The position numbers and the translations under genes were made by a program. The notes below the pieces were generated by a model. That model was given only the letters and a program-made list of their open reading frames with translations, was not told the origin of the DNA and ran no database searches. DNA of 64,000 nucleotides from an archaeon (GTDB taxonomy: Archaea; Nanobdellota; Nanobdellia; Pacearchaeales; GW2011-AR1): positions 142,395 through 206,394 of the forward strand of contig JABHZE010000002.1 of the NCBI GenBank assembly GCA_018653485.1. The letters are read 5' to 3'. Positions 1-64,000 of this stretch are shown one piece after another (within the stretch, counting starts at the first letter, position 1; every line of letters starts with the position of its first letter).

Positions 1-203
1 TTTAAACTACCTCCTTGCGAATTTAAAATATCCACTCCTTGTTCTCCAACTTCCTGAATACAATTAATTATTTCTTCAACAGGTGTTTGAGGTGTAATTG
101 TAATATCAAAACTACCCCTATTTATAAAAATCAAAACCACTACTACTATAATTGCAAGTGCAAGAATAATAAAAATTGCAAGTTGTCCTTTTTTATTAAC
201 CAT
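1..203 (-). CDS. Partial membrane protein with class III/pilin-like signal (MVNKKGQLAIFIILALAIIVVVVLIF...), paralog of the 3659..4435 product; runs off window start
   Basis: Minus-strand reading from ATG at 201..203; K-G-Q plus hydrophobic segment and Cys/GG spacing similar to the 258-aa protein at 3659..4435. Confidence 0.65.
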   Translation of the reverse strand, partial: MVNKKGQLAIFIILALAIIVVVVLIFINRGSFDITITPQTPVEEIINCIQEVGEQGVDILNSQGGSL

Positions 204-264
204 CTTTTTGTTTTTTTACTAACCTAGGAAGGAAAATCATATTTATAAATTTATCATGAGATTA

Positions 265-3200
265 TCAGATTAATTCATAAGGCCTAACAACAAAAACACC
301 TCCTTTATTTTCAAATCTATCAACACATTGAATATAAAATGTCTTTAAATCCCAATCAGCATAATATCCTGTTTCCCGATTACTCATAGAACTCATGTTC
401 TCAAACCTAGTTCTTTTATCAAATCCATACTTACATTCATTAGAATCTTCACTAGTTATTATTTTTAATTCATTACCCTCACTATACGCCCTTATAATCT
501 TAGGACCTGTTGTATCTATCTTCACCCTAAACCTAGTGCTTTCATTAACTATGTTTCCTGCAACATCTTCACATTTAAATTCAACCTCATAATTTCCTCT
601 AAACAAATAATTAAAATTCTGTTTATGGATATTATCTCCTGTTTCAAAAAACTCTGTAAATCTTTCTTCATCATTTACTCTAAAAGAGCATTCTGCTTTT
701 CCATCTACTGCCCCTCCAGAAGTTTCAAGTTTTAATTCAGTACTAGCAGGTTCAACACTATCAACAATATCTTCCCCTCTAATAGGGAATACCCTATCTA
801 TGGATAAATCTGAAACAGATTTACTAATCTCATAAACATAACTCTCTTGCATAACATTCTCATTTTCAGAAATATCTTTACATCTAATATAGAATTTATT
901 ATTCTCACTTACAGGAAGAACACTATTACAATTTAATCCATCCACCCCATAATACTCCATACTAGTTTGACATTCCATTTCATTTTCCATTAATTCATAA
1001 TTTACATCCTCTTCACTCCATCTACACATTCCAGGTTCATTGATAAACAAATTAAAATCAAACTCTTCTTGACTATATTTAACATAAGCATTATTGTCTG
1101 GAATTGTTCTGGTGATTAAAGGAGGAGTTAAATCAGGCCCTGGATTAACACAAACCTCTACCTTAAATGGATTATTATTTACAACACCCTTTTTATTTCT
1201 ACATTTAACAAAGAATTCCATAGTTCCTAATTCTCTCATTTGAGCTTCAGTTAAATTATACTCTCTACCAAATGCTTCAGGACTTGGCAAAAATAAATCC
1301 ATCCTATGGTAAGGGAAATAAGCAGAACCTACATGCTCATCAAAATACCCTAACATTTCATCATAAGTTTTAGAAGAATCTATATCAAATTTACATTGTG
1401 CAAATTGTTCTTCTCCATTAGTATTTGAAACCTTTATCCCATATTTAACAGTTGTAAATGCATCAATACAACCATTGTCTACCTCATTAACTAATTCAAA
1501 TCCACTATCATCTTCATTATGATACTTAAAACCAGCATTAGGAAGATTATTATTTAATCCACTCCAAGAATCTATAACAGGTACACTATAATTTCTAGGA
1601 TTTTCAATACATATTTGATAAGCAGTTCCTTTGTTTACAATTTCACATTCTTTTCCTAAACTTTCACACCTATATTCAGTACAAGGAACATCTACTTCAT
1701 TACATTTATTACAATCACCATTATCAGGTGCTTGCCATTGATGACAATCAAAATAAATATTCACAACTTTTGTCTGACTAAAAAAGAAAAAGAATACAAT
1801 TAATCCTACGATTAATCCAACAATCATGCTTCCCATTAATATTCCAGCAATAGCGCCTGCAATTCCCCCAGCTAATAATCCTATAGGATCTAAGCCCATA
1901 ATTTTATTAGATTTATCTTCAATAATCTGCCCCTCATTTACAATAAAGGCACTTTTTGAAAATCCTGCAAAATCCATCACATTAGGTCTTGTTTCACGAA
2001 CACTATTAATTAAAGAAAGACTTTCATTTCTTTCTCTATCTGAAAGAATTTTAATTAATAATGGAGAACCTAAAGCTCCTGAAACCCCACTAAAAAATGT
2101 ACTATTTGTATTTAATGAACTTCCTAATCCAGAAACTTGTAGAAAGTCTAAATCACCAGGTTTAGCAGGTTTTTCTCCTTGATTATTTTTAATAGCTCTT
2201 ATTTTTGAATCACTTAATCTTGGAGGCCATTTCCAATCAGCTCGTAAAGTATATCCTTCTTCATTTATATCTCCCTCATAATTTACATAAGCACCACAAT
2301 CACCAAGACTTACACAAAACTCATTCATATCTTTTGTAAATACTTCCTTATTACAATTACAATTCTTTTTACATTTCCAACTCCCAAATAATTTTTTCTC
2401 CCAAAGTTGAGTACATTGAACATTAGCTAAATTACATATATCTTCAGCAGAATTACTATACCCTTCAATATCTTCATTATAATCCATTGCTAAATCAAAA
2501 CCAGGAGGATATTCTGGAAGACAAACATCAAATTTCTGAGTTCCAAAATTTATATTTTTTGAATAACAATCAGGATTTTCACTACACTCATCATCTCTTT
2601 TAGATGTTTCAAAATTATTATAATTCATACAACTTCTCCAATTATTAACTCTACACGCTGCTTGAGAAATTTTTCCATTTTCAATTTGATTTTCTTCTTC
2701 TACACAAATTTCATTTCTATAATCATTACAAGCATCAATTCTTTCTTCACCCATATAACAAATATGTTTTACATGCCTACTTCCAACAGTATCTGTTCCT
2801 TGCCCAATAACATCATCATATTCACACCAACTCTCTCCATTTTTTCTTTCTACTCCATCCACATTACAACTAATATCTCTACACACCGCAGTGTTTCCAA
2901 CACCACCACAATAACTTCCTTCAAATAAATTACAATCATCTGCAATTCCCTCAGGATTTCCACAAGAATCAAACCAATAAACATCTTCCTCTCCATTTAA
3001 ACAACTTTTACTAGATTTTTCTTGACAACTATTATTAAGAGCATTATCAGAACAATAAAATCCTACATGAAAGTCAGCACCTCTTGCTTGACAATCAGCA
3101 CCAGTTGTATAAACACACTCATTAGAATCACCAGATTCAAAAACACACGCCCCTTCTTTTTCTCTTTCAGATAATAATGTACATTCTATTTCAGATTCTA

Positions 3201-3657
3201 AATTTTGAAAATTAATTGAAACATCTGCAAACTCCCCCCCAGATTCTCTAAGGCAAGTTTGTTCAGTTGTCCAAAATGCCTCTCTTCCAATAACGCAACA
3301 TCCTTTCTTACATTCATTAACATTACAAACCGCATCATTATTCCAAACACCACCACGAATATCACAAACATTTTCAGTAGTAGATTGATAACAAATACCA
3401 GTCTTATCACTCACACAACATCCCTTAACACAATCATTTGTTTCACTACATTTAATAAATTTTGAAAAACCTAACTCACATTCATCCTCATTAACTTCTA
3501 TACAACTATTTCCTGATTTAGTTTGTTCACAACAACCCTTTGAAACTACTTGTGCAGAAACACCATCAATAGAATAAATCATATAAGAGAAAGAAAAAAT
3601 ACTTAAGAGTAAAATAAATATCTGACTTAAACCCATATAGGTATTTTGATTTACCAT
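265..3657 (-). CDS. Large Cys-rich secreted/membrane surface protein (1130 aa)
   Basis: N-terminal hydrophobic signal, repeated CC-containing motifs (KGCC), internal Gly/Ile-rich TM segment. Confidence 0.8.
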   Translation of the reverse strand: MVNQNTYMGLSQIFILLLSIFSFSYMIYSIDGVSAQVVSKGCCEQTKSGNSCIEVNEDECELGFSKFIKCSETNDCVKGCCVSDKTGICYQSTTENVCDIRGGVWNNDAVCNVNECKKGCCVIGREAFWTTEQTCLRESGGEFADVSINFQNLESEIECTLLSEREKEGACVFESGDSNECVYTTGADCQARGADFHVGFYCSDNALNNSCQEKSSKSCLNGEEDVYWFDSCGNPEGIADDCNLFEGSYCGGVGNTAVCRDISCNVDGVERKNGESWCEYDDVIGQGTDTVGSRHVKHICYMGEERIDACNDYRNEICVEEENQIENGKISQAACRVNNWRSCMNYNNFETSKRDDECSENPDCYSKNINFGTQKFDVCLPEYPPGFDLAMDYNEDIEGYSNSAEDICNLANVQCTQLWEKKLFGSWKCKKNCNCNKEVFTKDMNEFCVSLGDCGAYVNYEGDINEEGYTLRADWKWPPRLSDSKIRAIKNNQGEKPAKPGDLDFLQVSGLGSSLNTNSTFFSGVSGALGSPLLIKILSDRERNESLSLINSVRETRPNVMDFAGFSKSAFIVNEGQIIEDKSNKIMGLDPIGLLAGGIAGAIAGILMGSMIVGLIVGLIVFFFFFSQTKVVNIYFDCHQWQAPDNGDCNKCNEVDVPCTEYRCESLGKECEIVNKGTAYQICIENPRNYSVPVIDSWSGLNNNLPNAGFKYHNEDDSGFELVNEVDNGCIDAFTTVKYGIKVSNTNGEEQFAQCKFDIDSSKTYDEMLGYFDEHVGSAYFPYHRMDLFLPSPEAFGREYNLTEAQMRELGTMEFFVKCRNKKGVVNNNPFKVEVCVNPGPDLTPPLITRTIPDNNAYVKYSQEEFDFNLFINEPGMCRWSEEDVNYELMENEMECQTSMEYYGVDGLNCNSVLPVSENNKFYIRCKDISENENVMQESYVYEISKSVSDLSIDRVFPIRGEDIVDSVEPASTELKLETSGGAVDGKAECSFRVNDEERFTEFFETGDNIHKQNFNYLFRGNYEVEFKCEDVAGNIVNESTRFRVKIDTTGPKIIRAYSEGNELKIITSEDSNECKYGFDKRTRFENMSSMSNRETGYYADWDLKTFYIQCVDRFENKGGVFVVRPYELI

Positions 3658-3658
3658 C

Positions 3659-4435
3659 TTAAATTCCCGGAGGCATTACACAACTCCTTACAGCAAAATT
3701 AAAATCTTTTCCAGAAACTCTTTCTTGCAAAATATAAATTGTATCAGAATCTCCTGTTTTAATTCTTTGAACATCATATTCAGGATAAATCAACATAAAT
3801 CCAACTTCATTGAAATTACAAAATTCTGATTCTTGATTTACAATTTCACCAGCAATCTTAGCTAAATCATAAATTGGATTTAATATTTCAACTTTAAAAT
3901 CCTTAAACTCCCTAACATTATCTCCTCTAACAATCCTCATCTCTCGAATCAAATCAACTTTAATCTTTCTTCTATTAAGATTAACATCAATATCTAAACT
4001 ACCCATTTCAACTTCATATCTTCTTTCTAATCCAGCTTTAAGATTTTCAAAACAATTTTCAACATTCTGACGAATATTTACTTTAATCTCATTTTCAATA
4101 TGTTCAATTAACAAAGGTCTTTGATTAACACAAGGCAAATAATTTTCATTAATATAGCAAAGATAAGTTATGTTTCTACCTTGATACATAACACTTCCCT
4201 GAGGATTAAAATCTCCTCCTTGAACACTTAAAACATTAACAACCTCATTAACAACTTCACTAACACAACTCTCAATACTTGCCTGAGGATTTTCATCATC
4301 TAAAACTTCAATTTCAGGAGGATTTCTAAATGCAAAAATAAGTAAAATACTAACCACAAGAATCAGGGCAAGAATTATGAAGATTGCAATCTGCCCTTTC
4401 CGGCTCATTCTATTCGCCTTTATTTCAACAACCAT
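3659..4435 (-). CDS. Pilin-like (class III signal) membrane protein
   Basis: SRKGQIAIFIILALILVVSILLIF N-terminus; abuts the 1130-aa gene. Confidence 0.7.
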   Translation of the reverse strand: MVVEIKANRMSRKGQIAIFIILALILVVSILLIFAFRNPPEIEVLDDENPQASIESCVSEVVNEVVNVLSVQGGDFNPQGSVMYQGRNITYLCYINENYLPCVNQRPLLIEHIENEIKVNIRQNVENCFENLKAGLERRYEVEMGSLDIDVNLNRRKIKVDLIREMRIVRGDNVREFKDFKVEILNPIYDLAKIAGEIVNQESEFCNFNEVGFMLIYPEYDVQRIKTGDSDTIYILQERVSGKDFNFAVRSCVMPPGI

Positions 4436-4656
4436 AAATTAACACCTCTTTTTTTTATTTTAACCACTTCACCTTCAATCACCAACTCTAACAAATACTT
4501 TTCTGCAGTATTCCAACTAACACCTAAGAACTTTGCAAGTTCAGAACTAGTTATCACCTTCTCTTTCCCCAGATATCGCACTATCTTTTTCCCCGTCTGT
4601 ATATCCATAATATCTTTCCTTCTAGTATCCCTTTTAATATCCTTATGAATATTCAT
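4420..4656 (-). CDS. Small winged-helix DNA-binding protein
   Basis: ITSSELAKFLGVSWNTAEKYLLELVIEGEVVKIKKRG HTH pattern. Confidence 0.6.
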   Translation of the reverse strand: MNIHKDIKRDTRRKDIMDIQTGKKIVRYLGKEKVITSSELAKFLGVSWNTAEKYLLELVIEGEVVKIKKRGVNLWLLK

Positions 4657-4733
4657 AGTTATTTAAAGGTTTTGTAAGGTTTGGCGAATTCCTATTTAAC
4701 AATATTTAAATCAATAGAATAAATTAATAAAAA

Positions 4734-5600
4734 TTAAGAGATAACTTTTTTTCTATGTTTGACTAATTCAGAAACTCTTTCTCTAAAATCCATTAAATCT
4801 TTTTTTTCTAATTTATAGGGCTTAATAAATGGTTCATCACTTTCATTATAATTCGAGAATGTTTTTAAATTATGCAATTCTTCCCTAGGAAATGTTAATA
4901 GTCCATTTTCCATACAATCTTCAAAGATTTTTGTTCCAGGAAACGGAACAAGATTAAAGACTGAAACTTGACTTATAGTAGGCACAATTTTTTCTATCAT
5001 TTTATAATTTTCTTCTAAGGTTTCTTTTGTTTCTTCAGGATAACCAATTATAAAAAAAGCTTTTACAAATAAATTATCATAATCTTTTATTAATTCAAAG
5101 AAATCATATATTTGTTTTTCAGTCATATTTTTTTGCATTAACTTATTTCTAATATATTCAGAACCATTTTCAGGAGCTACACACAATCTAATTAAACCTG
5201 CTTTGACTAAACTATCCATAACTTCTTTATCTAATGTTTTAAGTGAGAGCCCATTAGGAGTATCAAATTGTATATTCAAACCTCTCTCAATAATTTCATG
5301 CATAATTTCTAATGTTCTTCCCTTTAACAAAGTCATATTATCATCCATAAAAGAAAAATATCTGTGATTATATTTATTATATATTTGTTCAATTTCATCA
5401 ACTACATTTTTTGCAGAACGATATCTCCATCCCTTACCATGTAATAAAAACATAGAACAAAAAGTGCATTGATTAGGACAACTTCTACTTGTAAGTATTG
5501 GAACAGGAACATTAATAGGAATATTTTTAGGATTATGCCATCCACTAGTATCAAAATAGTAATCTTTAAGATTTATAGCGTCATAATCTGGAAAAGGCAA
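4734..5600 (-). pseudogene. Radical SAM domain half of a B12-binding radical SAM protein (frame-split)
   Basis: CPNQCTFC cluster motif; upstream in-frame sequence continues the 5615..6244 ORF after a +1 shift. Confidence 0.75.
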
Positions 5601-5614
5601 TTCATCAATATTTT

Positions 5615-6244
5615 CTATGAAAGACGTTTTTTGATTAATTTTAATCCCCCCTCTTGCCTATAAGCAATACCATTTATATCTTTTAATAAATTTTGATTAT
5701 TAAAATGTGCATGTATTAATTTTGGAAATGAAATTTCACCTTCCCCTAAACAAATATATTCTACAACATTATAATCTTTTAATATTTCTCTTGGAAATAT
5801 TGTTGGATGAATCCCTCCGAGAACTATTGGAACACTAGGAGATATTTTCTTAATTTTATTTATAACATTCATAGCCGATTTAAATCTTCCTGAAAATAAA
5901 CAAGTAACCCCAATCATATCAGGATTAAATGAATTAAATTCATTAATAAATCTTCCAGAAAAATAATTTTCAAAATCACCATCCTCAGAATTTATAATTT
6001 CATTATTCATATCAATTATCTTAACATTATAATTATTTTTTTTCAATATAGCAGAAAGATACAACAAACTAAGGGGAATACTTTTGTCTTTATGAGTAAC
6101 AAAGGAGGGCGAAGGCGGATTTATTAAAAGAATTTTCTTACTTATTTTATTATCCATAGTTTTATTTAACTCAGAATCTCTAGGAACTTCCATTTTTATC
6201 ATTTCTGGATATTTTTTTTCAGAACACATGTCATCAAATTCCAT
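5615..6244 (-). pseudogene. B12-binding domain half of the same radical SAM protein
   Basis: LLINPPSPSF...SIPLSLLYLSAILKKNNYNVKIID...VLGGIHPTIFPREIL is typical of the N-terminal domain of B12-radical SAM proteins. Confidence 0.75.
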
Positions 6245-6312
6245 TTTTTATATTTAAATATAATTACGATATCTTATATATCTTCCTTCAGATTAGTTTC
6301 ATAAAGAATCTA

Positions 6313-6720
6313 TCAACAAATAATCCCTCTTAATTTGGGTAATGCTAAAACTAAATTAGGAACTAAAACTCCTCTTTTATTTAATCTACAAAGTGATTCA
6401 TAACCCAAATATCCACACCAATCCATTTTATCCTTCTCCCTAGGTTCAGGAGTCCCATTCATTATTTCTGCAAAATAAGTCCTACAAAAAAAACTTCCTT
6501 CAGGAGTCTGAGTTTTATAATCTCCAAAAACTCCTTTAACCCGAATTCCTATGCCTAACTCTTCCCAATTTTCCCTTATAACAGCACTCACTAAATCTTC
6601 ATGAAGTTTAACCTTTCCACCACAAAATTCATACCTATCTGCACCATTTTTGCAATTATGTGTTAAGAAACAACGACTAGTTTCATTCAGAATTAATGAA
6701 TTAACCATATCTATTTTCAT
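6313..6720 (-). CDS. NUDIX hydrolase
   Basis: Nudix box GGKVKLHEDLVSAVIRENWEELGI. Confidence 0.85.
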   Translation of the reverse strand: MKIDMVNSLILNETSRCFLTHNCKNGADRYEFCGGKVKLHEDLVSAVIRENWEELGIGIRVKGVFGDYKTQTPEGSFFCRTYFAEIMNGTPEPREKDKMDWCGYLGYESLCRLNKRGVLVPNLVLALPKLRGIIC

Positions 6721-6738
6721 TCTCCTAATCCTCCCTTA

Positions 6739-7470
6739 CTAATCCTCACTCTCAACTCTTGGAGCCAATATAAACGCTAACTCAATAAATGGAGTAATAA
6801 ACTCCAACCTCAAAGGATAATCTGTTGCAAAATTAACTTTAACTTTATCTGTAATCTTTGTAGCCTTAACCATCTTTTGCAAATATTCTAAAGAATATTT
6901 AGAACTATTATTCTCTGCTTCAATATTCAACTCATCACTACTAAACTCAGACTTAAATGAATTCAAACTTCCTTTAGCTTTCATAACAAATTTATCAGGT
7001 TCTGAAACAAAACTACAAGAATCTGCAACAACACCACAATCTTCAATAGCTTCTGCAAAATCTAATGAAGGCATTTCTATTTTACTTGAAAAATCCAAAT
7101 TAGGTAATTCCTTTTCTTCAGTTTCAATATCAATCAAAGCTAAATTAAACTCTCTCTTAACTTTATCTTGAATTTGTAATCTTAATTCATTTTCTTGCTT
7201 TGTAATTATTAAAACACTTCCAGCCTTAACCCTTCTTAAAACAGCCTTTAAACTATCTAAGCTAACTCCTAGAACTTCTTCATTTTCAATTTCAAGCTCT
7301 GAAAATGCACTAGAAGGTAACTTAAATGAAATCATAGCAACATTTGCAGGGTCAATTGCTTGAATACTCATTCCTTCCCTATTTACCTTGATTCTAACCT
7401 CTAAAACTAACTCAGAGATAATACTAATAATTTCTGAAAATATCTTTGGATTATCTAACTTTAATAACAT
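6739..7470 (-). CDS. pcn: DNA polymerase sliding clamp (PCNA)
   Basis: MLLKLDNPKIFSEIISIISELVLEVRIKVNREGMSIQAIDPANVAMISFKLP. Confidence 0.92.
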   Translation of the reverse strand: MLLKLDNPKIFSEIISIISELVLEVRIKVNREGMSIQAIDPANVAMISFKLPSSAFSELEIENEEVLGVSLDSLKAVLRRVKAGSVLIITKQENELRLQIQDKVKREFNLALIDIETEEKELPNLDFSSKIEMPSLDFAEAIEDCGVVADSCSFVSEPDKFVMKAKGSLNSFKSEFSSDELNIEAENNSSKYSLEYLQKMVKATKITDKVKVNFATDYPLRLEFITPFIELAFILAPRVESED

Positions 7471-7561
7471 ATCTCATAAAACCTGAAATTGTTTTTAAAG
7501 ATTATGATGTTATAGAATAGTTTATTATATATAACAAAAAACCCAAATTTACCTATATAAA

Positions 7562-9166
7562 ATGGGTACTGATTCTAATAAACGAAGTTTTAAGGAACAA
7601 AGGATTAGAGAGATAACTCTTTTTTACTATTCTCTTCCAGAAGTAAGAAAAGCTATCTTTGATTTTGCTAAAAATAGGGAGACAATACCCAGATTCTTTG
7701 AAGGTTTTGGAAAACGCCCTGATAATTTTCAATATGAATCAGATATAGTTGAATTTACAAAAAGAGGGGCAACATCTTTTCATTGTTCAGAAGAATTATG
7801 GGAAGACCCATTAGAAATCTCAACAGATTTTTCAAGAAAACAATTTGATGAAATAAGAATTGGATGGGATTTATTGTTAGATATAGACTCTCCTTATTTA
7901 GAATATTCAAAAATCTATACTAAATTATTAGTTGACACACTAAAATTTCATGGAATTGAAAATATAGGTATAAAATTTTCAGGATCAAAAGGATTTCATG
8001 TAATAATTCCTTGGAAAGCATTTCCAGAAGAAATTTATGGAAATAAAACAAAAAATATGTTCCCTGAATGGCCAAGAATTATTTGTCAATATCTTGATGA
8101 AATAATCAAACCAAAATTAACAGATTATATATTAGAAAATAGTAGCTTGCAACAAATAGCTAGTAGAACTGGAAAAAAAGAAGAGGATTTAATGGTAAGG
8201 GAATGTGTCTCTTGTAATCGCCCATCTATTAAAAAAAATCTAATAACTTGGATGTGCCCATTTTGTAAAAATGAAATAACAGCTATTGAAGGACATTATA
8301 ATAATAGAAGAAAAGCAAAATGTCCTGATTGTAGAAAAGAATTGTTTGAAAAAGAAAAAGAACAAATGTTTTATTGTGAATCTTGTAAAATTAATTCAAA
8401 TAAAAATCCAGAATTATTTGAAGAAAAAGAAAGATTTAGAACAGAAAAATTAATTGAAGCAGACTTAATTTTAGTTGCTCCAAGACATCTTTTTAGAATG
8501 CCTTATTCATTACATGAAAAAACAGCATTAGCTTCAATAGTTTTAGACCCTGACAAAATTATAGAATTTCAAATAACAGATGCAAAACCCTTAAAAGTTA
8601 AAACAAAAGAATTTTATCCTAATTCAAAACCAGAAGAAGCAAAAGAATTATTATTACAAGCATTAGATTGGAAAGAACAAAAAGATCAAGAAGAAAGAGT
8701 TATTGAAAAAAATAAAGAATTTTTAGAGTCTTCACAATCATCACAAAACCCCTCATCAAAAAAGAAATCAGAATACAAGAAAATTCAAATACTTAATCCA
8801 ACAGATGATTTATTCCCCCCTCAAATTAAACAATTGTTAAAGGGAATAGAACATGATGGAAGAAAGAGAGCTCTATTCATTATATTAAGTTTCTTCAAAG
8901 CATTAGGAATAGAAGAAAAAGAAATAGCAAGAAGAATAAATGAATGGAATGAAAGAAATTCATATCCCCTAAAAAAAGGATATATCCAAGCACAATTAAC
9001 ATGGTATAAAAGAAAAGATTCTGTAATGCCCCCTAATTTCAACAATCCCATTTACAAAGACTTAGGATTATTTGACACAGATGATTTATCTAAGCAAGTT
9101 AAAAATCCTGTTAATTATACTGTTAAAATGTTTTTTAAGAAAGGCGGGAGAACAGATAAACAATAA
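7562..9166 (+). CDS. priS: DNA primase small subunit with Zn ribbons and a C-terminal PriL-CTD-like extension
   Basis: RIGWDLLLDIDSPYLEYSKIYTKLL, GIKFSGSKGFHVIIPW; CxxC clusters; C-terminal PPNF...GLF...NPVNYT resembles the large-subunit CTD layout. Confidence 0.88.
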   Translation: MGTDSNKRSFKEQRIREITLFYYSLPEVRKAIFDFAKNRETIPRFFEGFGKRPDNFQYESDIVEFTKRGATSFHCSEELWEDPLEISTDFSRKQFDEIRIGWDLLLDIDSPYLEYSKIYTKLLVDTLKFHGIENIGIKFSGSKGFHVIIPWKAFPEEIYGNKTKNMFPEWPRIICQYLDEIIKPKLTDYILENSSLQQIASRTGKKEEDLMVRECVSCNRPSIKKNLITWMCPFCKNEITAIEGHYNNRRKAKCPDCRKELFEKEKEQMFYCESCKINSNKNPELFEEKERFRTEKLIEADLILVAPRHLFRMPYSLHEKTALASIVLDPDKIIEFQITDAKPLKVKTKEFYPNSKPEEAKELLLQALDWKEQKDQEERVIEKNKEFLESSQSSQNPSSKKKSEYKKIQILNPTDDLFPPQIKQLLKGIEHDGRKRALFIILSFFKALGIEEKEIARRINEWNERNSYPLKKGYIQAQLTWYKRKDSVMPPNFNNPIYKDLGLFDTDDLSKQVKNPVNYTVKMFFKKGGRTDKQ

Positions 9167-9205
9167 AATAAAAAAGATTATAAATATAGATAAATATCTA
9201 ATTAT

Positions 9206-9991
9206 ATGAAAACAAATCGTTGGGATAATTATAGAAAAGCAAATGATAAATTTCCAGAAGTTAGGAAAAAAGAACTCCAATTAATGCTTAAAAAGGTAAA
9301 CCCTCAATCTGGAGAAATAATTATGGAATGTGGAACTGGAAATGGCTATCTTACTTTTCCAATTGCTCAAAAATTAGGAAAAGGAAAATTAATAACTTAT
9401 GATGTTACTCCTGAAAATCTTGATGCAGTAAGGAAATTAAATAAAAAATTTAATCTACCTATTGAAATTAAACAACAAACAATTTTTTATGATTTTGAAG
9501 AAACAGATTCATCAATGGATAAAATAATATCAATTGCTTCATTTCATCATTATGATAATAAAATTAAAAAAACTGGTTTTTCTGGAAGATTAGAGGCTTT
9601 AAAAGAGTTTCATAGAATTATTAAAAAAAATGGAAAAATAATAATTGGAGATGTTGGAAAGAATACAATCTCTTCAAAATATTTTGATTCAATTAATAAT
9701 CCTAAATTTTGTTTTCCCGAGGGACATCCTCATGAATTCTTAGATAAAAAAGAGATTCAAAATCTTTGCTTACAAACAGGTTTTGAAATTGAATCTTATG
9801 AAGTTGCCCATGTTCCATGGGTTTTTGATTCAGAAGATCAGGCAAAAGAATTCTTACATACAATTCATAATGCAAAATGTTCTCCTGAAGAATCATTAGC
9901 ACATGCTAAGAAATATCTTAAATTCTGGAAAGAAAATAATAAATATTATTTAGATTGGGAATTATTTTATTTAATTGCAAAAAAGAAATAA
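9206..9991 (+). CDS. Class I SAM-dependent methyltransferase
   Basis: IIMECGTGNGYLTFPIAQKLGKGKLITYDVTPENL motif I/II. Confidence 0.8.
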   Translation: MKTNRWDNYRKANDKFPEVRKKELQLMLKKVNPQSGEIIMECGTGNGYLTFPIAQKLGKGKLITYDVTPENLDAVRKLNKKFNLPIEIKQQTIFYDFEETDSSMDKIISIASFHHYDNKIKKTGFSGRLEALKEFHRIIKKNGKIIIGDVGKNTISSKYFDSINNPKFCFPEGHPHEFLDKKEIQNLCLQTGFEIESYEVAHVPWVFDSEDQAKEFLHTIHNAKCSPEESLAHAKKYLKFWKENNKYYLDWELFYLIAKKK

Positions 9992-10008
9992 AAATCCTCA
10001 ATCTAAAA

Positions 10009-10356
10009 TCACCCAACTTCAATCTCTTTCTCCAATAACTCTGAACCACTTTCCTTCAATAAAGGGCCAACAGCCAATTCAACATCTAACCTTATAAGAT
10101 GTTTAACAAATAAATTATCTGTATTTAATTTATACAAATCAGATTTTCCCTGTTTTCTAGTTTTGATCACAATTCCACTTTTAATAAAATCTTCAAAAAA
10201 AGATAACAAAGAATTATAACTAATATTAGATTCTCTAGCTATCTCTGTAAGATTATAATCAAATAAATCATTGTCAATCAGAAAATCTAAAACTCTTAAT
10301 TTAGGGGTGTCTCCAAGAGCTTTCAAAAATGGTGACATATTTTCTTTTCTTTTCAT
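10009..10356 (-). CDS. Winged-helix transcriptional regulator
   Basis: LGDTPKLRVLDFLIDNDLFDYNLTEIARESNISYNSLLSFFEDFIKSGIV. Confidence 0.75.
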   Translation of the reverse strand: MKRKENMSPFLKALGDTPKLRVLDFLIDNDLFDYNLTEIARESNISYNSLLSFFEDFIKSGIVIKTRKQGKSDLYKLNTDNLFVKHLIRLDVELAVGPLLKESGSELLEKEIEVG

Positions 10357-10421
10357 TTAATTTCATTCCTTTTAATTCTCCCCCTCCCTCCCCATATACA
10401 TGTACACGACACTCACACCAT

Positions 10422-10475
10422 ATTTAAATGTTTCTATAGCTACATCACAACTATCAAAGATAGAAACATTTAAAT
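10422..10475. promoter_or_regulatory. Divergent promoter with 16-bp perfect inverted repeat ATTTAAATGTTTCTAT / ATAGAAACATTTAAAT
   Basis: Arms 10422-10437 and 10460-10475, each containing a TTTAAA TATA-like box, between divergent genes 10356(-) and 10498(+). Confidence 0.75.
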
Positions 10476-10497
10476 AATCTCTTAAACCTCTAAAATA

Positions 10498-10755
10498 ATG
10501 GTGTCAAAAGAATGGGTAACAGCGAGAATTATGTTAAAATTAACAAAGAAAAATAATTGGAATGCTTGTTATGATAGATTAGAACATTTCAAAAGATTTC
10601 CAAACCTAAAAGAAATTATAAAAGAACTAGAAAAAAAGAATTGGATTTTAATTCACAAAAAACCAAACTATACCACAATATCTTTGAATACAAAATATAA
10701 AAAAGAAATAGCAGAATTTATTATTGAACAAACAAATATTAATTATAGAATTTAA
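10498..10755 (+). CDS. Small protein of unknown function (85 aa, HTH-like)
   Basis: ORF with upstream TATA-like box; basic. Confidence 0.5.
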   Translation: MVSKEWVTARIMLKLTKKNNWNACYDRLEHFKRFPNLKEIIKELEKKNWILIHKKPNYTTISLNTKYKKEIAEFIIEQTNINYRI

Positions 10756-10808
10756 TTTTCTATCACAAACATCAACAAATTTAAATACCATAATAACCTA
10801 AACATTTT

Positions 10809-12572
10809 ATGAACATATCAAAAAGAGGGTTGGTAATAGCTTTAGTAATCTTATTAGCATTTCCATTAGTCTTAGCTCAGAATGAAACAGAAGCAGAAAA
10901 ATCTTATTCTTGTTTAAAATCTAAATTAAGTGATGATTGTGGAAACACTCAAAGCACCAAGGAAGCAGCATTTAATTTATTAGCAATGGCACATGATTCT
11001 TCTGTTAAATCAGATTGTAAATCATCTTTAGAATCAAAGAAAAGTGATAATTGTTGGGGCGAAACATCCTCTGCTCCATGTGATATAAAATCAACTTCAT
11101 TAGCAATTCTTGCATTAGATTATATTGGAGAAAATACAGACACTTACAAAGATTGGTTATTAAGTAAGAAAAAAATAGCAGACGAATTAGAATGGTTTTT
11201 AGAAGTAGATACAAATAATAGATCTACATGTACTATTAACGGAAATGAAATAACTTTACAAGATAATAAAAAAATAACAGGTTCAAACCCTCCAGGACTT
11301 AGAAAAGCATATAGTGATTATTGGCTTGAAATAATAGATTTTAATATTAATTATACTATTTCTTGCGACAAGGATTTTATAACAACTTTAATTTACAAAA
11401 AACCAGATGAATCTGTTTATCATGTTTCAAGTGAAACTCATTCTGCTTCTGCAGGAGATTCTACAGAAGAAGGAGTAAATGCATATTGTTTTGCATTATC
11501 AGGAGCTTGCAATTATGAAGGAAGTTTATGGGCAACATTAGCTTTAGGAAAATTAGGCGAAGAAACAACACCCTACATACCTTATATTTCTGCAATGGCT
11601 GAAGAATCAGAAAACAGAAAATATTTCCCATCTACATTTTTATACAATCTAATTCCTGTTTCAGATTATTATGATGATTTATTAGATAAACAAAAATTAA
11701 ACAAATATTGGGATGAAAGCGGAAACAAATATTTTGATACAGCCTTAGCATTATTAGCATTAAAAGGAACAGGAGTAACAGATACTGTCAAAAATTATCT
11801 TTTAACAATAAGAGAGTCAGATAATTGTTGGAGATTTGACACAGCATTTATTTTACATTCAGGATGGCCTAAAATCTCTTCAGGAGATGGAGATGATGGA
11901 AGTGCAGATGGTTGTGTTGAATTTAGTCATTATTGTGTTTCTTCAGGAGAATGTACATTATCAAATACATTAGATAATTTTCAATGCGCTCTTGCAACAG
12001 ATGTTTGTTGTTCAGAAGAACCAGAAGAAGAATCTTGTATAGAACAAACTGGAGTAATCTGCGAGTCTAACGAAGCATGTGATGGCGTTCAAACATCTTC
12101 TTCAGATATTAATTGTTGTTTAGGAACTTGTGAAGAAATAGATTATGGAAATGATTGCGAAGATTCAGGTTATTCTTGTGAAAATACTTGTTCAAAAAAT
12201 CAAGAAGAAAAAACAGCTTATTCAGATGATTGTGGCTATCAAATTTGTTGTGCAGAAAAACAATCTTCTCCAATAAATTGGTTCTTAATCATATTATTAA
12301 TTATTTTAATCATCCTAGTTATTCTAGCAATAATTTTTAGAAATCAATTAAAAATTTGGTGGTTTAAGCTAAAATCTAAATTTAGTTCTAAAAAGAAAAC
12401 TCAACCTCCAAAAAGAGCCCCTCCTCCAGGCATGATGCCTCAAAGACCTATCAGACATTTAAGAAGAGCACCTAATCCAAGAGCACCTCCAAGAAGGCAA
12501 ATAAGACGTCCTCCTGCAAGAGATAAAGATTTTGATGATACTATGAAGAAATTAAGAGATATGTCAAAATAA
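10809..12572 (+). CDS. Secreted membrane-anchored protein with alpha-toroid (terpene-cyclase-like) region, Cys modules, C-terminal TM and basic tail
   Basis: Signal peptide; KEAAFNLLAMAHD / KSTSLAILALDYIG / YFDTALALLALKGTG helical repeats; TM near C-terminus. Confidence 0.65.
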   Translation: MNISKRGLVIALVILLAFPLVLAQNETEAEKSYSCLKSKLSDDCGNTQSTKEAAFNLLAMAHDSSVKSDCKSSLESKKSDNCWGETSSAPCDIKSTSLAILALDYIGENTDTYKDWLLSKKKIADELEWFLEVDTNNRSTCTINGNEITLQDNKKITGSNPPGLRKAYSDYWLEIIDFNINYTISCDKDFITTLIYKKPDESVYHVSSETHSASAGDSTEEGVNAYCFALSGACNYEGSLWATLALGKLGEETTPYIPYISAMAEESENRKYFPSTFLYNLIPVSDYYDDLLDKQKLNKYWDESGNKYFDTALALLALKGTGVTDTVKNYLLTIRESDNCWRFDTAFILHSGWPKISSGDGDDGSADGCVEFSHYCVSSGECTLSNTLDNFQCALATDVCCSEEPEEESCIEQTGVICESNEACDGVQTSSSDINCCLGTCEEIDYGNDCEDSGYSCENTCSKNQEEKTAYSDDCGYQICCAEKQSSPINWFLIILLIILIILVILAIIFRNQLKIWWFKLKSKFSSKKKTQPPKRAPPPGMMPQRPIRHLRRAPNPRAPPRRQIRRPPARDKDFDDTMKKLRDMSK

Positions 12573-12676
12573 TTTAATTTCTTCAAATCACTCGCTTCTT
12601 ACGAATCTACGGATATGAAGAAATTAAGAGATATGAGCAAGTAAACATTTATTAATATTAATTCTTACTTACCTCT

Positions 12677-13990
12677 ATGAAAAGAGGACATTTATCACCA
12701 AAAGTAAATATCAATTTATTTCTTGTACTATTCCTATTTACAATCCTATTCATACCATTCATCTCTGCAATAGATATAACACTATCAAAAGAAAACTATC
12801 AACCAAGAGAAACACTTCAAGCAGAAATAATAGGCAACTTTGTTTCTCTAACAGCAGATAACATCTTACTTTATGAACAAGGTGTTCCTCGTTCAACACC
12901 TGCAATTTCAGATTTAACTTATCAAGATAATACTTATTATTTTTATGCAATTCTTCCAAATAAACAAGCTAATTTTTCCCTTAAAATAGAAAATGCAGAA
13001 TACTATGATCAAGAGAACATAATCTCAGATACTATAACAAAAGATTTTGAAATTAAAACAACAAATCAATCTTCACTTCAAATTAATCCAGGGTTTATTG
13101 TTTCAGAAGAATCTTTTTCAATAAATGTAAAATCACTTAATGAAAATCAAGATGTAAAATTAGATTTTGAAAATATAACTCAAACCCATACAATAATTCA
13201 AGAAGATGAAAAAACAATAGAATTAACTTCAATTAAAAAACAATCTTCAACACTAAAAATAGATGATTATAATATTCCCATATTTATAACCTCAGAACCA
13301 ATCACGCCTCCAATACCTCAAAGCAGAGATTTAAAATTCACACCTACAGAATTAACTGCAAAAGTAATTTCAAATCAAGATTATTTTTTTAGAGTTATTT
13401 TAGAAAATATCGGAAACAAAAATCTTACAAACCTACAATTCTCTTCAGACATTGCAACAATTATAGAACCAAGTGTAATTCCTTTAATTAATTCAAAAAC
13501 AAAAGAATTTATTAATTTAACAGTAAAAGTTCCAGAAACACAAGATAATTTCACAGGAGAAATAACATTAACTTATCTTGATAACACTCAACAACTTAAA
13601 CTTCCAATATTATTTGAAATCATAGAAACACAAGAGGAAATTAATCTAACCCCCACAGAAACACCTGTAGGATTAAATTGCGATGAATTTGGAATAATTT
13701 GTGATTCAGATGAAATATGTGATGGTTCAATAACAAAAAGTTTACAAGGAAATTGTTGTATTGGAAATTGCATTGTAGAACCAGAACCCTCAAATTATGG
13801 AATGATTTTCTTAGGAATTCTAATCCTCTTAGTTGTAGCATTTTTTGGATTCATCATATACAGAAGATTCAAAAAAAAGAAAATAAAAACACCAGAGCAA
13901 TTATTAAAAGAAAAATCAGAAAAGTACAGCAAAAGAATTCAACCACAACAACCTCCTGCAGAAGTTCGAGGTAAATTAGATAGGATTTAA
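12677..13990 (+). CDS. Secreted membrane-anchored surface protein, C-terminal TM
   Basis: Signal peptide; GMIFLGILILLVVAFFGFIIYRRFKKKK; Cys module shared with upstream gene. Confidence 0.7.
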   Translation: MKRGHLSPKVNINLFLVLFLFTILFIPFISAIDITLSKENYQPRETLQAEIIGNFVSLTADNILLYEQGVPRSTPAISDLTYQDNTYYFYAILPNKQANFSLKIENAEYYDQENIISDTITKDFEIKTTNQSSLQINPGFIVSEESFSINVKSLNENQDVKLDFENITQTHTIIQEDEKTIELTSIKKQSSTLKIDDYNIPIFITSEPITPPIPQSRDLKFTPTELTAKVISNQDYFFRVILENIGNKNLTNLQFSSDIATIIEPSVIPLINSKTKEFINLTVKVPETQDNFTGEITLTYLDNTQQLKLPILFEIIETQEEINLTPTETPVGLNCDEFGIICDSDEICDGSITKSLQGNCCIGNCIVEPEPSNYGMIFLGILILLVVAFFGFIIYRRFKKKKIKTPEQLLKEKSEKYSKRIQPQQPPAEVRGKLDRI

Positions 13991-14583
13991 TCTTTTTTTG
14001 AATCTTCCAATTTCTTAAATTCTTTAGAATCAGCATTACTCATGTCTTTATCATTTTTTGAATCCTCTGAATCTTTTGATTCTGAACCATTTCCAGATTC
14101 TAAACTACCTATCTTACTCTCCAACTCTTTAACCTTATTAACTAATTGTTCTCTTTCAAGAGCAACAGCTTTAGTAACTTCATCAAATCTATGCAATCTA
14201 ATTGCTAATTGAGATAACATGGAGGTTAAATCAAAATTACTTAATTTAATATTTTCAGGTTCAAGTATTTCTATATTTGCAGGAAGCATATTTAAAACAA
14301 TTTCATAAACAAGGTGAAGATTATCACAAACAACTTCTACTTCTGCATAATTTGTAAATAAATCTTTAGCATTTTCATCTTCTAATGGTTTAGGTTCATG
14401 AACAATTCTCTCTATAACTTCCACACCTTTTTGTTCATTTAATTTATCAATAAATAAATTCATTGTTTCCACTATATGCTCTGGAGGTCTTCCAAGCATT
14501 TCAAAAATAAATCTTGTTTTTACTTTATTATCCGATGTTATAGTTACCATTTTTTTCAAATTTTCTTGTTCTAGATTTAGCAA
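13987..14583 (-). CDS. Conserved hypothetical with coiled coil and Ser/Asp-rich tail (start probably the internal MVTITSDNKV)
   Basis: Long ORF; LEREQLVNKVKELESKIGSLES coiled coil. Confidence 0.6.
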   Translation of the reverse strand: MLNLEQENLKKMVTITSDNKVKTRFIFEMLGRPPEHIVETMNLFIDKLNEQKGVEVIERIVHEPKPLEDENAKDLFTNYAEVEVVCDNLHLVYEIVLNMLPANIEILEPENIKLSNFDLTSMLSQLAIRLHRFDEVTKAVALEREQLVNKVKELESKIGSLESGNGSESKDSEDSKNDKDMSNADSKEFKKLEDSKKD

Positions 14584-15793
14584 AAATCAATAATCCTATT
14601 AATAAAACACATTGAAATACAAAAGTATACAATGCATATCTTGCTATTTTCTTTGCTTTTGATTCATAAATCAGGGTTTTTTTTGTTTTTATATCTTCCT
14701 CTCCTGCAACAATAGCATTCCCAGTCAATTTAGAATCTCTTTTTTCAATAAGCTCTTGCAATAATCTTTCTTTGTCGTCTAAATAGGAATTTTCGGAATC
14801 ATCTCCTGAATCTCTAGATTCAGCTAGATTCGAATCTTCTAATTCTTCGGAATTAGAACTTCCACTACTCTCCAAAATCTCAATCTCCATTTTAATCTCC
14901 TCATCATAACTATTATCTCCATTTTCTCTTAATCTAAAAATTATTTCTGCATCACCCTTAAAATCCTCATATTTTTCTCGAATCCTTAATTTTATCTCCT
15001 GGTCATCATTACCAGGACCATTAAAAAAATTATCAACATAATAATTTCCACTATCCCAAGTTTCTTCTTCCTCATCATATCTTTGACTAATTATGCTATC
15101 ATTATCTTCAAATTTAATGTAAACTTTAACATCATAATCTTTATCTTCTAAATTTTCAACATAAATATCAATCTTCATTGTTTTTTGATTAACAATATTA
15201 TCTTCATTCCAATCCATATCTAAAATAATATCTTCATCATTTATTGAATCTTCTAATTCTGAAGAATTAGAATTCTCATTCTCATTTTCTGATTCCTCAG
15301 AATCCCCCCTAACACAAGGACTAGGGACTCCTCTAATAAATAAACCATCTTCAAATATCCAAGAATCACCACTTGTTTTAATATTACTCTCCCATGAAAA
15401 ACTATCTATTAATTCACCAGAATCATCATATAAAGAAATACTTTCCTCTCCATCATTTAATCCACTACCAATAGTGCTTAGAGCAATACAACTTTCACTA
15501 GCTACATTAAATCTATCACAATCTTCTTCAACACCATCAAGAATAATTCCAAAATCATTAGCACCTAAACTCAAACTAATACTATCATTACTTTTTAAAT
15601 CCCCTATTTCCCATTCAATTAATTCAACTCCACTACCAGAATTATACAATTCAACCCATTCATTTTCAAGAAAATTATTTGTATGAGGCATAACCTCATT
15701 AATTCTAACTTCAGCATAAACCAAATTTATAAATATCAAACCAATTAAAAACAAACCTAATAATCCCACACACGTCTTTTTTAGCATCATCAT
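14528..15793 (-). CDS. Lamin-tail-domain (LTD) secreted membrane protein
   Basis: VRINEVMPHTNNFLENEWVELYNSGSGVELIEWEIGD; signal peptide; C-terminal TM. Confidence 0.75.
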   Translation of the reverse strand: MMMLKKTCVGLLGLFLIGLIFINLVYAEVRINEVMPHTNNFLENEWVELYNSGSGVELIEWEIGDLKSNDSISLSLGANDFGIILDGVEEDCDRFNVASESCIALSTIGSGLNDGEESISLYDDSGELIDSFSWESNIKTSGDSWIFEDGLFIRGVPSPCVRGDSEESENENENSNSSELEDSINDEDIILDMDWNEDNIVNQKTMKIDIYVENLEDKDYDVKVYIKFEDNDSIISQRYDEEEETWDSGNYYVDNFFNGPGNDDQEIKLRIREKYEDFKGDAEIIFRLRENGDNSYDEEIKMEIEILESSGSSNSEELEDSNLAESRDSGDDSENSYLDDKERLLQELIEKRDSKLTGNAIVAGEEDIKTKKTLIYESKAKKIARYALYTFVFQCVLLIGLLIFAKSRTRKFEKNGNYNIG

Positions 15794-15892
15794 AAAAAAT
15801 AATCCTAGAAGTTTTTAAGTATTTATGTTTCAAGTTTATAAAAAGTTTTGATATATTTTTCAGATAACTCAGATAATCTCCCCTTTTATTTT

Positions 15893-16019
15893 AAAATGTC
15901 AAAAACCTTCGGTTTATTACCCTGCCTAAAGGCAGGGGCTTGTTTCGGTTTTTGATGCTAGAGAAATTCCCTTCCAACCCCTCTCTAAAGAAAGGGGATT
16001 TCTCTAAGTTTAACATTTT
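15893..16019. repeat. Multi-hairpin intergenic element with short terminal inverted repeats (AAAATGT...ACATTTT)
   Basis: Nested hairpin CCCTGCCT-AA-AGGCAGGG inside AAAAACC...GGTTTTT, second hairpin AGAGAAATTCCC...GGGGATTTCTCT. Confidence 0.6.
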
Positions 16020-16061
16020 CAGAATTATTTAAAATTTGGTTAGCAGTATGCTTCCAAATTT

Positions 16062-16583
16062 TCATAAAATATTGCTCTCTCCATCTTCATCATCCCTTAA
16101 ATCTTCATAAAATTCCTCGCATTCTTTATCATTTTTTGCACATTTTATTTTCCCACCAAAAAATTGTCCAAATCTTTTCCCTTTTAATTGAGCTTTTTTT
16201 AATGAAATTCCCCAGTTTTTACCAGAATTTTCAAGATGTTTAGGTTCAAGAAAATACCATCCAACTCGATTAAATCTTACTGCAATTACAGGTTTTAATC
16301 CAAAGATTTCAGAAAATGTCATAAATCTTGAAATCTGATCTTTAGTAATATACTGAATAGGTTTTTTTGTAGACTTAGCTTCAATACAATATTTTCTTCC
16401 TTTTTTACCTGCAAGAATATCACAATCAGCATTCTCCATCATTCCACTTCCTGCAACTCTAACAGCTCTAAAGCTATTATCTACAAACATTTGAAATAAT
16501 TCTCTTTCAGTTCTTGAACCTTTTGTTTTATTTGACATTTTTATAACCTTTATGTAACTTTTACAATTTATATAATTTAACAA
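16062..16583 (-). CDS. hjc: Holliday junction resolvase Hjc
   Basis: KGSRTERELFQMFVDNSFRAVRVAGSGMMENADCDILAGKKGRKYCIEAKS. Confidence 0.88.
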   Translation of the reverse strand: MLNYINCKSYIKVIKMSNKTKGSRTERELFQMFVDNSFRAVRVAGSGMMENADCDILAGKKGRKYCIEAKSTKKPIQYITKDQISRFMTFSEIFGLKPVIAVRFNRVGWYFLEPKHLENSGKNWGISLKKAQLKGKRFGQFFGGKIKCAKNDKECEEFYEDLRDDEDGESNIL

Positions 16584-16610
16584 AAATACTTAAAATAATC
16601 TCTAACCAGA

Positions 16611-16796
16611 TTACAAATCTCTAGCAAGTAATGTTTTTCTTTGATTTGCCTTTGCCCTAGCAATCCCTTTTCTTAAAATATCTTCAACCTTTTTTTCCAA
16701 TTCTTCTTCAACTTCATTAGCAACATTACCAATAACCCCTTCTTCATCAATCTTCTTTACACTCTCTCTTATTTTGCTTTTTATTATTAAACTCAT
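16611..16796 (-). CDS. Histone-fold protein (short, DUF1931/archaeal histone-like)
   Basis: VANEVEEELEKKVEDILRKGIARAKANQRKTLLARDL matches histone alpha2/alpha3 layout. Confidence 0.6.
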   Translation of the reverse strand: MSLIIKSKIRESVKKIDEEGVIGNVANEVEEELEKKVEDILRKGIARAKANQRKTLLARDL

Positions 16797-18331
16797 TTTT
16801 TCTTCTTCTTATTTTTTGAATTTTCAGCACTCTTAGAATTTTCTGAACTTGCATTATCCCTCATAAAAGGAAATAATAAAACATCCCTAATACTCTCTTG
16901 CCCTGTTAATAACATAACCATTCTATCAATTCCCAACCCCAACCCACCAGTAGGAGGCATTCCAATATCAATAGCATTTAAGAAATCTTCATCTAATGGA
17001 TTAGCTTCTTCATCTCCACCTTTTAACATTTTTTGTTGCCCTTCTAATAATTCTCTTTGTAAAATAGGATCATTTAATTCACTATATGCATTTCCTAATT
17101 CAGCACCCATGCAAAAAGGCTCAAATCTTTCAATTAGTTTACACATTTGATCATTTCTATGAGTTTTACATAAGGGAGTAGTTTCTAAAGGATGGTCTAA
17201 AATAAATGTAGGTTGTTCAATTTTTTCTTCACAAAAATGCTCAAATAATCCCTGAACAGCCCATCCCCAAGTTTTATCTTTAATATCAATTTTATTTTTA
17301 TCAACAAACTCAAAAATTTCAGAATCACTCATTTTTTTAATATCAATTTTTGCATATTTTTTAATTGCCTCTAACATTGTCATTCTTTTCCAAGGAGCTT
17401 TAAAATCAATCATCTTGCCCCTAAATTTAACCTTAGTAGTTCCAAGAACCTTTTTACAAGCATTCTCATAAATCTCTTCAAACAAATCCATCATATCATT
17501 ATAATCACAATAAGCACAATAGATTTCCATCATTGTAAATTCAGGATTATGCCATCTATCAATTCCCTCATTTCTAAAATTTCTTGAAATAGTAAATACT
17601 CTATCATATCCTCCAACAATTAATCTCTTTAAATATAATTCAGGAGAAATAGCTAAATATAAATCCATATCAAGTGCATTTAAATGTGTCTTAAATGGTT
17701 TAGCACTTGCCCCACCATAAAGTGTTTGTAAAAATGGAGTTTCAACTTCAACAATATCTTTCTTTTTTAATAATTCTCTAATAGAATCAAGAATCTTTGT
17801 TCTTACCTCAAAAACATTTTTCACATCAGGATTCATAATTAAATCCAAGTATCTTTTTCTATATCTTTCTTCTTTATCCTGAATACCATGCCATTTTTCA
17901 GGAAGAGGCAATAAACTCTTACTCAACATTTCAGCTTTTTTAACTAACACAGAAACTTCCCCAGTTCTTGTTTTCATAATAATTCCTACACTTCCAATTA
18001 TATCTCCAATATCTGAATATTTCTTAATATTTTCAAAACTCTCTGCATTTGTTTCAGCTTTTTGAAAAATCAATTGCAAATCCCCTTTAGAATCTCTAAT
18101 AGTTAAAAAAATAAGTTTTCCAAGATTCCTCTTAGTCATAATTCTTCCAGCAACACTAACCTTGCCCTTACTCCTCTCATCATTTTTTAATTTCTTATAC
18201 TTTTCTTTAATTTCCAAAGAAAAATTCTTTCTATCAAATTTATGTGGATAAGGATTAACTCCTTTTGCAATTAATTCCTTTAATTTTCTTTTTCTCTCAT
18301 TAATTATTTGTTCTTCTCTTCCCATTAACAT
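16793..18331 (-). CDS. lysS: Lysyl-tRNA synthetase, class II
   Basis: EERYRKRYLDLIMNPDVKNVFEVRTKI; RNFRNEGIDRWHNPEFTMMEIYCAY; GLGLGIDRMVMLLT. Confidence 0.93.
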   Translation of the reverse strand: MLMGREEQIINERKRKLKELIAKGVNPYPHKFDRKNFSLEIKEKYKKLKNDERSKGKVSVAGRIMTKRNLGKLIFLTIRDSKGDLQLIFQKAETNAESFENIKKYSDIGDIIGSVGIIMKTRTGEVSVLVKKAEMLSKSLLPLPEKWHGIQDKEERYRKRYLDLIMNPDVKNVFEVRTKILDSIRELLKKKDIVEVETPFLQTLYGGASAKPFKTHLNALDMDLYLAISPELYLKRLIVGGYDRVFTISRNFRNEGIDRWHNPEFTMMEIYCAYCDYNDMMDLFEEIYENACKKVLGTTKVKFRGKMIDFKAPWKRMTMLEAIKKYAKIDIKKMSDSEIFEFVDKNKIDIKDKTWGWAVQGLFEHFCEEKIEQPTFILDHPLETTPLCKTHRNDQMCKLIERFEPFCMGAELGNAYSELNDPILQRELLEGQQKMLKGGDEEANPLDEDFLNAIDIGMPPTGGLGLGIDRMVMLLTGQESIRDVLLFPFMRDNASSENSKSAENSKNKKKKK

Positions 18332-18361
18332 ACACTAGAAAAATCTGATTAATAAATCTTT

Positions 18362-18634
18362 TTACAACCTCATAACCTTAAAACCCTTAAAATCTTGATG
18401 CCTAATTTCTCTTATTTCCATATTTTTAATATCTGCATGCTTAGGTCCTGTTTTACAAACACCTAACATTTCCTTAACATTATCATCTTTTCCTTCAAGA
18501 AGAATCTCAACTCTTCCATCTTCAAGATTTCTAACAAAACCCCTAACATTAAGTTTATCAGCATTATCTTTGATGAATTTTCTAAAAAACACACCTTGCA
18601 CACTTCCTGAAACATATATTCTAAGAGTTTTCAT
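18362..18634 (-). CDS. acyP: Acylphosphatase
   Basis: RIYVSGSVQGVFFRKFIKDNADKLNVRGFVRNLEDGRVEI. Confidence 0.92.
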   Translation of the reverse strand: MKTLRIYVSGSVQGVFFRKFIKDNADKLNVRGFVRNLEDGRVEILLEGKDDNVKEMLGVCKTGPKHADIKNMEIREIRHQDFKGFKVMRL

Positions 18635-18703
18635 TTTAAATCTTCAAATCTTTTAATAAGAAAAACAAATATTATATTTAAAGATTAGTATAATCCCCAA
18701 GAA

Positions 18704-18973
18704 CTAATTAGAATAATCTCTTTGTCTATTATTTCTACCTAATCTATAAGCACCCAATGCACCTACTCCCATAGTTAAAAGCAAAGCAGTTGAAGGTTCT
18801 GGTGTAGTGTTATTATGCATATCTCTATATTTTTGTTGCTGAGTAGTTCCAATAGGTTTAAGATTTCTAGGATTATCTTTTGAATTCCCATTAATTAAAC
18901 CACATCCAGCACTACAACTAAGTAAACCCGCTGAAATAATTACAGGTGCAATTAATTTTTTTAATGTTTTCAT
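18704..18973 (-). CDS. Small secreted protein with PEP-CTERM-like C-terminus
   Basis: N-terminal signal; C-terminal TPEPSTALLLTMGVGALGAYRLGRNNR. Confidence 0.65.
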   Translation of the reverse strand: MKTLKKLIAPVIISAGLLSCSAGCGLINGNSKDNPRNLKPIGTTQQQKYRDMHNNTTPEPSTALLLTMGVGALGAYRLGRNNRQRDYSN

Positions 18974-19034
18974 TTTAATATTATTTGTTAGTTTTTAGTT
19001 AATATAAATCTTTCTAAAGGCTATTTAAACCTTT

Positions 19035-19613
19035 CTATAATCTCCTCAAATCCAACTCATTATGAATAATAATCATTGTTTGTGAGGCAAAATAAGTAGG
19101 CCTTCCAACACTAATTTTATCTTTATACCTTTTAACTTCTTTCTTAGGTAATCCCTCATGATCTCCAAGAACAAAAACACACTTGCTCAACTTAGAACTA
19201 TCAAGTTCCCTAATACTTTCCCCTTTTCCATCCAAAATACAAATATCTTTTCCATTATCTTCTAATTCATTCAATAAAGCTCTAAAGCTCTTTTTCTCAA
19301 TAAAACATCCTGGAAAAACTTCGTTTTTCTTTCCCTCTTTACATTTATACAACATTCTTTTAATCAACCCAGCAACATTTTTTTTACTTATTTGCGTCTT
19401 CTCAATTTTAGAACTAACAATTTCTAAATGCATTGGAGGATTTGGAGCACCATTAAAAATCAGATGCAAATGAACATCATCCCTCATTTTATTACTAAGA
19501 AAAAGAGATTGTATTATCACATTACAAACAATATCCATTCTTCCAGCTTTCATTAAATCTGTAAAATTCCCAGATGTTCTTGCTTTTTGCGAAAAATAAA
19601 TAAATTCTCTCAT
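19035..19613 (-). CDS. trmY: tRNA (pseudouridine(54)-N1)-methyltransferase TrmY
   Basis: MREFIYFSQKARTSGNFTDLMKAGRMDIVCNVIIQSLFLS...FVLGDHEGLP. Confidence 0.88.
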   Translation of the reverse strand: MREFIYFSQKARTSGNFTDLMKAGRMDIVCNVIIQSLFLSNKMRDDVHLHLIFNGAPNPPMHLEIVSSKIEKTQISKKNVAGLIKRMLYKCKEGKKNEVFPGCFIEKKSFRALLNELEDNGKDICILDGKGESIRELDSSKLSKCVFVLGDHEGLPKKEVKRYKDKISVGRPTYFASQTMIIIHNELDLRRL

Positions 19614-19675
19614 AAAACTATAGTTATATTTAACTTAATAAATGTTTATAAGTTTAAAACCATTAACAAAATAAG

Positions 19676-20212
19676 ATGGAATATCCTACTGAATTTGATG
19701 CTAAGCAGGGGAATATGAGTTTTTATATTTTGGAAGCAGGTCTTGAAATTGATAATGATCGTTTAGGAAGAGAAGAAGGTTGGTCAAGATTAGATAAAGT
19801 TAGGGGATTAGGGAAAATGCTTTCAAGAGCTGTTGAAATATTTCAATCAGGTTATAAGGATGATGAACTTTTTGGAGGTTATAGTGAATTAGGATTTATA
19901 GATTGGGCTGATTTTTATCATACTTTTAATAAATCTATTGCAGATTATACTGGGCAAGAAGAAGAGCCTAGTGATGATTTTAAAGAAAGATTTGGTTCTG
20001 AAAATAATGAAGAGAGTAGAAGAAGGTTATATGAATGGACTCAAGATACTATGGATGGCATAATGAAAGTTTCAAAAGATTTAGAAAGGGTTGCATGGAT
20101 GCCTGAAAAAGTTTCTGTTGAACAAAAACATAGACTAATTGATTTTTGTTGTGAATTAAGTAGAAATCTTCTTGGGCATAATTCTAGCGGAATTAATTTT
20201 TTAGCTGCTTAA
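19676..20212 (+). CDS. Hypothetical protein (178 aa)
   Basis: Long ORF, good coding character. Confidence 0.6.
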   Translation: MEYPTEFDAKQGNMSFYILEAGLEIDNDRLGREEGWSRLDKVRGLGKMLSRAVEIFQSGYKDDELFGGYSELGFIDWADFYHTFNKSIADYTGQEEEPSDDFKERFGSENNEESRRRLYEWTQDTMDGIMKVSKDLERVAWMPEKVSVEQKHRLIDFCCELSRNLLGHNSSGINFLAA

Positions 20213-20213
20213 C

Positions 20214-20912
20214 TTAAACCTCTCCTCTCAAATACATCTTCCTTTTATCTTCTGGGAATTTTTCAATAGAATATCTTAACATTGTTCTAGGCATATTCTT
20301 ATAATGTTTACTTAAAAATTCTTCTAAAACTTTAACATCTTTTTTACCCATTTCCCTTAACATCCATCCAACAGCTTTATGAATTAAATCATGAGAATCA
20401 TTTAAAAGAATTTCAGATAGATTCAAAACTTCATTAAAATCATTTTCTCTAATAAATGCAAAACAACTTACAATAGAGATTCTCTTTTCCCATAAATCTT
20501 CTGAAACCGCAAGTTCATACAAAACATCCCTATCTTTATCAAGCAAAAATTTCCCAACAATTTTGTGTGCTGATAAATCTACTAAATCCCAATTATTTAT
20601 TCCATGAGTATTTTCTAAATAAAAATCAAAAATATTTTTTCTAACTGATTCATCACCTTTATTAAATTTTTCAATTAAAATCAATAACCCAATTAACCTT
20701 TTTTCGTGAACCTCTGAGTTAAGCAAATTTCTAATCTCTTCCATAGAAAGATGAATACTTTCTTTAGCAATACTTCTTTGAACAGGAACTGTTATCCCTA
20801 AAAATACATCTCCTTCACCATACTGCCCTTTTCCTGTTTTAAAAAATCTCTGCAAGATTTTAGCTTTTTCAGGATTAGCATTTTCTTTTAATAGTTTGTT
20901 TAGATTTTCCAT
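20214..20912 (-). CDS. DNA alkylation repair (AlkD-like HEAT) protein
   Basis: FFKTGKGQYGEGDVFLGITVPVQRSIAK; NNWDLVDLSAHKIVGKFL; HKAVGWMLREMGK. Confidence 0.88.
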   Translation of the reverse strand: MENLNKLLKENANPEKAKILQRFFKTGKGQYGEGDVFLGITVPVQRSIAKESIHLSMEEIRNLLNSEVHEKRLIGLLILIEKFNKGDESVRKNIFDFYLENTHGINNWDLVDLSAHKIVGKFLLDKDRDVLYELAVSEDLWEKRISIVSCFAFIRENDFNEVLNLSEILLNDSHDLIHKAVGWMLREMGKKDVKVLEEFLSKHYKNMPRTMLRYSIEKFPEDKRKMYLRGEV

Positions 20913-20967
20913 AAATCATATCATAAAATAAACCTTATAAATTATACTCTTATTTTTAATCCAAAAA

Positions 20968-21345
20968 CTACCCTAAATCTCTTATCTCAACACCTTTATC
21001 AGCCATATACTTCACAAAATCCTCAACATTCTTAAACAAAACATCATAAGCTTCCCCTGCCCCATGCTTCTCACAATTTTCTATACTTAATTTCTTACAA
21101 ATCTCAGGCCTTTTATCATAAATCTTACACATATATTTTTCATCAAGTTTATTACAAGGAGTATCAAATTGTATATACCATTCTTTACCTTCAATAAACA
21201 CACTTACATCTTTATGAACTAAATACCATAAAATATGTTCATAATCTTCCTTGTCTTCAGGTTTATCAATTTCAACACAAATATATTTACAGCATTTAGC
21301 TTTACATCCTTCACAACTTAATTTCTTACCCATTATCTTCTCCAA
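20968..21345 (-). CDS. YkgJ-type Cys-cluster protein
   Basis: CEGCKAKCCKYICVEI...PCNKLDEKYMCKIYDKRPEICKKL. Confidence 0.8.
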   Translation of the reverse strand: MEKIMGKKLSCEGCKAKCCKYICVEIDKPEDKEDYEHILWYLVHKDVSVFIEGKEWYIQFDTPCNKLDEKYMCKIYDKRPEICKKLSIENCEKHGAGEAYDVLFKNVEDFVKYMADKGVEIRDLG

Positions 21346-22085
21346 GAAAAAAATCCTCGTTTACCTTTACCAAGTTTTTTAATTTTTCTCAATTTCCTTA
21401 ATTCTTTTAATTTAGTAGTTGCAGTAGCTTCTTTAAACACAATATGATTCATATGAATATGTTTTAAAATAAATCTTTTAGCAACTTCAGGTTTTTTATT
21501 CCCTATCTCCCTTAAAATAATTCCAACACACTCCTGAATATATTTTTCTTTAACATCAATAAAATCTTCAACAAATTTCATCCCTAGTTTAAAATCCCCT
21601 TTTCTAATTAATGGAATTGAGGAAGCAAGAGCTAATCTAACTAACCATAAATTTTTACTTTTTGAAAGTTTTATAACTTCTCTTTTCATACTTGCAGGAT
21701 GTTTAATTAGAATCTCTCCAATAATTTTACCAATGCTATCTGCCTGATCAAAACTTTTTATACTCATTAATTTAGATTTCAAAAATCTCCAAGTTGCAAG
21801 ATTAAATTCATCAGAATATAATCTTAATGTATAAATAGCTAATGAAGTTTCTCCATGATATTTTGAATTCCACATTTTATTAAACACCTTATAAAATTCT
21901 TTTAAACTATACTCCTCATGAAGTCTTTTAGCTAAAACTCGCATTTCAGGAACTTTATTTCTATAAAAATCATGAGAACTCACAAGATATGTTTTTATAT
22001 CATCTGCAAATTCTTTATTGCTTAGTTTTTTCAACACCCTTTTAGATTTTTGATTTATCATTATTTTATTAAGAATTTCACCCAA
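21333..22085 (-). CDS. Second AlkD-like HEAT protein
   Basis: VPEMRVLAKRLHEEYSLKEFYKVFNKMWNSKYHGETSLAIYTLRL; ECVGIILREIGNKKPE. Confidence 0.75.
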   Translation of the reverse strand: MGEILNKIMINQKSKRVLKKLSNKEFADDIKTYLVSSHDFYRNKVPEMRVLAKRLHEEYSLKEFYKVFNKMWNSKYHGETSLAIYTLRLYSDEFNLATWRFLKSKLMSIKSFDQADSIGKIIGEILIKHPASMKREVIKLSKSKNLWLVRLALASSIPLIRKGDFKLGMKFVEDFIDVKEKYIQECVGIILREIGNKKPEVAKRFILKHIHMNHIVFKEATATTKLKELRKLRKIKKLGKGKRGFFSWRR

Positions 22086-22097
22086 CCAATTTCAAGT

Positions 22098-22685
22098 TTA
22101 TCTTGATAATGTTTTTCTTGGAGTTGATATAGGTTTTTCCTTAGAAGTATGTTTTTCAGTTAATGCTTGTTTTTTTGATATTTTTTCACTCTCATCCTTA
22201 GAGGCTTCCCTTTTTTCTTTAGCATCTTTCTTTTTTTCAGCATCTTTAGATTCCGAACCAGCCTTAGCATCTTTTTTCTTGCTTTCAGAATTTGCTTCAT
22301 TTACAGCTTCTTTTTCTTTAACTTTCTTTTCAACTTCTGCCTTTTTCTTTTCATCTCTTAATTTTGCAAATTTAATATGAGGAGGTAAATCAACTAATTC
22401 AACTCTCACAGTTCCATTATCTAATTTAATAGCTTTAACTTTAATCTTAGAAAGAGGTTTTTTCATACCCCTAAATCTTATTTCATTATTAACTAAAATA
22501 TCTATTTTTACTTTTCTTAAATCTCTATCATAAATCTTCATATGCTGTGCAATAAATTCTTTCAAACCCTTAACAGCTTTATTAGCTCTTTTATACTTTG
22601 GAACTTTAAGCCATTCCTTTCTAAGTGGAACTATATATTCTCTTTCTAATTCAACTTTTGGTTCTTTAGTATCTGGTTTTGCCAT
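22098..22685 (-). CDS. rpl31e: Ribosomal protein eL31 with ~100-aa charged C-terminal extension
   Basis: EREYIVPLRKEWLKVPKYKRANKAVKGLKEFIAQHMK. Confidence 0.88.
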   Translation of the reverse strand: MAKPDTKEPKVELEREYIVPLRKEWLKVPKYKRANKAVKGLKEFIAQHMKIYDRDLRKVKIDILVNNEIRFRGMKKPLSKIKVKAIKLDNGTVRVELVDLPPHIKFAKLRDEKKKAEVEKKVKEKEAVNEANSESKKKDAKAGSESKDAEKKKDAKEKREASKDESEKISKKQALTEKHTSKEKPISTPRKTLSR

Positions 22686-22686
22686 T

Positions 22687-22905
22687 TTATCCTAATTGTT
22701 GTTTCCTTTGTTTCCTAGGTTTAATTTTTAATTTTGTTCTTCTCCAATTTCTTCTAACATAAGTTACTGAAGATGGATGAGCTCTTTTACCTGCCCCTAA
22801 TTTCTTTAATACAACCCAAACAGGAGCCCATTTAGTTTGCTTACCAGCTTTACTTAATTTGATTTTTTTCTGATTCTTTCTTTTCTCATTTCTTTTTACA
22901 TTCAT
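22687..22905 (-). CDS. rpl39e: Ribosomal protein eL39-like
   Basis: KLSKAGKQTKWAPVWVVLKK...HPSSVTYVRRNWRRTKLKI; adjacent to eL31. Confidence 0.82.
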   Translation of the reverse strand: MNVKRNEKRKNQKKIKLSKAGKQTKWAPVWVVLKKLGAGKRAHPSSVTYVRRNWRRTKLKIKPRKQRKQQLG

Positions 22906-23324
22906 TTTATACTCTCCATTAATTCTTTACCTTTTTCAGTAAGCATCCTTCCTGCTCTTTTTCCAGGTTCATTATATTTCTCTAATAATTCAGCTTTTTC
23001 AGCTTGTTGTAGAATTAATCTAATTATTTTACCAGAAGCTTTTCTAAACTTTTCAGGTTTCATTCCTCTATTTTGTTTACTTCCATATCTTGTTTTTAAT
23101 CTATTTACACCCACAGTTCTATGAACATAAATTTGTCTTAAAATACTCGCAGCTCTAACATGCCAAAAATCATTTTTTTGAGGAGGTTTTGTTTTAGCAA
23201 CACCTGTTTTAACAAACAAACTCCATTCAGGAACTTCAAATTCAGGCATAGCTTTCACTATCTCAGCTAATTTAGCATTATATTCATCAGCTTTCATATC
23301 ATATACTGGATTTTCTTTTACCAT
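22902..23324 (-). CDS. rps19e: Ribosomal protein eS19
   Basis: WSLFVKTGVAKTKPPQKNDFWHVRAASILRQIYVHRTVGVNRLKTRYG. Confidence 0.93.
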   Translation of the reverse strand: MVKENPVYDMKADEYNAKLAEIVKAMPEFEVPEWSLFVKTGVAKTKPPQKNDFWHVRAASILRQIYVHRTVGVNRLKTRYGSKQNRGMKPEKFRKASGKIIRLILQQAEKAELLEKYNEPGKRAGRMLTEKGKELMESIK

Positions 23325-23443
23325 TTTATATCTTTTAACAGGTCATTCCTTTCGGAATTAGATAAGCTTAGAAGCTCATTAACCTAAAACTATCTATAAT
23401 TAACCCTTTATAAAGTTTGCCTTGTAACAATTTTTTCCCAGAG

Positions 23444-23491
23444 AATTTTATTTTTCTCCCCCTATTTATGAGGGAGAATAAATGTAAATTC
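23444..23491 (+). repeat. Dispersed hairpin repeat copy 1
   Basis: ATTTTATTTTTCTCCCCCTATTTATGAGGGAGAATAAATGTAAATTC. Confidence 0.8.
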
Positions 23492-23547
23492 AAGTAAGTT
23501 TAAGTTAAATTAAGTCTTTTTAGAATATTCAGGAGAACAAATCAAAA

Positions 23548-23829
23548 TTACCTTTTCTCCTGTCTCCACTTCTTAATAAAAATACTAAAGCCTAAAACTC
23601 TAAAAGTATATTTTTTACCTAAAAATTCAACAATCTCTTCAGCATATTTCTTTACATCAGCCTTACTTTCTCTAGCACTCTTTAACACACTAATTTTAAG
23701 ATTCTTCATCTTAGAATCTTCAAACCTACTCTTAATATCTTCTAGAAATTCTTTTGTAAGACCTTTCTTTCCTAATTGTATTTGTGATTGTGATGTCATT
23801 GTTTTATCTCCTATAAATATTATAATCAA
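23548..23829 (-). CDS. CRM/YhbY-domain RNA-binding protein
   Basis: IQLGKKGLTKEFLEDIKSRFEDSKMKNLKISVL. Confidence 0.78.
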   Translation of the reverse strand: MIIIFIGDKTMTSQSQIQLGKKGLTKEFLEDIKSRFEDSKMKNLKISVLKSARESKADVKKYAEEIVEFLGKKYTFRVLGFSIFIKKWRQEKR

Positions 23830-23850
23830 TTATCATTTTTAATTCTTCCC

Positions 23851-24459
23851 TTATTTAACACCCAACTTATCAGAAGGAATTGCACTCATAATTTCATCCT
23901 TAGAAACAGGAAAATGAAATTTATCTTTTATCTTTTTAGCAATTTTATCAGCAGATTCTTCTTTAGATAATTTACCTTGTTTTATTTCAACAAGTTTTTG
24001 CTCATTAGTTGTTTTTGGAACAGCCCTTAACTTTCCATTTTGAATAATTAAAACTAATTCAGGTTTAATTTTTTTAACTTTCTTGATTCCTTTTACCCCA
24101 AATGTTCCTGTTTTCATTATTTTACTTTTGTAAATTTGACTTCCCTGAAAAACATCTACACTAATCATCTTTTTCCCACTTTTCCATTCCTTTGAAAAAC
24201 ATCCACAAAAAATAGCTGTTTCATCTAAATCTTTTTTAGAAGGATTATCATCTTGAATAATCATAAAACTACTTCCAGGAGAAGAAGTATGCATTACAGT
24301 ATAACCTGGCTTTAAAAAATTCTTAATCACTAATTCATTTTGTTCATCATTTTTTCCACCAACAACTAAGATTCCTGAAGAAGTATAAAACCATCTATAA
24401 CTTTCATATTTTTCTCTTCTTACACTTTTAACAGAGTTTGATTTTAATGGCCTTAACAT
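23851..24459 (-). CDS. Stand-alone NFACT-R (DUF814) RNA-binding domain protein
   Basis: YESYRWFYTSSGILVVGGKNDEQNELVIKNFLKPGYTVMHTSSPGSSFMII. Confidence 0.78.
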   Translation of the reverse strand: MLRPLKSNSVKSVRREKYESYRWFYTSSGILVVGGKNDEQNELVIKNFLKPGYTVMHTSSPGSSFMIIQDDNPSKKDLDETAIFCGCFSKEWKSGKKMISVDVFQGSQIYKSKIMKTGTFGVKGIKKVKKIKPELVLIIQNGKLRAVPKTTNEQKLVEIKQGKLSKEESADKIAKKIKDKFHFPVSKDEIMSAIPSDKLGVK

Positions 24460-24499
24460 TGTAATTAAATAGAAAAAAAGAGAGTTTTTAAAGGTTGAG

Positions 24500-24688
24500 T
24501 TAATTTCCTCTTATTCTCTCTATGGCTGCAATAATGCTCACCATAATAGATGAAAATAAACCCATAGCACTTATTGATAGACCAATAATATCTAAAAAGT
24601 TAGCTTTTATTAGTTCTATGGAAAAATAAACAAAAATTGTAAAATTTAGTATTTGTGAAAAAACTTGTAGTGAATCACTAATTCTCAT
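24500..24688 (-). CDS. Small membrane protein
   Basis: 62 aa with two predicted TM segments. Confidence 0.5.
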   Translation of the reverse strand: MRISDSLQVFSQILNFTIFVYFSIELIKANFLDIIGLSISAMGLFSSIMVSIIAAIERIRGN

Positions 24689-24689
24689 T

Positions 24690-24803
24690 TTACATTAACA
24701 AAGCTCTAATAATTCCAAAAATCAATATCCCCAAACCTATAAATCCAATTATCCAAGCAATTATTTGCAATTTAGATATCTTTTCATTATTTTTTCTAGG
24801 CAT
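24690..24803 (-). CDS. Very small membrane protein MPRKNNEKISKLQIIAWIIGFIGLGILIFGIIRALLM
   Basis: 37-aa ORF between RuBisCO and the 62-aa membrane protein; below ORF-track cutoff. Confidence 0.45.
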   Translation of the reverse strand: MPRKNNEKISKLQIIAWIIGFIGLGILIFGIIRALLM

Positions 24804-24804
24804 T

Positions 24805-26064
24805 TTATTTTTTCTTCCAAAATTCTAAAGCATCTCTTAGTTCAATATGTTTCTTAGAATATTCTTTTAATGAAATACCCCTCATAGTAGCATCTACAGC
24901 TTGCCTCATTGCAATTGCACCCCTAAAAGTTCCATTAGGATGTCCATGAATTCCTCCTCCTGCCTGAATCACAATATCTTTACCTAAATTTTTAATTAAA
25001 AAAGGTGCATGTCCTGGATGCAATCCTCCGGAACTTACACTTAAAACAGATTTAATTTTCCCCCAATCTTGAGCCAATCTTCTCTTAGTTGCCTTCACAT
25101 TTTTCTTTTCAATTTCTTCACTTATCTCAGAAACTTCTTCTAAACTTCCTTCTAATTTTCCAACCGCAGTTCCAATATGTAATTGATCCACCCCAATCAA
25201 ACGAGCAATATCTGCTAAAACCATCATACTCATTCCTTGTTCTTTATCTCTTGTAAATGCAGCATGCATGGCTCTATGGGCATGAATAGCCATTTTAAAA
25301 TTAGCCTCTCTTAATGTTTGTAATGCAGAAAATCCACAAGTAACAATATCAACCATAATATATTTTCCACCTTGATCTTCAACTAATTCAGCTCTCTTAA
25401 GCATCTTCTTTGTTTCAGCAGTTACATTAATCAAATAAGCTTTTTCTTCACTAGTATGAGACTTAGCCTTATCAGCAACCTCTAAACAACTAGTCAATCT
25501 TTTTTCAAATTTATTAAAAGTCTGTGAACTTAAATTTTCATCATCTTTAACAACATCACAACCACCTTTCCAAGATTCAAAAGCAAGCTCAGTATGATCT
25601 TTAGTTTTTAATCCTAATTTAGGTTTAACAATTGTCCCAACTAACGGTCTATTTTTCACTTTCATAATTTTCCTTACTCCCTCAATACCATATTTAGGCC
25701 CTTTAAATGAATCTAAAATATCTTTAGGAATTTTTATGTCTTCTAATCGAATACTTTTAACAGCTTTCATTCCAAAAATATTTCCTGCAATACTACTCAA
25801 AATATTTGGAGCATTTCCTCTTTCAAATAAATCTTGAGGATACGCAATCTTAATCATATTTTTATTAATAGAAAAAACTTTTGCAGCTAATTTATTAACA
25901 TATTTTTTTTCATGAACATCAGTCCAAGTTCCCACTGAACTTTCCAAAGCAACAGTAGCTGCAGCCTCTCGCATAGTCATTTTATTAGGCTTAACCCTAA
26001 ATAAACAAACCAAATCCTTTCTAGAAGGTTTATATTTTAAATTTACAAATTCTGCGGGTTTCAT
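24805..26064 (-). CDS. rbcL: RuBisCO large subunit, archaeal form III type
   Basis: VGTIVKPKLGLK; GGCDVVKDDENLSSQ; IGTAVGKLEGS; SSGGLHPGHAP; active-site Lys motifs retained. Confidence 0.93.
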   Translation of the reverse strand: MKPAEFVNLKYKPSRKDLVCLFRVKPNKMTMREAAATVALESSVGTWTDVHEKKYVNKLAAKVFSINKNMIKIAYPQDLFERGNAPNILSSIAGNIFGMKAVKSIRLEDIKIPKDILDSFKGPKYGIEGVRKIMKVKNRPLVGTIVKPKLGLKTKDHTELAFESWKGGCDVVKDDENLSSQTFNKFEKRLTSCLEVADKAKSHTSEEKAYLINVTAETKKMLKRAELVEDQGGKYIMVDIVTCGFSALQTLREANFKMAIHAHRAMHAAFTRDKEQGMSMMVLADIARLIGVDQLHIGTAVGKLEGSLEEVSEISEEIEKKNVKATKRRLAQDWGKIKSVLSVSSGGLHPGHAPFLIKNLGKDIVIQAGGGIHGHPNGTFRGAIAMRQAVDATMRGISLKEYSKKHIELRDALEFWKKK

Positions 26065-26071
26065 TTTAAAT

Positions 26072-26108
26072 CCTGGTTTTGTTCAAACTTTTTTAAAAGT
26101 TTGGTTTC
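26072..26108 (-). promoter_or_regulatory. Leader hairpin upstream of RuBisCO (CCAAACTTTTAAAAAAGTTTGAACAAAACCAGGATTTAAAATG)
   Basis: 9-bp perfect inverted repeat; related to elements at 29322 and 46234. Confidence 0.6.
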
Positions 26109-26159
26109 ATATATTATCACCAATTTCTAATATAATCTAGGATTCTTTGTTTTTATATC

Positions 26160-26564
26160 TTACTTTTCACCATTCAAACTAATCTTATAAAAAATAAAAC
26201 TTACAAGAATTATACAAATAAAAAAAATCAAACTTGAAAAGAAATTATTATGATAATTCATCAATTCCCCATATCGATTAGAACTAGAAAATAATCTAGA
26301 TAAAAATCCATCAAAATAAGTTCCAAAACCAAATCCAGCTAAAACAACAATAAAACTATTTATCTTAAAAAACATAATAAATAAAAACATAAGTAACAAA
26401 ACTAAAATCCCATAATGATAATGATGAAAATTCAATCCAGTAATCCCTCTTAAAAAAGACACCTCACTTAGATTAACAAAATTCATAACAAGCAACCTCC
26501 AATAAACAAATGCGAGCAATAAGGATACAGAAAACAATAATAGTCTTTTTTTCTCTACTCTCAT
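26160..26564 (-). CDS. Multi-pass membrane protein
   Basis: Hydrophobic segments across 134 aa. Confidence 0.6.
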   Translation of the reverse strand: MRVEKKRLLLFSVSLLLAFVYWRLLVMNFVNLSEVSFLRGITGLNFHHYHYGILVLLLMFLFIMFFKINSFIVVLAGFGFGTYFDGFLSRLFSSSNRYGELMNYHNNFFSSLIFFICIILVSFIFYKISLNGEK

Positions 26565-26625
26565 AAAATCAAATCAGTTTATCCATATTTAAACAAGTAT
26601 ATTAATGGAAATATATTTTCAAAAA

Positions 26626-27990
26626 TTACAATTTACTAACCTTAACACCATCACTAGTATCATCTAATTGAAACCCTAAATCTTTAATCTTATCTCTCAA
26701 CTTATCAGCTTTCCCCCAATCTTTCTCCTTCCTAGCTTTCTCCCTTTCATTAATCAATTCTTTCACCTCTGCAGAAACATCAACCTTTTCTTTCTTTAAC
26801 AAATCTAAACCAAAAATCTTATCCATTTCTTTAATTGTTTTTAACTTTCCCTTAGCCTTAGTATCTCTAACTAATTTCCATAAAACCTGCAATGCTTCAG
26901 GAGTATTCAAATCATCATCCATTGTTTTTTCAAACTCTTTCAAATAACTCTTATTCGCATTTTTCGAATTTTCAGCATTTTTCGAATCTTTATTATCCTC
27001 AGATAATGAACTTATTATCCTCTTCAACCTATCCAAAGAATTCTCAGCATTTTTTAAATTATCTAATGTAAAATTAACCTGACTCCTATAATGCCCTGTT
27101 AAATAAAAATATCTTAATGCTAATGGACTAAAACCTTTTTCAATAATATCTCTAACAGTATAATAATTTCCTAAGGATTTACTCATCTTTTTACCTTCAA
27201 CCATCATCCATTCATTATGAACCCAATAGTTTACAAATTTTTCATTATTCCCAGCCTCTGATTGAGCAATTTCATTTTCATGATGTGGAAAAACTAAATC
27301 AATCCCTCCAGTATGAATATCAAAATGTTTTCCTAAATACTTACTACTCATTGCAGAACATTCAATATGCCAACCAGGACGCCCCTTACCAATTTTAACA
27401 TCCCAAAAAACATCACCATCATCTTTATCATAAAATTTCCATAATGCAAAATCCTGAGCATTTTCCTTATCATACTCATCATTATTTACTCTAACATTTT
27501 TTTTAAGATTCTCAAGTTTTACACCAGATAATTTCCCATAACTCTTAAATTTTTTAATATCAAAATAAATTCCATCTTCAGTTTTATACGCAAATCCTTT
27601 TTTTAACAAACCCTCAATCAATTTAACCATTTCATCAATATGTTCTGTAGCTTTAGGGTATTTGAATGATTTTTCAATATTTAACATTTTTTCATCTGCT
27701 AAAAAAGCCTCAGTATATTTTTCAGTAAAATCATTCAAACTTTTTTTCTCACCAATACTTCCTTTAATAGTTTTATCATCCACATCAGTAATATTAACTA
27801 TTTTTTTAACTTTAAAATTCAAATACTCAAGATATCTTTTCAAGATATCTGATGCAACAAAAGCTCTGTAATTACCTATATGCCCATAATTATAAACAGT
27901 TAAACCACAAGAATACATCTTAACCTCATTTTTCTTAATGGGTTTAAAGATTTCTTTTTTCCTAGTTAGGGTATTAAATAATTTTAACAT
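26626..27990 (-). CDS. cysS: Cysteinyl-tRNA synthetase
   Basis: MYSCGLTVYNYGHIGNYRAFVASDILKRYL; GRPGWHIECSAMS; KMSKSLGN. Confidence 0.95.
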   Translation of the reverse strand: MLKLFNTLTRKKEIFKPIKKNEVKMYSCGLTVYNYGHIGNYRAFVASDILKRYLEYLNFKVKKIVNITDVDDKTIKGSIGEKKSLNDFTEKYTEAFLADEKMLNIEKSFKYPKATEHIDEMVKLIEGLLKKGFAYKTEDGIYFDIKKFKSYGKLSGVKLENLKKNVRVNNDEYDKENAQDFALWKFYDKDDGDVFWDVKIGKGRPGWHIECSAMSSKYLGKHFDIHTGGIDLVFPHHENEIAQSEAGNNEKFVNYWVHNEWMMVEGKKMSKSLGNYYTVRDIIEKGFSPLALRYFYLTGHYRSQVNFTLDNLKNAENSLDRLKRIISSLSEDNKDSKNAENSKNANKSYLKEFEKTMDDDLNTPEALQVLWKLVRDTKAKGKLKTIKEMDKIFGLDLLKKEKVDVSAEVKELINEREKARKEKDWGKADKLRDKIKDLGFQLDDTSDGVKVSKL

Positions 27991-28045
27991 ACAAACTCAT
28001 AATAATTAGAATATAAAAGATTAACTATAAGTTTCATAAAATAAT

Positions 28046-28639
28046 CTATCTTGGAAGGACAGTTAAATAAAGAGTATCCGAGGTGTAATGATCTCCATTT
28101 CTTGTACCTTGACCATATTCTACATTTACAAGATAAGGGATAGTACATGGAGGAGCATTATCAGGAATATTAAATAATACTAATTTTGGATTTTCCATAA
28201 CTTTTCCAGGCCCTAATGTAAAACTTCCACTTGAAATTAACAACCAATCATCTGCTTGAGCTTTTTTAATCTCACATTTATCCTGAATATCAAAACTAGG
28301 GTCTACTTCAATTTCATATTCAAAATTAGCATCCCCAACATCCAAATTCCTAACCGCAAAAGCAAAACCTTGTCCCTGAGTTCTTTGTTTAATTTCTATT
28401 GTTCTTGCAGAAGGATGAATAGCTAATTTTACATCAGATTTTGAAAATGTTTCACTTAATGAAGTCCGAACTCCCTTGTCTATTTCACCAATAGCACTTC
28501 CAGCAACAAAAAATATTTTCTGCACAAGAATTAATCCTACCACTAACATACTCATAGCTAAAACCAATATAACAATAGTACTCATAGATAATTCAATCGC
28601 ACCCTTTTTCGAACTAATCTTTCTTAATTTTAATACCAT
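28046..28639 (-). CDS. Pilin-like secreted protein
   Basis: SSKKGAIELSMSTIVILVLAMSMLVVGLILV class III-like signal. Confidence 0.65.
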   Translation of the reverse strand: MVLKLRKISSKKGAIELSMSTIVILVLAMSMLVVGLILVQKIFFVAGSAIGEIDKGVRTSLSETFSKSDVKLAIHPSARTIEIKQRTQGQGFAFAVRNLDVGDANFEYEIEVDPSFDIQDKCEIKKAQADDWLLISSGSFTLGPGKVMENPKLVLFNIPDNAPPCTIPYLVNVEYGQGTRNGDHYTSDTLYLTVLPR

Positions 28640-28696
28640 CTTTTTCTAATCAATAAATAGAAACTATTACTTATAAATGTTTTTGAAAAACAAGAT

Positions 28697-28972
28697 TCAA
28701 AAAACCAATAAATTCATAAAAAAATCTTTAATAAAAAACTTCAACAACCAAATATTTCCAAAAACCAAATTAACCACAACAACAACACCTAATAAAATCA
28801 AAACCCATTTTAAAAAACTAAATAAATAATCAAGAAAACTTTTCCTTTTTTTAGGCTTTCCAAACACATTACCCAAAACATCATTTATATCTCCAGAAAT
28901 TTCTTTCTTAAATTTCTCTCTCTTTTCTAAATTTTTTTCTCTTTCAATATCTTCAAGATTCCTAATTACCAT
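28697..28972 (-). CDS. Small membrane protein
   Basis: 91 aa with C-terminal hydrophobic segments. Confidence 0.5.
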   Translation of the reverse strand: MVIRNLEDIEREKNLEKREKFKKEISGDINDVLGNVFGKPKKRKSFLDYLFSFLKWVLILLGVVVVVNLVFGNIWLLKFFIKDFFMNLLVF

Positions 28973-29156
28973 AAGAAAGAGAAGAATAACTATGATTTAA
29001 GTTTATCTAGTGTAGAAAAAGATATATGGGGAAGGAGACTCAGAGAATTAAAATTCTCTGATGCTTCAATTCTCTTACTAACATCGAATTGAACCTAATC
29101 AAACTCACACAAGTATTAAATTCTCACAAGAAATATCTCATTTGCAACGAGATATA

Positions 29157-29228
29157 TGGGGAAGGAGAGAATCGAACTCTCGACACCATGATCTTCAGTC
29201 ATGTGCTCTCCCACTGAGCTACTCCCCC
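29157..29228 (-). tRNA. tRNA-Phe (GAA)
   Basis: GGGGGAGTAGCTCAGTGGGAGAGCACATGACTGAAGATCATGGTGTCGAGAGTTCGATTCTCTCCTTCCCCA folds as cloverleaf; anticodon loop CTGAAGA. Confidence 0.95.
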
Positions 29229-29321
29229 ATTAAAAATAGGTGTAATAATAGTTATTTAAACTTAATTGTTAGATGAAAATTTACAACTCTCTTTGTGATA
29301 TCGAGTCCATCTAAAATCCAG

Positions 29322-29352
29322 GTTTTGGGTCAAGCCTTTTTTAAAAGGGTTG
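29322..29352 (-). repeat. 31-nt hairpin element CAACCCTTTTAAAAAAGGCTTGACCCAAAAC, identical to 46234..46264
   Basis: Exact string match, immediately 3' of RNase P RNA. Confidence 0.9.
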
Positions 29353-29353
29353 T

Positions 29354-29695
29354 TGTGAGTAGAGAATAGGCCACCTTTTGTCAAATTTCGATGCTTCATT
29401 ATTTTATAATGAAATTGCCGAACAATTTGTATCAACATTCTACTATGCGTGAAATTTTTCACTTGCATCGACCAAGATACTCGTTTCATCAAATCTGATT
29501 CTTCTAAGCTTCCCTCAAAGGTTCATAGCTCAAAATCAGCTGTGTCGTTTCTGTAGCAGAGCTTTGCTTCGCAACAATTTGTTTTCACAAATGGTCTTTA
29601 ATATGATGGGCAGACCTTCCTCAGAAGTAATTTCCATTTATTTTGAAATTTGTTAATTTAATAACAACCCCCGAAAGTTGACTACTCTACTCACA
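29354..29695 (-). ncRNA. rnpB: RNase P RNA
   Basis: GAGGAAGGTCTGCCCATC (CR-I), ACAGAAACGACACAG, GATGAAACGAGTATCTTGGTCGATGCAAG, GACAAAAGGTGGCCTATT (P4 3' side), and 11-bp terminal P1 helix TGTGAGTAGAG/CTCTACTCACA. Confidence 0.87.
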
Positions 29696-29770
29696 AAAAT
29701 ACTAGAAAATCCCTACTTTTAAACTTATCTACTAAGGAGATTTAAGGAATTTTACTCTTAATTAACTACA

Positions 29771-29820
29771 AGATTTTGATTTGTTCTCCCTCATAAATAG
29801 GGGGAGAAAAATAAAAATAA
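29771..29820 (-). repeat. Dispersed hairpin repeat copy 2 (inverted orientation)
   Basis: Reverse complement shares ~45 nt with the copy at 57898. Confidence 0.85.
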
Positions 29821-29996
29821 ATTAAGAAATCATCACAAAAAAAGAGGCAGACATGGACGGCAACTCCATTAAAAACATTCGATAACCAAATCAGAAAAAG
29901 TCATGATTATCAAACTCCACCCTTTCATCCACCTCTAGTAATATTAATAAGATGAATTAAAGTTTATAAGGATTTGTTTGTTATGAACTATAAAAG

Positions 29997-30251
29997 ATGT
30001 ATAAAATTACAACTAGAACAAAAAGAGCTGAAAAACAATTTCATCAATTTATTAATGAAAAGATTGCTGAAAGATTAGAATTATTAAAACAAAATCCTCG
30101 AGGGAAACTTGGAGCTCACAAACTTAAAGGAAAATTAAAAGATAAATGGAGTTGTTGGTTTGGAGCAGATGTTAGAATGATTTACGAGATTGATGATAAA
30201 AATAAAGAAATAATTATAATTGCAGTTGGCTCTCATAAGCTTTATTTATAA
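29997..30251 (+). CDS. RelE/ParE-family toxin-like protein
   Basis: RAEKQFHQFINEKIAERLELLKQNPRGKLGAHKLKGKLKDKWSCWFGADVRMIYEIDDKNKEIIIIAVGSHKLYL. Confidence 0.8.
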   Translation: MYKITTRTKRAEKQFHQFINEKIAERLELLKQNPRGKLGAHKLKGKLKDKWSCWFGADVRMIYEIDDKNKEIIIIAVGSHKLYL

Positions 30252-30256
30252 AAATC

Positions 30257-30409
30257 TCAATAAGAAATTTCCTTAGTTTTTTCATTCTTTGCTTTTGCAT
30301 TACTATCTTCTTCAATAGCCTTAACCATTTCTAGATTCCTCAATATTCCTACTTCTTCTAATAATTCTTCATATTCTTTTTTTGGGATTTGTATCATTTC
30401 TTGTTCCAT
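30257..30409 (-). CDS. Putative antitoxin MEQEMIQIPKKEYEELLEEVGILRNLEMVKAIEEDSNAKAKNEKTKEISY
   Basis: 50-aa ORF below ORF-track cutoff, convergent with the RelE-like gene; IQIPKKEYEELL resembles N-termini of archaeal RelE-partner antitoxins. Confidence 0.65.
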   Translation of the reverse strand: MEQEMIQIPKKEYEELLEEVGILRNLEMVKAIEEDSNAKAKNEKTKEISY

Positions 30410-30502
30410 TTTTATTAGAGGTATTTGATATTTATATAATTTTAGGTTGAAGAGAGCTCTCGCTAACTTTCAATCAATATAAAATTAATTTATGTATACA
30501 AA

Positions 30503-33500
30503 GATACAGGTAGAGAATAACTTAGTTTAACGACAAAAATGTGGCTTTTAGTAGTTGCGTGCTGAATTTCTCGTTTCCTTAAAACTTACACACCAACTCT
30601 ATCAACGTTATCTTCTATAACGGCCTTTGTTGTTTCGTTTTGCGGATGACTTCGTGCTTAGATGCTTTCAGCACTTATCCATATAAAGCGTAGCTGCACA
30701 ACCTGCTCATAACAATTGTTACACCAGAGGCTTCGAACCCCGGTTCCTCTCGTACTACGGGATCCTTCCACTCAAACAACGACACACCAAATAGATATCA
30801 TACAATCTGTCTCACGACGATCTTAACCCAGCTAACGATTCCTTTTAATATGTGAACTCCAGCACCCTTGGTCGCTTGTGCACGGCCAGGATAGGAAGAG
30901 CCGACAGCGGTGTAGCAAGCCTCGCCGTCAATTTGAACTATCGGGCGAGACAACCCAGTTATCCTTGGGGTACCTTTTCTATCACAATTGCGCCCCATTA
31001 AAAGGCGTCAATGGTTCGCTAGGCCCATCTTTCAATTCTGCTTTTCGTGCTGTTTGAAAAACAGTTAGACAAGCTTTTACCCTTACACTCTACTCTAGAT
31101 TTCCGACCTAGATGAGCTTGTCTTTAGGTCCCTCCGATATCTTTTCAGAGGGGTCCCGCCCCAGGCAAACTGCCCGCCTGTTGGTGTCCTCAAGAAGAGT
31201 AAGTGAATCTACAAAAAGCAAGTAGTATTACATATTGTGACATGCCGCCTCGCCGAAACTACGCGTATTCTCCTACTTATTCTATGTACCAATCATAAAT
31301 TCACAACAACAAGTTGCAGTAAAGGTCCACAAGGTCTTAGCTTCCCGTTTGGTGTCTCTGGTCTGTTCACCAGACAATAATTTCAGAAGATTCTAGTTAG
31401 GGACAGTGACAATTTCGTTAAACCATTCATGCAAGTCGCCATTCAGACGACAAGGTATTACGCTCATTTGTGTTACTCTGAATTTACAATACATAAATTC
31501 AACTCTATATGTCGCCATATAGATCGGACTATATCTTCCTACAACAAAAAATGTTGTATGTTTGGCGTGTAGTCTCTGAGGATTCTTCTTAATGTTAAGA
31601 AGTCTTTCCTGCTGATTGTCTCTCCATTTAAATTTTTAGGGTTCGTTATCATCTCACGACGATAATATCCTATTAAATTTCTACGAGATGTTCCAGCATA
31701 TAGCCAAATTTTCTATGTGTTGGTTTAATTCGATTATTAGCATTCTTTAACTCAATGATTCGTTATTCTCAAGAATCACAGATTCTTGATGATCCTAAAA
31801 ACATGATCTTATAGATCATTGTTTTTTTGATCTCTGAAGCTACATAGCGTCGCTGATTTTTACATCAGCTCCGTAAGGCAAGTAATTCACCTTAAGAGCC
31901 TCAGGAATTAGGCCCGCCGTTTGATGGACCTTAGCCGCGTTGAAACACGGTTTTAGACACCACCACTGGGCAGGTCTCACTGGTTATACAAGTCTTTTCA
32001 GATTAGCAACCAGCTATGTTTTTGATAAACAGTCGAACCATCTTTGTTACTGAGATCTATAAATGCTTCTCCATTTCTAAAAAAACAAATATAGACACCC
32101 CTTATACCGAAGCTAAAGGGCTAATGTTGCCGAATTCCCTTAACTAGATTAAACTTTCATATCTTAGCCTTCTCAGCTAGAGCATCAGTGTCGATTCTGG
32201 GTACGGCTATTCAAATTCTATTTCATAATCTTTTCACTGGCTCTTGGAATCAGTAATTTTCATTGCATAAATTCAAAAAGATCTAAGGATTACCCTCCCT
32301 AATCTTCTCTATACAAACTTTCTTTCGAAAGCACACCTATCCGAAAGCAAATTATAATGTCAAACAAATTTGAACAGTACAGGAATATTAACCTGTTGTC
32401 CATCGTAGCACTCAATTAAGGTGCAACTTAGGTGCCGACTAACCCTTGGTTAATTGTTATTGCCAAGGAAACCTTGCTCTTACGATATTTTGCAGTTCTC
32501 AGCAAAATCTGTTCCTACTCCTGCCAGGATTCTCATTCTTTCAAGCTCCACACTTTCTCTCGAAAATGCTTCTGCGCCAAAAAGACGCCTGTTTACCACA
32601 ACACTTCTTCTGAAGTGCGCCTATGGTATCGGTGTTATGTTTTAGCCCCGTCCATTTTCAGGGCCTCAAACCTCAATAGGTGAGCTGTTACGCTTTCTTT
32701 AAAGGATGACGGCTTCTATGTCTACCTCCCCACTGTCTCAGGTTTAAGACTCCTTTTGATACACTTAACATAAACTTTGGGACCTTAACCATAGTCTCCC
32801 TTGTTCGGGTCTCGGAACAGTACCTTACGCACTGCCCCTGTTTCTTATTATCAACATCTTACAGTTTCCGAGTTGGAAAGTTCGCCGTAGCAAAAGCGCT
32901 CTGCACGACCTATCCGTACTTTACACCGTAAGAGAATCACGTAATAAGACTATACGTAGGCATATTTCAACAGGAACCAGCCATTGCCAGATTAGATAGG
33001 CTTTTCACCCCTAATCGCAAGTCATCCTAGTGCATGCACACAACAATGGTTCAGGCCTCCATTTTCCTTTCGGAAAACTTCACCTTGCTCACGATTAGAT
33101 CATCTGGCTTCAGGTCTTATTCAAGAGACTAACGCATTTTCATACTCGCTTTCGCTTCGGCTTCCTTAAGTTAACCTCGCCACTTAAATAAACTCCCTGG
33201 CCCGTTTTTCAAGACGTACGTTACAACCCCCCGTAGGAGGCCGTAACCAACTGTAACTGTTAGATTTCAAGTCTTTTAACTCTCTTTTAAGAGTACTTTT
33301 CAGCTTTCCCTCGCGGTACTAGTTCACTATCGGTCTTAAGCTAATATTTAGGGTTAGCAGTTAATTCTGCTATATTCATACATCCAATCTAGGATATATT
33401 ACTCTTTTAGACATATTCATATTGAATCAGTTTACGAGACTTTCACTCTCTATGGTATTTTCTTTCCAGAAAATTTCAACTTGTCAACTTAGAACTATAG

Positions 33501-33806
33501 TCCACCACATCTCTATCTCTCTTTCAAGAGAAGATTCAGTTTGCCCTCTGCCCTTTTCGCTCGCTGCTAATAAGAGCATCACTATTTGTTTTCTTTTCCT
33601 GCTGGTACTAAGATGTTTCAATTCCCAGCGTACATCATCCTCTCGGATTAAAACGTTCTCGTATTCGGAAATCCTGAGATCAAATTTTGCGTGCAAATCC
33701 CTCAGGCTTTTCGCAGCTTGCCACGTCCTTCGTCACAGCTTAAACCAAGCTATCCGTCTAACAGTAATATGGAGTAGTTAAAGCTAAGATATTCTCTACC
33801 TGTATC
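30503..33806 (-). rRNA. 23S rRNA (including flanking processing helix), interrupted by a group I intron
   Basis: Conserved LSU segments throughout; 17-bp terminal helix GATACAGGTAGAGAATA (30503-30519)/TATTCTCTACCTGTATC (33790-33806); exact mature ends uncertain. Confidence 0.93.
31465..31888 (-). ncRNA. Group I intron in 23S rRNA (~424 nt, no ORF)
   Basis: Interrupts CTTAAGGT|AGCGTAATACC; P1 TAAGGU/GCCUUA with U.G at splice site; AATCAGCAGG (Q-like), CAGAGACTACACG (R-like), AAGATATAGTCCG (S-like), P7 GACTA/TAGTC, P8 TACAACA/TGTTGTA, GCGA-capped P9, terminal G. Confidence 0.92.
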
Positions 33807-33996
33807 ATTGAACATAAGTTCTCCACTCCACTCCGAAATTTTTCATTCGGAACTTCATTGTTTTGTTGGATGTTTTATCTCGTCACCGAGATTCAATAAA
33901 AATTGAATGTGATTTGTGAATTTTTCCTCTCGGAAAAATGGACCCTCCAAAAAATCTAAGATTTTTTGTCCTGTCCTTTTTGACTCTTGTCAAAAA

Positions 33997-34067
33997 TGGA
34001 CCTACTGGGAATCGAACCCAGGTCCCCTCGTTGCAAACGAGGTATCCTACCACTGAACGATAGGCCC
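33997..34067 (-). tRNA. tRNA-Ala (UGC) in the 16S-23S spacer
   Basis: GGGCCTATCGTTCAGTGGTAGGATACCTCGTTTGCAACGAGGGGACCTGGGTTCGATTCCCAGTAGGTCCA; anticodon loop TTTGCAA. Confidence 0.95.
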
Positions 34068-34244
34068 TTGCTCTTTTGTTTTTTGACATCAAATAAGTTT
34101 TTCATTATTTGACTTTTGAATATAAAATGAAACTTAACTAGGAGAGTAGAATAATCTCATTATAATTATCTCTCTGTAATTTTTAATAAAATATCAAAGA
34201 ATAAATTCTTTGACTATCTAATTTCATTTGATGAAATTAAATAT

Positions 34245-35682
<1,438 letters not shown>

Positions 35683-36071
35683 GAAAATAAATGTCTAAGG
35701 TTTAAAATAAATTTTAAATCTATGCCATTACTATGCACTCCTCCAAAACTGCTTTTAGAAATTACGTTAAAACAACTATTCGATTACTCTACTACATCCT
35801 ACCATTAAAGTAATTTAAGGTAATCATCCTAGTTAAGATTATTAACATTTTATGAACTTGGATGTTTTAGATGGTATTTAAAGGTTTGGGTTGTGGAAAT
35901 GGATAGTTATCGTCGGTGAGTAAGATTATTATTTATTTTTAAAATAAAAAATGTTTTTAAATGTTTTTAATAGTTCTATTCCAGTTGAAGTTAAAATTTT
36001 ATTAGGCAAAAATTAGATGGGTTAAAGTTTCTTGTAGGAAACTTTATAAACCATTATCTCAATAAAATCCT

Positions 36072-36860
36072 ATGGAAGAAAAGAAACAAAGGAGTTTAGC
36101 AGAAGAATTAAAAGAAAAATTATCTCAAGATAGTGAAACAATCGAAGAGATAAAAGAAGAATCTAAAGAATCTGCTGAAGATATTTCAGATAAAGAAATA
36201 GAAAAAAAATCTAATTCAATAACTAAAAAAGAAATTAAAGTAGAAACTAAAAAATTAAAAGAAAATGTTGATGGGAAAAAAGAAACATTAATTCCTCTTG
36301 AAGATTATATTAAATGCGCTGTTCATCTTGGAACAAAAGTAATTACACCACATATGAAAAAATATGTTTACAAAAGAAGAGCAGACGGATTAGCAGTTAT
36401 TAATACTTCTATTATCGATGAAAAAATTAGAAGTGCCATAGAATTCCTAAACAAATTCGATGTAGAAAAAGTTTACATTGTATGTAAAAGGGAAGCAGGA
36501 TGGGATTCAGCAAAATTATTTGGAGAAATTACAGGAATAAACACATTCACTAAAAAATATCCTCCAGGAATTACAACTAATTTAGAACTTGATAATTTTT
36601 TTGAATCAGAACTTACAATTATTTGTGACCCTTGGATTGATAAAAATGCATTAAATGATACTGCAAGATTAAAGAAACCTGTTCTTTCACTTTGTGATAC
36701 AAATAATTATACAACTAATGTTACTCAATTAATTCCTTGTAATAATAAATCTAAAAAATCTATTGGATGTGTTTTATATCTTTTAGCAAGAGGCTATTGT
36801 AAAACTAAAAACATTCCTTTCACAGCAACTTTAGAAGATTTTACAGGTCCTCTTGAATAA
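36072..36860 (+). CDS. rpsB: Ribosomal protein uS2 with long charged N-terminal extension
   Basis: VHLGTKVITPHMKKYVYKRRADGLAVINTSIIDEKIRSAIEFL. Confidence 0.92.
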   Translation: MEEKKQRSLAEELKEKLSQDSETIEEIKEESKESAEDISDKEIEKKSNSITKKEIKVETKKLKENVDGKKETLIPLEDYIKCAVHLGTKVITPHMKKYVYKRRADGLAVINTSIIDEKIRSAIEFLNKFDVEKVYIVCKREAGWDSAKLFGEITGINTFTKKYPPGITTNLELDNFFESELTIICDPWIDKNALNDTARLKKPVLSLCDTNNYTTNVTQLIPCNNKSKKSIGCVLYLLARGYCKTKNIPFTATLEDFTGPLE

Positions 36861-36875
36861 TCAAAGATTATTCAA
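36853..36875 (+). terminator. Hairpin overlapping the rpsB stop codon (TTGAATAATC-AAA-GATTATTCAA)
   Basis: 10-bp perfect stem at end of coding region. Confidence 0.45.
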
Positions 36876-36973
36876 AAACCTCCTCTTCATTAGAAGAATT
36901 CATTCTTTTCTACTACTATTTTTAACAACAATTCATAGAGAAGTTTTATAAACAAATTTGAGATAAATATTTC

Positions 36974-37075
36974 ATGAAAAAAATATTTACTAAAATTGCA
37001 TTACAAGTTTCTTTAGCAATCTTTGTTTTATCTTCAATAAAAATTCTGGATATTGTTCTAACTAATTATCATTAG
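36974..37075 (+). CDS. Possible small membrane peptide MKKIFTKIALQVSLAIFVLSSIKILDIVLTNYH
   Basis: 33-aa ORF with hydrophobic stretch. Confidence 0.3.
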   Translation: MKKIFTKIALQVSLAIFVLSSIKILDIVLTNYH

Positions 37076-37121
37076 CTATTTTTCCTAAAATTAAAATACT
37101 TTTATAAAAATAACTTAAGTT

Positions 37122-38315
37122 TTACAACTTCCCCTCAATCTCAATAATTCTTTTCAACTTACTTTTTCTAACATCACCATAAACTCCGGTTTTAATAAAA
37201 TCAACATTAAATCCAACACCTAAATCTGCAATAGTATTATCTAAAGTTTCCCCTGAACGATGAGAGATTATTGTTTTAATTTTGTTCGCCCGACAGATTG
37301 CAATCACTTCTTTCACTTCAATTAAACTACCAATCTGATTAGGTTTAATTATCATAGCATTAATTGAATTCATCCTAATAGCTTTCTTAACTCTTTTTAG
37401 ATTTGTAGTAGTTAAATCATCTCCAACATTCAAAAATTTACCCTTCAACATTAATTTTCTAAACCCTGAAAAATCATTTTCATCCAAACCATCTTCAACA
37501 TAAAGAATTTTATATTCTTGAATTAATTTAATAAGATAATTTATTTGAGATGATTGAGATAGCCTATTATTCCAATAAACATATTTCTTATTTTTAAGAA
37601 AACTTGAACTAGCAACATCCAACCCAATATCAACAACTAAACCTTTCTTTTTCATAATCTTTCTAACATTACTCATTATATCCAAAACTTCTTCATTACT
37701 ACATCCAGTTTCCCATGCTCCTTCATCATTCCGACTTCGAGATTTCAAAAACTTTCTAGCAAGAACATAAGCAGTTTCATTTATCTTAACTCTTTCTTTA
37801 AAATTTTTACCTTTTGCAATAAATAAAAATTCTTGAAATTCTGGTTTCTTACCTTTAACTCCCTTGCTATGTAAACCACCCCCAATAGTATTTCCAACAG
37901 GACGAATATTAATTCCTTTCTTTCCCTTCTTTCTCCTAGCAACCACCCCATCCAAAAACTCATACAATTCAACACCCTTATCAAAAGCTATTGCTTTTAA
38001 AATTGAAGCTTCTAATGCAAATAAACTATTTCCTCCAATCTTCCCAGAAACAAGTTTCTCAATATTAACCAAATCATCAAATCTCTTTAACTTCAACCCA
38101 TTAACAACACTAACATTTAACCCATTAAGAAATTTAATATCTCCACTTAAACTTTTAAAATAACTTTTAACTTCAAATTTCCCTTTAGATTTTCCAGCAG
38201 GAGCAGATGTTTCAAACACCTTCCCAGCAGAATTAACAACCCCAACTAGAATAGTTTTCTCACCTCTTGAATCCTTAACTGCTTTTGCAATTATCTTTTT
38301 CAAAATCATTTTCAC
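37122..38315 (-). CDS. eno: Enolase (divergent)
   Basis: GNTIGGGLHSKG; FQEFLFIAKG; VGDDLTTTNLKRV; IIKPNQIGSLIEV; ISHRSGETLDNTIADLGVGF. Confidence 0.9.
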   Translation of the reverse strand: MKMILKKIIAKAVKDSRGEKTILVGVVNSAGKVFETSAPAGKSKGKFEVKSYFKSLSGDIKFLNGLNVSVVNGLKLKRFDDLVNIEKLVSGKIGGNSLFALEASILKAIAFDKGVELYEFLDGVVARRKKGKKGINIRPVGNTIGGGLHSKGVKGKKPEFQEFLFIAKGKNFKERVKINETAYVLARKFLKSRSRNDEGAWETGCSNEEVLDIMSNVRKIMKKKGLVVDIGLDVASSSFLKNKKYVYWNNRLSQSSQINYLIKLIQEYKILYVEDGLDENDFSGFRKLMLKGKFLNVGDDLTTTNLKRVKKAIRMNSINAMIIKPNQIGSLIEVKEVIAICRANKIKTIISHRSGETLDNTIADLGVGFNVDFIKTGVYGDVRKSKLKRIIEIEGKL

Positions 38316-38355
38316 CTCAATATAACAACCTCAAATTACAAAAGAAACAGCCCTT

Positions 38356-38390
38356 TTTATAATCTTGGAAATAAACTTCAAGATTATAAA
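38356..38390. promoter_or_regulatory. 12-bp perfect inverted repeat spanning TATA-like boxes upstream of enolase
   Basis: TTTATAATCTTG gaaataaactt CAAGATTATAAA. Confidence 0.65.
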
Positions 38391-38400
38391 CTCTTAAAAA

Positions 38401-38634
38401 TTATACTCCTATTTCAGTATTTGGACAATTCTCTCTTACCCAATCACAATAATTTGCAGTATGATAACCAGCACCAGGCATACAATTAATTCCAGGAGCA
38501 GTGGGACATTCATATTTCTCTATATCACACTTATCTACTAGTCCACGTTTATTAAAAGTAGAATAAGCTAACACTATACATAAGACAATTAAACATATTG
38601 TTATAATTAACCAGATTAATGTTCCTCTTTTCAT
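38401..38634 (-). CDS. Small membrane-anchored Cys-containing protein
   Basis: N-terminal TM, KYECPTAPGINCMPGAGYHTANYCDW. Confidence 0.55.
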   Translation of the reverse strand: MKRGTLIWLIITICLIVLCIVLAYSTFNKRGLVDKCDIEKYECPTAPGINCMPGAGYHTANYCDWVRENCPNTEIGV

Positions 38635-38703
38635 TTTAAATTAAGGGATAATATATTTATAAACCCTTCCAAATAAATCCTTAGACTCTTTGTGAATTTA
38701 TAT

Positions 38704-39804
38704 TCAAACCAACCACTTACCTTTATCTTGAACAACCTTCCCATCCAAAACAATTTTAGCACTCCTCATACTCTTTACAATGTCCCAATGAATTGCACTA
38801 TCATTTCCACCACCATTCTCACGATAAGCACTTCCTAATGCTAAATGAATAGTCCCATTAATTTTTTCATCAAATAATAAATTTTTTGTAAATTTATTTA
38901 CCTTAGGATTACATCCAATTCCAAATTCTCCAACATAACTTGCATTTTCATCAACAGATAACATTTCTTTTAAGAAATCTTCATTTTTTGAAGCTCTGCT
39001 TTCAACAACACGACCATTTTCAAATCTTAAATAAATATCACAAACTTCTTTTCCATTTCTAATAGCAGGAAAATCAAATTTAATAAATCCATTTAAACTT
39101 TCTCTAACAGGAGCCATAAAAACTTCTCCACCAGGCATATTCTCTTCACCTTTATCTTCAAGAGAATTTTTACCTTTAATCGAAAATTTTAAATCAACAT
39201 TTTCACCAATTAAATGAACCTCAGAACTCTTCTCAAAAACATTATTAATTTTATCAAGCCGTTTTCCAAATTTTTTCCAATCAATTAAACAAGCATCATA
39301 AACAAAATTTTCATACTCTCCTAAACTCATTTCAGCTTCTTGAGCCAAAGCAATAGAAGGATAAGCAATTGTAACCCGACTAATCTTATCTTTTTCATTA
39401 CAAACATATTCTGAAATAGGATGCATCACTTTGCCCCTTTCAGCAATTTTTTTAGAATTAGAATTAGTTAATTCCCTAGTATTAATCTCACTACAAACAC
39501 CAATATATTTCTGAGCACCCTTAATAGTATTCATCCAATATTCGGGAAATAGTTCAATCTGATCTTTATTCGCATGCTTATAGAAAAAATCACTTACATC
39601 TGGAAGATTAACTTTAACAATTGGATGTCCTCCAACTAAAACAACAGCCTTGTACAATTCAACTAAAAAAGGAATACTCTCACTTCCACCACTAAGAATA
39701 ACTTTCTCTCCCTTAGCAACATTCACAGAATATTTCACTGCTAATTGCGCTAATTTTCTTGTTCTTAAATCGACTGGCATTATTATTTTTCTCCATAACA
39801 CCAC
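38704..39804 (-). CDS. Aminopeptidase, M29 (thermophilic) family
   Basis: RKLAQLAVKYSVNVAKGEKVILSG; NMPGGEVFMAPVRESLNGFIKF; IHLALGSAYRENGGGNDSAIHWDIVKSM. Confidence 0.9.
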   Translation of the reverse strand: MVLWRKIIMPVDLRTRKLAQLAVKYSVNVAKGEKVILSGGSESIPFLVELYKAVVLVGGHPIVKVNLPDVSDFFYKHANKDQIELFPEYWMNTIKGAQKYIGVCSEINTRELTNSNSKKIAERGKVMHPISEYVCNEKDKISRVTIAYPSIALAQEAEMSLGEYENFVYDACLIDWKKFGKRLDKINNVFEKSSEVHLIGENVDLKFSIKGKNSLEDKGEENMPGGEVFMAPVRESLNGFIKFDFPAIRNGKEVCDIYLRFENGRVVESRASKNEDFLKEMLSVDENASYVGEFGIGCNPKVNKFTKNLLFDEKINGTIHLALGSAYRENGGGNDSAIHWDIVKSMRSAKIVLDGKVVQDKGKWLV

Positions 39805-39855
39805 CTCAAAAAAACAAACAAGAATCTATTTTTAAAGATTTAGATAGTAGAATTA

Positions 39856-40389
39856 TTAATCCAAATCATCTATACAACCCATACCAAATCTTTTCAAAAA
39901 TCTTTTATTACCCTCTTCAACAGAACACTCTCCTCTAATTTTCCTTAATCCATTTAATACTTTCAAACCTTCATCAGATAAACTAACACTCCCATGCCCT
40001 GCCCCATCATAACCAGGCCTTATTGTAAGCCACCCTAATTTTGCTAAAATATCATCTGCATAAGCTTCTGGATTAGTGAAACTAGAAGTTGCAGGCCCAG
40101 TATATTCTTCCATACTCAAAATACATCTTAATGTCTCAATATAAACAACCCTATCTGCATTCAATCCCATTTCAGAAATTCCATCTTCAAATTGTCTCCT
40201 CAAAACATCATAATTATCTTCAGCAATTTGTCCAACATATTCTCCCTCTTCAGTTACTCTTCGAACCCTCTCAGCAATTTCAGAATTAACAACATCTTTC
40301 AAACTCATAAAACTAATAATCAAAAACACTTTATAAAAATTTATATCCCCAAACACTAACAAAAATATATCTCCCCTCTCAAAAATCAT
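39856..40389 (-). CDS. Hypothetical protein (177 aa)
   Basis: Good ORF, adjacent to rpoK. Confidence 0.55.
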   Translation of the reverse strand: MIFERGDIFLLVFGDINFYKVFLIISFMSLKDVVNSEIAERVRRVTEEGEYVGQIAEDNYDVLRRQFEDGISEMGLNADRVVYIETLRCILSMEEYTGPATSSFTNPEAYADDILAKLGWLTIRPGYDGAGHGSVSLSDEGLKVLNGLRKIRGECSVEEGNKRFLKRFGMGCIDDLD

Positions 40390-40396
40390 TCAAACC

Positions 40397-40843
40397 CTAA
40401 ACAATATCTTGCGCAACTTCAGGCTTTACTTCCTCTTCTTCACCTTCATCATCAGGCTTAGCCATTTCCATGATTTCACCTTGCTCTTGAATTTCTTTTT
40501 CTTCTTCCTTTTCTTTTGCTTCCTTGTTTTCTTCAATTTTTTCAATAGCTTTAGCTTCTTTTTCAGCTTGTTTCTCAAGCTTTTCTCTAACTTCTTCATC
40601 TGTAAGTTTTCTAACACTTTTCTCTGATTTTTTAGGTAAAGGTCTTTTAACTGTAATAGGAAGAACTTCTGCACTAAATTCTTTTTCAGCAATTAATAAA
40701 GTATCATAATTCAATTCCTCTACTTCATCATTAGTAAGTTTTAATAAAACAGGAGCATCCATAGCTAATTGTAAACTTCTAGCACCTAGAATTCTTGCAA
40801 CTTCATATCGTGTGAATTTATCTTCAAATTGTTCAAGTATCAT
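40397..40843 (-). CDS. rpoK: RNA polymerase subunit RpoK/Rpb6 with acidic C-terminal tail
   Basis: [27 protein letters not shown]...[10 protein letters not shown]. Confidence 0.88.
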
Positions 40844-40892
40844 TTTTATATATAATTAAACCCTAAAATTACTTTAAAAACCTTTCTAAAAT

Positions 40893-41711
40893 TTATTTAA
40901 GCGCTTTAATCTGCTTATCAATTCCAGGAAATACTGCTTCATAGACTTTTTCACTATGTTCAATAACTTTGTCTAAATCTTCTCCAGTTATAGGAATTAA
41001 TTCACCTTTCTGCATAGAGTTAATCATCATATCCTTTCCATTATGAGAAAGCGCTAAAGTTAATCTAGAATCAGCAGAATCTTCTTCTTCTCTATTTGGA
41101 TCTACTAATAATTCTTCTCCAATTTTATAAAAAGTCATAGCAAATGGAATATTTTTAGATAAAGGAAGAGGAGTATCTGTTAACTCATCATATTTTACCA
41201 TTTCTGTTTCTTTATCATATACAGGAAATTTAGAAATTAATAATGCAGAAACAGCAGCAATAGAACAAGCATCTAAAACATTTCCATCATCATTTATACA
41301 ATACATATCAATTGAAATACTCCAAACCTTTTTGTTTTCTTCAATACATAATCCTTTCCAATCAATAAATCCACTTTCTCTTATTCCCCTATCAACAACT
41401 CTTGAAACTTCAATGGCATTTATTGAAGGAGGTCCGCTCTCATATCTTTCACCAGAAACAGGACTAAATTCCATTCCTGTCATCATTGTTCCTTCATCAG
41501 CATGGTCTGAATAAGGTTCTTGAGTAGATAATTTAACTCCAACAATAACTTCTGTTTTTCCAATTCTTACTCTTGCACTACCTTCTGCTTTGTTTGAAAT
41601 CCCTGATTCAATAATTACATCTCTAAATTCATAATTTTTTCTATCATCTAATCTCTTTCCATCTTTTAATAATTCAATTACTCTTTTTTTATTTATATTT
41701 GGTATTTTCAT
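40893..41711 (-). CDS. rrp42: Exosome subunit Rrp42
   Basis: GKRLDDRKNYEFRDVIIESGISNKAEGSARVRIGKTEVIVGVKL. Confidence 0.93.
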   Translation of the reverse strand: MKIPNINKKRVIELLKDGKRLDDRKNYEFRDVIIESGISNKAEGSARVRIGKTEVIVGVKLSTQEPYSDHADEGTMMTGMEFSPVSGERYESGPPSINAIEVSRVVDRGIRESGFIDWKGLCIEENKKVWSISIDMYCINDDGNVLDACSIAAVSALLISKFPVYDKETEMVKYDELTDTPLPLSKNIPFAMTFYKIGEELLVDPNREEEDSADSRLTLALSHNGKDMMINSMQKGELIPITGEDLDKVIEHSEKVYEAVFPGIDKQIKALK

Positions 41712-42430
41712 TTTTTACTCTCCTTATTTTCATCAATGTCTTCGCCCTTCAAAGCTCTTTTCTGACAATCTAAAACTTTTTCACATGCAATTTTAGCAGC
41801 TTCATAAGATTCTTTTAATCTATTAACTTGGATTTTACCATCTAATTGAAGATGTGTAATTTGTTTTGTATTTGAAGTTAATGTATATGGAATATCAGTT
41901 GCTCCTTCTCCATCATGATAATCTTCTTCTTCTTTAGTTATATCTGTAACAATTTTATCATCAATTTTTCCAATTGCAACACTTGAAATCATTTCTTTCA
42001 TTACAACTCCTGCATGAGCTAATGCCATTGCAGCTGCATTTATTCCAGCACATCTTGTTCCAGCATCTGCTTGTAAAATCATAATATCAACATCAATAAC
42101 AGCATTTGGAAATCTCTTTAAATCAACAACACTTGCTAATGCATTTCCACTTACCATTCCTATTTCTTTACTTCTTCTTGAAGGACCAGGTCTTGCTCTT
42201 TCTGAAACAGAAAAAGGCAACATATTATAATTACATCTTATAATTCCTCTATCAGGTTTTTTCATATGAGCAGGATGTAAAAGTTTAGGACCATAAACTG
42301 CGGCAATAGCAATTGTTTTTCCAGCAGCAAATAATGCACTTCCATCAGCATTAGGAATAATTCCAACCTTTGCCATTATTGGACGAAGTTCATCCATTTT
42401 TCTTCCATCTGATCTTTTTTCATATGTCAT
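41708..42430 (-). CDS. rrp41: Exosome subunit Rrp41
   Basis: RSDGRKMDELRPIMAKVGIIPNADGSALFAAGKTIAIAAVYGP...YNMLPFSVSERARPGPSRRSKEI. Confidence 0.95.
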   Translation of the reverse strand: MTYEKRSDGRKMDELRPIMAKVGIIPNADGSALFAAGKTIAIAAVYGPKLLHPAHMKKPDRGIIRCNYNMLPFSVSERARPGPSRRSKEIGMVSGNALASVVDLKRFPNAVIDVDIMILQADAGTRCAGINAAAMALAHAGVVMKEMISSVAIGKIDDKIVTDITKEEEDYHDGEGATDIPYTLTSNTKQITHLQLDGKIQVNRLKESYEAAKIACEKVLDCQKRALKGEDIDENKESKK

Positions 42431-43269
42431 TATTCTTTATCTCCTTCTTCAGTTTTATCTTCAGTTATATTTGAATTTTCTAATTCCTCTGAATTAGAAC
42501 TTCCTTCCTCAGCATTATTTGAATCTTTAGAATCAGCATTTGTCATGCCTTCAGAACTTTGTTCAGAACCACCCATACCAAAACCTTTACTCTTTAAAAA
42601 TTCTTCAACTTTTTCTGTTAATCCAGATGACATTGATTCCTTTGATATTAAACCAATAGCTTCTTCAGCCATTTTTTCTCCTTCTACATCTCCTCTAACC
42701 CAAATATATCCATTTTGCCCAACAGTAATTTCAGTTTTTGTTGAATTTTTGATTAAATTAATCATACTTCCTTCTTTTCCAATAACTCTTGGAACTTTAT
42801 GAGGGTTTATTCTAATTATTCTTCCACCTTCTAATTTTCCTAATCCTCTTGACTTTAATGTTAAATCAATACTACCTGCAGCTTTAACACCATATATCTT
42901 TAAACTTAAAACATCGCCAACAGCAGCAAATTCTGCAATATTATTTCTATCAATAAATCTTGGACATTCTGCTAATGATAAAAATGCATTTGATGTAGTA
43001 CCAATATCAATTATCCATCCATTAAAAGTAATATCTTCAACTCTTCCAATAACAGTATTTCCTCTTCTAGGTTCGAAAACTCCAGAAATTGGGATTATTT
43101 TAACAACTCGATTACTTGTATCTGCAAGTCCATATCTATTTGCAATAATATTTCCACCTTCGTTTCTTGTAAAGTCCCCAGGTAATTTATCCTCTGCACT
43201 TATAATAATTTCTCCAGGTGTAACGATTTTTCTTTCACTTGTTTCTTGTTTTATTTCTTCTTTATCCAT
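42430..43269 (-). CDS. rrp4: Exosome subunit Rrp4 with Ser/Asn/Glu-rich tail
   Basis: KIIPISGVFEPRRGNTVIGRVEDITFNGWIIDIG; KH-type RINPHKVPRVIGKEGSMINLIK. Confidence 0.92.
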   Translation of the reverse strand: MDKEEIKQETSERKIVTPGEIIISAEDKLPGDFTRNEGGNIIANRYGLADTSNRVVKIIPISGVFEPRRGNTVIGRVEDITFNGWIIDIGTTSNAFLSLAECPRFIDRNNIAEFAAVGDVLSLKIYGVKAAGSIDLTLKSRGLGKLEGGRIIRINPHKVPRVIGKEGSMINLIKNSTKTEITVGQNGYIWVRGDVEGEKMAEEAIGLISKESMSSGLTEKVEEFLKSKGFGMGGSEQSSEGMTNADSKDSNNAEEGSSNSEELENSNITEDKTEEGDKE

Positions 43270-43373
43270 TTTTTATATAATCAAAGAAAACGAATGGATT
43301 TTCTTTTTCTTCTTATTCAATTAAAAGATTAAATTAGGGTTTATAAATATTTCTGTAATTAATCTTATTAAAT

Positions 43374-43709
43374 TTAAGATTCTATTTTCTGTCTTAATCC
43401 TTCATTCATTGTATTAATTTCATTTCTTGTAACACTTCTATAAAGCCATTGTTCTGGATCAGTCCTATTTTCATAAATCATATCAAATGCTGAACCATAT
43501 CTTTTTGATTCTAAATGTTCTTTAAACAAATCATGATTCTTCTGAGCTTCTCTCTGTAAAGCTTGATAAACCTCATCCCTATGAACAGGAACTTCTTTTG
43601 GAGCATCAATTCCTAATCTTACTTTATCTCCTCGTAAATCTACAACAGTTATAATTATATCATCTCCAATCATTATTGATTCATTTCTATGTCTTGATAA
43701 TACTAACAT
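43374..43709 (-). CDS. csrA: CsrA/RsmA-family RNA-binding regulator with ~50-aa C-terminal extension (start at internal Met MLVLSRHR)
   Basis: MLVLSRHRNESIMIGDDIIITVVDLRGDKVRLGIDAPKEVPVHRDEVYQALQRE aligns end to end with bacterial CsrA. Confidence 0.93.
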   Translation of the reverse strand: MLVLSRHRNESIMIGDDIIITVVDLRGDKVRLGIDAPKEVPVHRDEVYQALQREAQKNHDLFKEHLESKRYGSAFDMIYENRTDPEQWLYRSVTRNEINTMNEGLRQKIES

Positions 43710-43710
43710 T

Positions 43711-44394
43711 TTATTGTTCTTCCTTAATCTCACTAGTTATTGCACTACCATGAGTTACTGAATTTAATTTATCATAAAAATCAGATTGAATTCCAACTGG
43801 AATATTCAAAATCACTTCTAAATCACCATTAGGTAACCATTCTTCTTTTTCTTTATATTCTTGTATTAATCCATAAACTTGCCCAGTGTGTTGCGCAGGG
43901 ATAGTAACTTTAAGTTTTTTAGTTTCTATTTTAATTGGGATAATCTTAATTAAACCCTCAATAACATTTTTAATTTGCTTATCAACAGGACTTTTATCAA
44001 TTCTAACTCCTGCTTCTTTTATTGAAGATTCTAAAATATCAGGAGTATAAGGCCTTCCAGTTCTAGTATCAACTGCATTCTTAGTTAAAAATTCAATAAT
44101 TTGTTTTCTCTTACTTTCAATAGCTTCGTCTCTAAATTCTTGAGTAACTTCAATATCTCCTTTTTTAACAATTCTTTCAACAACTTCATTTAATTCAGTT
44201 GTTCCAAAAGCACTCATTAATTCATCATTACCTGCCCTCATTCCTTTTTTTAAATCACTATAAATAGCATTATCTCGAATAACCTCTCCCATATCAACAC
44301 TCTCACCTTTCTTCAACTTCATAGCACTATCTAAATCCACTTTTGTTTCAAAAATTAATTTGTCATGCCTTAATCTTGCTGTTACGTCTGTCAT
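43711..44394 (-). CDS. sdo1: Ribosome maturation protein SBDS/Sdo1
   Basis: VTARLRHDKLIFETKVDLDSAMKLKKGESVDMGEVI...FLTKNAVDTRTGRPYTPDILESSIKEAGVRID. Confidence 0.93.
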   Translation of the reverse strand: MTDVTARLRHDKLIFETKVDLDSAMKLKKGESVDMGEVIRDNAIYSDLKKGMRAGNDELMSAFGTTELNEVVERIVKKGDIEVTQEFRDEAIESKRKQIIEFLTKNAVDTRTGRPYTPDILESSIKEAGVRIDKSPVDKQIKNVIEGLIKIIPIKIETKKLKVTIPAQHTGQVYGLIQEYKEKEEWLPNGDLEVILNIPVGIQSDFYDKLNSVTHGSAITSEIKEEQ

Positions 44395-44397
44395 TTT

Positions 44398-44787
44398 TTA
44401 TATATGAAGATTTGATTTTTTAAGTTCTATTCTCCCCTCTCCTCCTATTTCTGATAATTCTTCTAACCCTGATATCGATTCTTCTATTAATTCAGGTCTT
44501 CCAGTAGAGCTAACTGGGCAACGCATTGGATAATTATTAATCATTAGTACTGCTCCTTCTCTTTGTTCAGGATTATAAGATAAAACTAATACAGGAATAT
44601 TGCACATTGGTTCTGAAAATTTTAATTTATCATTTTTTGGCACAACCCTATAAAAATCATGTTTATTTAAATCAGCATCATCTAATTCTGAAATTCTTTT
44701 GAAAAGCGCTTTATATAATTCTCGACCTTTAACTCTAGTTTCAAATCTTTGTGTTGTTACGTCTGTCATCTTACTTAAACTTCCCAA
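44398..44787 (-). CDS. Hypothetical protein between psmA and sdo1 (likely start MTDVTTQRF)
   Basis: ORF in tight operon; shares 15-nt start-codon sequence with sdo1. Confidence 0.6.
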   Translation of the reverse strand: MGSLSKMTDVTTQRFETRVKGRELYKALFKRISELDDADLNKHDFYRVVPKNDKLKFSEPMCNIPVLVLSYNPEQREGAVLMINNYPMRCPVSSTGRPELIEESISGLEELSEIGGEGRIELKKSNLHI

Positions 44788-45490
44788 TTTCCTCTTTATT
44801 TAATTTTTTAAATTTATTCTCATTCTTTTTAACATAACTTATATTAAATCTATTAATATCAAACTTATCACCTAAAACTTCTTTAAAGATTTCTAAAGCA
44901 AGCTTTATACTCTCATTAAGGCCCATACTCTTATTATATCTTTCTCTTAATTTTTCTTTAATTTTTTCATCATTTTGACCAATAGCTATTGCATTATATT
45001 CAAAATAATTCCCAGTAATATCACTTGTGAATAATTTTGTTTCATCTCCTGATTTTCCTCCAACCATTAATGCAACTCCAAAAGGCCTTACACCAGGATG
45101 TTGAGTATATTGTTGCTGAATATCAGAAATTTCTCTTATAATTGATTCACTATCAATAGGAGAATCATAAGTAACTCTATGTTGCTGAGCAGAAACTCTT
45201 ATTTGGTTTATTAAAATTCTAGCATCACTTAAAATTCCTGCAGCACTTGCAATAATATGTTCATCAACTTCATGAATTTTATCAGAAGAATCTGCAACAA
45301 TTAAACTATCTTTCTTTCCTTTATCAGAAATTATAATAACACCTTCAGAACAATTTAACCCAATACTTGCACTACCCAATCTAACTGTTTTTTCTGCATA
45401 TTCAACTTGAAGAATATGTCCATCAGGAGAAAACATTGTAGCACTTCTATCATAGCCCATTACTTGATGTTGCATGTCTGGTATTTCCAT
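44771..45490 (-). CDS. psmA: Proteasome alpha subunit
   Basis: GYDRSATMFSPDGHILQVEYAEKTVRLGSASIGLNCSEGVIIISDK. Confidence 0.95.
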   Translation of the reverse strand: MEIPDMQHQVMGYDRSATMFSPDGHILQVEYAEKTVRLGSASIGLNCSEGVIIISDKGKKDSLIVADSSDKIHEVDEHIIASAAGILSDARILINQIRVSAQQHRVTYDSPIDSESIIREISDIQQQYTQHPGVRPFGVALMVGGKSGDETKLFTSDITGNYFEYNAIAIGQNDEKIKEKLRERYNKSMGLNESIKLALEIFKEVLGDKFDINRFNISYVKKNENKFKKLNKEEIGKFK

Positions 45491-45677
45491 TTTTATTTTC
45501 CATATAAAAATGGAAGTCTAAAAATTTTAATTTTTTTCATTTCCATTTTTATTTTATTGTAATATTAGTCATTATCCATAACCAAAGATATAATCAAAAA
45601 ACATTCCTTGGATTAAAGATACTATACTTTCAATTTTTATAGATATTTATTGTTTTTAAGTTTTATGGTTGTCTAAG

Positions 45678-45923
45678 TTATATCCGATTCAACAAACCTC
45701 TTCCTAAAAAACACACTCCTGCCAATCCTACAATTCCACCTAAATTAGAGTTATCATGATAATTCTCATGGAGATCATTTTCTGCCCTAACCATAACTCC
45801 TCTCTCTATTTCACGAATTTTCATATCATTAGTAACATAAAAATAACTTCCCACACTAATTAAAGCACAACCTGTTCCAATAAGTGCATAATCTTTAAGT
45901 CCTCTAATTAATCCTGTAATCAT
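45678..45923 (-). CDS. Small membrane protein
   Basis: Two hydrophobic segments in 81 aa. Confidence 0.5.
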   Translation of the reverse strand: MITGLIRGLKDYALIGTGCALISVGSYFYVTNDMKIREIERGVMVRAENDLHENYHDNSNLGGIVGLAGVCFLGRGLLNRI

Positions 45924-45937
45924 TTCCTATTCTCTCC

Positions 45938-46222
45938 TTATTTAAAATCTTTAACATTCTTAATACTACCACTTACTTTTTCAATTTTTAAATCTTTTCC
46001 ACTCATAACAAAACTTGTTCTAATTTTTTCAAGCATACTCCGATTTATAGTAACAACAAGCTTACCCTTATCTCCTTTAACAAAACTAAGCCCACATTCA
46101 GCATAACCTAAAACCCCTATAAATTCTAAAATAACTTCTTCAATCTTCTTCTTATTTGCATCTTTACCTTTAATTAAAAGATATCTTTTTCTTTCCCTAT
46201 GTGATGGTTTTAATGCTTTCAT
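45938..46222 (-). CDS. rnp2: RNase P protein component 2 (Pop5/Rnp2)
   Basis: MKALKPSHRERKRYLLIKG N-terminus and size typical of archaeal Pop5. Confidence 0.8.
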   Translation of the reverse strand: MKALKPSHRERKRYLLIKGKDANKKKIEEVILEFIGVLGYAECGLSFVKGDKGKLVVTINRSMLEKIRTSFVMSGKDLKIEKVSGSIKNVKDFK

Positions 46223-46233
46223 TTTAAAATCTT

Positions 46234-46264
46234 GTTTTGGGTCAAGCCTTTTTTAAAAGGGTTG
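46234..46264 (-). repeat. 31-nt hairpin element in the pop5 leader, identical to 29322..29352
   Basis: Exact match of CAACCCTTTTAAAAAAGGCTTGACCCAAAAC, ending 11 nt upstream of ATG. Confidence 0.9.
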
Positions 46265-46320
46265 CTTTCATGTTATGAACAACAAACTTACATTTATATA
46301 AATTGCTAAAGATAACTAAC

Positions 46321-49089
46321 TCACTTCCTCCCAATACTTTTCCTAAATCTTTCCCTCAAACCAATAATATGTTTTTTTCTATCACTTTTTTTCTTATCAG
46401 CCATTAAACCTTTCCAAAACAAATAAATTATTATTAAAATAATAATTACAACTAGAACATAAATATAAGTTTTCAAATTACTAATCTGACTATAAATTTC
46501 TCCAATATCTTCTAACTCTCTATTTATATCATCAATTGAATCTCCAGTTATAGGGGCTTTTGAAATTTCTTCATGAATTGTTTGAATAGTAACACTTGCA
46601 CTATTTCCAACAATAGAATTCAACCTAACATAAATATCATAATACTCTGAAGAAGTTAAATTTAATTTAGCACTCTGCCCAATACCTAATTTTATGGTAA
46701 TTGGCTCACTCTGAATTAGAATAGTCACAGAATTCTCTATAATCTCACTAACACTTAAACTATGTTCTTCAAGTTTTTCATCAAAAAAAGTAAATTTAAT
46801 TTTATCATTTTTCTTTAAATCTTTAGTATAACTATTTGATGCCTGTGTTGAATCTATCTCAAAAATTTCTCCAACAGAAGATATCCCTACTCCTGCACCT
46901 CCACCCCCTCCAGAAGAACTACTACTAACAACTGCAGTCATACTAAATATTCTCTCACTAGAATTAAATTCATTACCTGCATAATCCTTACAATTTATTT
47001 TCCAATAATAGGTTCCAGTTGTAAATGTATTTGCAAAACTTTGATTAACATTTAGATTAATTGTTTCATTAATAGTATTACTTGCATTATTAATCAATAA
47101 ACTACAATTTCTAATATTAATATTATCACTAACATTATATCTAAAAGTTACAGAAGCACCAGAACTATAACTTGATAAATTAGCAGGAGATATTAAAGTT
47201 ATATTAGGGTTAGTAACATCATAACCAACACTATAATTTGAATAACTAAATGCAGATTCAGTATGATTATTATATGCTTCACAATTCCAAGAATAATCTT
47301 CTTCAGAACTAAAATTATATTGAAAAGAACTAGTATTACTTGTTCCAGAAATAGCTGAACTAAGATTATAAACTAAATCCTCTGTTGAATTCCATAAATA
47401 AAAACTAATATTTGTTAATTTTTTAGAAGATTCTGTTTCAGCAGAACAATTAAAACTAATATTCTGATTCAAGTAGGCCTCATTATTTGGATAATCCAAT
47501 GTAACCTCCACCATCCCAATACTTAAACTATTATTAGAATTAGCAAAACTAAAATTTCCTTTTGAATCATAAACAAGACAATTCCAATTATAAGCACCAT
47601 AATCAAGAGTTAAATCAAATTCTGCATTATCATTAATCCCATTTAAACTTTGATTAGTAGTATTATAAATTCCAGTTGAATTCCAAACATAAAGTGTAAC
47701 ATTTTTCAATAAAACATCATTTGCAGAACAATTAAAACTAACACTTTGATTAAATTGAACACTAGCATTAACAGGAGATGTAAGATTGACAATAGGATTT
47801 GAAAAATCTAAATTTAAAAGCCCAGAGTAAATATCTATTCTTGAAAAAGTCAATCCATTAACTGCATCATTAATTTGTTTTCCAGTTGAATTTAAAACAC
47901 TTTCAATTTCAGAAGGCAATGCAACTCTTCCATTTTGCAATCTATAAAATTGATTTAATAATGCAAAAGTACCAGCAACCATTGGAGTAGCCATAGAAGT
48001 TCCACTTCTAATTTCATAACCTCCATTTGCTTTAGTAGAATTAACACTACTTCCCACAGCAAGCAAATCTGTTAGACTATTTCTATTAGAATAACTAGCC
48101 ATATTATTGCTTTTATCAACAGCAGCAACAGTCGTAGAATTTTCAATACAGGCAGGTGAAGAAATATGGGTAGAATTACCTTCATTACCTGTAGCAACAA
48201 TGACTGAGATATTGTAATAGGTTGCATTGTTAATTCGAATAACAGTGCTTGATTCAATAGCTTCTTCATCACAATAACTATCATAACAATATTCAGGAGA
48301 ATCCTCACAATCAGTTCCTAAACTCATACTTATCACAGAAATATTATAATTATCTCGATTACGAATACACCAATCAATACCTGCATTTAAATCACTTCCA
48401 CTTCCACCTCCTGCAGAATTCAAAACCTTAACACCAATTAATCCCACATTTATCGCAACACCAGCTATACTATTTGAACCTCCTACAATCCCTGCAACAT
48501 GAGTCCCATGTCCATTATCATCATTAACACTACAATCTTCAACACAACTCTGACTAACACAATCTATTACACAAGTTTTATTCTTCCCAATCAAATCAGG
48601 ATGTGTAAAATCCACACCAGTATCAATAACACAAACTGTTTCATCCATTCCTGTAACATTCACCCCATTCAAATGAATATTTCCAATACTCCCATTAACA
48701 ATTCCAACAGAAGTTTGCAAAAATGCCTTTATCTTTCTATCTTTCTCAATAAACTCAATATTTTCATCCATTTTTAACAGACTTAGTTCATTCCTATCAA
48801 CCTCTAATGCAATCTCATCACTAAAAATATGTTTAACATTTTCTTCATCTACTTTTTCAATTATGTTTTCTATTTTCGAATCTTTTGAATCTTGAGATTC
48901 AAAAATACCCCCCTCGGATAATTTTACAACAACTCTAATCTCATCTTCTTCATCAAGAGCTTCATAAACCATTGAATCAACCTTAACCTCATCCCCCAAT
49001 GAATTCACAGCAACAAACCCCGACCCAACAAAACAAATCATAAAGATTATAATTAACAAACCAGAATACCTAGAAACATTCATTTTCAT
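46321..49089 (-). CDS. Subtilisin-like (S8) secreted serine protease, C-terminally membrane anchored
   Basis: VIDTGVDFTHPDL, NGHGTHVAGIVGG, SGTSMATPMVAG; C-terminal TM. Confidence 0.93.
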   Translation of the reverse strand: MKMNVSRYSGLLIIIFMICFVGSGFVAVNSLGDEVKVDSMVYEALDEEDEIRVVVKLSEGGIFESQDSKDSKIENIIEKVDEENVKHIFSDEIALEVDRNELSLLKMDENIEFIEKDRKIKAFLQTSVGIVNGSIGNIHLNGVNVTGMDETVCVIDTGVDFTHPDLIGKNKTCVIDCVSQSCVEDCSVNDDNGHGTHVAGIVGGSNSIAGVAINVGLIGVKVLNSAGGGSGSDLNAGIDWCIRNRDNYNISVISMSLGTDCEDSPEYCYDSYCDEEAIESSTVIRINNATYYNISVIVATGNEGNSTHISSPACIENSTTVAAVDKSNNMASYSNRNSLTDLLAVGSSVNSTKANGGYEIRSGTSMATPMVAGTFALLNQFYRLQNGRVALPSEIESVLNSTGKQINDAVNGLTFSRIDIYSGLLNLDFSNPIVNLTSPVNASVQFNQSVSFNCSANDVLLKNVTLYVWNSTGIYNTTNQSLNGINDNAEFDLTLDYGAYNWNCLVYDSKGNFSFANSNNSLSIGMVEVTLDYPNNEAYLNQNISFNCSAETESSKKLTNISFYLWNSTEDLVYNLSSAISGTSNTSSFQYNFSSEEDYSWNCEAYNNHTESAFSYSNYSVGYDVTNPNITLISPANLSSYSSGASVTFRYNVSDNINIRNCSLLINNASNTINETINLNVNQSFANTFTTGTYYWKINCKDYAGNEFNSSERIFSMTAVVSSSSSGGGGGAGVGISSVGEIFEIDSTQASNSYTKDLKKNDKIKFTFFDEKLEEHSLSVSEIIENSVTILIQSEPITIKLGIGQSAKLNLTSSEYYDIYVRLNSIVGNSASVTIQTIHEEISKAPITGDSIDDINRELEDIGEIYSQISNLKTYIYVLVVIIILIIIYLFWKGLMADKKKSDRKKHIIGLRERFRKSIGRK

Positions 49090-49097
49090 TCTCTCCC

Positions 49098-49427
49098 TCA
49101 GTTACTTCCTACAACACATTTATTATCAACACAACCACAACTTCCAGCCCCACAATCTAATGGCCCTTCACAAACAGCAGTACAAAAAACTCTTTCACAT
49201 CCTATTTGAGACGCTGAATTAACACAAGAATCAGGATGACAACCACATTTAGGAACACAATCACTATCTTCTAGGCAAAATTGGCTCTTACTAATCCCAT
49301 TAACTCCATCCTCCCAATTAATAGAAATTCTCCAAATAAGTAAGACAAATATTATCATTAAAAAGATAATCAGCAACAACAATTTCCAGTTGTGTTTAAT
49401 CCTAATTCTTCCAACCCTTTTTACCAT
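49098..49427 (-). CDS. Small Cys-rich membrane-anchored protein
   Basis: N-terminal TM; CLEDSDCVPKCGCHPDSC...GAGSCGCVDNKCV. Confidence 0.65.
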   Translation of the reverse strand: MVKRVGRIRIKHNWKLLLLIIFLMIIFVLLIWRISINWEDGVNGISKSQFCLEDSDCVPKCGCHPDSCVNSASQIGCERVFCTAVCEGPLDCGAGSCGCVDNKCVVGSN

Positions 49428-49508
49428 ATAATCACTAAAAAAACCAAATATAAAAAGATTGTTAATATTGCATTGGGTGAATCTCCCTAGTGGAATCCTT
49501 AAGCCAAC

Positions 49509-49561
49509 AGAAATTTTTATTTTTCTCCCCCCATTTATGAGGGAGAATAAATATAAATTCC
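49509..49561 (+). repeat. Dispersed hairpin repeat copy 3
   Basis: CAGAAATTTTTATTTTTCTCCCCCCATTTATGAGGGAGAATAAATATAAATTC. Confidence 0.85.
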
Positions 49562-49944
49562 AACAGTATCAGTTAAATTAATTTTTTTTGAACAACATTT
49601 AATCCAAAATCATACCCAAAATTCACTTTATCGAGGGAGAATTAACCTAAATTTATTTAAATCCCTAAAACAAATATTTTTATGCAAACTAAAAACTCTT
49701 TATATAGCTTTATATTAACTACTGAATGATACCAAAAGATTTATATAGAAGAGCCACTTCTAGAAACTACATAAATATTTAAATAGGGTTTTTTAACCAA
49801 TTTAAATTTTTAAATAACTAAATTAATGCCTTGCGCATTTTAAATTTAACACTGTAGATAAATTATAAAAATTTATTACAGCATAGAAATATTTTACAAA
49901 GTAAAATTTTCAAGAATAAAGGTGATATTATATGGAAACTGAAG

Positions 49945-50931
49945 ATGATACGGGAAGCAAAATCAAATGGAGCATATGCAAATATAGCATTTCAAACAGG
50001 GGCAGATGCATCTAACGAGCAAAGTAGAGAATACAATCTTAATTCTGTTAAAACAATTAATCCACTTTTACAAGGTTTATCTAGAAGAGGAATAACTCAA
50101 ATTTTTCATTATAATACTTCTGCAGTTTATCAAAATGGAGATGTAAATGCAAATGGGTATTGGATGGATTTTAGTTCTAGAAGACAAGGCTCAACTTTTA
50201 ATTTTTCTTATACTCCTGGAAAAGAACCATTATCTCAATTTGATTTTATATTTATGAGAGGAGATGATGTAGATGAAACTAGTGTGGATAATTTAAAATT
50301 AGTTGATAGATTAGAAAAACCGGTTTTAGTTAATTCAGGAAGTGCAACTTTAGCTACAAGAGATAAATTTGAAATTCCTAAAAGATTTGAAGAACATCCA
50401 GAATTAATTCCCGAAACATATACAGTTACTTCTACAGCAGATTTAAAAAAGGCATGGGAATCACTTCCAGGAGATTTAGTAGTATTAAAGGGCAGGTATG
50501 GTTCTTGTGGTAATGAAGTAGAAAGATTTCCTAAAACTTCTCAAGGATATCAGTCAGCTGAAGAATATTTTAGAAAAGTAGGAGATTTAGTTGCACAAGA
50601 ATTTCTTCCAGAAATAGTAAATGGAGATATAAGGGTTAATGTTTTTGATGGAGATATTATTGGGGCATTTAAAAGATTACCTAATGGAAGCTGGATTACT
50701 AATGTTACAAATGGCGGACGTGTAGGGCCTATTGAATTAGGAAATGAATTTAGAAAAAGAATTAAGCTAGCTACATCCTTATTTCCAGAAGTTAGATTTC
50801 AAGGAGTAGATTTAACTTTAGATTCTGGAAAATTTATTGAAACTAATGCTTTCCCAGCATCTTTAGGGACTGTGAATAGAGTTTATGATACTTGGCAAGA
50901 AGAAGAAATATTAGCGAGGTTATCAGTTTAA
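49945..50931 (+). CDS. ATP-grasp ligase (GshB/RimK-like)
   Basis: DLVVLKGRYGSCGNEVERF; LVAQEFLPEIVNGDIRVNVFDGDIIGAFKRLPNGSWITNVTNGGR. Confidence 0.8.
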   Translation: MIREAKSNGAYANIAFQTGADASNEQSREYNLNSVKTINPLLQGLSRRGITQIFHYNTSAVYQNGDVNANGYWMDFSSRRQGSTFNFSYTPGKEPLSQFDFIFMRGDDVDETSVDNLKLVDRLEKPVLVNSGSATLATRDKFEIPKRFEEHPELIPETYTVTSTADLKKAWESLPGDLVVLKGRYGSCGNEVERFPKTSQGYQSAEEYFRKVGDLVAQEFLPEIVNGDIRVNVFDGDIIGAFKRLPNGSWITNVTNGGRVGPIELGNEFRKRIKLATSLFPEVRFQGVDLTLDSGKFIETNAFPASLGTVNRVYDTWQEEEILARLSV

Positions 50932-50940
50932 TTTTTAAAA

Positions 50941-52043
50941 TGGCAAAACCAAAATTTGCAGTTATTGGAGCAGGATGTGGGGGTCAAACTTATGCAGGAC
51001 ATTTAGCTTCAGAAGGTTATGATGTTAGTATGTACAATAGGTCTCAAGAAAGAATTAATGGGTTAGAAAATACTAAAACAATTTCTCTAGATGGAAAATT
51101 AACTCAAGAAGGAAGAATAACTCTTGCAACAACAAATTTAGAACAAGCAGTAGAAGGAAGAGATGTTTTAGTAGTTGTAACTCCTGCAACAGGCCATAAT
51201 GAAATTTCTAAGAATGTCACACCTTACCTTCATGATGGACAAGTAATTGTTCTTAGTCCTGGAAGAACTTTTGGAGGATTAGAATTCTCAAATAATATTG
51301 CTCAACAAAGGCCTGATTTAGATGTAACTGTATGTGAAACAAATACATTACCTTATGCTACAAGAGTTACAGAACCAGGAAAAGCTAAAGTTTTTGGAGT
51401 AAAAAATACTGTAGCCCTTGCAGCATTACCAAATCATAGGACAGGAGAAGTAGTTGAAACTTTAAATGAATTTTATCCTGCATTTGCCCCTGCAGAAAGT
51501 TTTTTAGAAACTAGTGTAGGTAATATAGGGGCGGTTTTCCATCCAACAATTCTATTACTTAATTATGATAAAATCCAAAAAGGAGAACCATTTGAATTTT
51601 ACACTGAAGGAGCTTCTAGGAAAGTAGTAGAACACATGGAAGGGGTAGATAATGAAAGACAAGAAATTGCAAGAAAATTAGGAGTAAAAATACCAACATT
51701 ATCAGAATGGTTAGTAGATAGATATGGATTAAAACAAAAAGGACTTTATGAGATGCTTAAAAATAATCCTGTTTACGCAGGAATAATGGCACCAACAACA
51801 ACAGATCACAGATATATTCATGAAGATGTTTCAACAGGATTAGTCCCTCTTTCATTAACTGCTGAAGCAATGGGAATTCAAACTCCTTACATGGATTCAT
51901 TAATCAATACAGCTAATAGTATTAATCAAACAGATTATTGGAAAAAAGGAAGAACATTAGAAAAAATGGGATTAGATAAAAATCATGTTGTTGAGCAACT
52001 TAAAGAGATTGTATCAAAAAGGGATTGTAGGAGAGCAGCATGA
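50941..52043 (+). CDS. NAD/NADP octopine/nopaline-type (opine) dehydrogenase (start at MAKPKFAVIGAG)
   Basis: FAVIGAGCGGQTYAGHLASEGYDVSMYNRS; DVLVVVTPATGHNEI; CETNTLPYATRV. Confidence 0.85.
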
Positions 52044-53629
52044 AAATTCTAGGCGCAGCTTTAGGAGAAGATGTACATGTTCAAGGAGTTTATCACTTTT
52101 TACAAGAAGCACAAAGACAAGGTTATGAAACAGATTTTTTAGGACCTGCAATAGATGTGGATCAAATTATTCAAAAAGCAAAAAATGAAAATCCAGACAT
52201 TGTTGCAGTAAGTTATAGGTTAACTCCTGAAAATGGAAGACATCTAATAAAAGAACTAAAAGAAAAAGCAAGAGATTCAGGATTAAAGACAAGATTTGTT
52301 TTTGGTGGAACAGAACCAGTTGCAATGATTGCAAGAGATTCAAATTTCTTTAGTTTTATTGCTGATGGAAGTAATAACGATGAAATCCCTTACTTTTTAA
52401 GAGACGAAGAAAAAAAAGAAAGTTCTGAAAAACCATCTCAAAATGTTTTAGAAAGAATGAAGCAGAAAAAATCAACCCCATTATTAAGAACTCATTATGG
52501 GCAACCCACTTTAGAGGCAACAATAGACGGAATAACTCAGATAGCTGAATCAGGTTTAATAGATGTTATATCATTGGGAACAGATCAGGATGCTCAATCA
52601 AATTTCTTTCATCCAGAAAGACAAGACATAAAAAGAGCAGGAGCAGGAGGAGTTCCAGTTAGATCTCCAGAAGATTTTAAAAAATTATTTTTAGCAACTA
52701 GAACAGGTAATTTCCCATTAATGAGAAGTTATGCTGGAACAGATGATTTAATAGAAATGGCAGAAATGTATGAAAATACGTTTGGCAATGCATGGCCAGC
52801 AATACCTATATTTTGGTTTAATGATATGGATGGGAGAGGACCTCAAGATTTAGAAAAATCTGTTTCTGAACATTTAAAATTAATACAATGGTATTCAGAA
52901 AGAGACTTCCCAGTAGAAATTCTTGAATCTCACCATTGGGGTATGAGGGGAGCGCATGATTCATTAGCAGTTGCTACAGCCTATTTAGGTGCAAAAGTTA
53001 CAAAAGAATTAGGAGTAAAAGATTATATTCACCAATATATGTTTAATATTCCTCAAAGAATTTCAGCTACTAATGATCTTGCAAAAATGTTAGCAGTAAG
53101 AGAATTAATAACTGAGTTAAAATCAGATTCATTTCATGTATATACACAAACAAGAGCAGGATTACCTAGTTTTCCAAACCATTTAGAAGAAGCAAGAGCA
53201 CAATTAGCTAATTCAACATTATTACAAATGCAATTAAATCCAGATATTATTCATGTGGTAAATTATTCTGAACCTCATCATGCTGCAACAGCTCAAGATG
53301 TAATTGATAGTGCACATATAACTCTTCATGCAATAAAAAATTCTCAAGGGATGCCGAGTTTAGTTACCAATTCTGAAGTTGTTAGAAGAAAAGAAGAACT
53401 AAAACAAGGTGCAAGATATATTCTTAATCATGTAGAAGCAAATGGAGATTTAACAGATTCCAAATATCTTACTTCATTAGTTACAAAAGGAGTTTTAGAC
53501 GCTCCAATGTTAAAAGGAAATCAATATGCTAGAGGAAAATTAGAAGTAGTTGAAAAAAATGGGGCTTATTTTCCAGTAAAAGATGGAAAATTTATTAATG
53601 AAAGAGAAAGATTGGAGGTATTAAGATGA
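52040..53629 (+). CDS. Cobalamin-binding mutase-like protein (N-terminal B12 domain plus MutE-like TIM barrel)
   Basis: DVHVQG (DxHxxG) B12 motif, VSYRLTPENG, FVFGGTEP; C-terminal ESHHWGMRGAHDSLAVATAYLGAK...KDYIHQYMFNIPQR. Confidence 0.75.
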   Translation: MKILGAALGEDVHVQGVYHFLQEAQRQGYETDFLGPAIDVDQIIQKAKNENPDIVAVSYRLTPENGRHLIKELKEKARDSGLKTRFVFGGTEPVAMIARDSNFFSFIADGSNNDEIPYFLRDEEKKESSEKPSQNVLERMKQKKSTPLLRTHYGQPTLEATIDGITQIAESGLIDVISLGTDQDAQSNFFHPERQDIKRAGAGGVPVRSPEDFKKLFLATRTGNFPLMRSYAGTDDLIEMAEMYENTFGNAWPAIPIFWFNDMDGRGPQDLEKSVSEHLKLIQWYSERDFPVEILESHHWGMRGAHDSLAVATAYLGAKVTKELGVKDYIHQYMFNIPQRISATNDLAKMLAVRELITELKSDSFHVYTQTRAGLPSFPNHLEEARAQLANSTLLQMQLNPDIIHVVNYSEPHHAATAQDVIDSAHITLHAIKNSQGMPSLVTNSEVVRRKEELKQGARYILNHVEANGDLTDSKYLTSLVTKGVLDAPMLKGNQYARGKLEVVEKNGAYFPVKDGKFINERERLEVLR

Positions 53630-54588
53630 AATTAGGAATATTTTGTAATAGGGATTATAGGGATTTTAGTATACCTAGAAATGATTTTTTATTAACTATA
53701 AATGAAGCAGTTTTTAGAGGCCATGATGTTTATTTTTTAAAAACAAGAGAGGTTAATGATTTAAGGAGTGCTCCTGCTTCTAAATTAAGAACAGAAGGAG
53801 TTAAAGATGTATACCAAAATGGACTTAGAGGAACAGAGCAAACAATAGATCTTTTTGATCTTGATACAATACTTTTAAGAGATACAGAAGTAAGAGGGCC
53901 TGATTTAATTAAAAAATTCAATCCTTTAGAAGAATCTGTATATTTTTTAAATAATCCTCAAGAAAGTGTAAATGCAGGGGATAAAGTGAATCATCAAAAA
54001 TACTTTGAAGGATTTCCAACAGCTAGAACTTATGTATTAAGAAGAGAAATGACAGGGGATGAAATGTCTAAGACAATTTCAGCAGTTCTTGCTAAAGAAG
54101 AGTTTCCTCTAGTCTTAAAGCCAAGTAATGGTTTTGCAGGAAAAGGAGTTACTAGGGCAAAGAGTAGAGAAGAGTTAGAATCAAAAGCAAAAGAACTTTT
54201 TGATTCTTATGGATGTATTCTTGTTCAAGAATTTCTTCCAGAAGCCTGTAAGGGAGATACACGATTTGTGTTTTTAGGGGGAGAGTTTCTTGTTTCTTTT
54301 CAACGGGTTTCAAAAGGAAATCAATGGAATCTAGCATCGGGGGAAGAAATTCAAATACCTTATGTTCCTTCAGAAGAAGAAATTAGAATGGGTCAAATAA
54401 TTGCTAGAAGAAGTGGACTAGATCTTGTTTCTGTTGATAAAATTGGATTGAATTTTAGTGAATTAAATGCTAGCCCTGGTTTTGAACATGATGCAAATAA
54501 AGTCTACAAAGGAGAAGGGTTACAGGTTCAAAAACAAATAGTAGATTTTCTTGAAAGAAGCTCAAAAGCATTTCATCAATCAAAATGA
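53626..54588 (+). CDS. Second ATP-grasp ligase (RimK/GshB-like)
   Basis: FPLVLKPSNGFAGKGVTRA; ILVQEFLPEACKGDTRFVFLGGEFLVSFQRVS; LNFSELNASPGFEH. Confidence 0.82.
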   Translation: MKLGIFCNRDYRDFSIPRNDFLLTINEAVFRGHDVYFLKTREVNDLRSAPASKLRTEGVKDVYQNGLRGTEQTIDLFDLDTILLRDTEVRGPDLIKKFNPLEESVYFLNNPQESVNAGDKVNHQKYFEGFPTARTYVLRREMTGDEMSKTISAVLAKEEFPLVLKPSNGFAGKGVTRAKSREELESKAKELFDSYGCILVQEFLPEACKGDTRFVFLGGEFLVSFQRVSKGNQWNLASGEEIQIPYVPSEEEIRMGQIIARRSGLDLVSVDKIGLNFSELNASPGFEHDANKVYKGEGLQVQKQIVDFLERSSKAFHQSK

Positions 54589-55325
54589 AAAGGCCAGTAA
54601 TAGGAATAACAGGTCATTTTGATGACTTAGATACACATTCTAAATTTACAAAATATTTTGATAATTGTAGTGAAGCAATTAGAAAAGCTGGAGGAATACC
54701 TTACTTACTTCCTATTAGTTCAAATAATAAGGAGATTAGATTTCATCTTAAAAAAATAGACGGATTATTTTTAACAGGCGGAGGAGGCCTTTCAAGAATC
54801 ATAAAAAATAAAAAATTTTTACCAGAATTAAAAGATATTAATCCAGAGAGATATAAATTTGAAAAAAAACTTATTTTTCTTGCAAAAAAAATGAATCTCC
54901 CAATGATAGGATTATGTAGGGGTCATCAAATGATTACTGAAATTTTTGGAGGAAGTTTAAGAAATTTAACCAAAGAAGAGGTAAAAGTGCATTATCAAAA
55001 AAAACCAGGGTATTGTTCAGTTCATAATATTACCTTGAATAAAAAGAGCAAACTTTACAGATTATTAAAACAAGAAAACCTAAAAGTAAATAGTTTTCAT
55101 AGGCAAATAACAAATCAAGTTCCTAAAGGGTTTATTGTTTCTTCTTATCATGAAAATAAAATTATAGAAAGTATTGAGCATAAAAACAAACCGATTATTA
55201 GTTTGCAATTTCATCCTGAAAAACAACTAGATACCAGGGAAAGTATTCTTATTTTTAAATATTTTATAAGATTGTGTAGAAAGTATTCAGGTTATCGAAA
55301 GAAATGGAATCGTTTAGTACTTTGA
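54585..55325 (+). CDS. Class-I glutamine amidotransferase / peptidase C26-like (gamma-glutamyl hydrolase-type) protein
   Basis: GLFLTGGGGLS; PMIGLCRGHQMITEIFGGSL; ISLQFHPEKQ. Confidence 0.85.
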   Translation: MKRPVIGITGHFDDLDTHSKFTKYFDNCSEAIRKAGGIPYLLPISSNNKEIRFHLKKIDGLFLTGGGGLSRIIKNKKFLPELKDINPERYKFEKKLIFLAKKMNLPMIGLCRGHQMITEIFGGSLRNLTKEEVKVHYQKKPGYCSVHNITLNKKSKLYRLLKQENLKVNSFHRQITNQVPKGFIVSSYHENKIIESIEHKNKPIISLQFHPEKQLDTRESILIFKYFIRLCRKYSGYRKKWNRLVL

Positions 55326-55397
55326 TAAGGTATTGACCCCAAACCTATATAAATCTCCCAATTCTCTTATAACTATAAATAAAAACCGGTGTCTTAA

Positions 55398-56729
55398 ATG
55401 AAAATATATACAATAGGCGGATTTAATGAAGTAGGCAAGAATATGACTGCAGTAGACTTAGGCGAAGATGTTATATTGTTCGATTGTGGATTATTCCTTC
55501 CACCAATTGTAGAATTAGAAGAAGCAGAAAAAGTTTATACTGAAAAAAAATTAAGAGGGATTAAAGCAATTCCAGATGATTTAATGTTAGATAAATTAGG
55601 TTTAAGAGACAAAGTTAGAGCAATTATTCCAAGCCATGCACATTTAGATCATATTGGAGCAATACCTTTTATGGCACATAGGTATAATGCAGAAGTAATT
55701 GGAACCCCTTTCACAATAGAAGTTTTAAAATCAATATTAAGTGATGAAAAAATTAATTTAATGAATAAACTAAAAGTAGTTCAACCAAATTCTTTTTGTT
55801 ATGTTCAAGGAAAACAAAAAAAATACAGAGTAGATTTTGTAAATATCACTCATTCAACAATTCAATGTTCTCTTGTAGCACTTCATACTCCTGAAGGAAT
55901 AGTGCTTTATGCAAATGATTTCAAATTAGACAATACACCCATTATGGGACAAAAACCAAATTATGATCTTCTTAAAAAACTAGGTGAAGAAGGTATAAAG
56001 GTTCTTATTGTAGATTCATTATATTCTGGAGATGCAAGAAAAACAGCAAGTGAAAAAGTAGCAAGAACTCTTTTAGAGGAAGTTTTATTTACAACTAGAA
56101 ATGAAAATGCAGGATTAATTGTAACAACATTTTCATCACATATCGCAAGATTAAAATCAATAACAGAATTTGGAAAAAAATTAAATAGAAAAATAGTTTT
56201 CTTAGGAAGAAGTTTAAACAAATATGTTACTTCTGCAACAAAAGTAGATATGTGCCCGTTTAGAAAAGACGTAGAAATAGCAACTTATAGAAAACAATTA
56301 GAAAGAAAATTAAAACAAATAGATAAAAGAAGATCAGAATATATGGTTGTTTGCACAGGGCATCAAGGAGAGCCAGGAAGTATTTTAGATAGATTAGGAA
56401 GAAATAAATTACCTTTTAAGTTTAATAAAGAAGATAATATTGTTTTTTCTTCTTCAATTATTCCTGCTGAAACAAATATAAAAAATAGAGAAAGATTAGA
56501 TTTAAAATTAAGAAAAAGAGGAGCAAGATTATTTAATAATGTTCATGTATCTGGCCATGGTGGTAGGGAAGATTTAAGAGACTTTCTTAATTTAATAAAT
56601 CCAGAACACATAATCCCTTCTCATGGAAGTCATGAAAAAATAGCACCAATGATTGATTTAGCAAAAGAATTAGGATATAAACCTAAAAACCTCCATTTAA
56701 TGAATGATGGCGATGCTAAAAAATTCTAA
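55398..56729 (+). CDS. RNase J-type metallo-beta-lactamase/beta-CASP ribonuclease
   Basis: GGFNEVGKNMTAVDLGEDVILFDCGLFLP; PSHAHLDHIGAIPFMAHRY; HVSGHGGREDLRDFLNLINPEHIIPSHG. Confidence 0.92.
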   Translation: MKIYTIGGFNEVGKNMTAVDLGEDVILFDCGLFLPPIVELEEAEKVYTEKKLRGIKAIPDDLMLDKLGLRDKVRAIIPSHAHLDHIGAIPFMAHRYNAEVIGTPFTIEVLKSILSDEKINLMNKLKVVQPNSFCYVQGKQKKYRVDFVNITHSTIQCSLVALHTPEGIVLYANDFKLDNTPIMGQKPNYDLLKKLGEEGIKVLIVDSLYSGDARKTASEKVARTLLEEVLFTTRNENAGLIVTTFSSHIARLKSITEFGKKLNRKIVFLGRSLNKYVTSATKVDMCPFRKDVEIATYRKQLERKLKQIDKRRSEYMVVCTGHQGEPGSILDRLGRNKLPFKFNKEDNIVFSSSIIPAETNIKNRERLDLKLRKRGARLFNNVHVSGHGGREDLRDFLNLINPEHIIPSHGSHEKIAPMIDLAKELGYKPKNLHLMNDGDAKKF

Positions 56730-56748
56730 TTAAAATAATTAAAACAAA

Positions 56749-57267
56749 ATGGTAAATGAAGACATCCTCACAGCTTTAAAGAATGGGGTTCAAAAAGGAG
56801 AATCATTAGAAACTTCAATAAAAATAGCAATTAATTCAGGATATAATCCAAGAGAAGTTAAAGAAGCTGCAAATTATGTTGGAAAAGGAACACTTTCTTC
56901 ATTACACACAAAACCCACAGAACATTTAGCAATGCCTTCTAAAAAAAGTTTTTTTTCATTTGGAAGAAAATCAAAAAAACAAAAAAACAAAATTCAAATG
57001 CCTAAAATACCAATTAAATCAACAAAACCAATTCCCTCACAACAAACTCAAAAACAAACTCAACAACAAATTAAACAATCAATTGAAGCCCCATCACCAA
57101 ATATTGAAATATCCTCCCCAACACCTTCAACTCAAAAACCTCAAAAACCAATTAAACCAAAGAGAACAAAAGAAATAATTCTTTTAGTAACCCTATTAAC
57201 ACTTATTGGAGTTTTAGTTTTCACAATAATTTTTAAGGATAGGATATTATCTTTCTTTACAGGATAA
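56749..57267 (+). CDS. Membrane protein with Pro/Gln-rich linker and C-terminal TM
   Basis: TKEIILLVTLLTLIGVLVFTIIF. Confidence 0.65.
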   Translation: MVNEDILTALKNGVQKGESLETSIKIAINSGYNPREVKEAANYVGKGTLSSLHTKPTEHLAMPSKKSFFSFGRKSKKQKNKIQMPKIPIKSTKPIPSQQTQKQTQQQIKQSIEAPSPNIEISSPTPSTQKPQKPIKPKRTKEIILLVTLLTLIGVLVFTIIFKDRILSFFTG

Positions 57268-57268
57268 A

Positions 57269-57856
57269 ATGCAAATCTATCAACCTGCAGAAGATTCTTA
57301 TCTTCTCCAAGAAACTTTAAAACAATACTTAAAATCTAAATCCAAAAATATAAAGATTCTTGACATGGGTTCTGGAACAGGAATTCAAGCTAAAACCGCA
57401 AGAGATTTAGGATTCAAAGATATAACTACTATAGATATTAATCCAAATGCAATAAAATTATTAGAAAAAGAAAAACTTAACCCTATCCTCTCCAATCTGT
57501 TCACAGAATTTAACCATTTCACAGAATTTAACCATAACACAGAATTTAACCAACAACAAAAATTCAATTTAATCACATTCAATGCACCATATCTTCCTGA
57601 AGATGAAAGAGAACCAGAAGACACAAAACAAAATACAACTGCAGGTGAAAAAGGATACGAAATAATTTTAGATTTTTTAGAACAAGCAAAACCTCATTTA
57701 ACTCAGGATGGAGAAATTTTATTATTAATATCTTCATTAAGCCAACCAAATATAATTGAAAAAAAGGCAAGAGAATTAAAATACAATTTTAAAATACTTA
57801 ATCAAACATCATTATTTTTTGAAAAATTATTTGTATATAAATTATCTAATCTCTAA
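57269..57856 (+). CDS. HemK/PrmC-like methyltransferase
   Basis: MQIYQPAEDSYLLQETLKQYL; ILDMGSGTGIQAKTA; FNAPYLPEDEREPED. Confidence 0.85.
   Translation: MQIYQPAEDSYLLQETLKQYLKSKSKNIKILDMGSGTGIQAKTARDLGFKDITTIDINPNAIKLLEKEKLNPILSNLFTEFNHFTEFNHNTEFNQQQKFNLITFNAPYLPEDEREPEDTKQNTTAGEKGYEIILDFLEQAKPHLTQDGEILLLISSLSQPNIIEKKARELKYNFKILNQTSLFFEKLFVYKLSNL
57500..57555 (+). repeat. In-frame 18-bp tandem repeat (ACAGAATTTAACCAnnnn x3, encoding TEFNxx)
   Basis: Repeat starts at 57503, 57521, 57539. Confidence 0.85.
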
Positions 57857-57891
57857 GGGCTTGGTGAATTCTTCTAACAAATTTAAATCAA

Positions 57892-57942
57892 CAGAAATTT
57901 TTATTTTTCTCCCCCTATTTATGAGGGAGAACAAATCAAAAT
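57892..57942 (+). repeat. Dispersed hairpin repeat copy 4
   Basis: CAGAAATTTTTATTTTTCTCCCCCTATTTATGAGGGAGAACAAATCAAAATT. Confidence 0.85.
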
Positions 57943-58090
57943 TAGTAAACACTTATTCTTAAAAAATCATCACATTTTAAGCAGTTAAAACTTATATTTA
58001 AAGCGTTCGCAAGCCTTATAAACTCAAGGATTTCTAATTACTTTTTAAAGTTTTAGCAATGCTTTAAAAACTAAAAGACTTAAACAAAAG

Positions 58091-58405
58091 ATGGAAGAAC
58101 CACCCCTTGAAGAGTTAGATATTAATGGATTACCTAAAAGAAAAAAACGAGCTTATATCCTTGCTTATGAGAAAGCTCAACATTTAATGATTGATCCTGA
58201 AAAAGGCAAAGGAGATCCTGAAAGAATCAGACCCTACATTGAAATAGCTGAAATAGAGGCCCAAACAAGAAGAACAAACCTTAGAGCATTACTTTTTTTA
58301 TCACATGTTTTCGGACAAAGAAGATTTTCAGATGGACATCTTACTCCAATTCAAAGAAGAGCTTTTCAAGATGCATACACTCATCCATATCATGCAAGCC
58401 ATTAA
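58091..58405 (+). CDS. Hypothetical protein (104 aa)
   Basis: ORF with good codon character. Confidence 0.5.
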   Translation: MEEPPLEELDINGLPKRKKRAYILAYEKAQHLMIDPEKGKGDPERIRPYIEIAEIEAQTRRTNLRALLFLSHVFGQRRFSDGHLTPIQRRAFQDAYTHPYHASH

Positions 58406-58488
58406 CTGCTCCTAAATATATGTTATAATATCTATTTCTATATAAATCAAATTCATCATTTCTAGATAAAGAAGAGATTAAAACTAAA

Positions 58489-59673
58489 ATGAAATTTTCA
58501 CATATAGCAGATTCACATTTAGGGGGTTGGAGACAACCAGAACTACAAGAACTTAATTTAGAATCTTTTAGAAAAGCAATTGAAATATCAATAGATGAAG
58601 GAGCAGAATTTATACTTTTTTCAGGAGATTTATTTGATTCACCATTTCCATCAATAGAAATACTTAAAGAAACCTTTGCAGAATTTAAAAAAATAAAAGA
58701 AGCAGGACTTAAAGCATATATTATTGCAGGAAGTCATGATTATTCTGTTTCAGGAAAAACATTTTTAGATGTTTTAGAAAAAGCAGGTTTTTGTCAAATT
58801 TGTAAATATAATGAAACAGAAGAAGAAATAATTTTAGAACCTTCAACACATAAATCTTGTTATATTTATGGTTATCCTGGTAAAAAATCAGGTTTAGAAG
58901 TTCAATCATTAAAAAAAGTTAAAATCAATGAACCTTATTCAAATTATTTTAGAATTTTAATGTTACATACAACAATAAAAGAAGCAATAGCAGATATACC
59001 TATAGATTCAATCCCTTTAACAGATTTGCCAAAAGCAGATTACTATGCATTAGGGCATATTCATATGGATTTTGAACAAGAAATTGAAGGAAAACCTGCA
59101 ATTTATGGTGGCCCGACATTTCCAAATAATTTTAAAGAGTTAGAGGAATTAAAATACGGCAGATTTTATATTATAGATGTAGAAGGATATACAAAAGTAA
59201 CAAAAAAAGAGATAAAACTTAAGGAAACAGAATTAGTTGAAATTGAATTAGATGATGCATTAAAAGGAACAGAGATAATCTTAAATGAACTTGAAAAAAG
59301 AGAACTTAAAGACAAGATAGTTTTATTAAAAATAAAAGGAGTATTAAGGCAAGGAAAACCATCTGATATTAAATTTATTGAAATTCAAGAATATCTTGAA
59401 AAATCAGGAGTTTATTCTTTTTTAAAAAATACTTCTAAATTAGGATTAGAAAAAAGAGAAACTAATTTTAAATTTGAATCTAATGAAATGGAAGATGTTG
59501 AACAAACATTAGTAAAAAAATATGAAAAAGAAAACCCATCTAATTTTAATCAGTTAATATTCCCATTAATGGAAAATCTTTCATTAGAAAAACAAGAAGG
59601 TGAAACAAATACAATTTTTCAAAATAGATTATTATCTTCTTTAAGTAAGGTTCTTGAGGTAGAGTTTATATGA
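58489..59673 (+). CDS. mre11: DNA double-strand break repair nuclease Mre11
   Basis: FSHIADSHLGGWRQPEL; FILFSGDLFDSPFPS; AGSHD; YYALGHIHMDF. Confidence 0.9.
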   Translation: MKFSHIADSHLGGWRQPELQELNLESFRKAIEISIDEGAEFILFSGDLFDSPFPSIEILKETFAEFKKIKEAGLKAYIIAGSHDYSVSGKTFLDVLEKAGFCQICKYNETEEEIILEPSTHKSCYIYGYPGKKSGLEVQSLKKVKINEPYSNYFRILMLHTTIKEAIADIPIDSIPLTDLPKADYYALGHIHMDFEQEIEGKPAIYGGPTFPNNFKELEELKYGRFYIIDVEGYTKVTKKEIKLKETELVEIELDDALKGTEIILNELEKRELKDKIVLLKIKGVLRQGKPSDIKFIEIQEYLEKSGVYSFLKNTSKLGLEKRETNFKFESNEMEDVEQTLVKKYEKENPSNFNQLIFPLMENLSLEKQEGETNTIFQNRLLSSLSKVLEVEFI

Positions 59674-61718
59674 GAATCAAGAAACTTTCAATAGAAAACA
59701 TAAGAAGTTATGAGAATCAAGAAATAGAATTCCCCACAGGTTCAACATTATTATCAGGAGATATTGGTTCTGGAAAAACAACAATATTATTAGCAATAGA
59801 ATTTGCACTTTTTGGATTACAACCATCACAAAAAGCATCATCATTATTAAGAACAAATACAGATACTGGGAAGGTAATCTTAGAATTTGAAATAGAGGAT
59901 AGAAATATAACAATTGAGAGAAGTTTAAAGAAAACAAATAAATCAATAACACAAGATTCAGCTTCAATAACCATAGATGATGAAAAATTTGAAGAAAGTG
60001 TAACAGAAATTAAAAATAGGGTTTTAAAACTACTAAATTATCCTGCAGAATTTGCTAAAAAAACAAATTTATTATACAAATTCACAGTTTATACTCCTCA
60101 AGAAGAAATGAAACAGATTATTCTTGAACCAGGAGATATAAGACTAAACACATTAAGACATGTTTTTGGAATTGATAAATATAAGAAAATAGAAGAAAAT
60201 ACTTCTGTTTTAACTTCAAAACTAAGAGAAAAGATTAGACTCAATGAAGGAATACTTTATGATTTAGAAGAAAATAAACAAAGACTTAAAGAAAAACAAA
60301 ATAAGTTAATAGAACAAAAACAAAAACAAGAAGAGCTATTAGAAGAATATAATAAATCTATTAAATTAAGGGAAGAAAAAGAAAAGGATTTATTAGAGAT
60401 TCAGGAAAAGATAAACAAAAAATCAACTTATGAGAATGAAAAATCTAAATCTAATGTGCTAATGTCTGAGAAAAAACAACAGATCACAACACTTCAAAAC
60501 AATATTAATACCTTAAATCTTCAAATACAAGAAGCTAAAAAAATAACTTTTAATGAAGATGAATTTAACTCTCTTGACGATAGAATAGATTTTCAACAAA
60601 ATAGAGAAGAAGAATTACAAAAAGAATACATCCAGATAATTGGAAAAATTAATTCTAAAGATTCTAAAAAAAGAGAAACAGAACAACTAAAATTAAAAAT
60701 TTCTGGAATGGATAAATGTCCTACTTGTTTACAAAAAGTTTCAGAAGAATATAAGTCAAATATTTTTAAAACAACTGATGAAGAAGTAGGTTTTTTAGCA
60801 AAAGATTTAGAAAAACTTATTGTAAGAAAAAATCAATTAATTGGAGAAATTGAAAATACTAAAAAAATAAAAGAATCTTATAGAAAACGAAAATCAGAAT
60901 TAGAATTATTAAAAATTAAATCAGAAAATCTAAAAGAAAAAGAACAAAGAATTTTAGATATAGAAAAACAAAAATCCACAATTCAATCAGATTTAGAATT
61001 ACTAAATAAACACATAGAAACAATAGATAAATCTATTTTAGAATTTTCAAAATATGATGCTATTTATGAAAAAAAGAATAAAGAACTTCAATTAGCAAAA
61101 CAAACTGAAAATCAATCAGCAATTAGAAAAGCAGAAATAAACAAAGAAATACAATTTTTAGATATTCAAATAAAAGAAGAAAAAGAAAGAATAGATAAAA
61201 AGTTAGAAATCAAAAAGAAAACAGAAAGAATAAGAGAATTAGAATACTGGATTTCAGAGAAATTCATTGAACTTGTCCTTTCCACCGAAAAACAAGTAAT
61301 GCTCACATTAAAAGACGAATTTTCAAGATTATTCTCAAAATGGTTTGCAATTTTAGTCTCAGACACACTAAATGCAAGATTAGATGATGATTTCGCACCT
61401 GTAATTGAACAGCAAGATTATGAGTTAGATTACGCATTCCTAAGTGGGGGAGAAAGAACAGCAATAGCCCTAGCTTACAGACTCTCACTTAACCAAGTAA
61501 TAAATTCAATGCTCTCAAACATCAAAACCTCAAACCTAGTTATTCTAGACGAACCCACAGATGGGTTCTCAGCACAACAATTAGATAAAATGCGAGATGT
61601 TTTAGGACAACTTCAAACAGAACAACTTATCTTAGTATCTCACGAGCAAAAGATAGAAGGTTTTGTAGATAATATTATCAGGATAAGAAAGGATAATGGT
61701 GTAACAGGGGTTGAGTGA
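59670..61718 (+). CDS. rad50: DNA double-strand break repair ATPase Rad50
   Basis: Walker A SGDIGSGKTTILLAI; zinc hook CPTC; LSGGERTAIALAYRLSLN; VILDEPTDGF. Confidence 0.95.
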   Translation: MRIKKLSIENIRSYENQEIEFPTGSTLLSGDIGSGKTTILLAIEFALFGLQPSQKASSLLRTNTDTGKVILEFEIEDRNITIERSLKKTNKSITQDSASITIDDEKFEESVTEIKNRVLKLLNYPAEFAKKTNLLYKFTVYTPQEEMKQIILEPGDIRLNTLRHVFGIDKYKKIEENTSVLTSKLREKIRLNEGILYDLEENKQRLKEKQNKLIEQKQKQEELLEEYNKSIKLREEKEKDLLEIQEKINKKSTYENEKSKSNVLMSEKKQQITTLQNNINTLNLQIQEAKKITFNEDEFNSLDDRIDFQQNREEELQKEYIQIIGKINSKDSKKRETEQLKLKISGMDKCPTCLQKVSEEYKSNIFKTTDEEVGFLAKDLEKLIVRKNQLIGEIENTKKIKESYRKRKSELELLKIKSENLKEKEQRILDIEKQKSTIQSDLELLNKHIETIDKSILEFSKYDAIYEKKNKELQLAKQTENQSAIRKAEINKEIQFLDIQIKEEKERIDKKLEIKKKTERIRELEYWISEKFIELVLSTEKQVMLTLKDEFSRLFSKWFAILVSDTLNARLDDDFAPVIEQQDYELDYAFLSGGERTAIALAYRLSLNQVINSMLSNIKTSNLVILDEPTDGFSAQQLDKMRDVLGQLQTEQLILVSHEQKIEGFVDNIIRIRKDNGVTGVE

Positions 61719-61773
61719 GGGGGTGAAAAAATGGAGATTGGTTTGGGGTGAGTGAGGGAGTTATAGGGGTGAG

Positions 61774-61821
61774 AATATTATCAGGATAAGAAAGGATAAT
61801 GGGGTTACAGGGGTTGAATAG
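61774..61821 (+). pseudogene. Remnant copy of the Rad50 3' end (ENIIRIRKDNGVTGVE*)
   Basis: 48-nt match to 61671..61718 with only synonymous/stop-synonymous differences. Confidence 0.8.
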
Positions 61822-61862
61822 GGATCAAATAGATTTTTAAAGATTAGATTATTGTTAGAATA

Positions 61863-62954
61863 ATGAAGTCAGAAACAAGAAGGGATAAAAGTAATATCTC
61901 AAGTTGGATATTTCATATTATTTATCTAATTTTATTACTCACTATATTATTTTCTATTTTTGTTTCAATAGCCCCGGTTATAACCTTAGGACTTTTTCTA
62001 ATTATTCCTCTTTTATTTCCATCTAAAAAACTGAGGTTGAGAGTTTATATTTTCTTAGCATTGATAATCCCTTTTATGTTTCTTGAATGGACTTTAGTTC
62101 AGTATGTTGATACTGAAGGGTTAGTTGTTCTTTTATATCCCGCGCCGGTTATTGTTATTATGGCGTTTAGTCATTATCTATTAAGATACGCCAAAAAGAA
62201 AGGAAGTAATCTGCTCAGAGTAACCGGAATTATAACCATACTAATCCTTATTTTATTATTTACATTTTTGGCTATTTCAAGAATAAATAATATCATCATA
62301 GACCATGAAAACCGTATATTAAGGGATAAAATCAGTTGCAGTGGGGCTTATACTACAACCTCACCTGAAGAGTTATCTAAACTTTGCAATGAAATTCAAA
62401 TGGGGGGAACTAAGGAATGGGATTGGAAAGGATTTAAGTTATATTGTGAAGATTTAGTGGAAAAAATAAGGGAAGATAAATATTATTTTGATTATTATGA
62501 TTACCCTGAAAACAAATTTGGAATTAGGAATCCTAGAAACTATCAAGATTGTGACGATAGGATTTATGAATTGATAAATTTTAAAATTTTTCAAAATTCT
62601 GAAAGAAAAATAGTTTCTGAAGTTATTGATATGGGGGGAAGGCCTGAAGAATTAGATCCTAATTTATGTGATATATATTCTGAAATGGATCATGAACTTT
62701 TAAAAAAAATATATGTATTAAAAATTAATGTAAATGAAGATACTATAAAAATGAGAATAGAAGATTGTTATAAAAATTTAGCCACCTATACTGGAGATAT
62801 AGAAATTTGTGAAACACTTAGATTTCCACATGCATGCTATAGTGACGTAGCTAAAGGAAGAAATAATCCCTCAATTTGCGATAATATAGGGATTAATTAC
62901 AACACCAATATTGATGAAGAATACATAGCAAGGTGCAAGGAACAAGCAAAATGA
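61863..62954 (+). CDS. Multi-pass membrane protein with Cys-containing C-terminal domain
   Basis: Several TM segments in first ~145 aa. Confidence 0.65.
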   Translation: MKSETRRDKSNISSWIFHIIYLILLLTILFSIFVSIAPVITLGLFLIIPLLFPSKKLRLRVYIFLALIIPFMFLEWTLVQYVDTEGLVVLLYPAPVIVIMAFSHYLLRYAKKKGSNLLRVTGIITILILILLFTFLAISRINNIIIDHENRILRDKISCSGAYTTTSPEELSKLCNEIQMGGTKEWDWKGFKLYCEDLVEKIREDKYYFDYYDYPENKFGIRNPRNYQDCDDRIYELINFKIFQNSERKIVSEVIDMGGRPEELDPNLCDIYSEMDHELLKKIYVLKINVNEDTIKMRIEDCYKNLATYTGDIEICETLRFPHACYSDVAKGRNNPSICDNIGINYNTNIDEEYIARCKEQAK

Positions 62955-63010
62955 GTAAAAAATAATTTTCAACAAAGATTTATAAATAATAATTCACTCT
63001 AATAACTAAT

Positions 63011-64000
63011 ATGAAAAAAGAAAGTGTGTTAGTTAGTTTTATTTTTTTAATAGTTTTAACTGGAATTTTTCTTGTAAGTGCTTCTGACATTTCATTATCA
63101 ATTGGATTAAATGATGTTGAACATACTGTAGAATTAATTTCAGTTAGTGATAGTTCAGTAACAGTAACAATTGATGATAGTGATTCTCGTGAGATAGATG
63201 AACAATCTACACCCTATACTATATACAATTCACCAGTAACCTCTGATTTAAAATTTATTGTTACTAATGCAGATGAACAAAATTTAAAGTTAAATACAAC
63301 TATGTTAATTGGATTTGAATTAAATTTAGATATTCAAGACCCTTCAGACAATTTTATAATTGATGGGGTTTCTAATAATGTTGAACTTATCTCTGCTTCA
63401 GATACTGCTGCTACAATTGCAGTAACAAATGCTGCGGGGCAAACAGTTAGTAAGGAAATTGATATTCAACAATATACTGGACCCTATAATCTTATGCAGG
63501 CAAAAAAAATAGGAGATTTTTATGTAATTTTAAAAGATGCAGACGAAAGTAATTTAGATTTATCTGCAAATATTCTTGTTTTTTATGAAAAAAACTTTTT
63601 TGTAGAACCCACTCCAGTTACAACTTGTGAAGAAGGTTATACTTGTTTAGATTCAGACAATCCGACTCAAACAACTAATATTGCAGGCTCTGATTACACT
63701 CTAGAACTTATCTCTGCTTCAGATACTGCAGCTACAATTGCAGTAACAAATACTGCTGGAACAACCGAAAGCAAGGAAATTAGTGAAGATCAATCAAAGG
63801 TTATCAATGGTATTAACATCTATCTAAAAAATGCAGATGAGAGCAACCTTCAATTAATTGCAGTAATAAAAGCAACTTCTATCACAACTTGTGAAGAAGG
63901 TTATACTTGTTTAGATTCAGACAATCCTACTCAAACAGTTAATGTTGCAGGCTCTGATTACACTCTAGAACTTATCTCTGCTTCAGATACTGCAGCTACA
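63011..64000 (+). CDS. Partial repeat-containing surface protein (runs off window end)
   Basis: MKKESVLVSFIFLIVLTGIFLVSASDISLSIG signal; repeated TCEEGYTCLDSDNPTQT...GSDYTLELISASDTAATIAVTN. Confidence 0.85.
   Translation, partial: MKKESVLVSFIFLIVLTGIFLVSASDISLSIGLNDVEHTVELISVSDSSVTVTIDDSDSREIDEQSTPYTIYNSPVTSDLKFIVTNADEQNLKLNTTMLIGFELNLDIQDPSDNFIIDGVSNNVELISASDTAATIAVTNAAGQTVSKEIDIQQYTGPYNLMQAKKIGDFYVILKDADESNLDLSANILVFYEKNFFVEPTPVTTCEEGYTCLDSDNPTQTTNIAGSDYTLELISASDTAATIAVTNTAGTTESKEISEDQSKVINGINIYLKNADESNLQLIAVIKATSITTCEEGYTCLDSDNPTQTVNVAGSDYTLELISASDTAAT
63620..64000 (+). repeat. Tandem 264-bp (88-aa) coding repeat
   Basis: CAACTTGTGAAGAAGGTTATACTTGTTTAGATTCAGACAATCC at 63621 and 63885. 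Confidence 0.85.

Follow-up and report, generated by a model that had tools for sequence, protein, structure and literature searches.

The window, the whole 64,000-nucleotide stretch of archaeal DNA analysed here, carries five intact open reading frames, all on the plus strand, between positions 49945 and 55325. Genes 2 and 3, 3 and 4, and 4 and 5 overlap, each pair reading ATGA, and genes 1 and 2 lie 8 bp apart if the ATG at 50940 is taken as the start. The initial annotation had described five genes with three ATGA overlaps, which are indeed present in the sequence, and its family calls agree with the Pfam matches (two RimK/GSH-S ATP-grasp enzymes, Octopine_DH, B12-binding plus MutE, and Peptidase_C26), while its interpretation as a whole is partly supported. 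The genes are as follows.

49945..50931, plus strand: gene 1, ATP-grasp ligase of the GSH-S/RimK type, 328 aa (PF02955, 1e-12; PF08443, 6e-11)
50940..52043, plus strand: gene 2, opine dehydrogenase (ODH) of the acidic-substrate subclass, predicted from residues, 367 aa (PF02317, 3e-43)
52040..53629, plus strand: gene 3, single-chain B12 mutase with an N-terminal B12-binding domain and a MutE-like barrel, 529 aa (PF02310, 9e-12; PF06368, 8e-8)
53626..54588, plus strand: gene 4, second ATP-grasp ligase of the GSH-S/RimK type, 320 aa (PF02955, 4e-13; PF08443, 5e-12)
54585..55325, plus strand: gene 5, Peptidase C26 of the gamma-glutamyl hydrolase / class-I amidotransferase type, 246 aa (PF07722, 9e-42)

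The complete five-gene set was found in the window only. The conserved units are the ODH with the mutase, shared by two phyla, and the ODH and mutase with one ATP-grasp and the C26 enzyme, shared by three Woesearchaeota, two of which, outside the window, have the order ODH–mutase–ATP-grasp–C26. Co-occurrence, proposed at the outset as a check on all five families, is strong for the ODH and mutase and does not extend to the full set. Among 301 sampled Chloroflexota genomes, the 15 that have this ODH are the same 15 that have the mutase, and the two genes are adjacent on one strand with gaps of 13-235 bp (Fisher p about 2e-24, a value that ignores genome relatedness). The two are also adjacent in nearly all loci of a GTDB scan that lie on enough contig to tell. 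In addition to the type I pairs there is a type II pairing, in which another ODH subfamily (~25% identical) lies upstream of a mutase–MutL fusion. MutL is the reactivase family of glutamate mutase, and a counterpart of this reactivase (GlmL/MutL) is fused to type II mutases and lies adjacent within some type I operons. MutL was rejected as a marker for the pair's co-occurrence, as it is also found in many Chloroflexota genomes that lack the pair, and only operon-adjacent or fused MutL was counted. In one Chloroflexota class, 396 genomes were sampled and 129 of them have a mutase relative of either type; a PF06368 match by itself did not qualify a gene for such counts because many weak Chloroflexota matches are not MutE, for example one (L062) that looks like methylmalonyl-CoA mutase. 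AsnB-like (amide-forming) genes adjoin the ODH–mutase pair in five Chloroflexota loci only and were rejected as a general feature, so that the equivalence of AsnB and ATP-grasp plus C26 as amidation modules is a lead only. Taken together, functional coupling of the ODH and the mutase is highly probable, and the linkage supports the earlier proposal of one coupled pathway built on an ODH and a B12 carbon-skeleton mutase. No described pathway with this gene set was found, and the initial annotation had recognised none either.

The family profile of the window ODH matches ArODH (1bg6) over its full length (E 2e-101), and the alignment indicates an ArODH-like, two-domain enzyme with the catalytic His-Asp dyad H201/D296 and the active-site residue W257. 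Three codons of the gene are of particular importance.

51264..51266, plus strand: ODH Arg109 (ArODH Ala111), specificity residue from the alignment to 1bg6, 27/27
51528..51530, plus strand: ODH Gly197 (ArODH Asn198), second specificity residue, 27/27 paired type I
51540..51542, plus strand: ODH catalytic His201, invariant across all ODHs aligned

Arg109, Gly197, His201 and Trp257 are kept in all 27 mutase-paired type I ODHs, and position 296 is Asp or Glu. The Arg plus Gly acid signature is present in 27/27 paired type I and 14/14 paired type II enzymes, and in 0/13 unpaired Chloroflexota ODHs. This residue pair sets the preference for an acidic amino acid plus pyruvate in hot-spring ODHs, as proven by residue swap, and six ODHs with the signature prefer L-Asp and L-Glu plus pyruvate in vitro (PMC10787698). 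These metagenomic enzymes (mODHs; Telek et al. 2024, PMC10787698) resemble the window ODH in both their ArODH-like class and their Arg/Gly pair, family identity being judged from the residue signature, a reported ~40% identity to ArODH and their origin. They derive from the metagenome of a hot spring that originally appeared in a Chloroflexi study, and most paired ODHs also come from Chloroflexi; the paper gives neither a physiological role nor a genomic context for the mODHs (PMC10787698). The characterised mODHs, assayed in the synthetic direction only, are slow and have a high Km for Asp (PMC10787698), and Asp may therefore not be their true substrate. Given its signature residues, the window ODH acts, with good probability, on an acidic opine.

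The gene 3 product is related to glutamate mutase. Its barrel aligns with true MutE over 362 columns (hhalign 1.5e-11), and its structure model (pLDDT 88.5) has GlmE of glutamate mutase as the best PDB match in Foldseek (1cb7_B, E 3e-16, TM about 0.6). Kinship with methylmalonyl-CoA mutase was rejected, the weak profile match being 0.02 as compared to 1.5e-11 for MutE. The likeness to glutamate mutase (GlmS/GlmE; 1cb7, 1ccw) lies in the B12-binding domain with its His ligand and in the MutE-fold barrel, whereas the window mutase differs in being a single chain with the B12 domain at the N-terminus and in the residues at the positions that bind glutamate.

52070..52087, plus strand: B12 motif D-V-H-V-Q-G, with His13 as the predicted cobalt ligand; His13 and Gly16 39/39
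52493..52495, plus strand: mutase His152, at the GlmE Arg66 position (hhalign; His 39/39)
52595..52597, plus strand: mutase Gln186, at the GlmE Arg100 position (hhalign; Gln 39/39)
52730..52732, plus strand: mutase Tyr231, at the GlmE Arg149 position (hhalign; Tyr 39/39)

The initial annotation had made its reading depend on the B12 ligand and active-site residues of the mutase. In the B12 domain His13, Gly16, Ser58 and Gly90 are invariant in all 39 mutases aligned, and position 11 is Asp in the window and Cys in most relatives. In contrast, the glutamate-binding arginine claw of GlmE (R66/R100/R149) is not kept, being H152/Q186/Y231 in a mapping from sequence-profile alignment, not structural superposition, and the position near GlmE Glu171 is Pro or Ser in the same type of alignment. 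The family has invariant residues of its own (R150, R208, R229, R266, R303 and R372), and gene 3 scores 24.1 bits against the curated glutamate mutase equivalog TIGR01503, far below its cut-off of 390.1. By these alignments, the gene 3 mutase is a family distinct from glutamate mutase with its own conserved active site, and since His, Gln and Tyr stand in place of the arginines that bind glutamate, its substrate probably differs from that of glutamate mutase; a compound other than free glutamate is somewhat favoured. No known substrate can be read from the mutase as the claw is absent. Carbon-skeleton rearrangement of a free amino acid, as originally proposed, is not supported as stated, because the active site is unlike that of glutamate mutase and it is no less likely that the substrate is N-substituted (an opine).

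Genes 1, 4 and 5 belong to the same domain families as RimK/GshB ligases and PuuD-type C26 hydrolases, but score far under the NCBIfam cut-offs of every named member, including, for gene 5, the curated PuuD cut-off. The closest solved structures are glutathione synthetase 1gsa (1e-8) for gene 1, 1gsa and RimK 5zct/4iwx for gene 4, and 3fij, 7d4r and PuuD 6vtv for gene 5. The Cys-His-Glu triad of the C26 enzyme is intact (Cys111, His210 and Glu212) in all three archaeal copies. The ATP-grasp type differs between archaeal cassettes, and a copy of gene 1 that is 55% identical stands third in order, after the mutase, at a Woesearchaeota locus (L005:9622-10578).

In a midpoint-rooted tree the archaeal mutases group together as the sister clade of the Chloroflexota type I enzymes, and type II branches outside both; gene transfer from a Chloroflexota stem lineage to archaea is parsimonious but unproven. 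No mutase relatives were found in plasmid and phage collections. The host genome, which is 85.6% complete, had also been proposed for a check of B12 uptake or salvage, and no B12 adenosyltransferase of two families, FecCD uptake permease or MutL was found in it, which leaves the cofactor supply unexplained.

Most likely, an acidic opine is handled by the ODH and the mutase one after the other, and the archaeal ATP-grasp and C26 enzymes add or trim amide-linked groups. The cassette would encode a single pathway centred on the first two enzymes. Here the ODH would condense an Asp/Glu-type acidic L-amino acid with pyruvate to an N-(1-carboxyethyl) opine, or in reverse split such an opine, and the mutase, with its glutamate-mutase fold and predicted adenosylcobalamin chemistry, would rearrange the carbon skeleton of the opine or of its amino-acid half. 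With glutamate as the start, N-(1-carboxyethyl)-3-methylaspartate would be the end product whichever of the two enzymes acts first. The ATP-grasp enzymes may then ligate amino-acyl or gamma-glutamyl groups onto the product's carboxylates; the C26 enzyme may take glutamate off the conjugate or supply ammonia from glutamine. Linkage, the specificity signature of the ODH, the fold and the B12 motif come directly from the computation; substrate, product, order of steps, ligations and direction we infer. We favour the biosynthetic direction in the archaeon, which on its own is an even call, and the whole reading falls slightly short of even.

Opine breakdown is a less probable, though serious, alternative: an imported or internal opine, or a gamma-glutamyl/acyl conjugate, would be deacylated (in archaea by the C26 enzyme as hydrolase), the ODH would oxidise it to amino acid and pyruvate, and the mutase would feed the amino acid into fermentation. 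Conserved type II Chloroflexota operons contain an RpiR regulator, the ODH, mutase-MutL, an Opp/Dpp ABC importer and sometimes a C45 hydrolase, other operons add an Ala-racemase-family enzyme, gamma-glutamyltranspeptidase (GGT) and an amidohydrolase, and two type I loci (L175/L176) combine MutL, two ODHs, the mutase and an Opp-type importer. These importer, racemase and hydrolase neighbours suggest that the related Chloroflexota operons are catabolic, and a purely biosynthetic opine-peptide metabolite, as first put forward, is therefore unproven. However, an Opp-type importer is absent near most Chloroflexota type I pairs, the window and the two other archaeal loci carry ATP-consuming ligases and have no Opp-family importer beside the ODH, methylaspartate ammonia-lyase was not noticed in these loci, and the synthetic direction is the only one assayed for characterised ODHs.

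Two further readings are unlikely. The staphylopine operon resembles the set of ODH, racemase-family gene and Opp-family importer seen in Chloroflexota operons, and N-carboxyethyl-aspartate-type products could in principle chelate metal, so that an aminopolycarboxylate opine might serve as a staphylopine/pseudopaline-like metallophore whose metal complex is retrieved by an Opp-type transporter. The likeness is limited to Chloroflexota relatives; such a transporter is missing from the archaeal loci and from most type I pairs, a nicotianamine-synthase-like or exporter gene was not noticed in the loci, and the B12 mutase at the core has no counterpart in staphylopine/pseudopaline systems. Equally doubtful is that an ordinary glutamate mutase and an ODH working as an NAD(P)H-reoxidising redox valve in an anaerobe are adjacent through co-regulation. 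Octopine-type dehydrogenases have a classical role in anoxic glycolysis, and GlmE is the nearest relative of the mutase, but its substrate-binding arginines are not kept while other mutase residues are invariant (39/39), both divergent types retain the pairing, and the specificity of the ODH fits the acidic-substrate kinship of the mutase. A chance neighbourhood of transferred genes is very improbable, since co-occurrence and adjacency recur in two phyla and the window genes are ATGA-coupled, even though genes 1–4 encode fewer Lys, Ile and Asn than neighbouring genes, which is consistent with transfer.

To conclude, the ODH–mutase pairing points to an undescribed opine–B12 mutase pathway on acidic amino acids. 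More tentatively, the mutase may be a new AdoCbl carbon-skeleton mutase family with an opine as substrate, in an ODH-paired pathway that would be common in Anaerolineae and adopted by Woesearchaeota. DPANN archaea are usually held to be metabolically poor, and the module is present among them, in a host without B12 supply genes of the tested families. Furthermore, the analysis defines an uncharacterised family of B12-dependent mutases that is widespread and keeps a conserved active site of its own, and the pairing offers a physiological lead for ODHs so far described from in vitro work with no role assigned.

All five genes of the cassette described in the initial annotation are present on host contig C5, and the protein families assigned to them are confirmed by Pfam:

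49945-50931 (+), gene 1, ATP-grasp protein
50940-52043 (+), gene 2, opine dehydrogenase (ODH; PF02317)
52040-53629 (+), gene 3, B12 mutase
53626-54588 (+), gene 4, ATP-grasp protein
54585-55325 (+), gene 5, Peptidase C26

The proposed ATGA overlaps are borne out for gene pairs 2-3, 3-4 and 4-5, and genes 1 and 2 lie 8 bp apart. The third codon positions of genes 1-4 are A/T-rich like the rest of the genome (0.93 Mb, 85.6% complete), and Lys, Ile and Asn are rarer in these genes than in their neighbours, which is compatible with an old transfer of genes 1-4. Full-text literature searches, mainly of openly accessible papers, found no paper describing the gene combination. Judging from the archaeal rRNAs in the window and from its closest relatives, the host belongs to the Woesearchaeota/DPANN group or its vicinity. 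The window also holds two further RNA features:

31505-31781 (-), match to the group I intron family (80 bits; Rfam RF00028) within the archaeal 23S rRNA gene at 30528-33783
29355-29694 (-), archaeal RNase P RNA beside a tRNA, near the rRNA operon

Within the host phylum, the mutase was found in 2 of 282 sampled genomes, the window genome and G118, and a scan of 85,462 species genomes located it in 44 places, comprising 42 in Chloroflexota and two in other Woesearchaeota, one of which is the same contig as in G118. The archaeal loci share the order ODH–mutase–ATP-grasp–C26, to which the window adds an ATP-grasp gene ahead of the ODH; the third-gene ATP-grasp is a relative of window gene 1 in one of the other Woesearchaeota loci (L005) and Ddl-type in the second (L006). 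In the latter, a DUF3335/C39-like peptidase gene (L006:10757-11464) overlaps the end of the C26 gene. In Chloroflexota, the ODH adjoins the mutase in nearly all loci with sufficient contig, in both gene orders and chiefly as a stand-alone pair. ODH matches in 301 Chloroflexota genomes form clearly separated groups. The strong group (E below 1e-180) comprises 15 genomes; these and no others of the 301 have a type I mutase match (window-like ODH and single-chain mutase), the two genes being spaced by 13-235 bp. Co-occurrence is strong for ODH and mutase (15/15 in Chloroflexota) but does not extend to all five genes, a set found only in the window. The 16th mutase genome, G468, encodes a divergent mutase fused to the reactivase MutL (PF13941), whose gene has an ATGA-type overlap with a different octopine-dehydrogenase gene; this type II arrangement occurs in about 29 of 396 genomes of that Chloroflexota class. 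Two relatives' loci have AsnB-like neighbours (L007:6529-7926 and L011:10830-12158) that start MAGI, not MCGI, so that their glutaminase domain lacks the catalytic Cys2 normally found there, reminiscent of beta-lactam-synthetase-type enzymes.

The ODH family profile matches the opine dehydrogenase ArODH (1bg6) over its full length (2e-101). Telek et al. found that six hot-spring ODHs favour L-Asp and L-Glu with pyruvate, and swap mutants showed that Arg at ArODH position 111 and Gly at 198 jointly determine this preference (PMC10787698). The equivalent pair, Arg109 and Gly197, occurs in 27/27 ODHs of type I and 14/14 of type II, as well as in the six tandem ODH copies of loci L175-L177, and in 0/13 unpaired Chloroflexota ODHs. 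Hence, two ODH subfamilies that are only ~25% identical have the acid signature in common when paired with a mutase. Given the Km of the hot-spring enzymes for Asp (0.5-25 mM) and their low kcat (PMC10787698), the physiological substrate may be another compound, 3-methylaspartate for example. In an extra type I-like ODH copy (L172:5001-6122), Asn aligns with the catalytic His and Cys with the specificity Arg; this copy is apparently inactive or repurposed.

The mutase barrel aligns with true MutE, the barrel subunit of glutamate mutase, at 1.5e-11 over 362 columns, compared to 0.02 for a methylmalonyl-CoA-mutase-like set. The best PDB match of its AlphaFold2 model (pLDDT 88.5) is GlmE; ornithine and lysine aminomutases and methylmalonyl-CoA mutase rank next. 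The B12 assignment is upheld by the His ligand in the N-terminal B12 domain, but the active site departs from that of GlmE: in the profile alignment Arg66, Arg100 and Arg149, the glutamate-binding arginine claw, correspond to His152, Gln186 and Tyr231, respectively. These three residues and Arg150, Arg208, Arg229, Arg266, Arg303 and Arg372 are invariant in 39 mutases of both types, so the active site is constant yet differs from the one in glutamate mutase. Arg150 and Arg229 lie two residues away from lost claw positions, and judging from their placement the binding site could have shifted to take a bulkier acidic compound, for instance an opine. The mutase query has one other match in the host genome:

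L003:487-1938 (-), on host contig C5 near 51019-51345, B12-binding-domain radical SAM protein

As to cofactor supply, the 85.6%-complete host genome yielded no PduO-type (PF01923) or CobA-type (PF02572) adenosyltransferase, FecCD permease or MutL. At this completeness the absence is suggestive only, and B12 is possibly taken up from a partner organism.

The conserved type II operon comprises an RpiR regulator, ODH, mutase-MutL, an Opp-type ABC importer and in some cases a C45 hydrolase. Loci L170 and L171 further contain a racemase-family gene and a gamma-glutamyltranspeptidase (GGT) gene, the latter called by 86-93% identity to a Pfam-confirmed L177 gene, and L171 additionally an amidohydrolase. 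In the type I loci L175-L177, the mutase is accompanied by two tandem ODHs, MutL and a cyclic-di-AMP-receptor-like gene; an importer lies downstream in L175 and L176, and importer parts, a racemase and GGT lie upstream in L177. The tandem ODHs suggest two related opine steps, and c-di-AMP control of these operons is possible. The importers and hydrolases of the Chloroflexota operons point to uptake and breakdown, or to a metallophore; sequence does not decide between synthesis and breakdown.

The best-supported reading is that ODH and mutase belong to one pathway of acidic amino-acid/opine chemistry. Starting from glutamate, either enzyme order would yield the same N-(1-carboxyethyl)-3-methylaspartate. 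The catalytic triad of the C26 protein is intact, and its closest solved structures include its relative PuuD. In contrast to the Chloroflexota operons, the archaeal cassette with its ATP-grasp and C26 genes suggests that amide-linked groups are added and trimmed.
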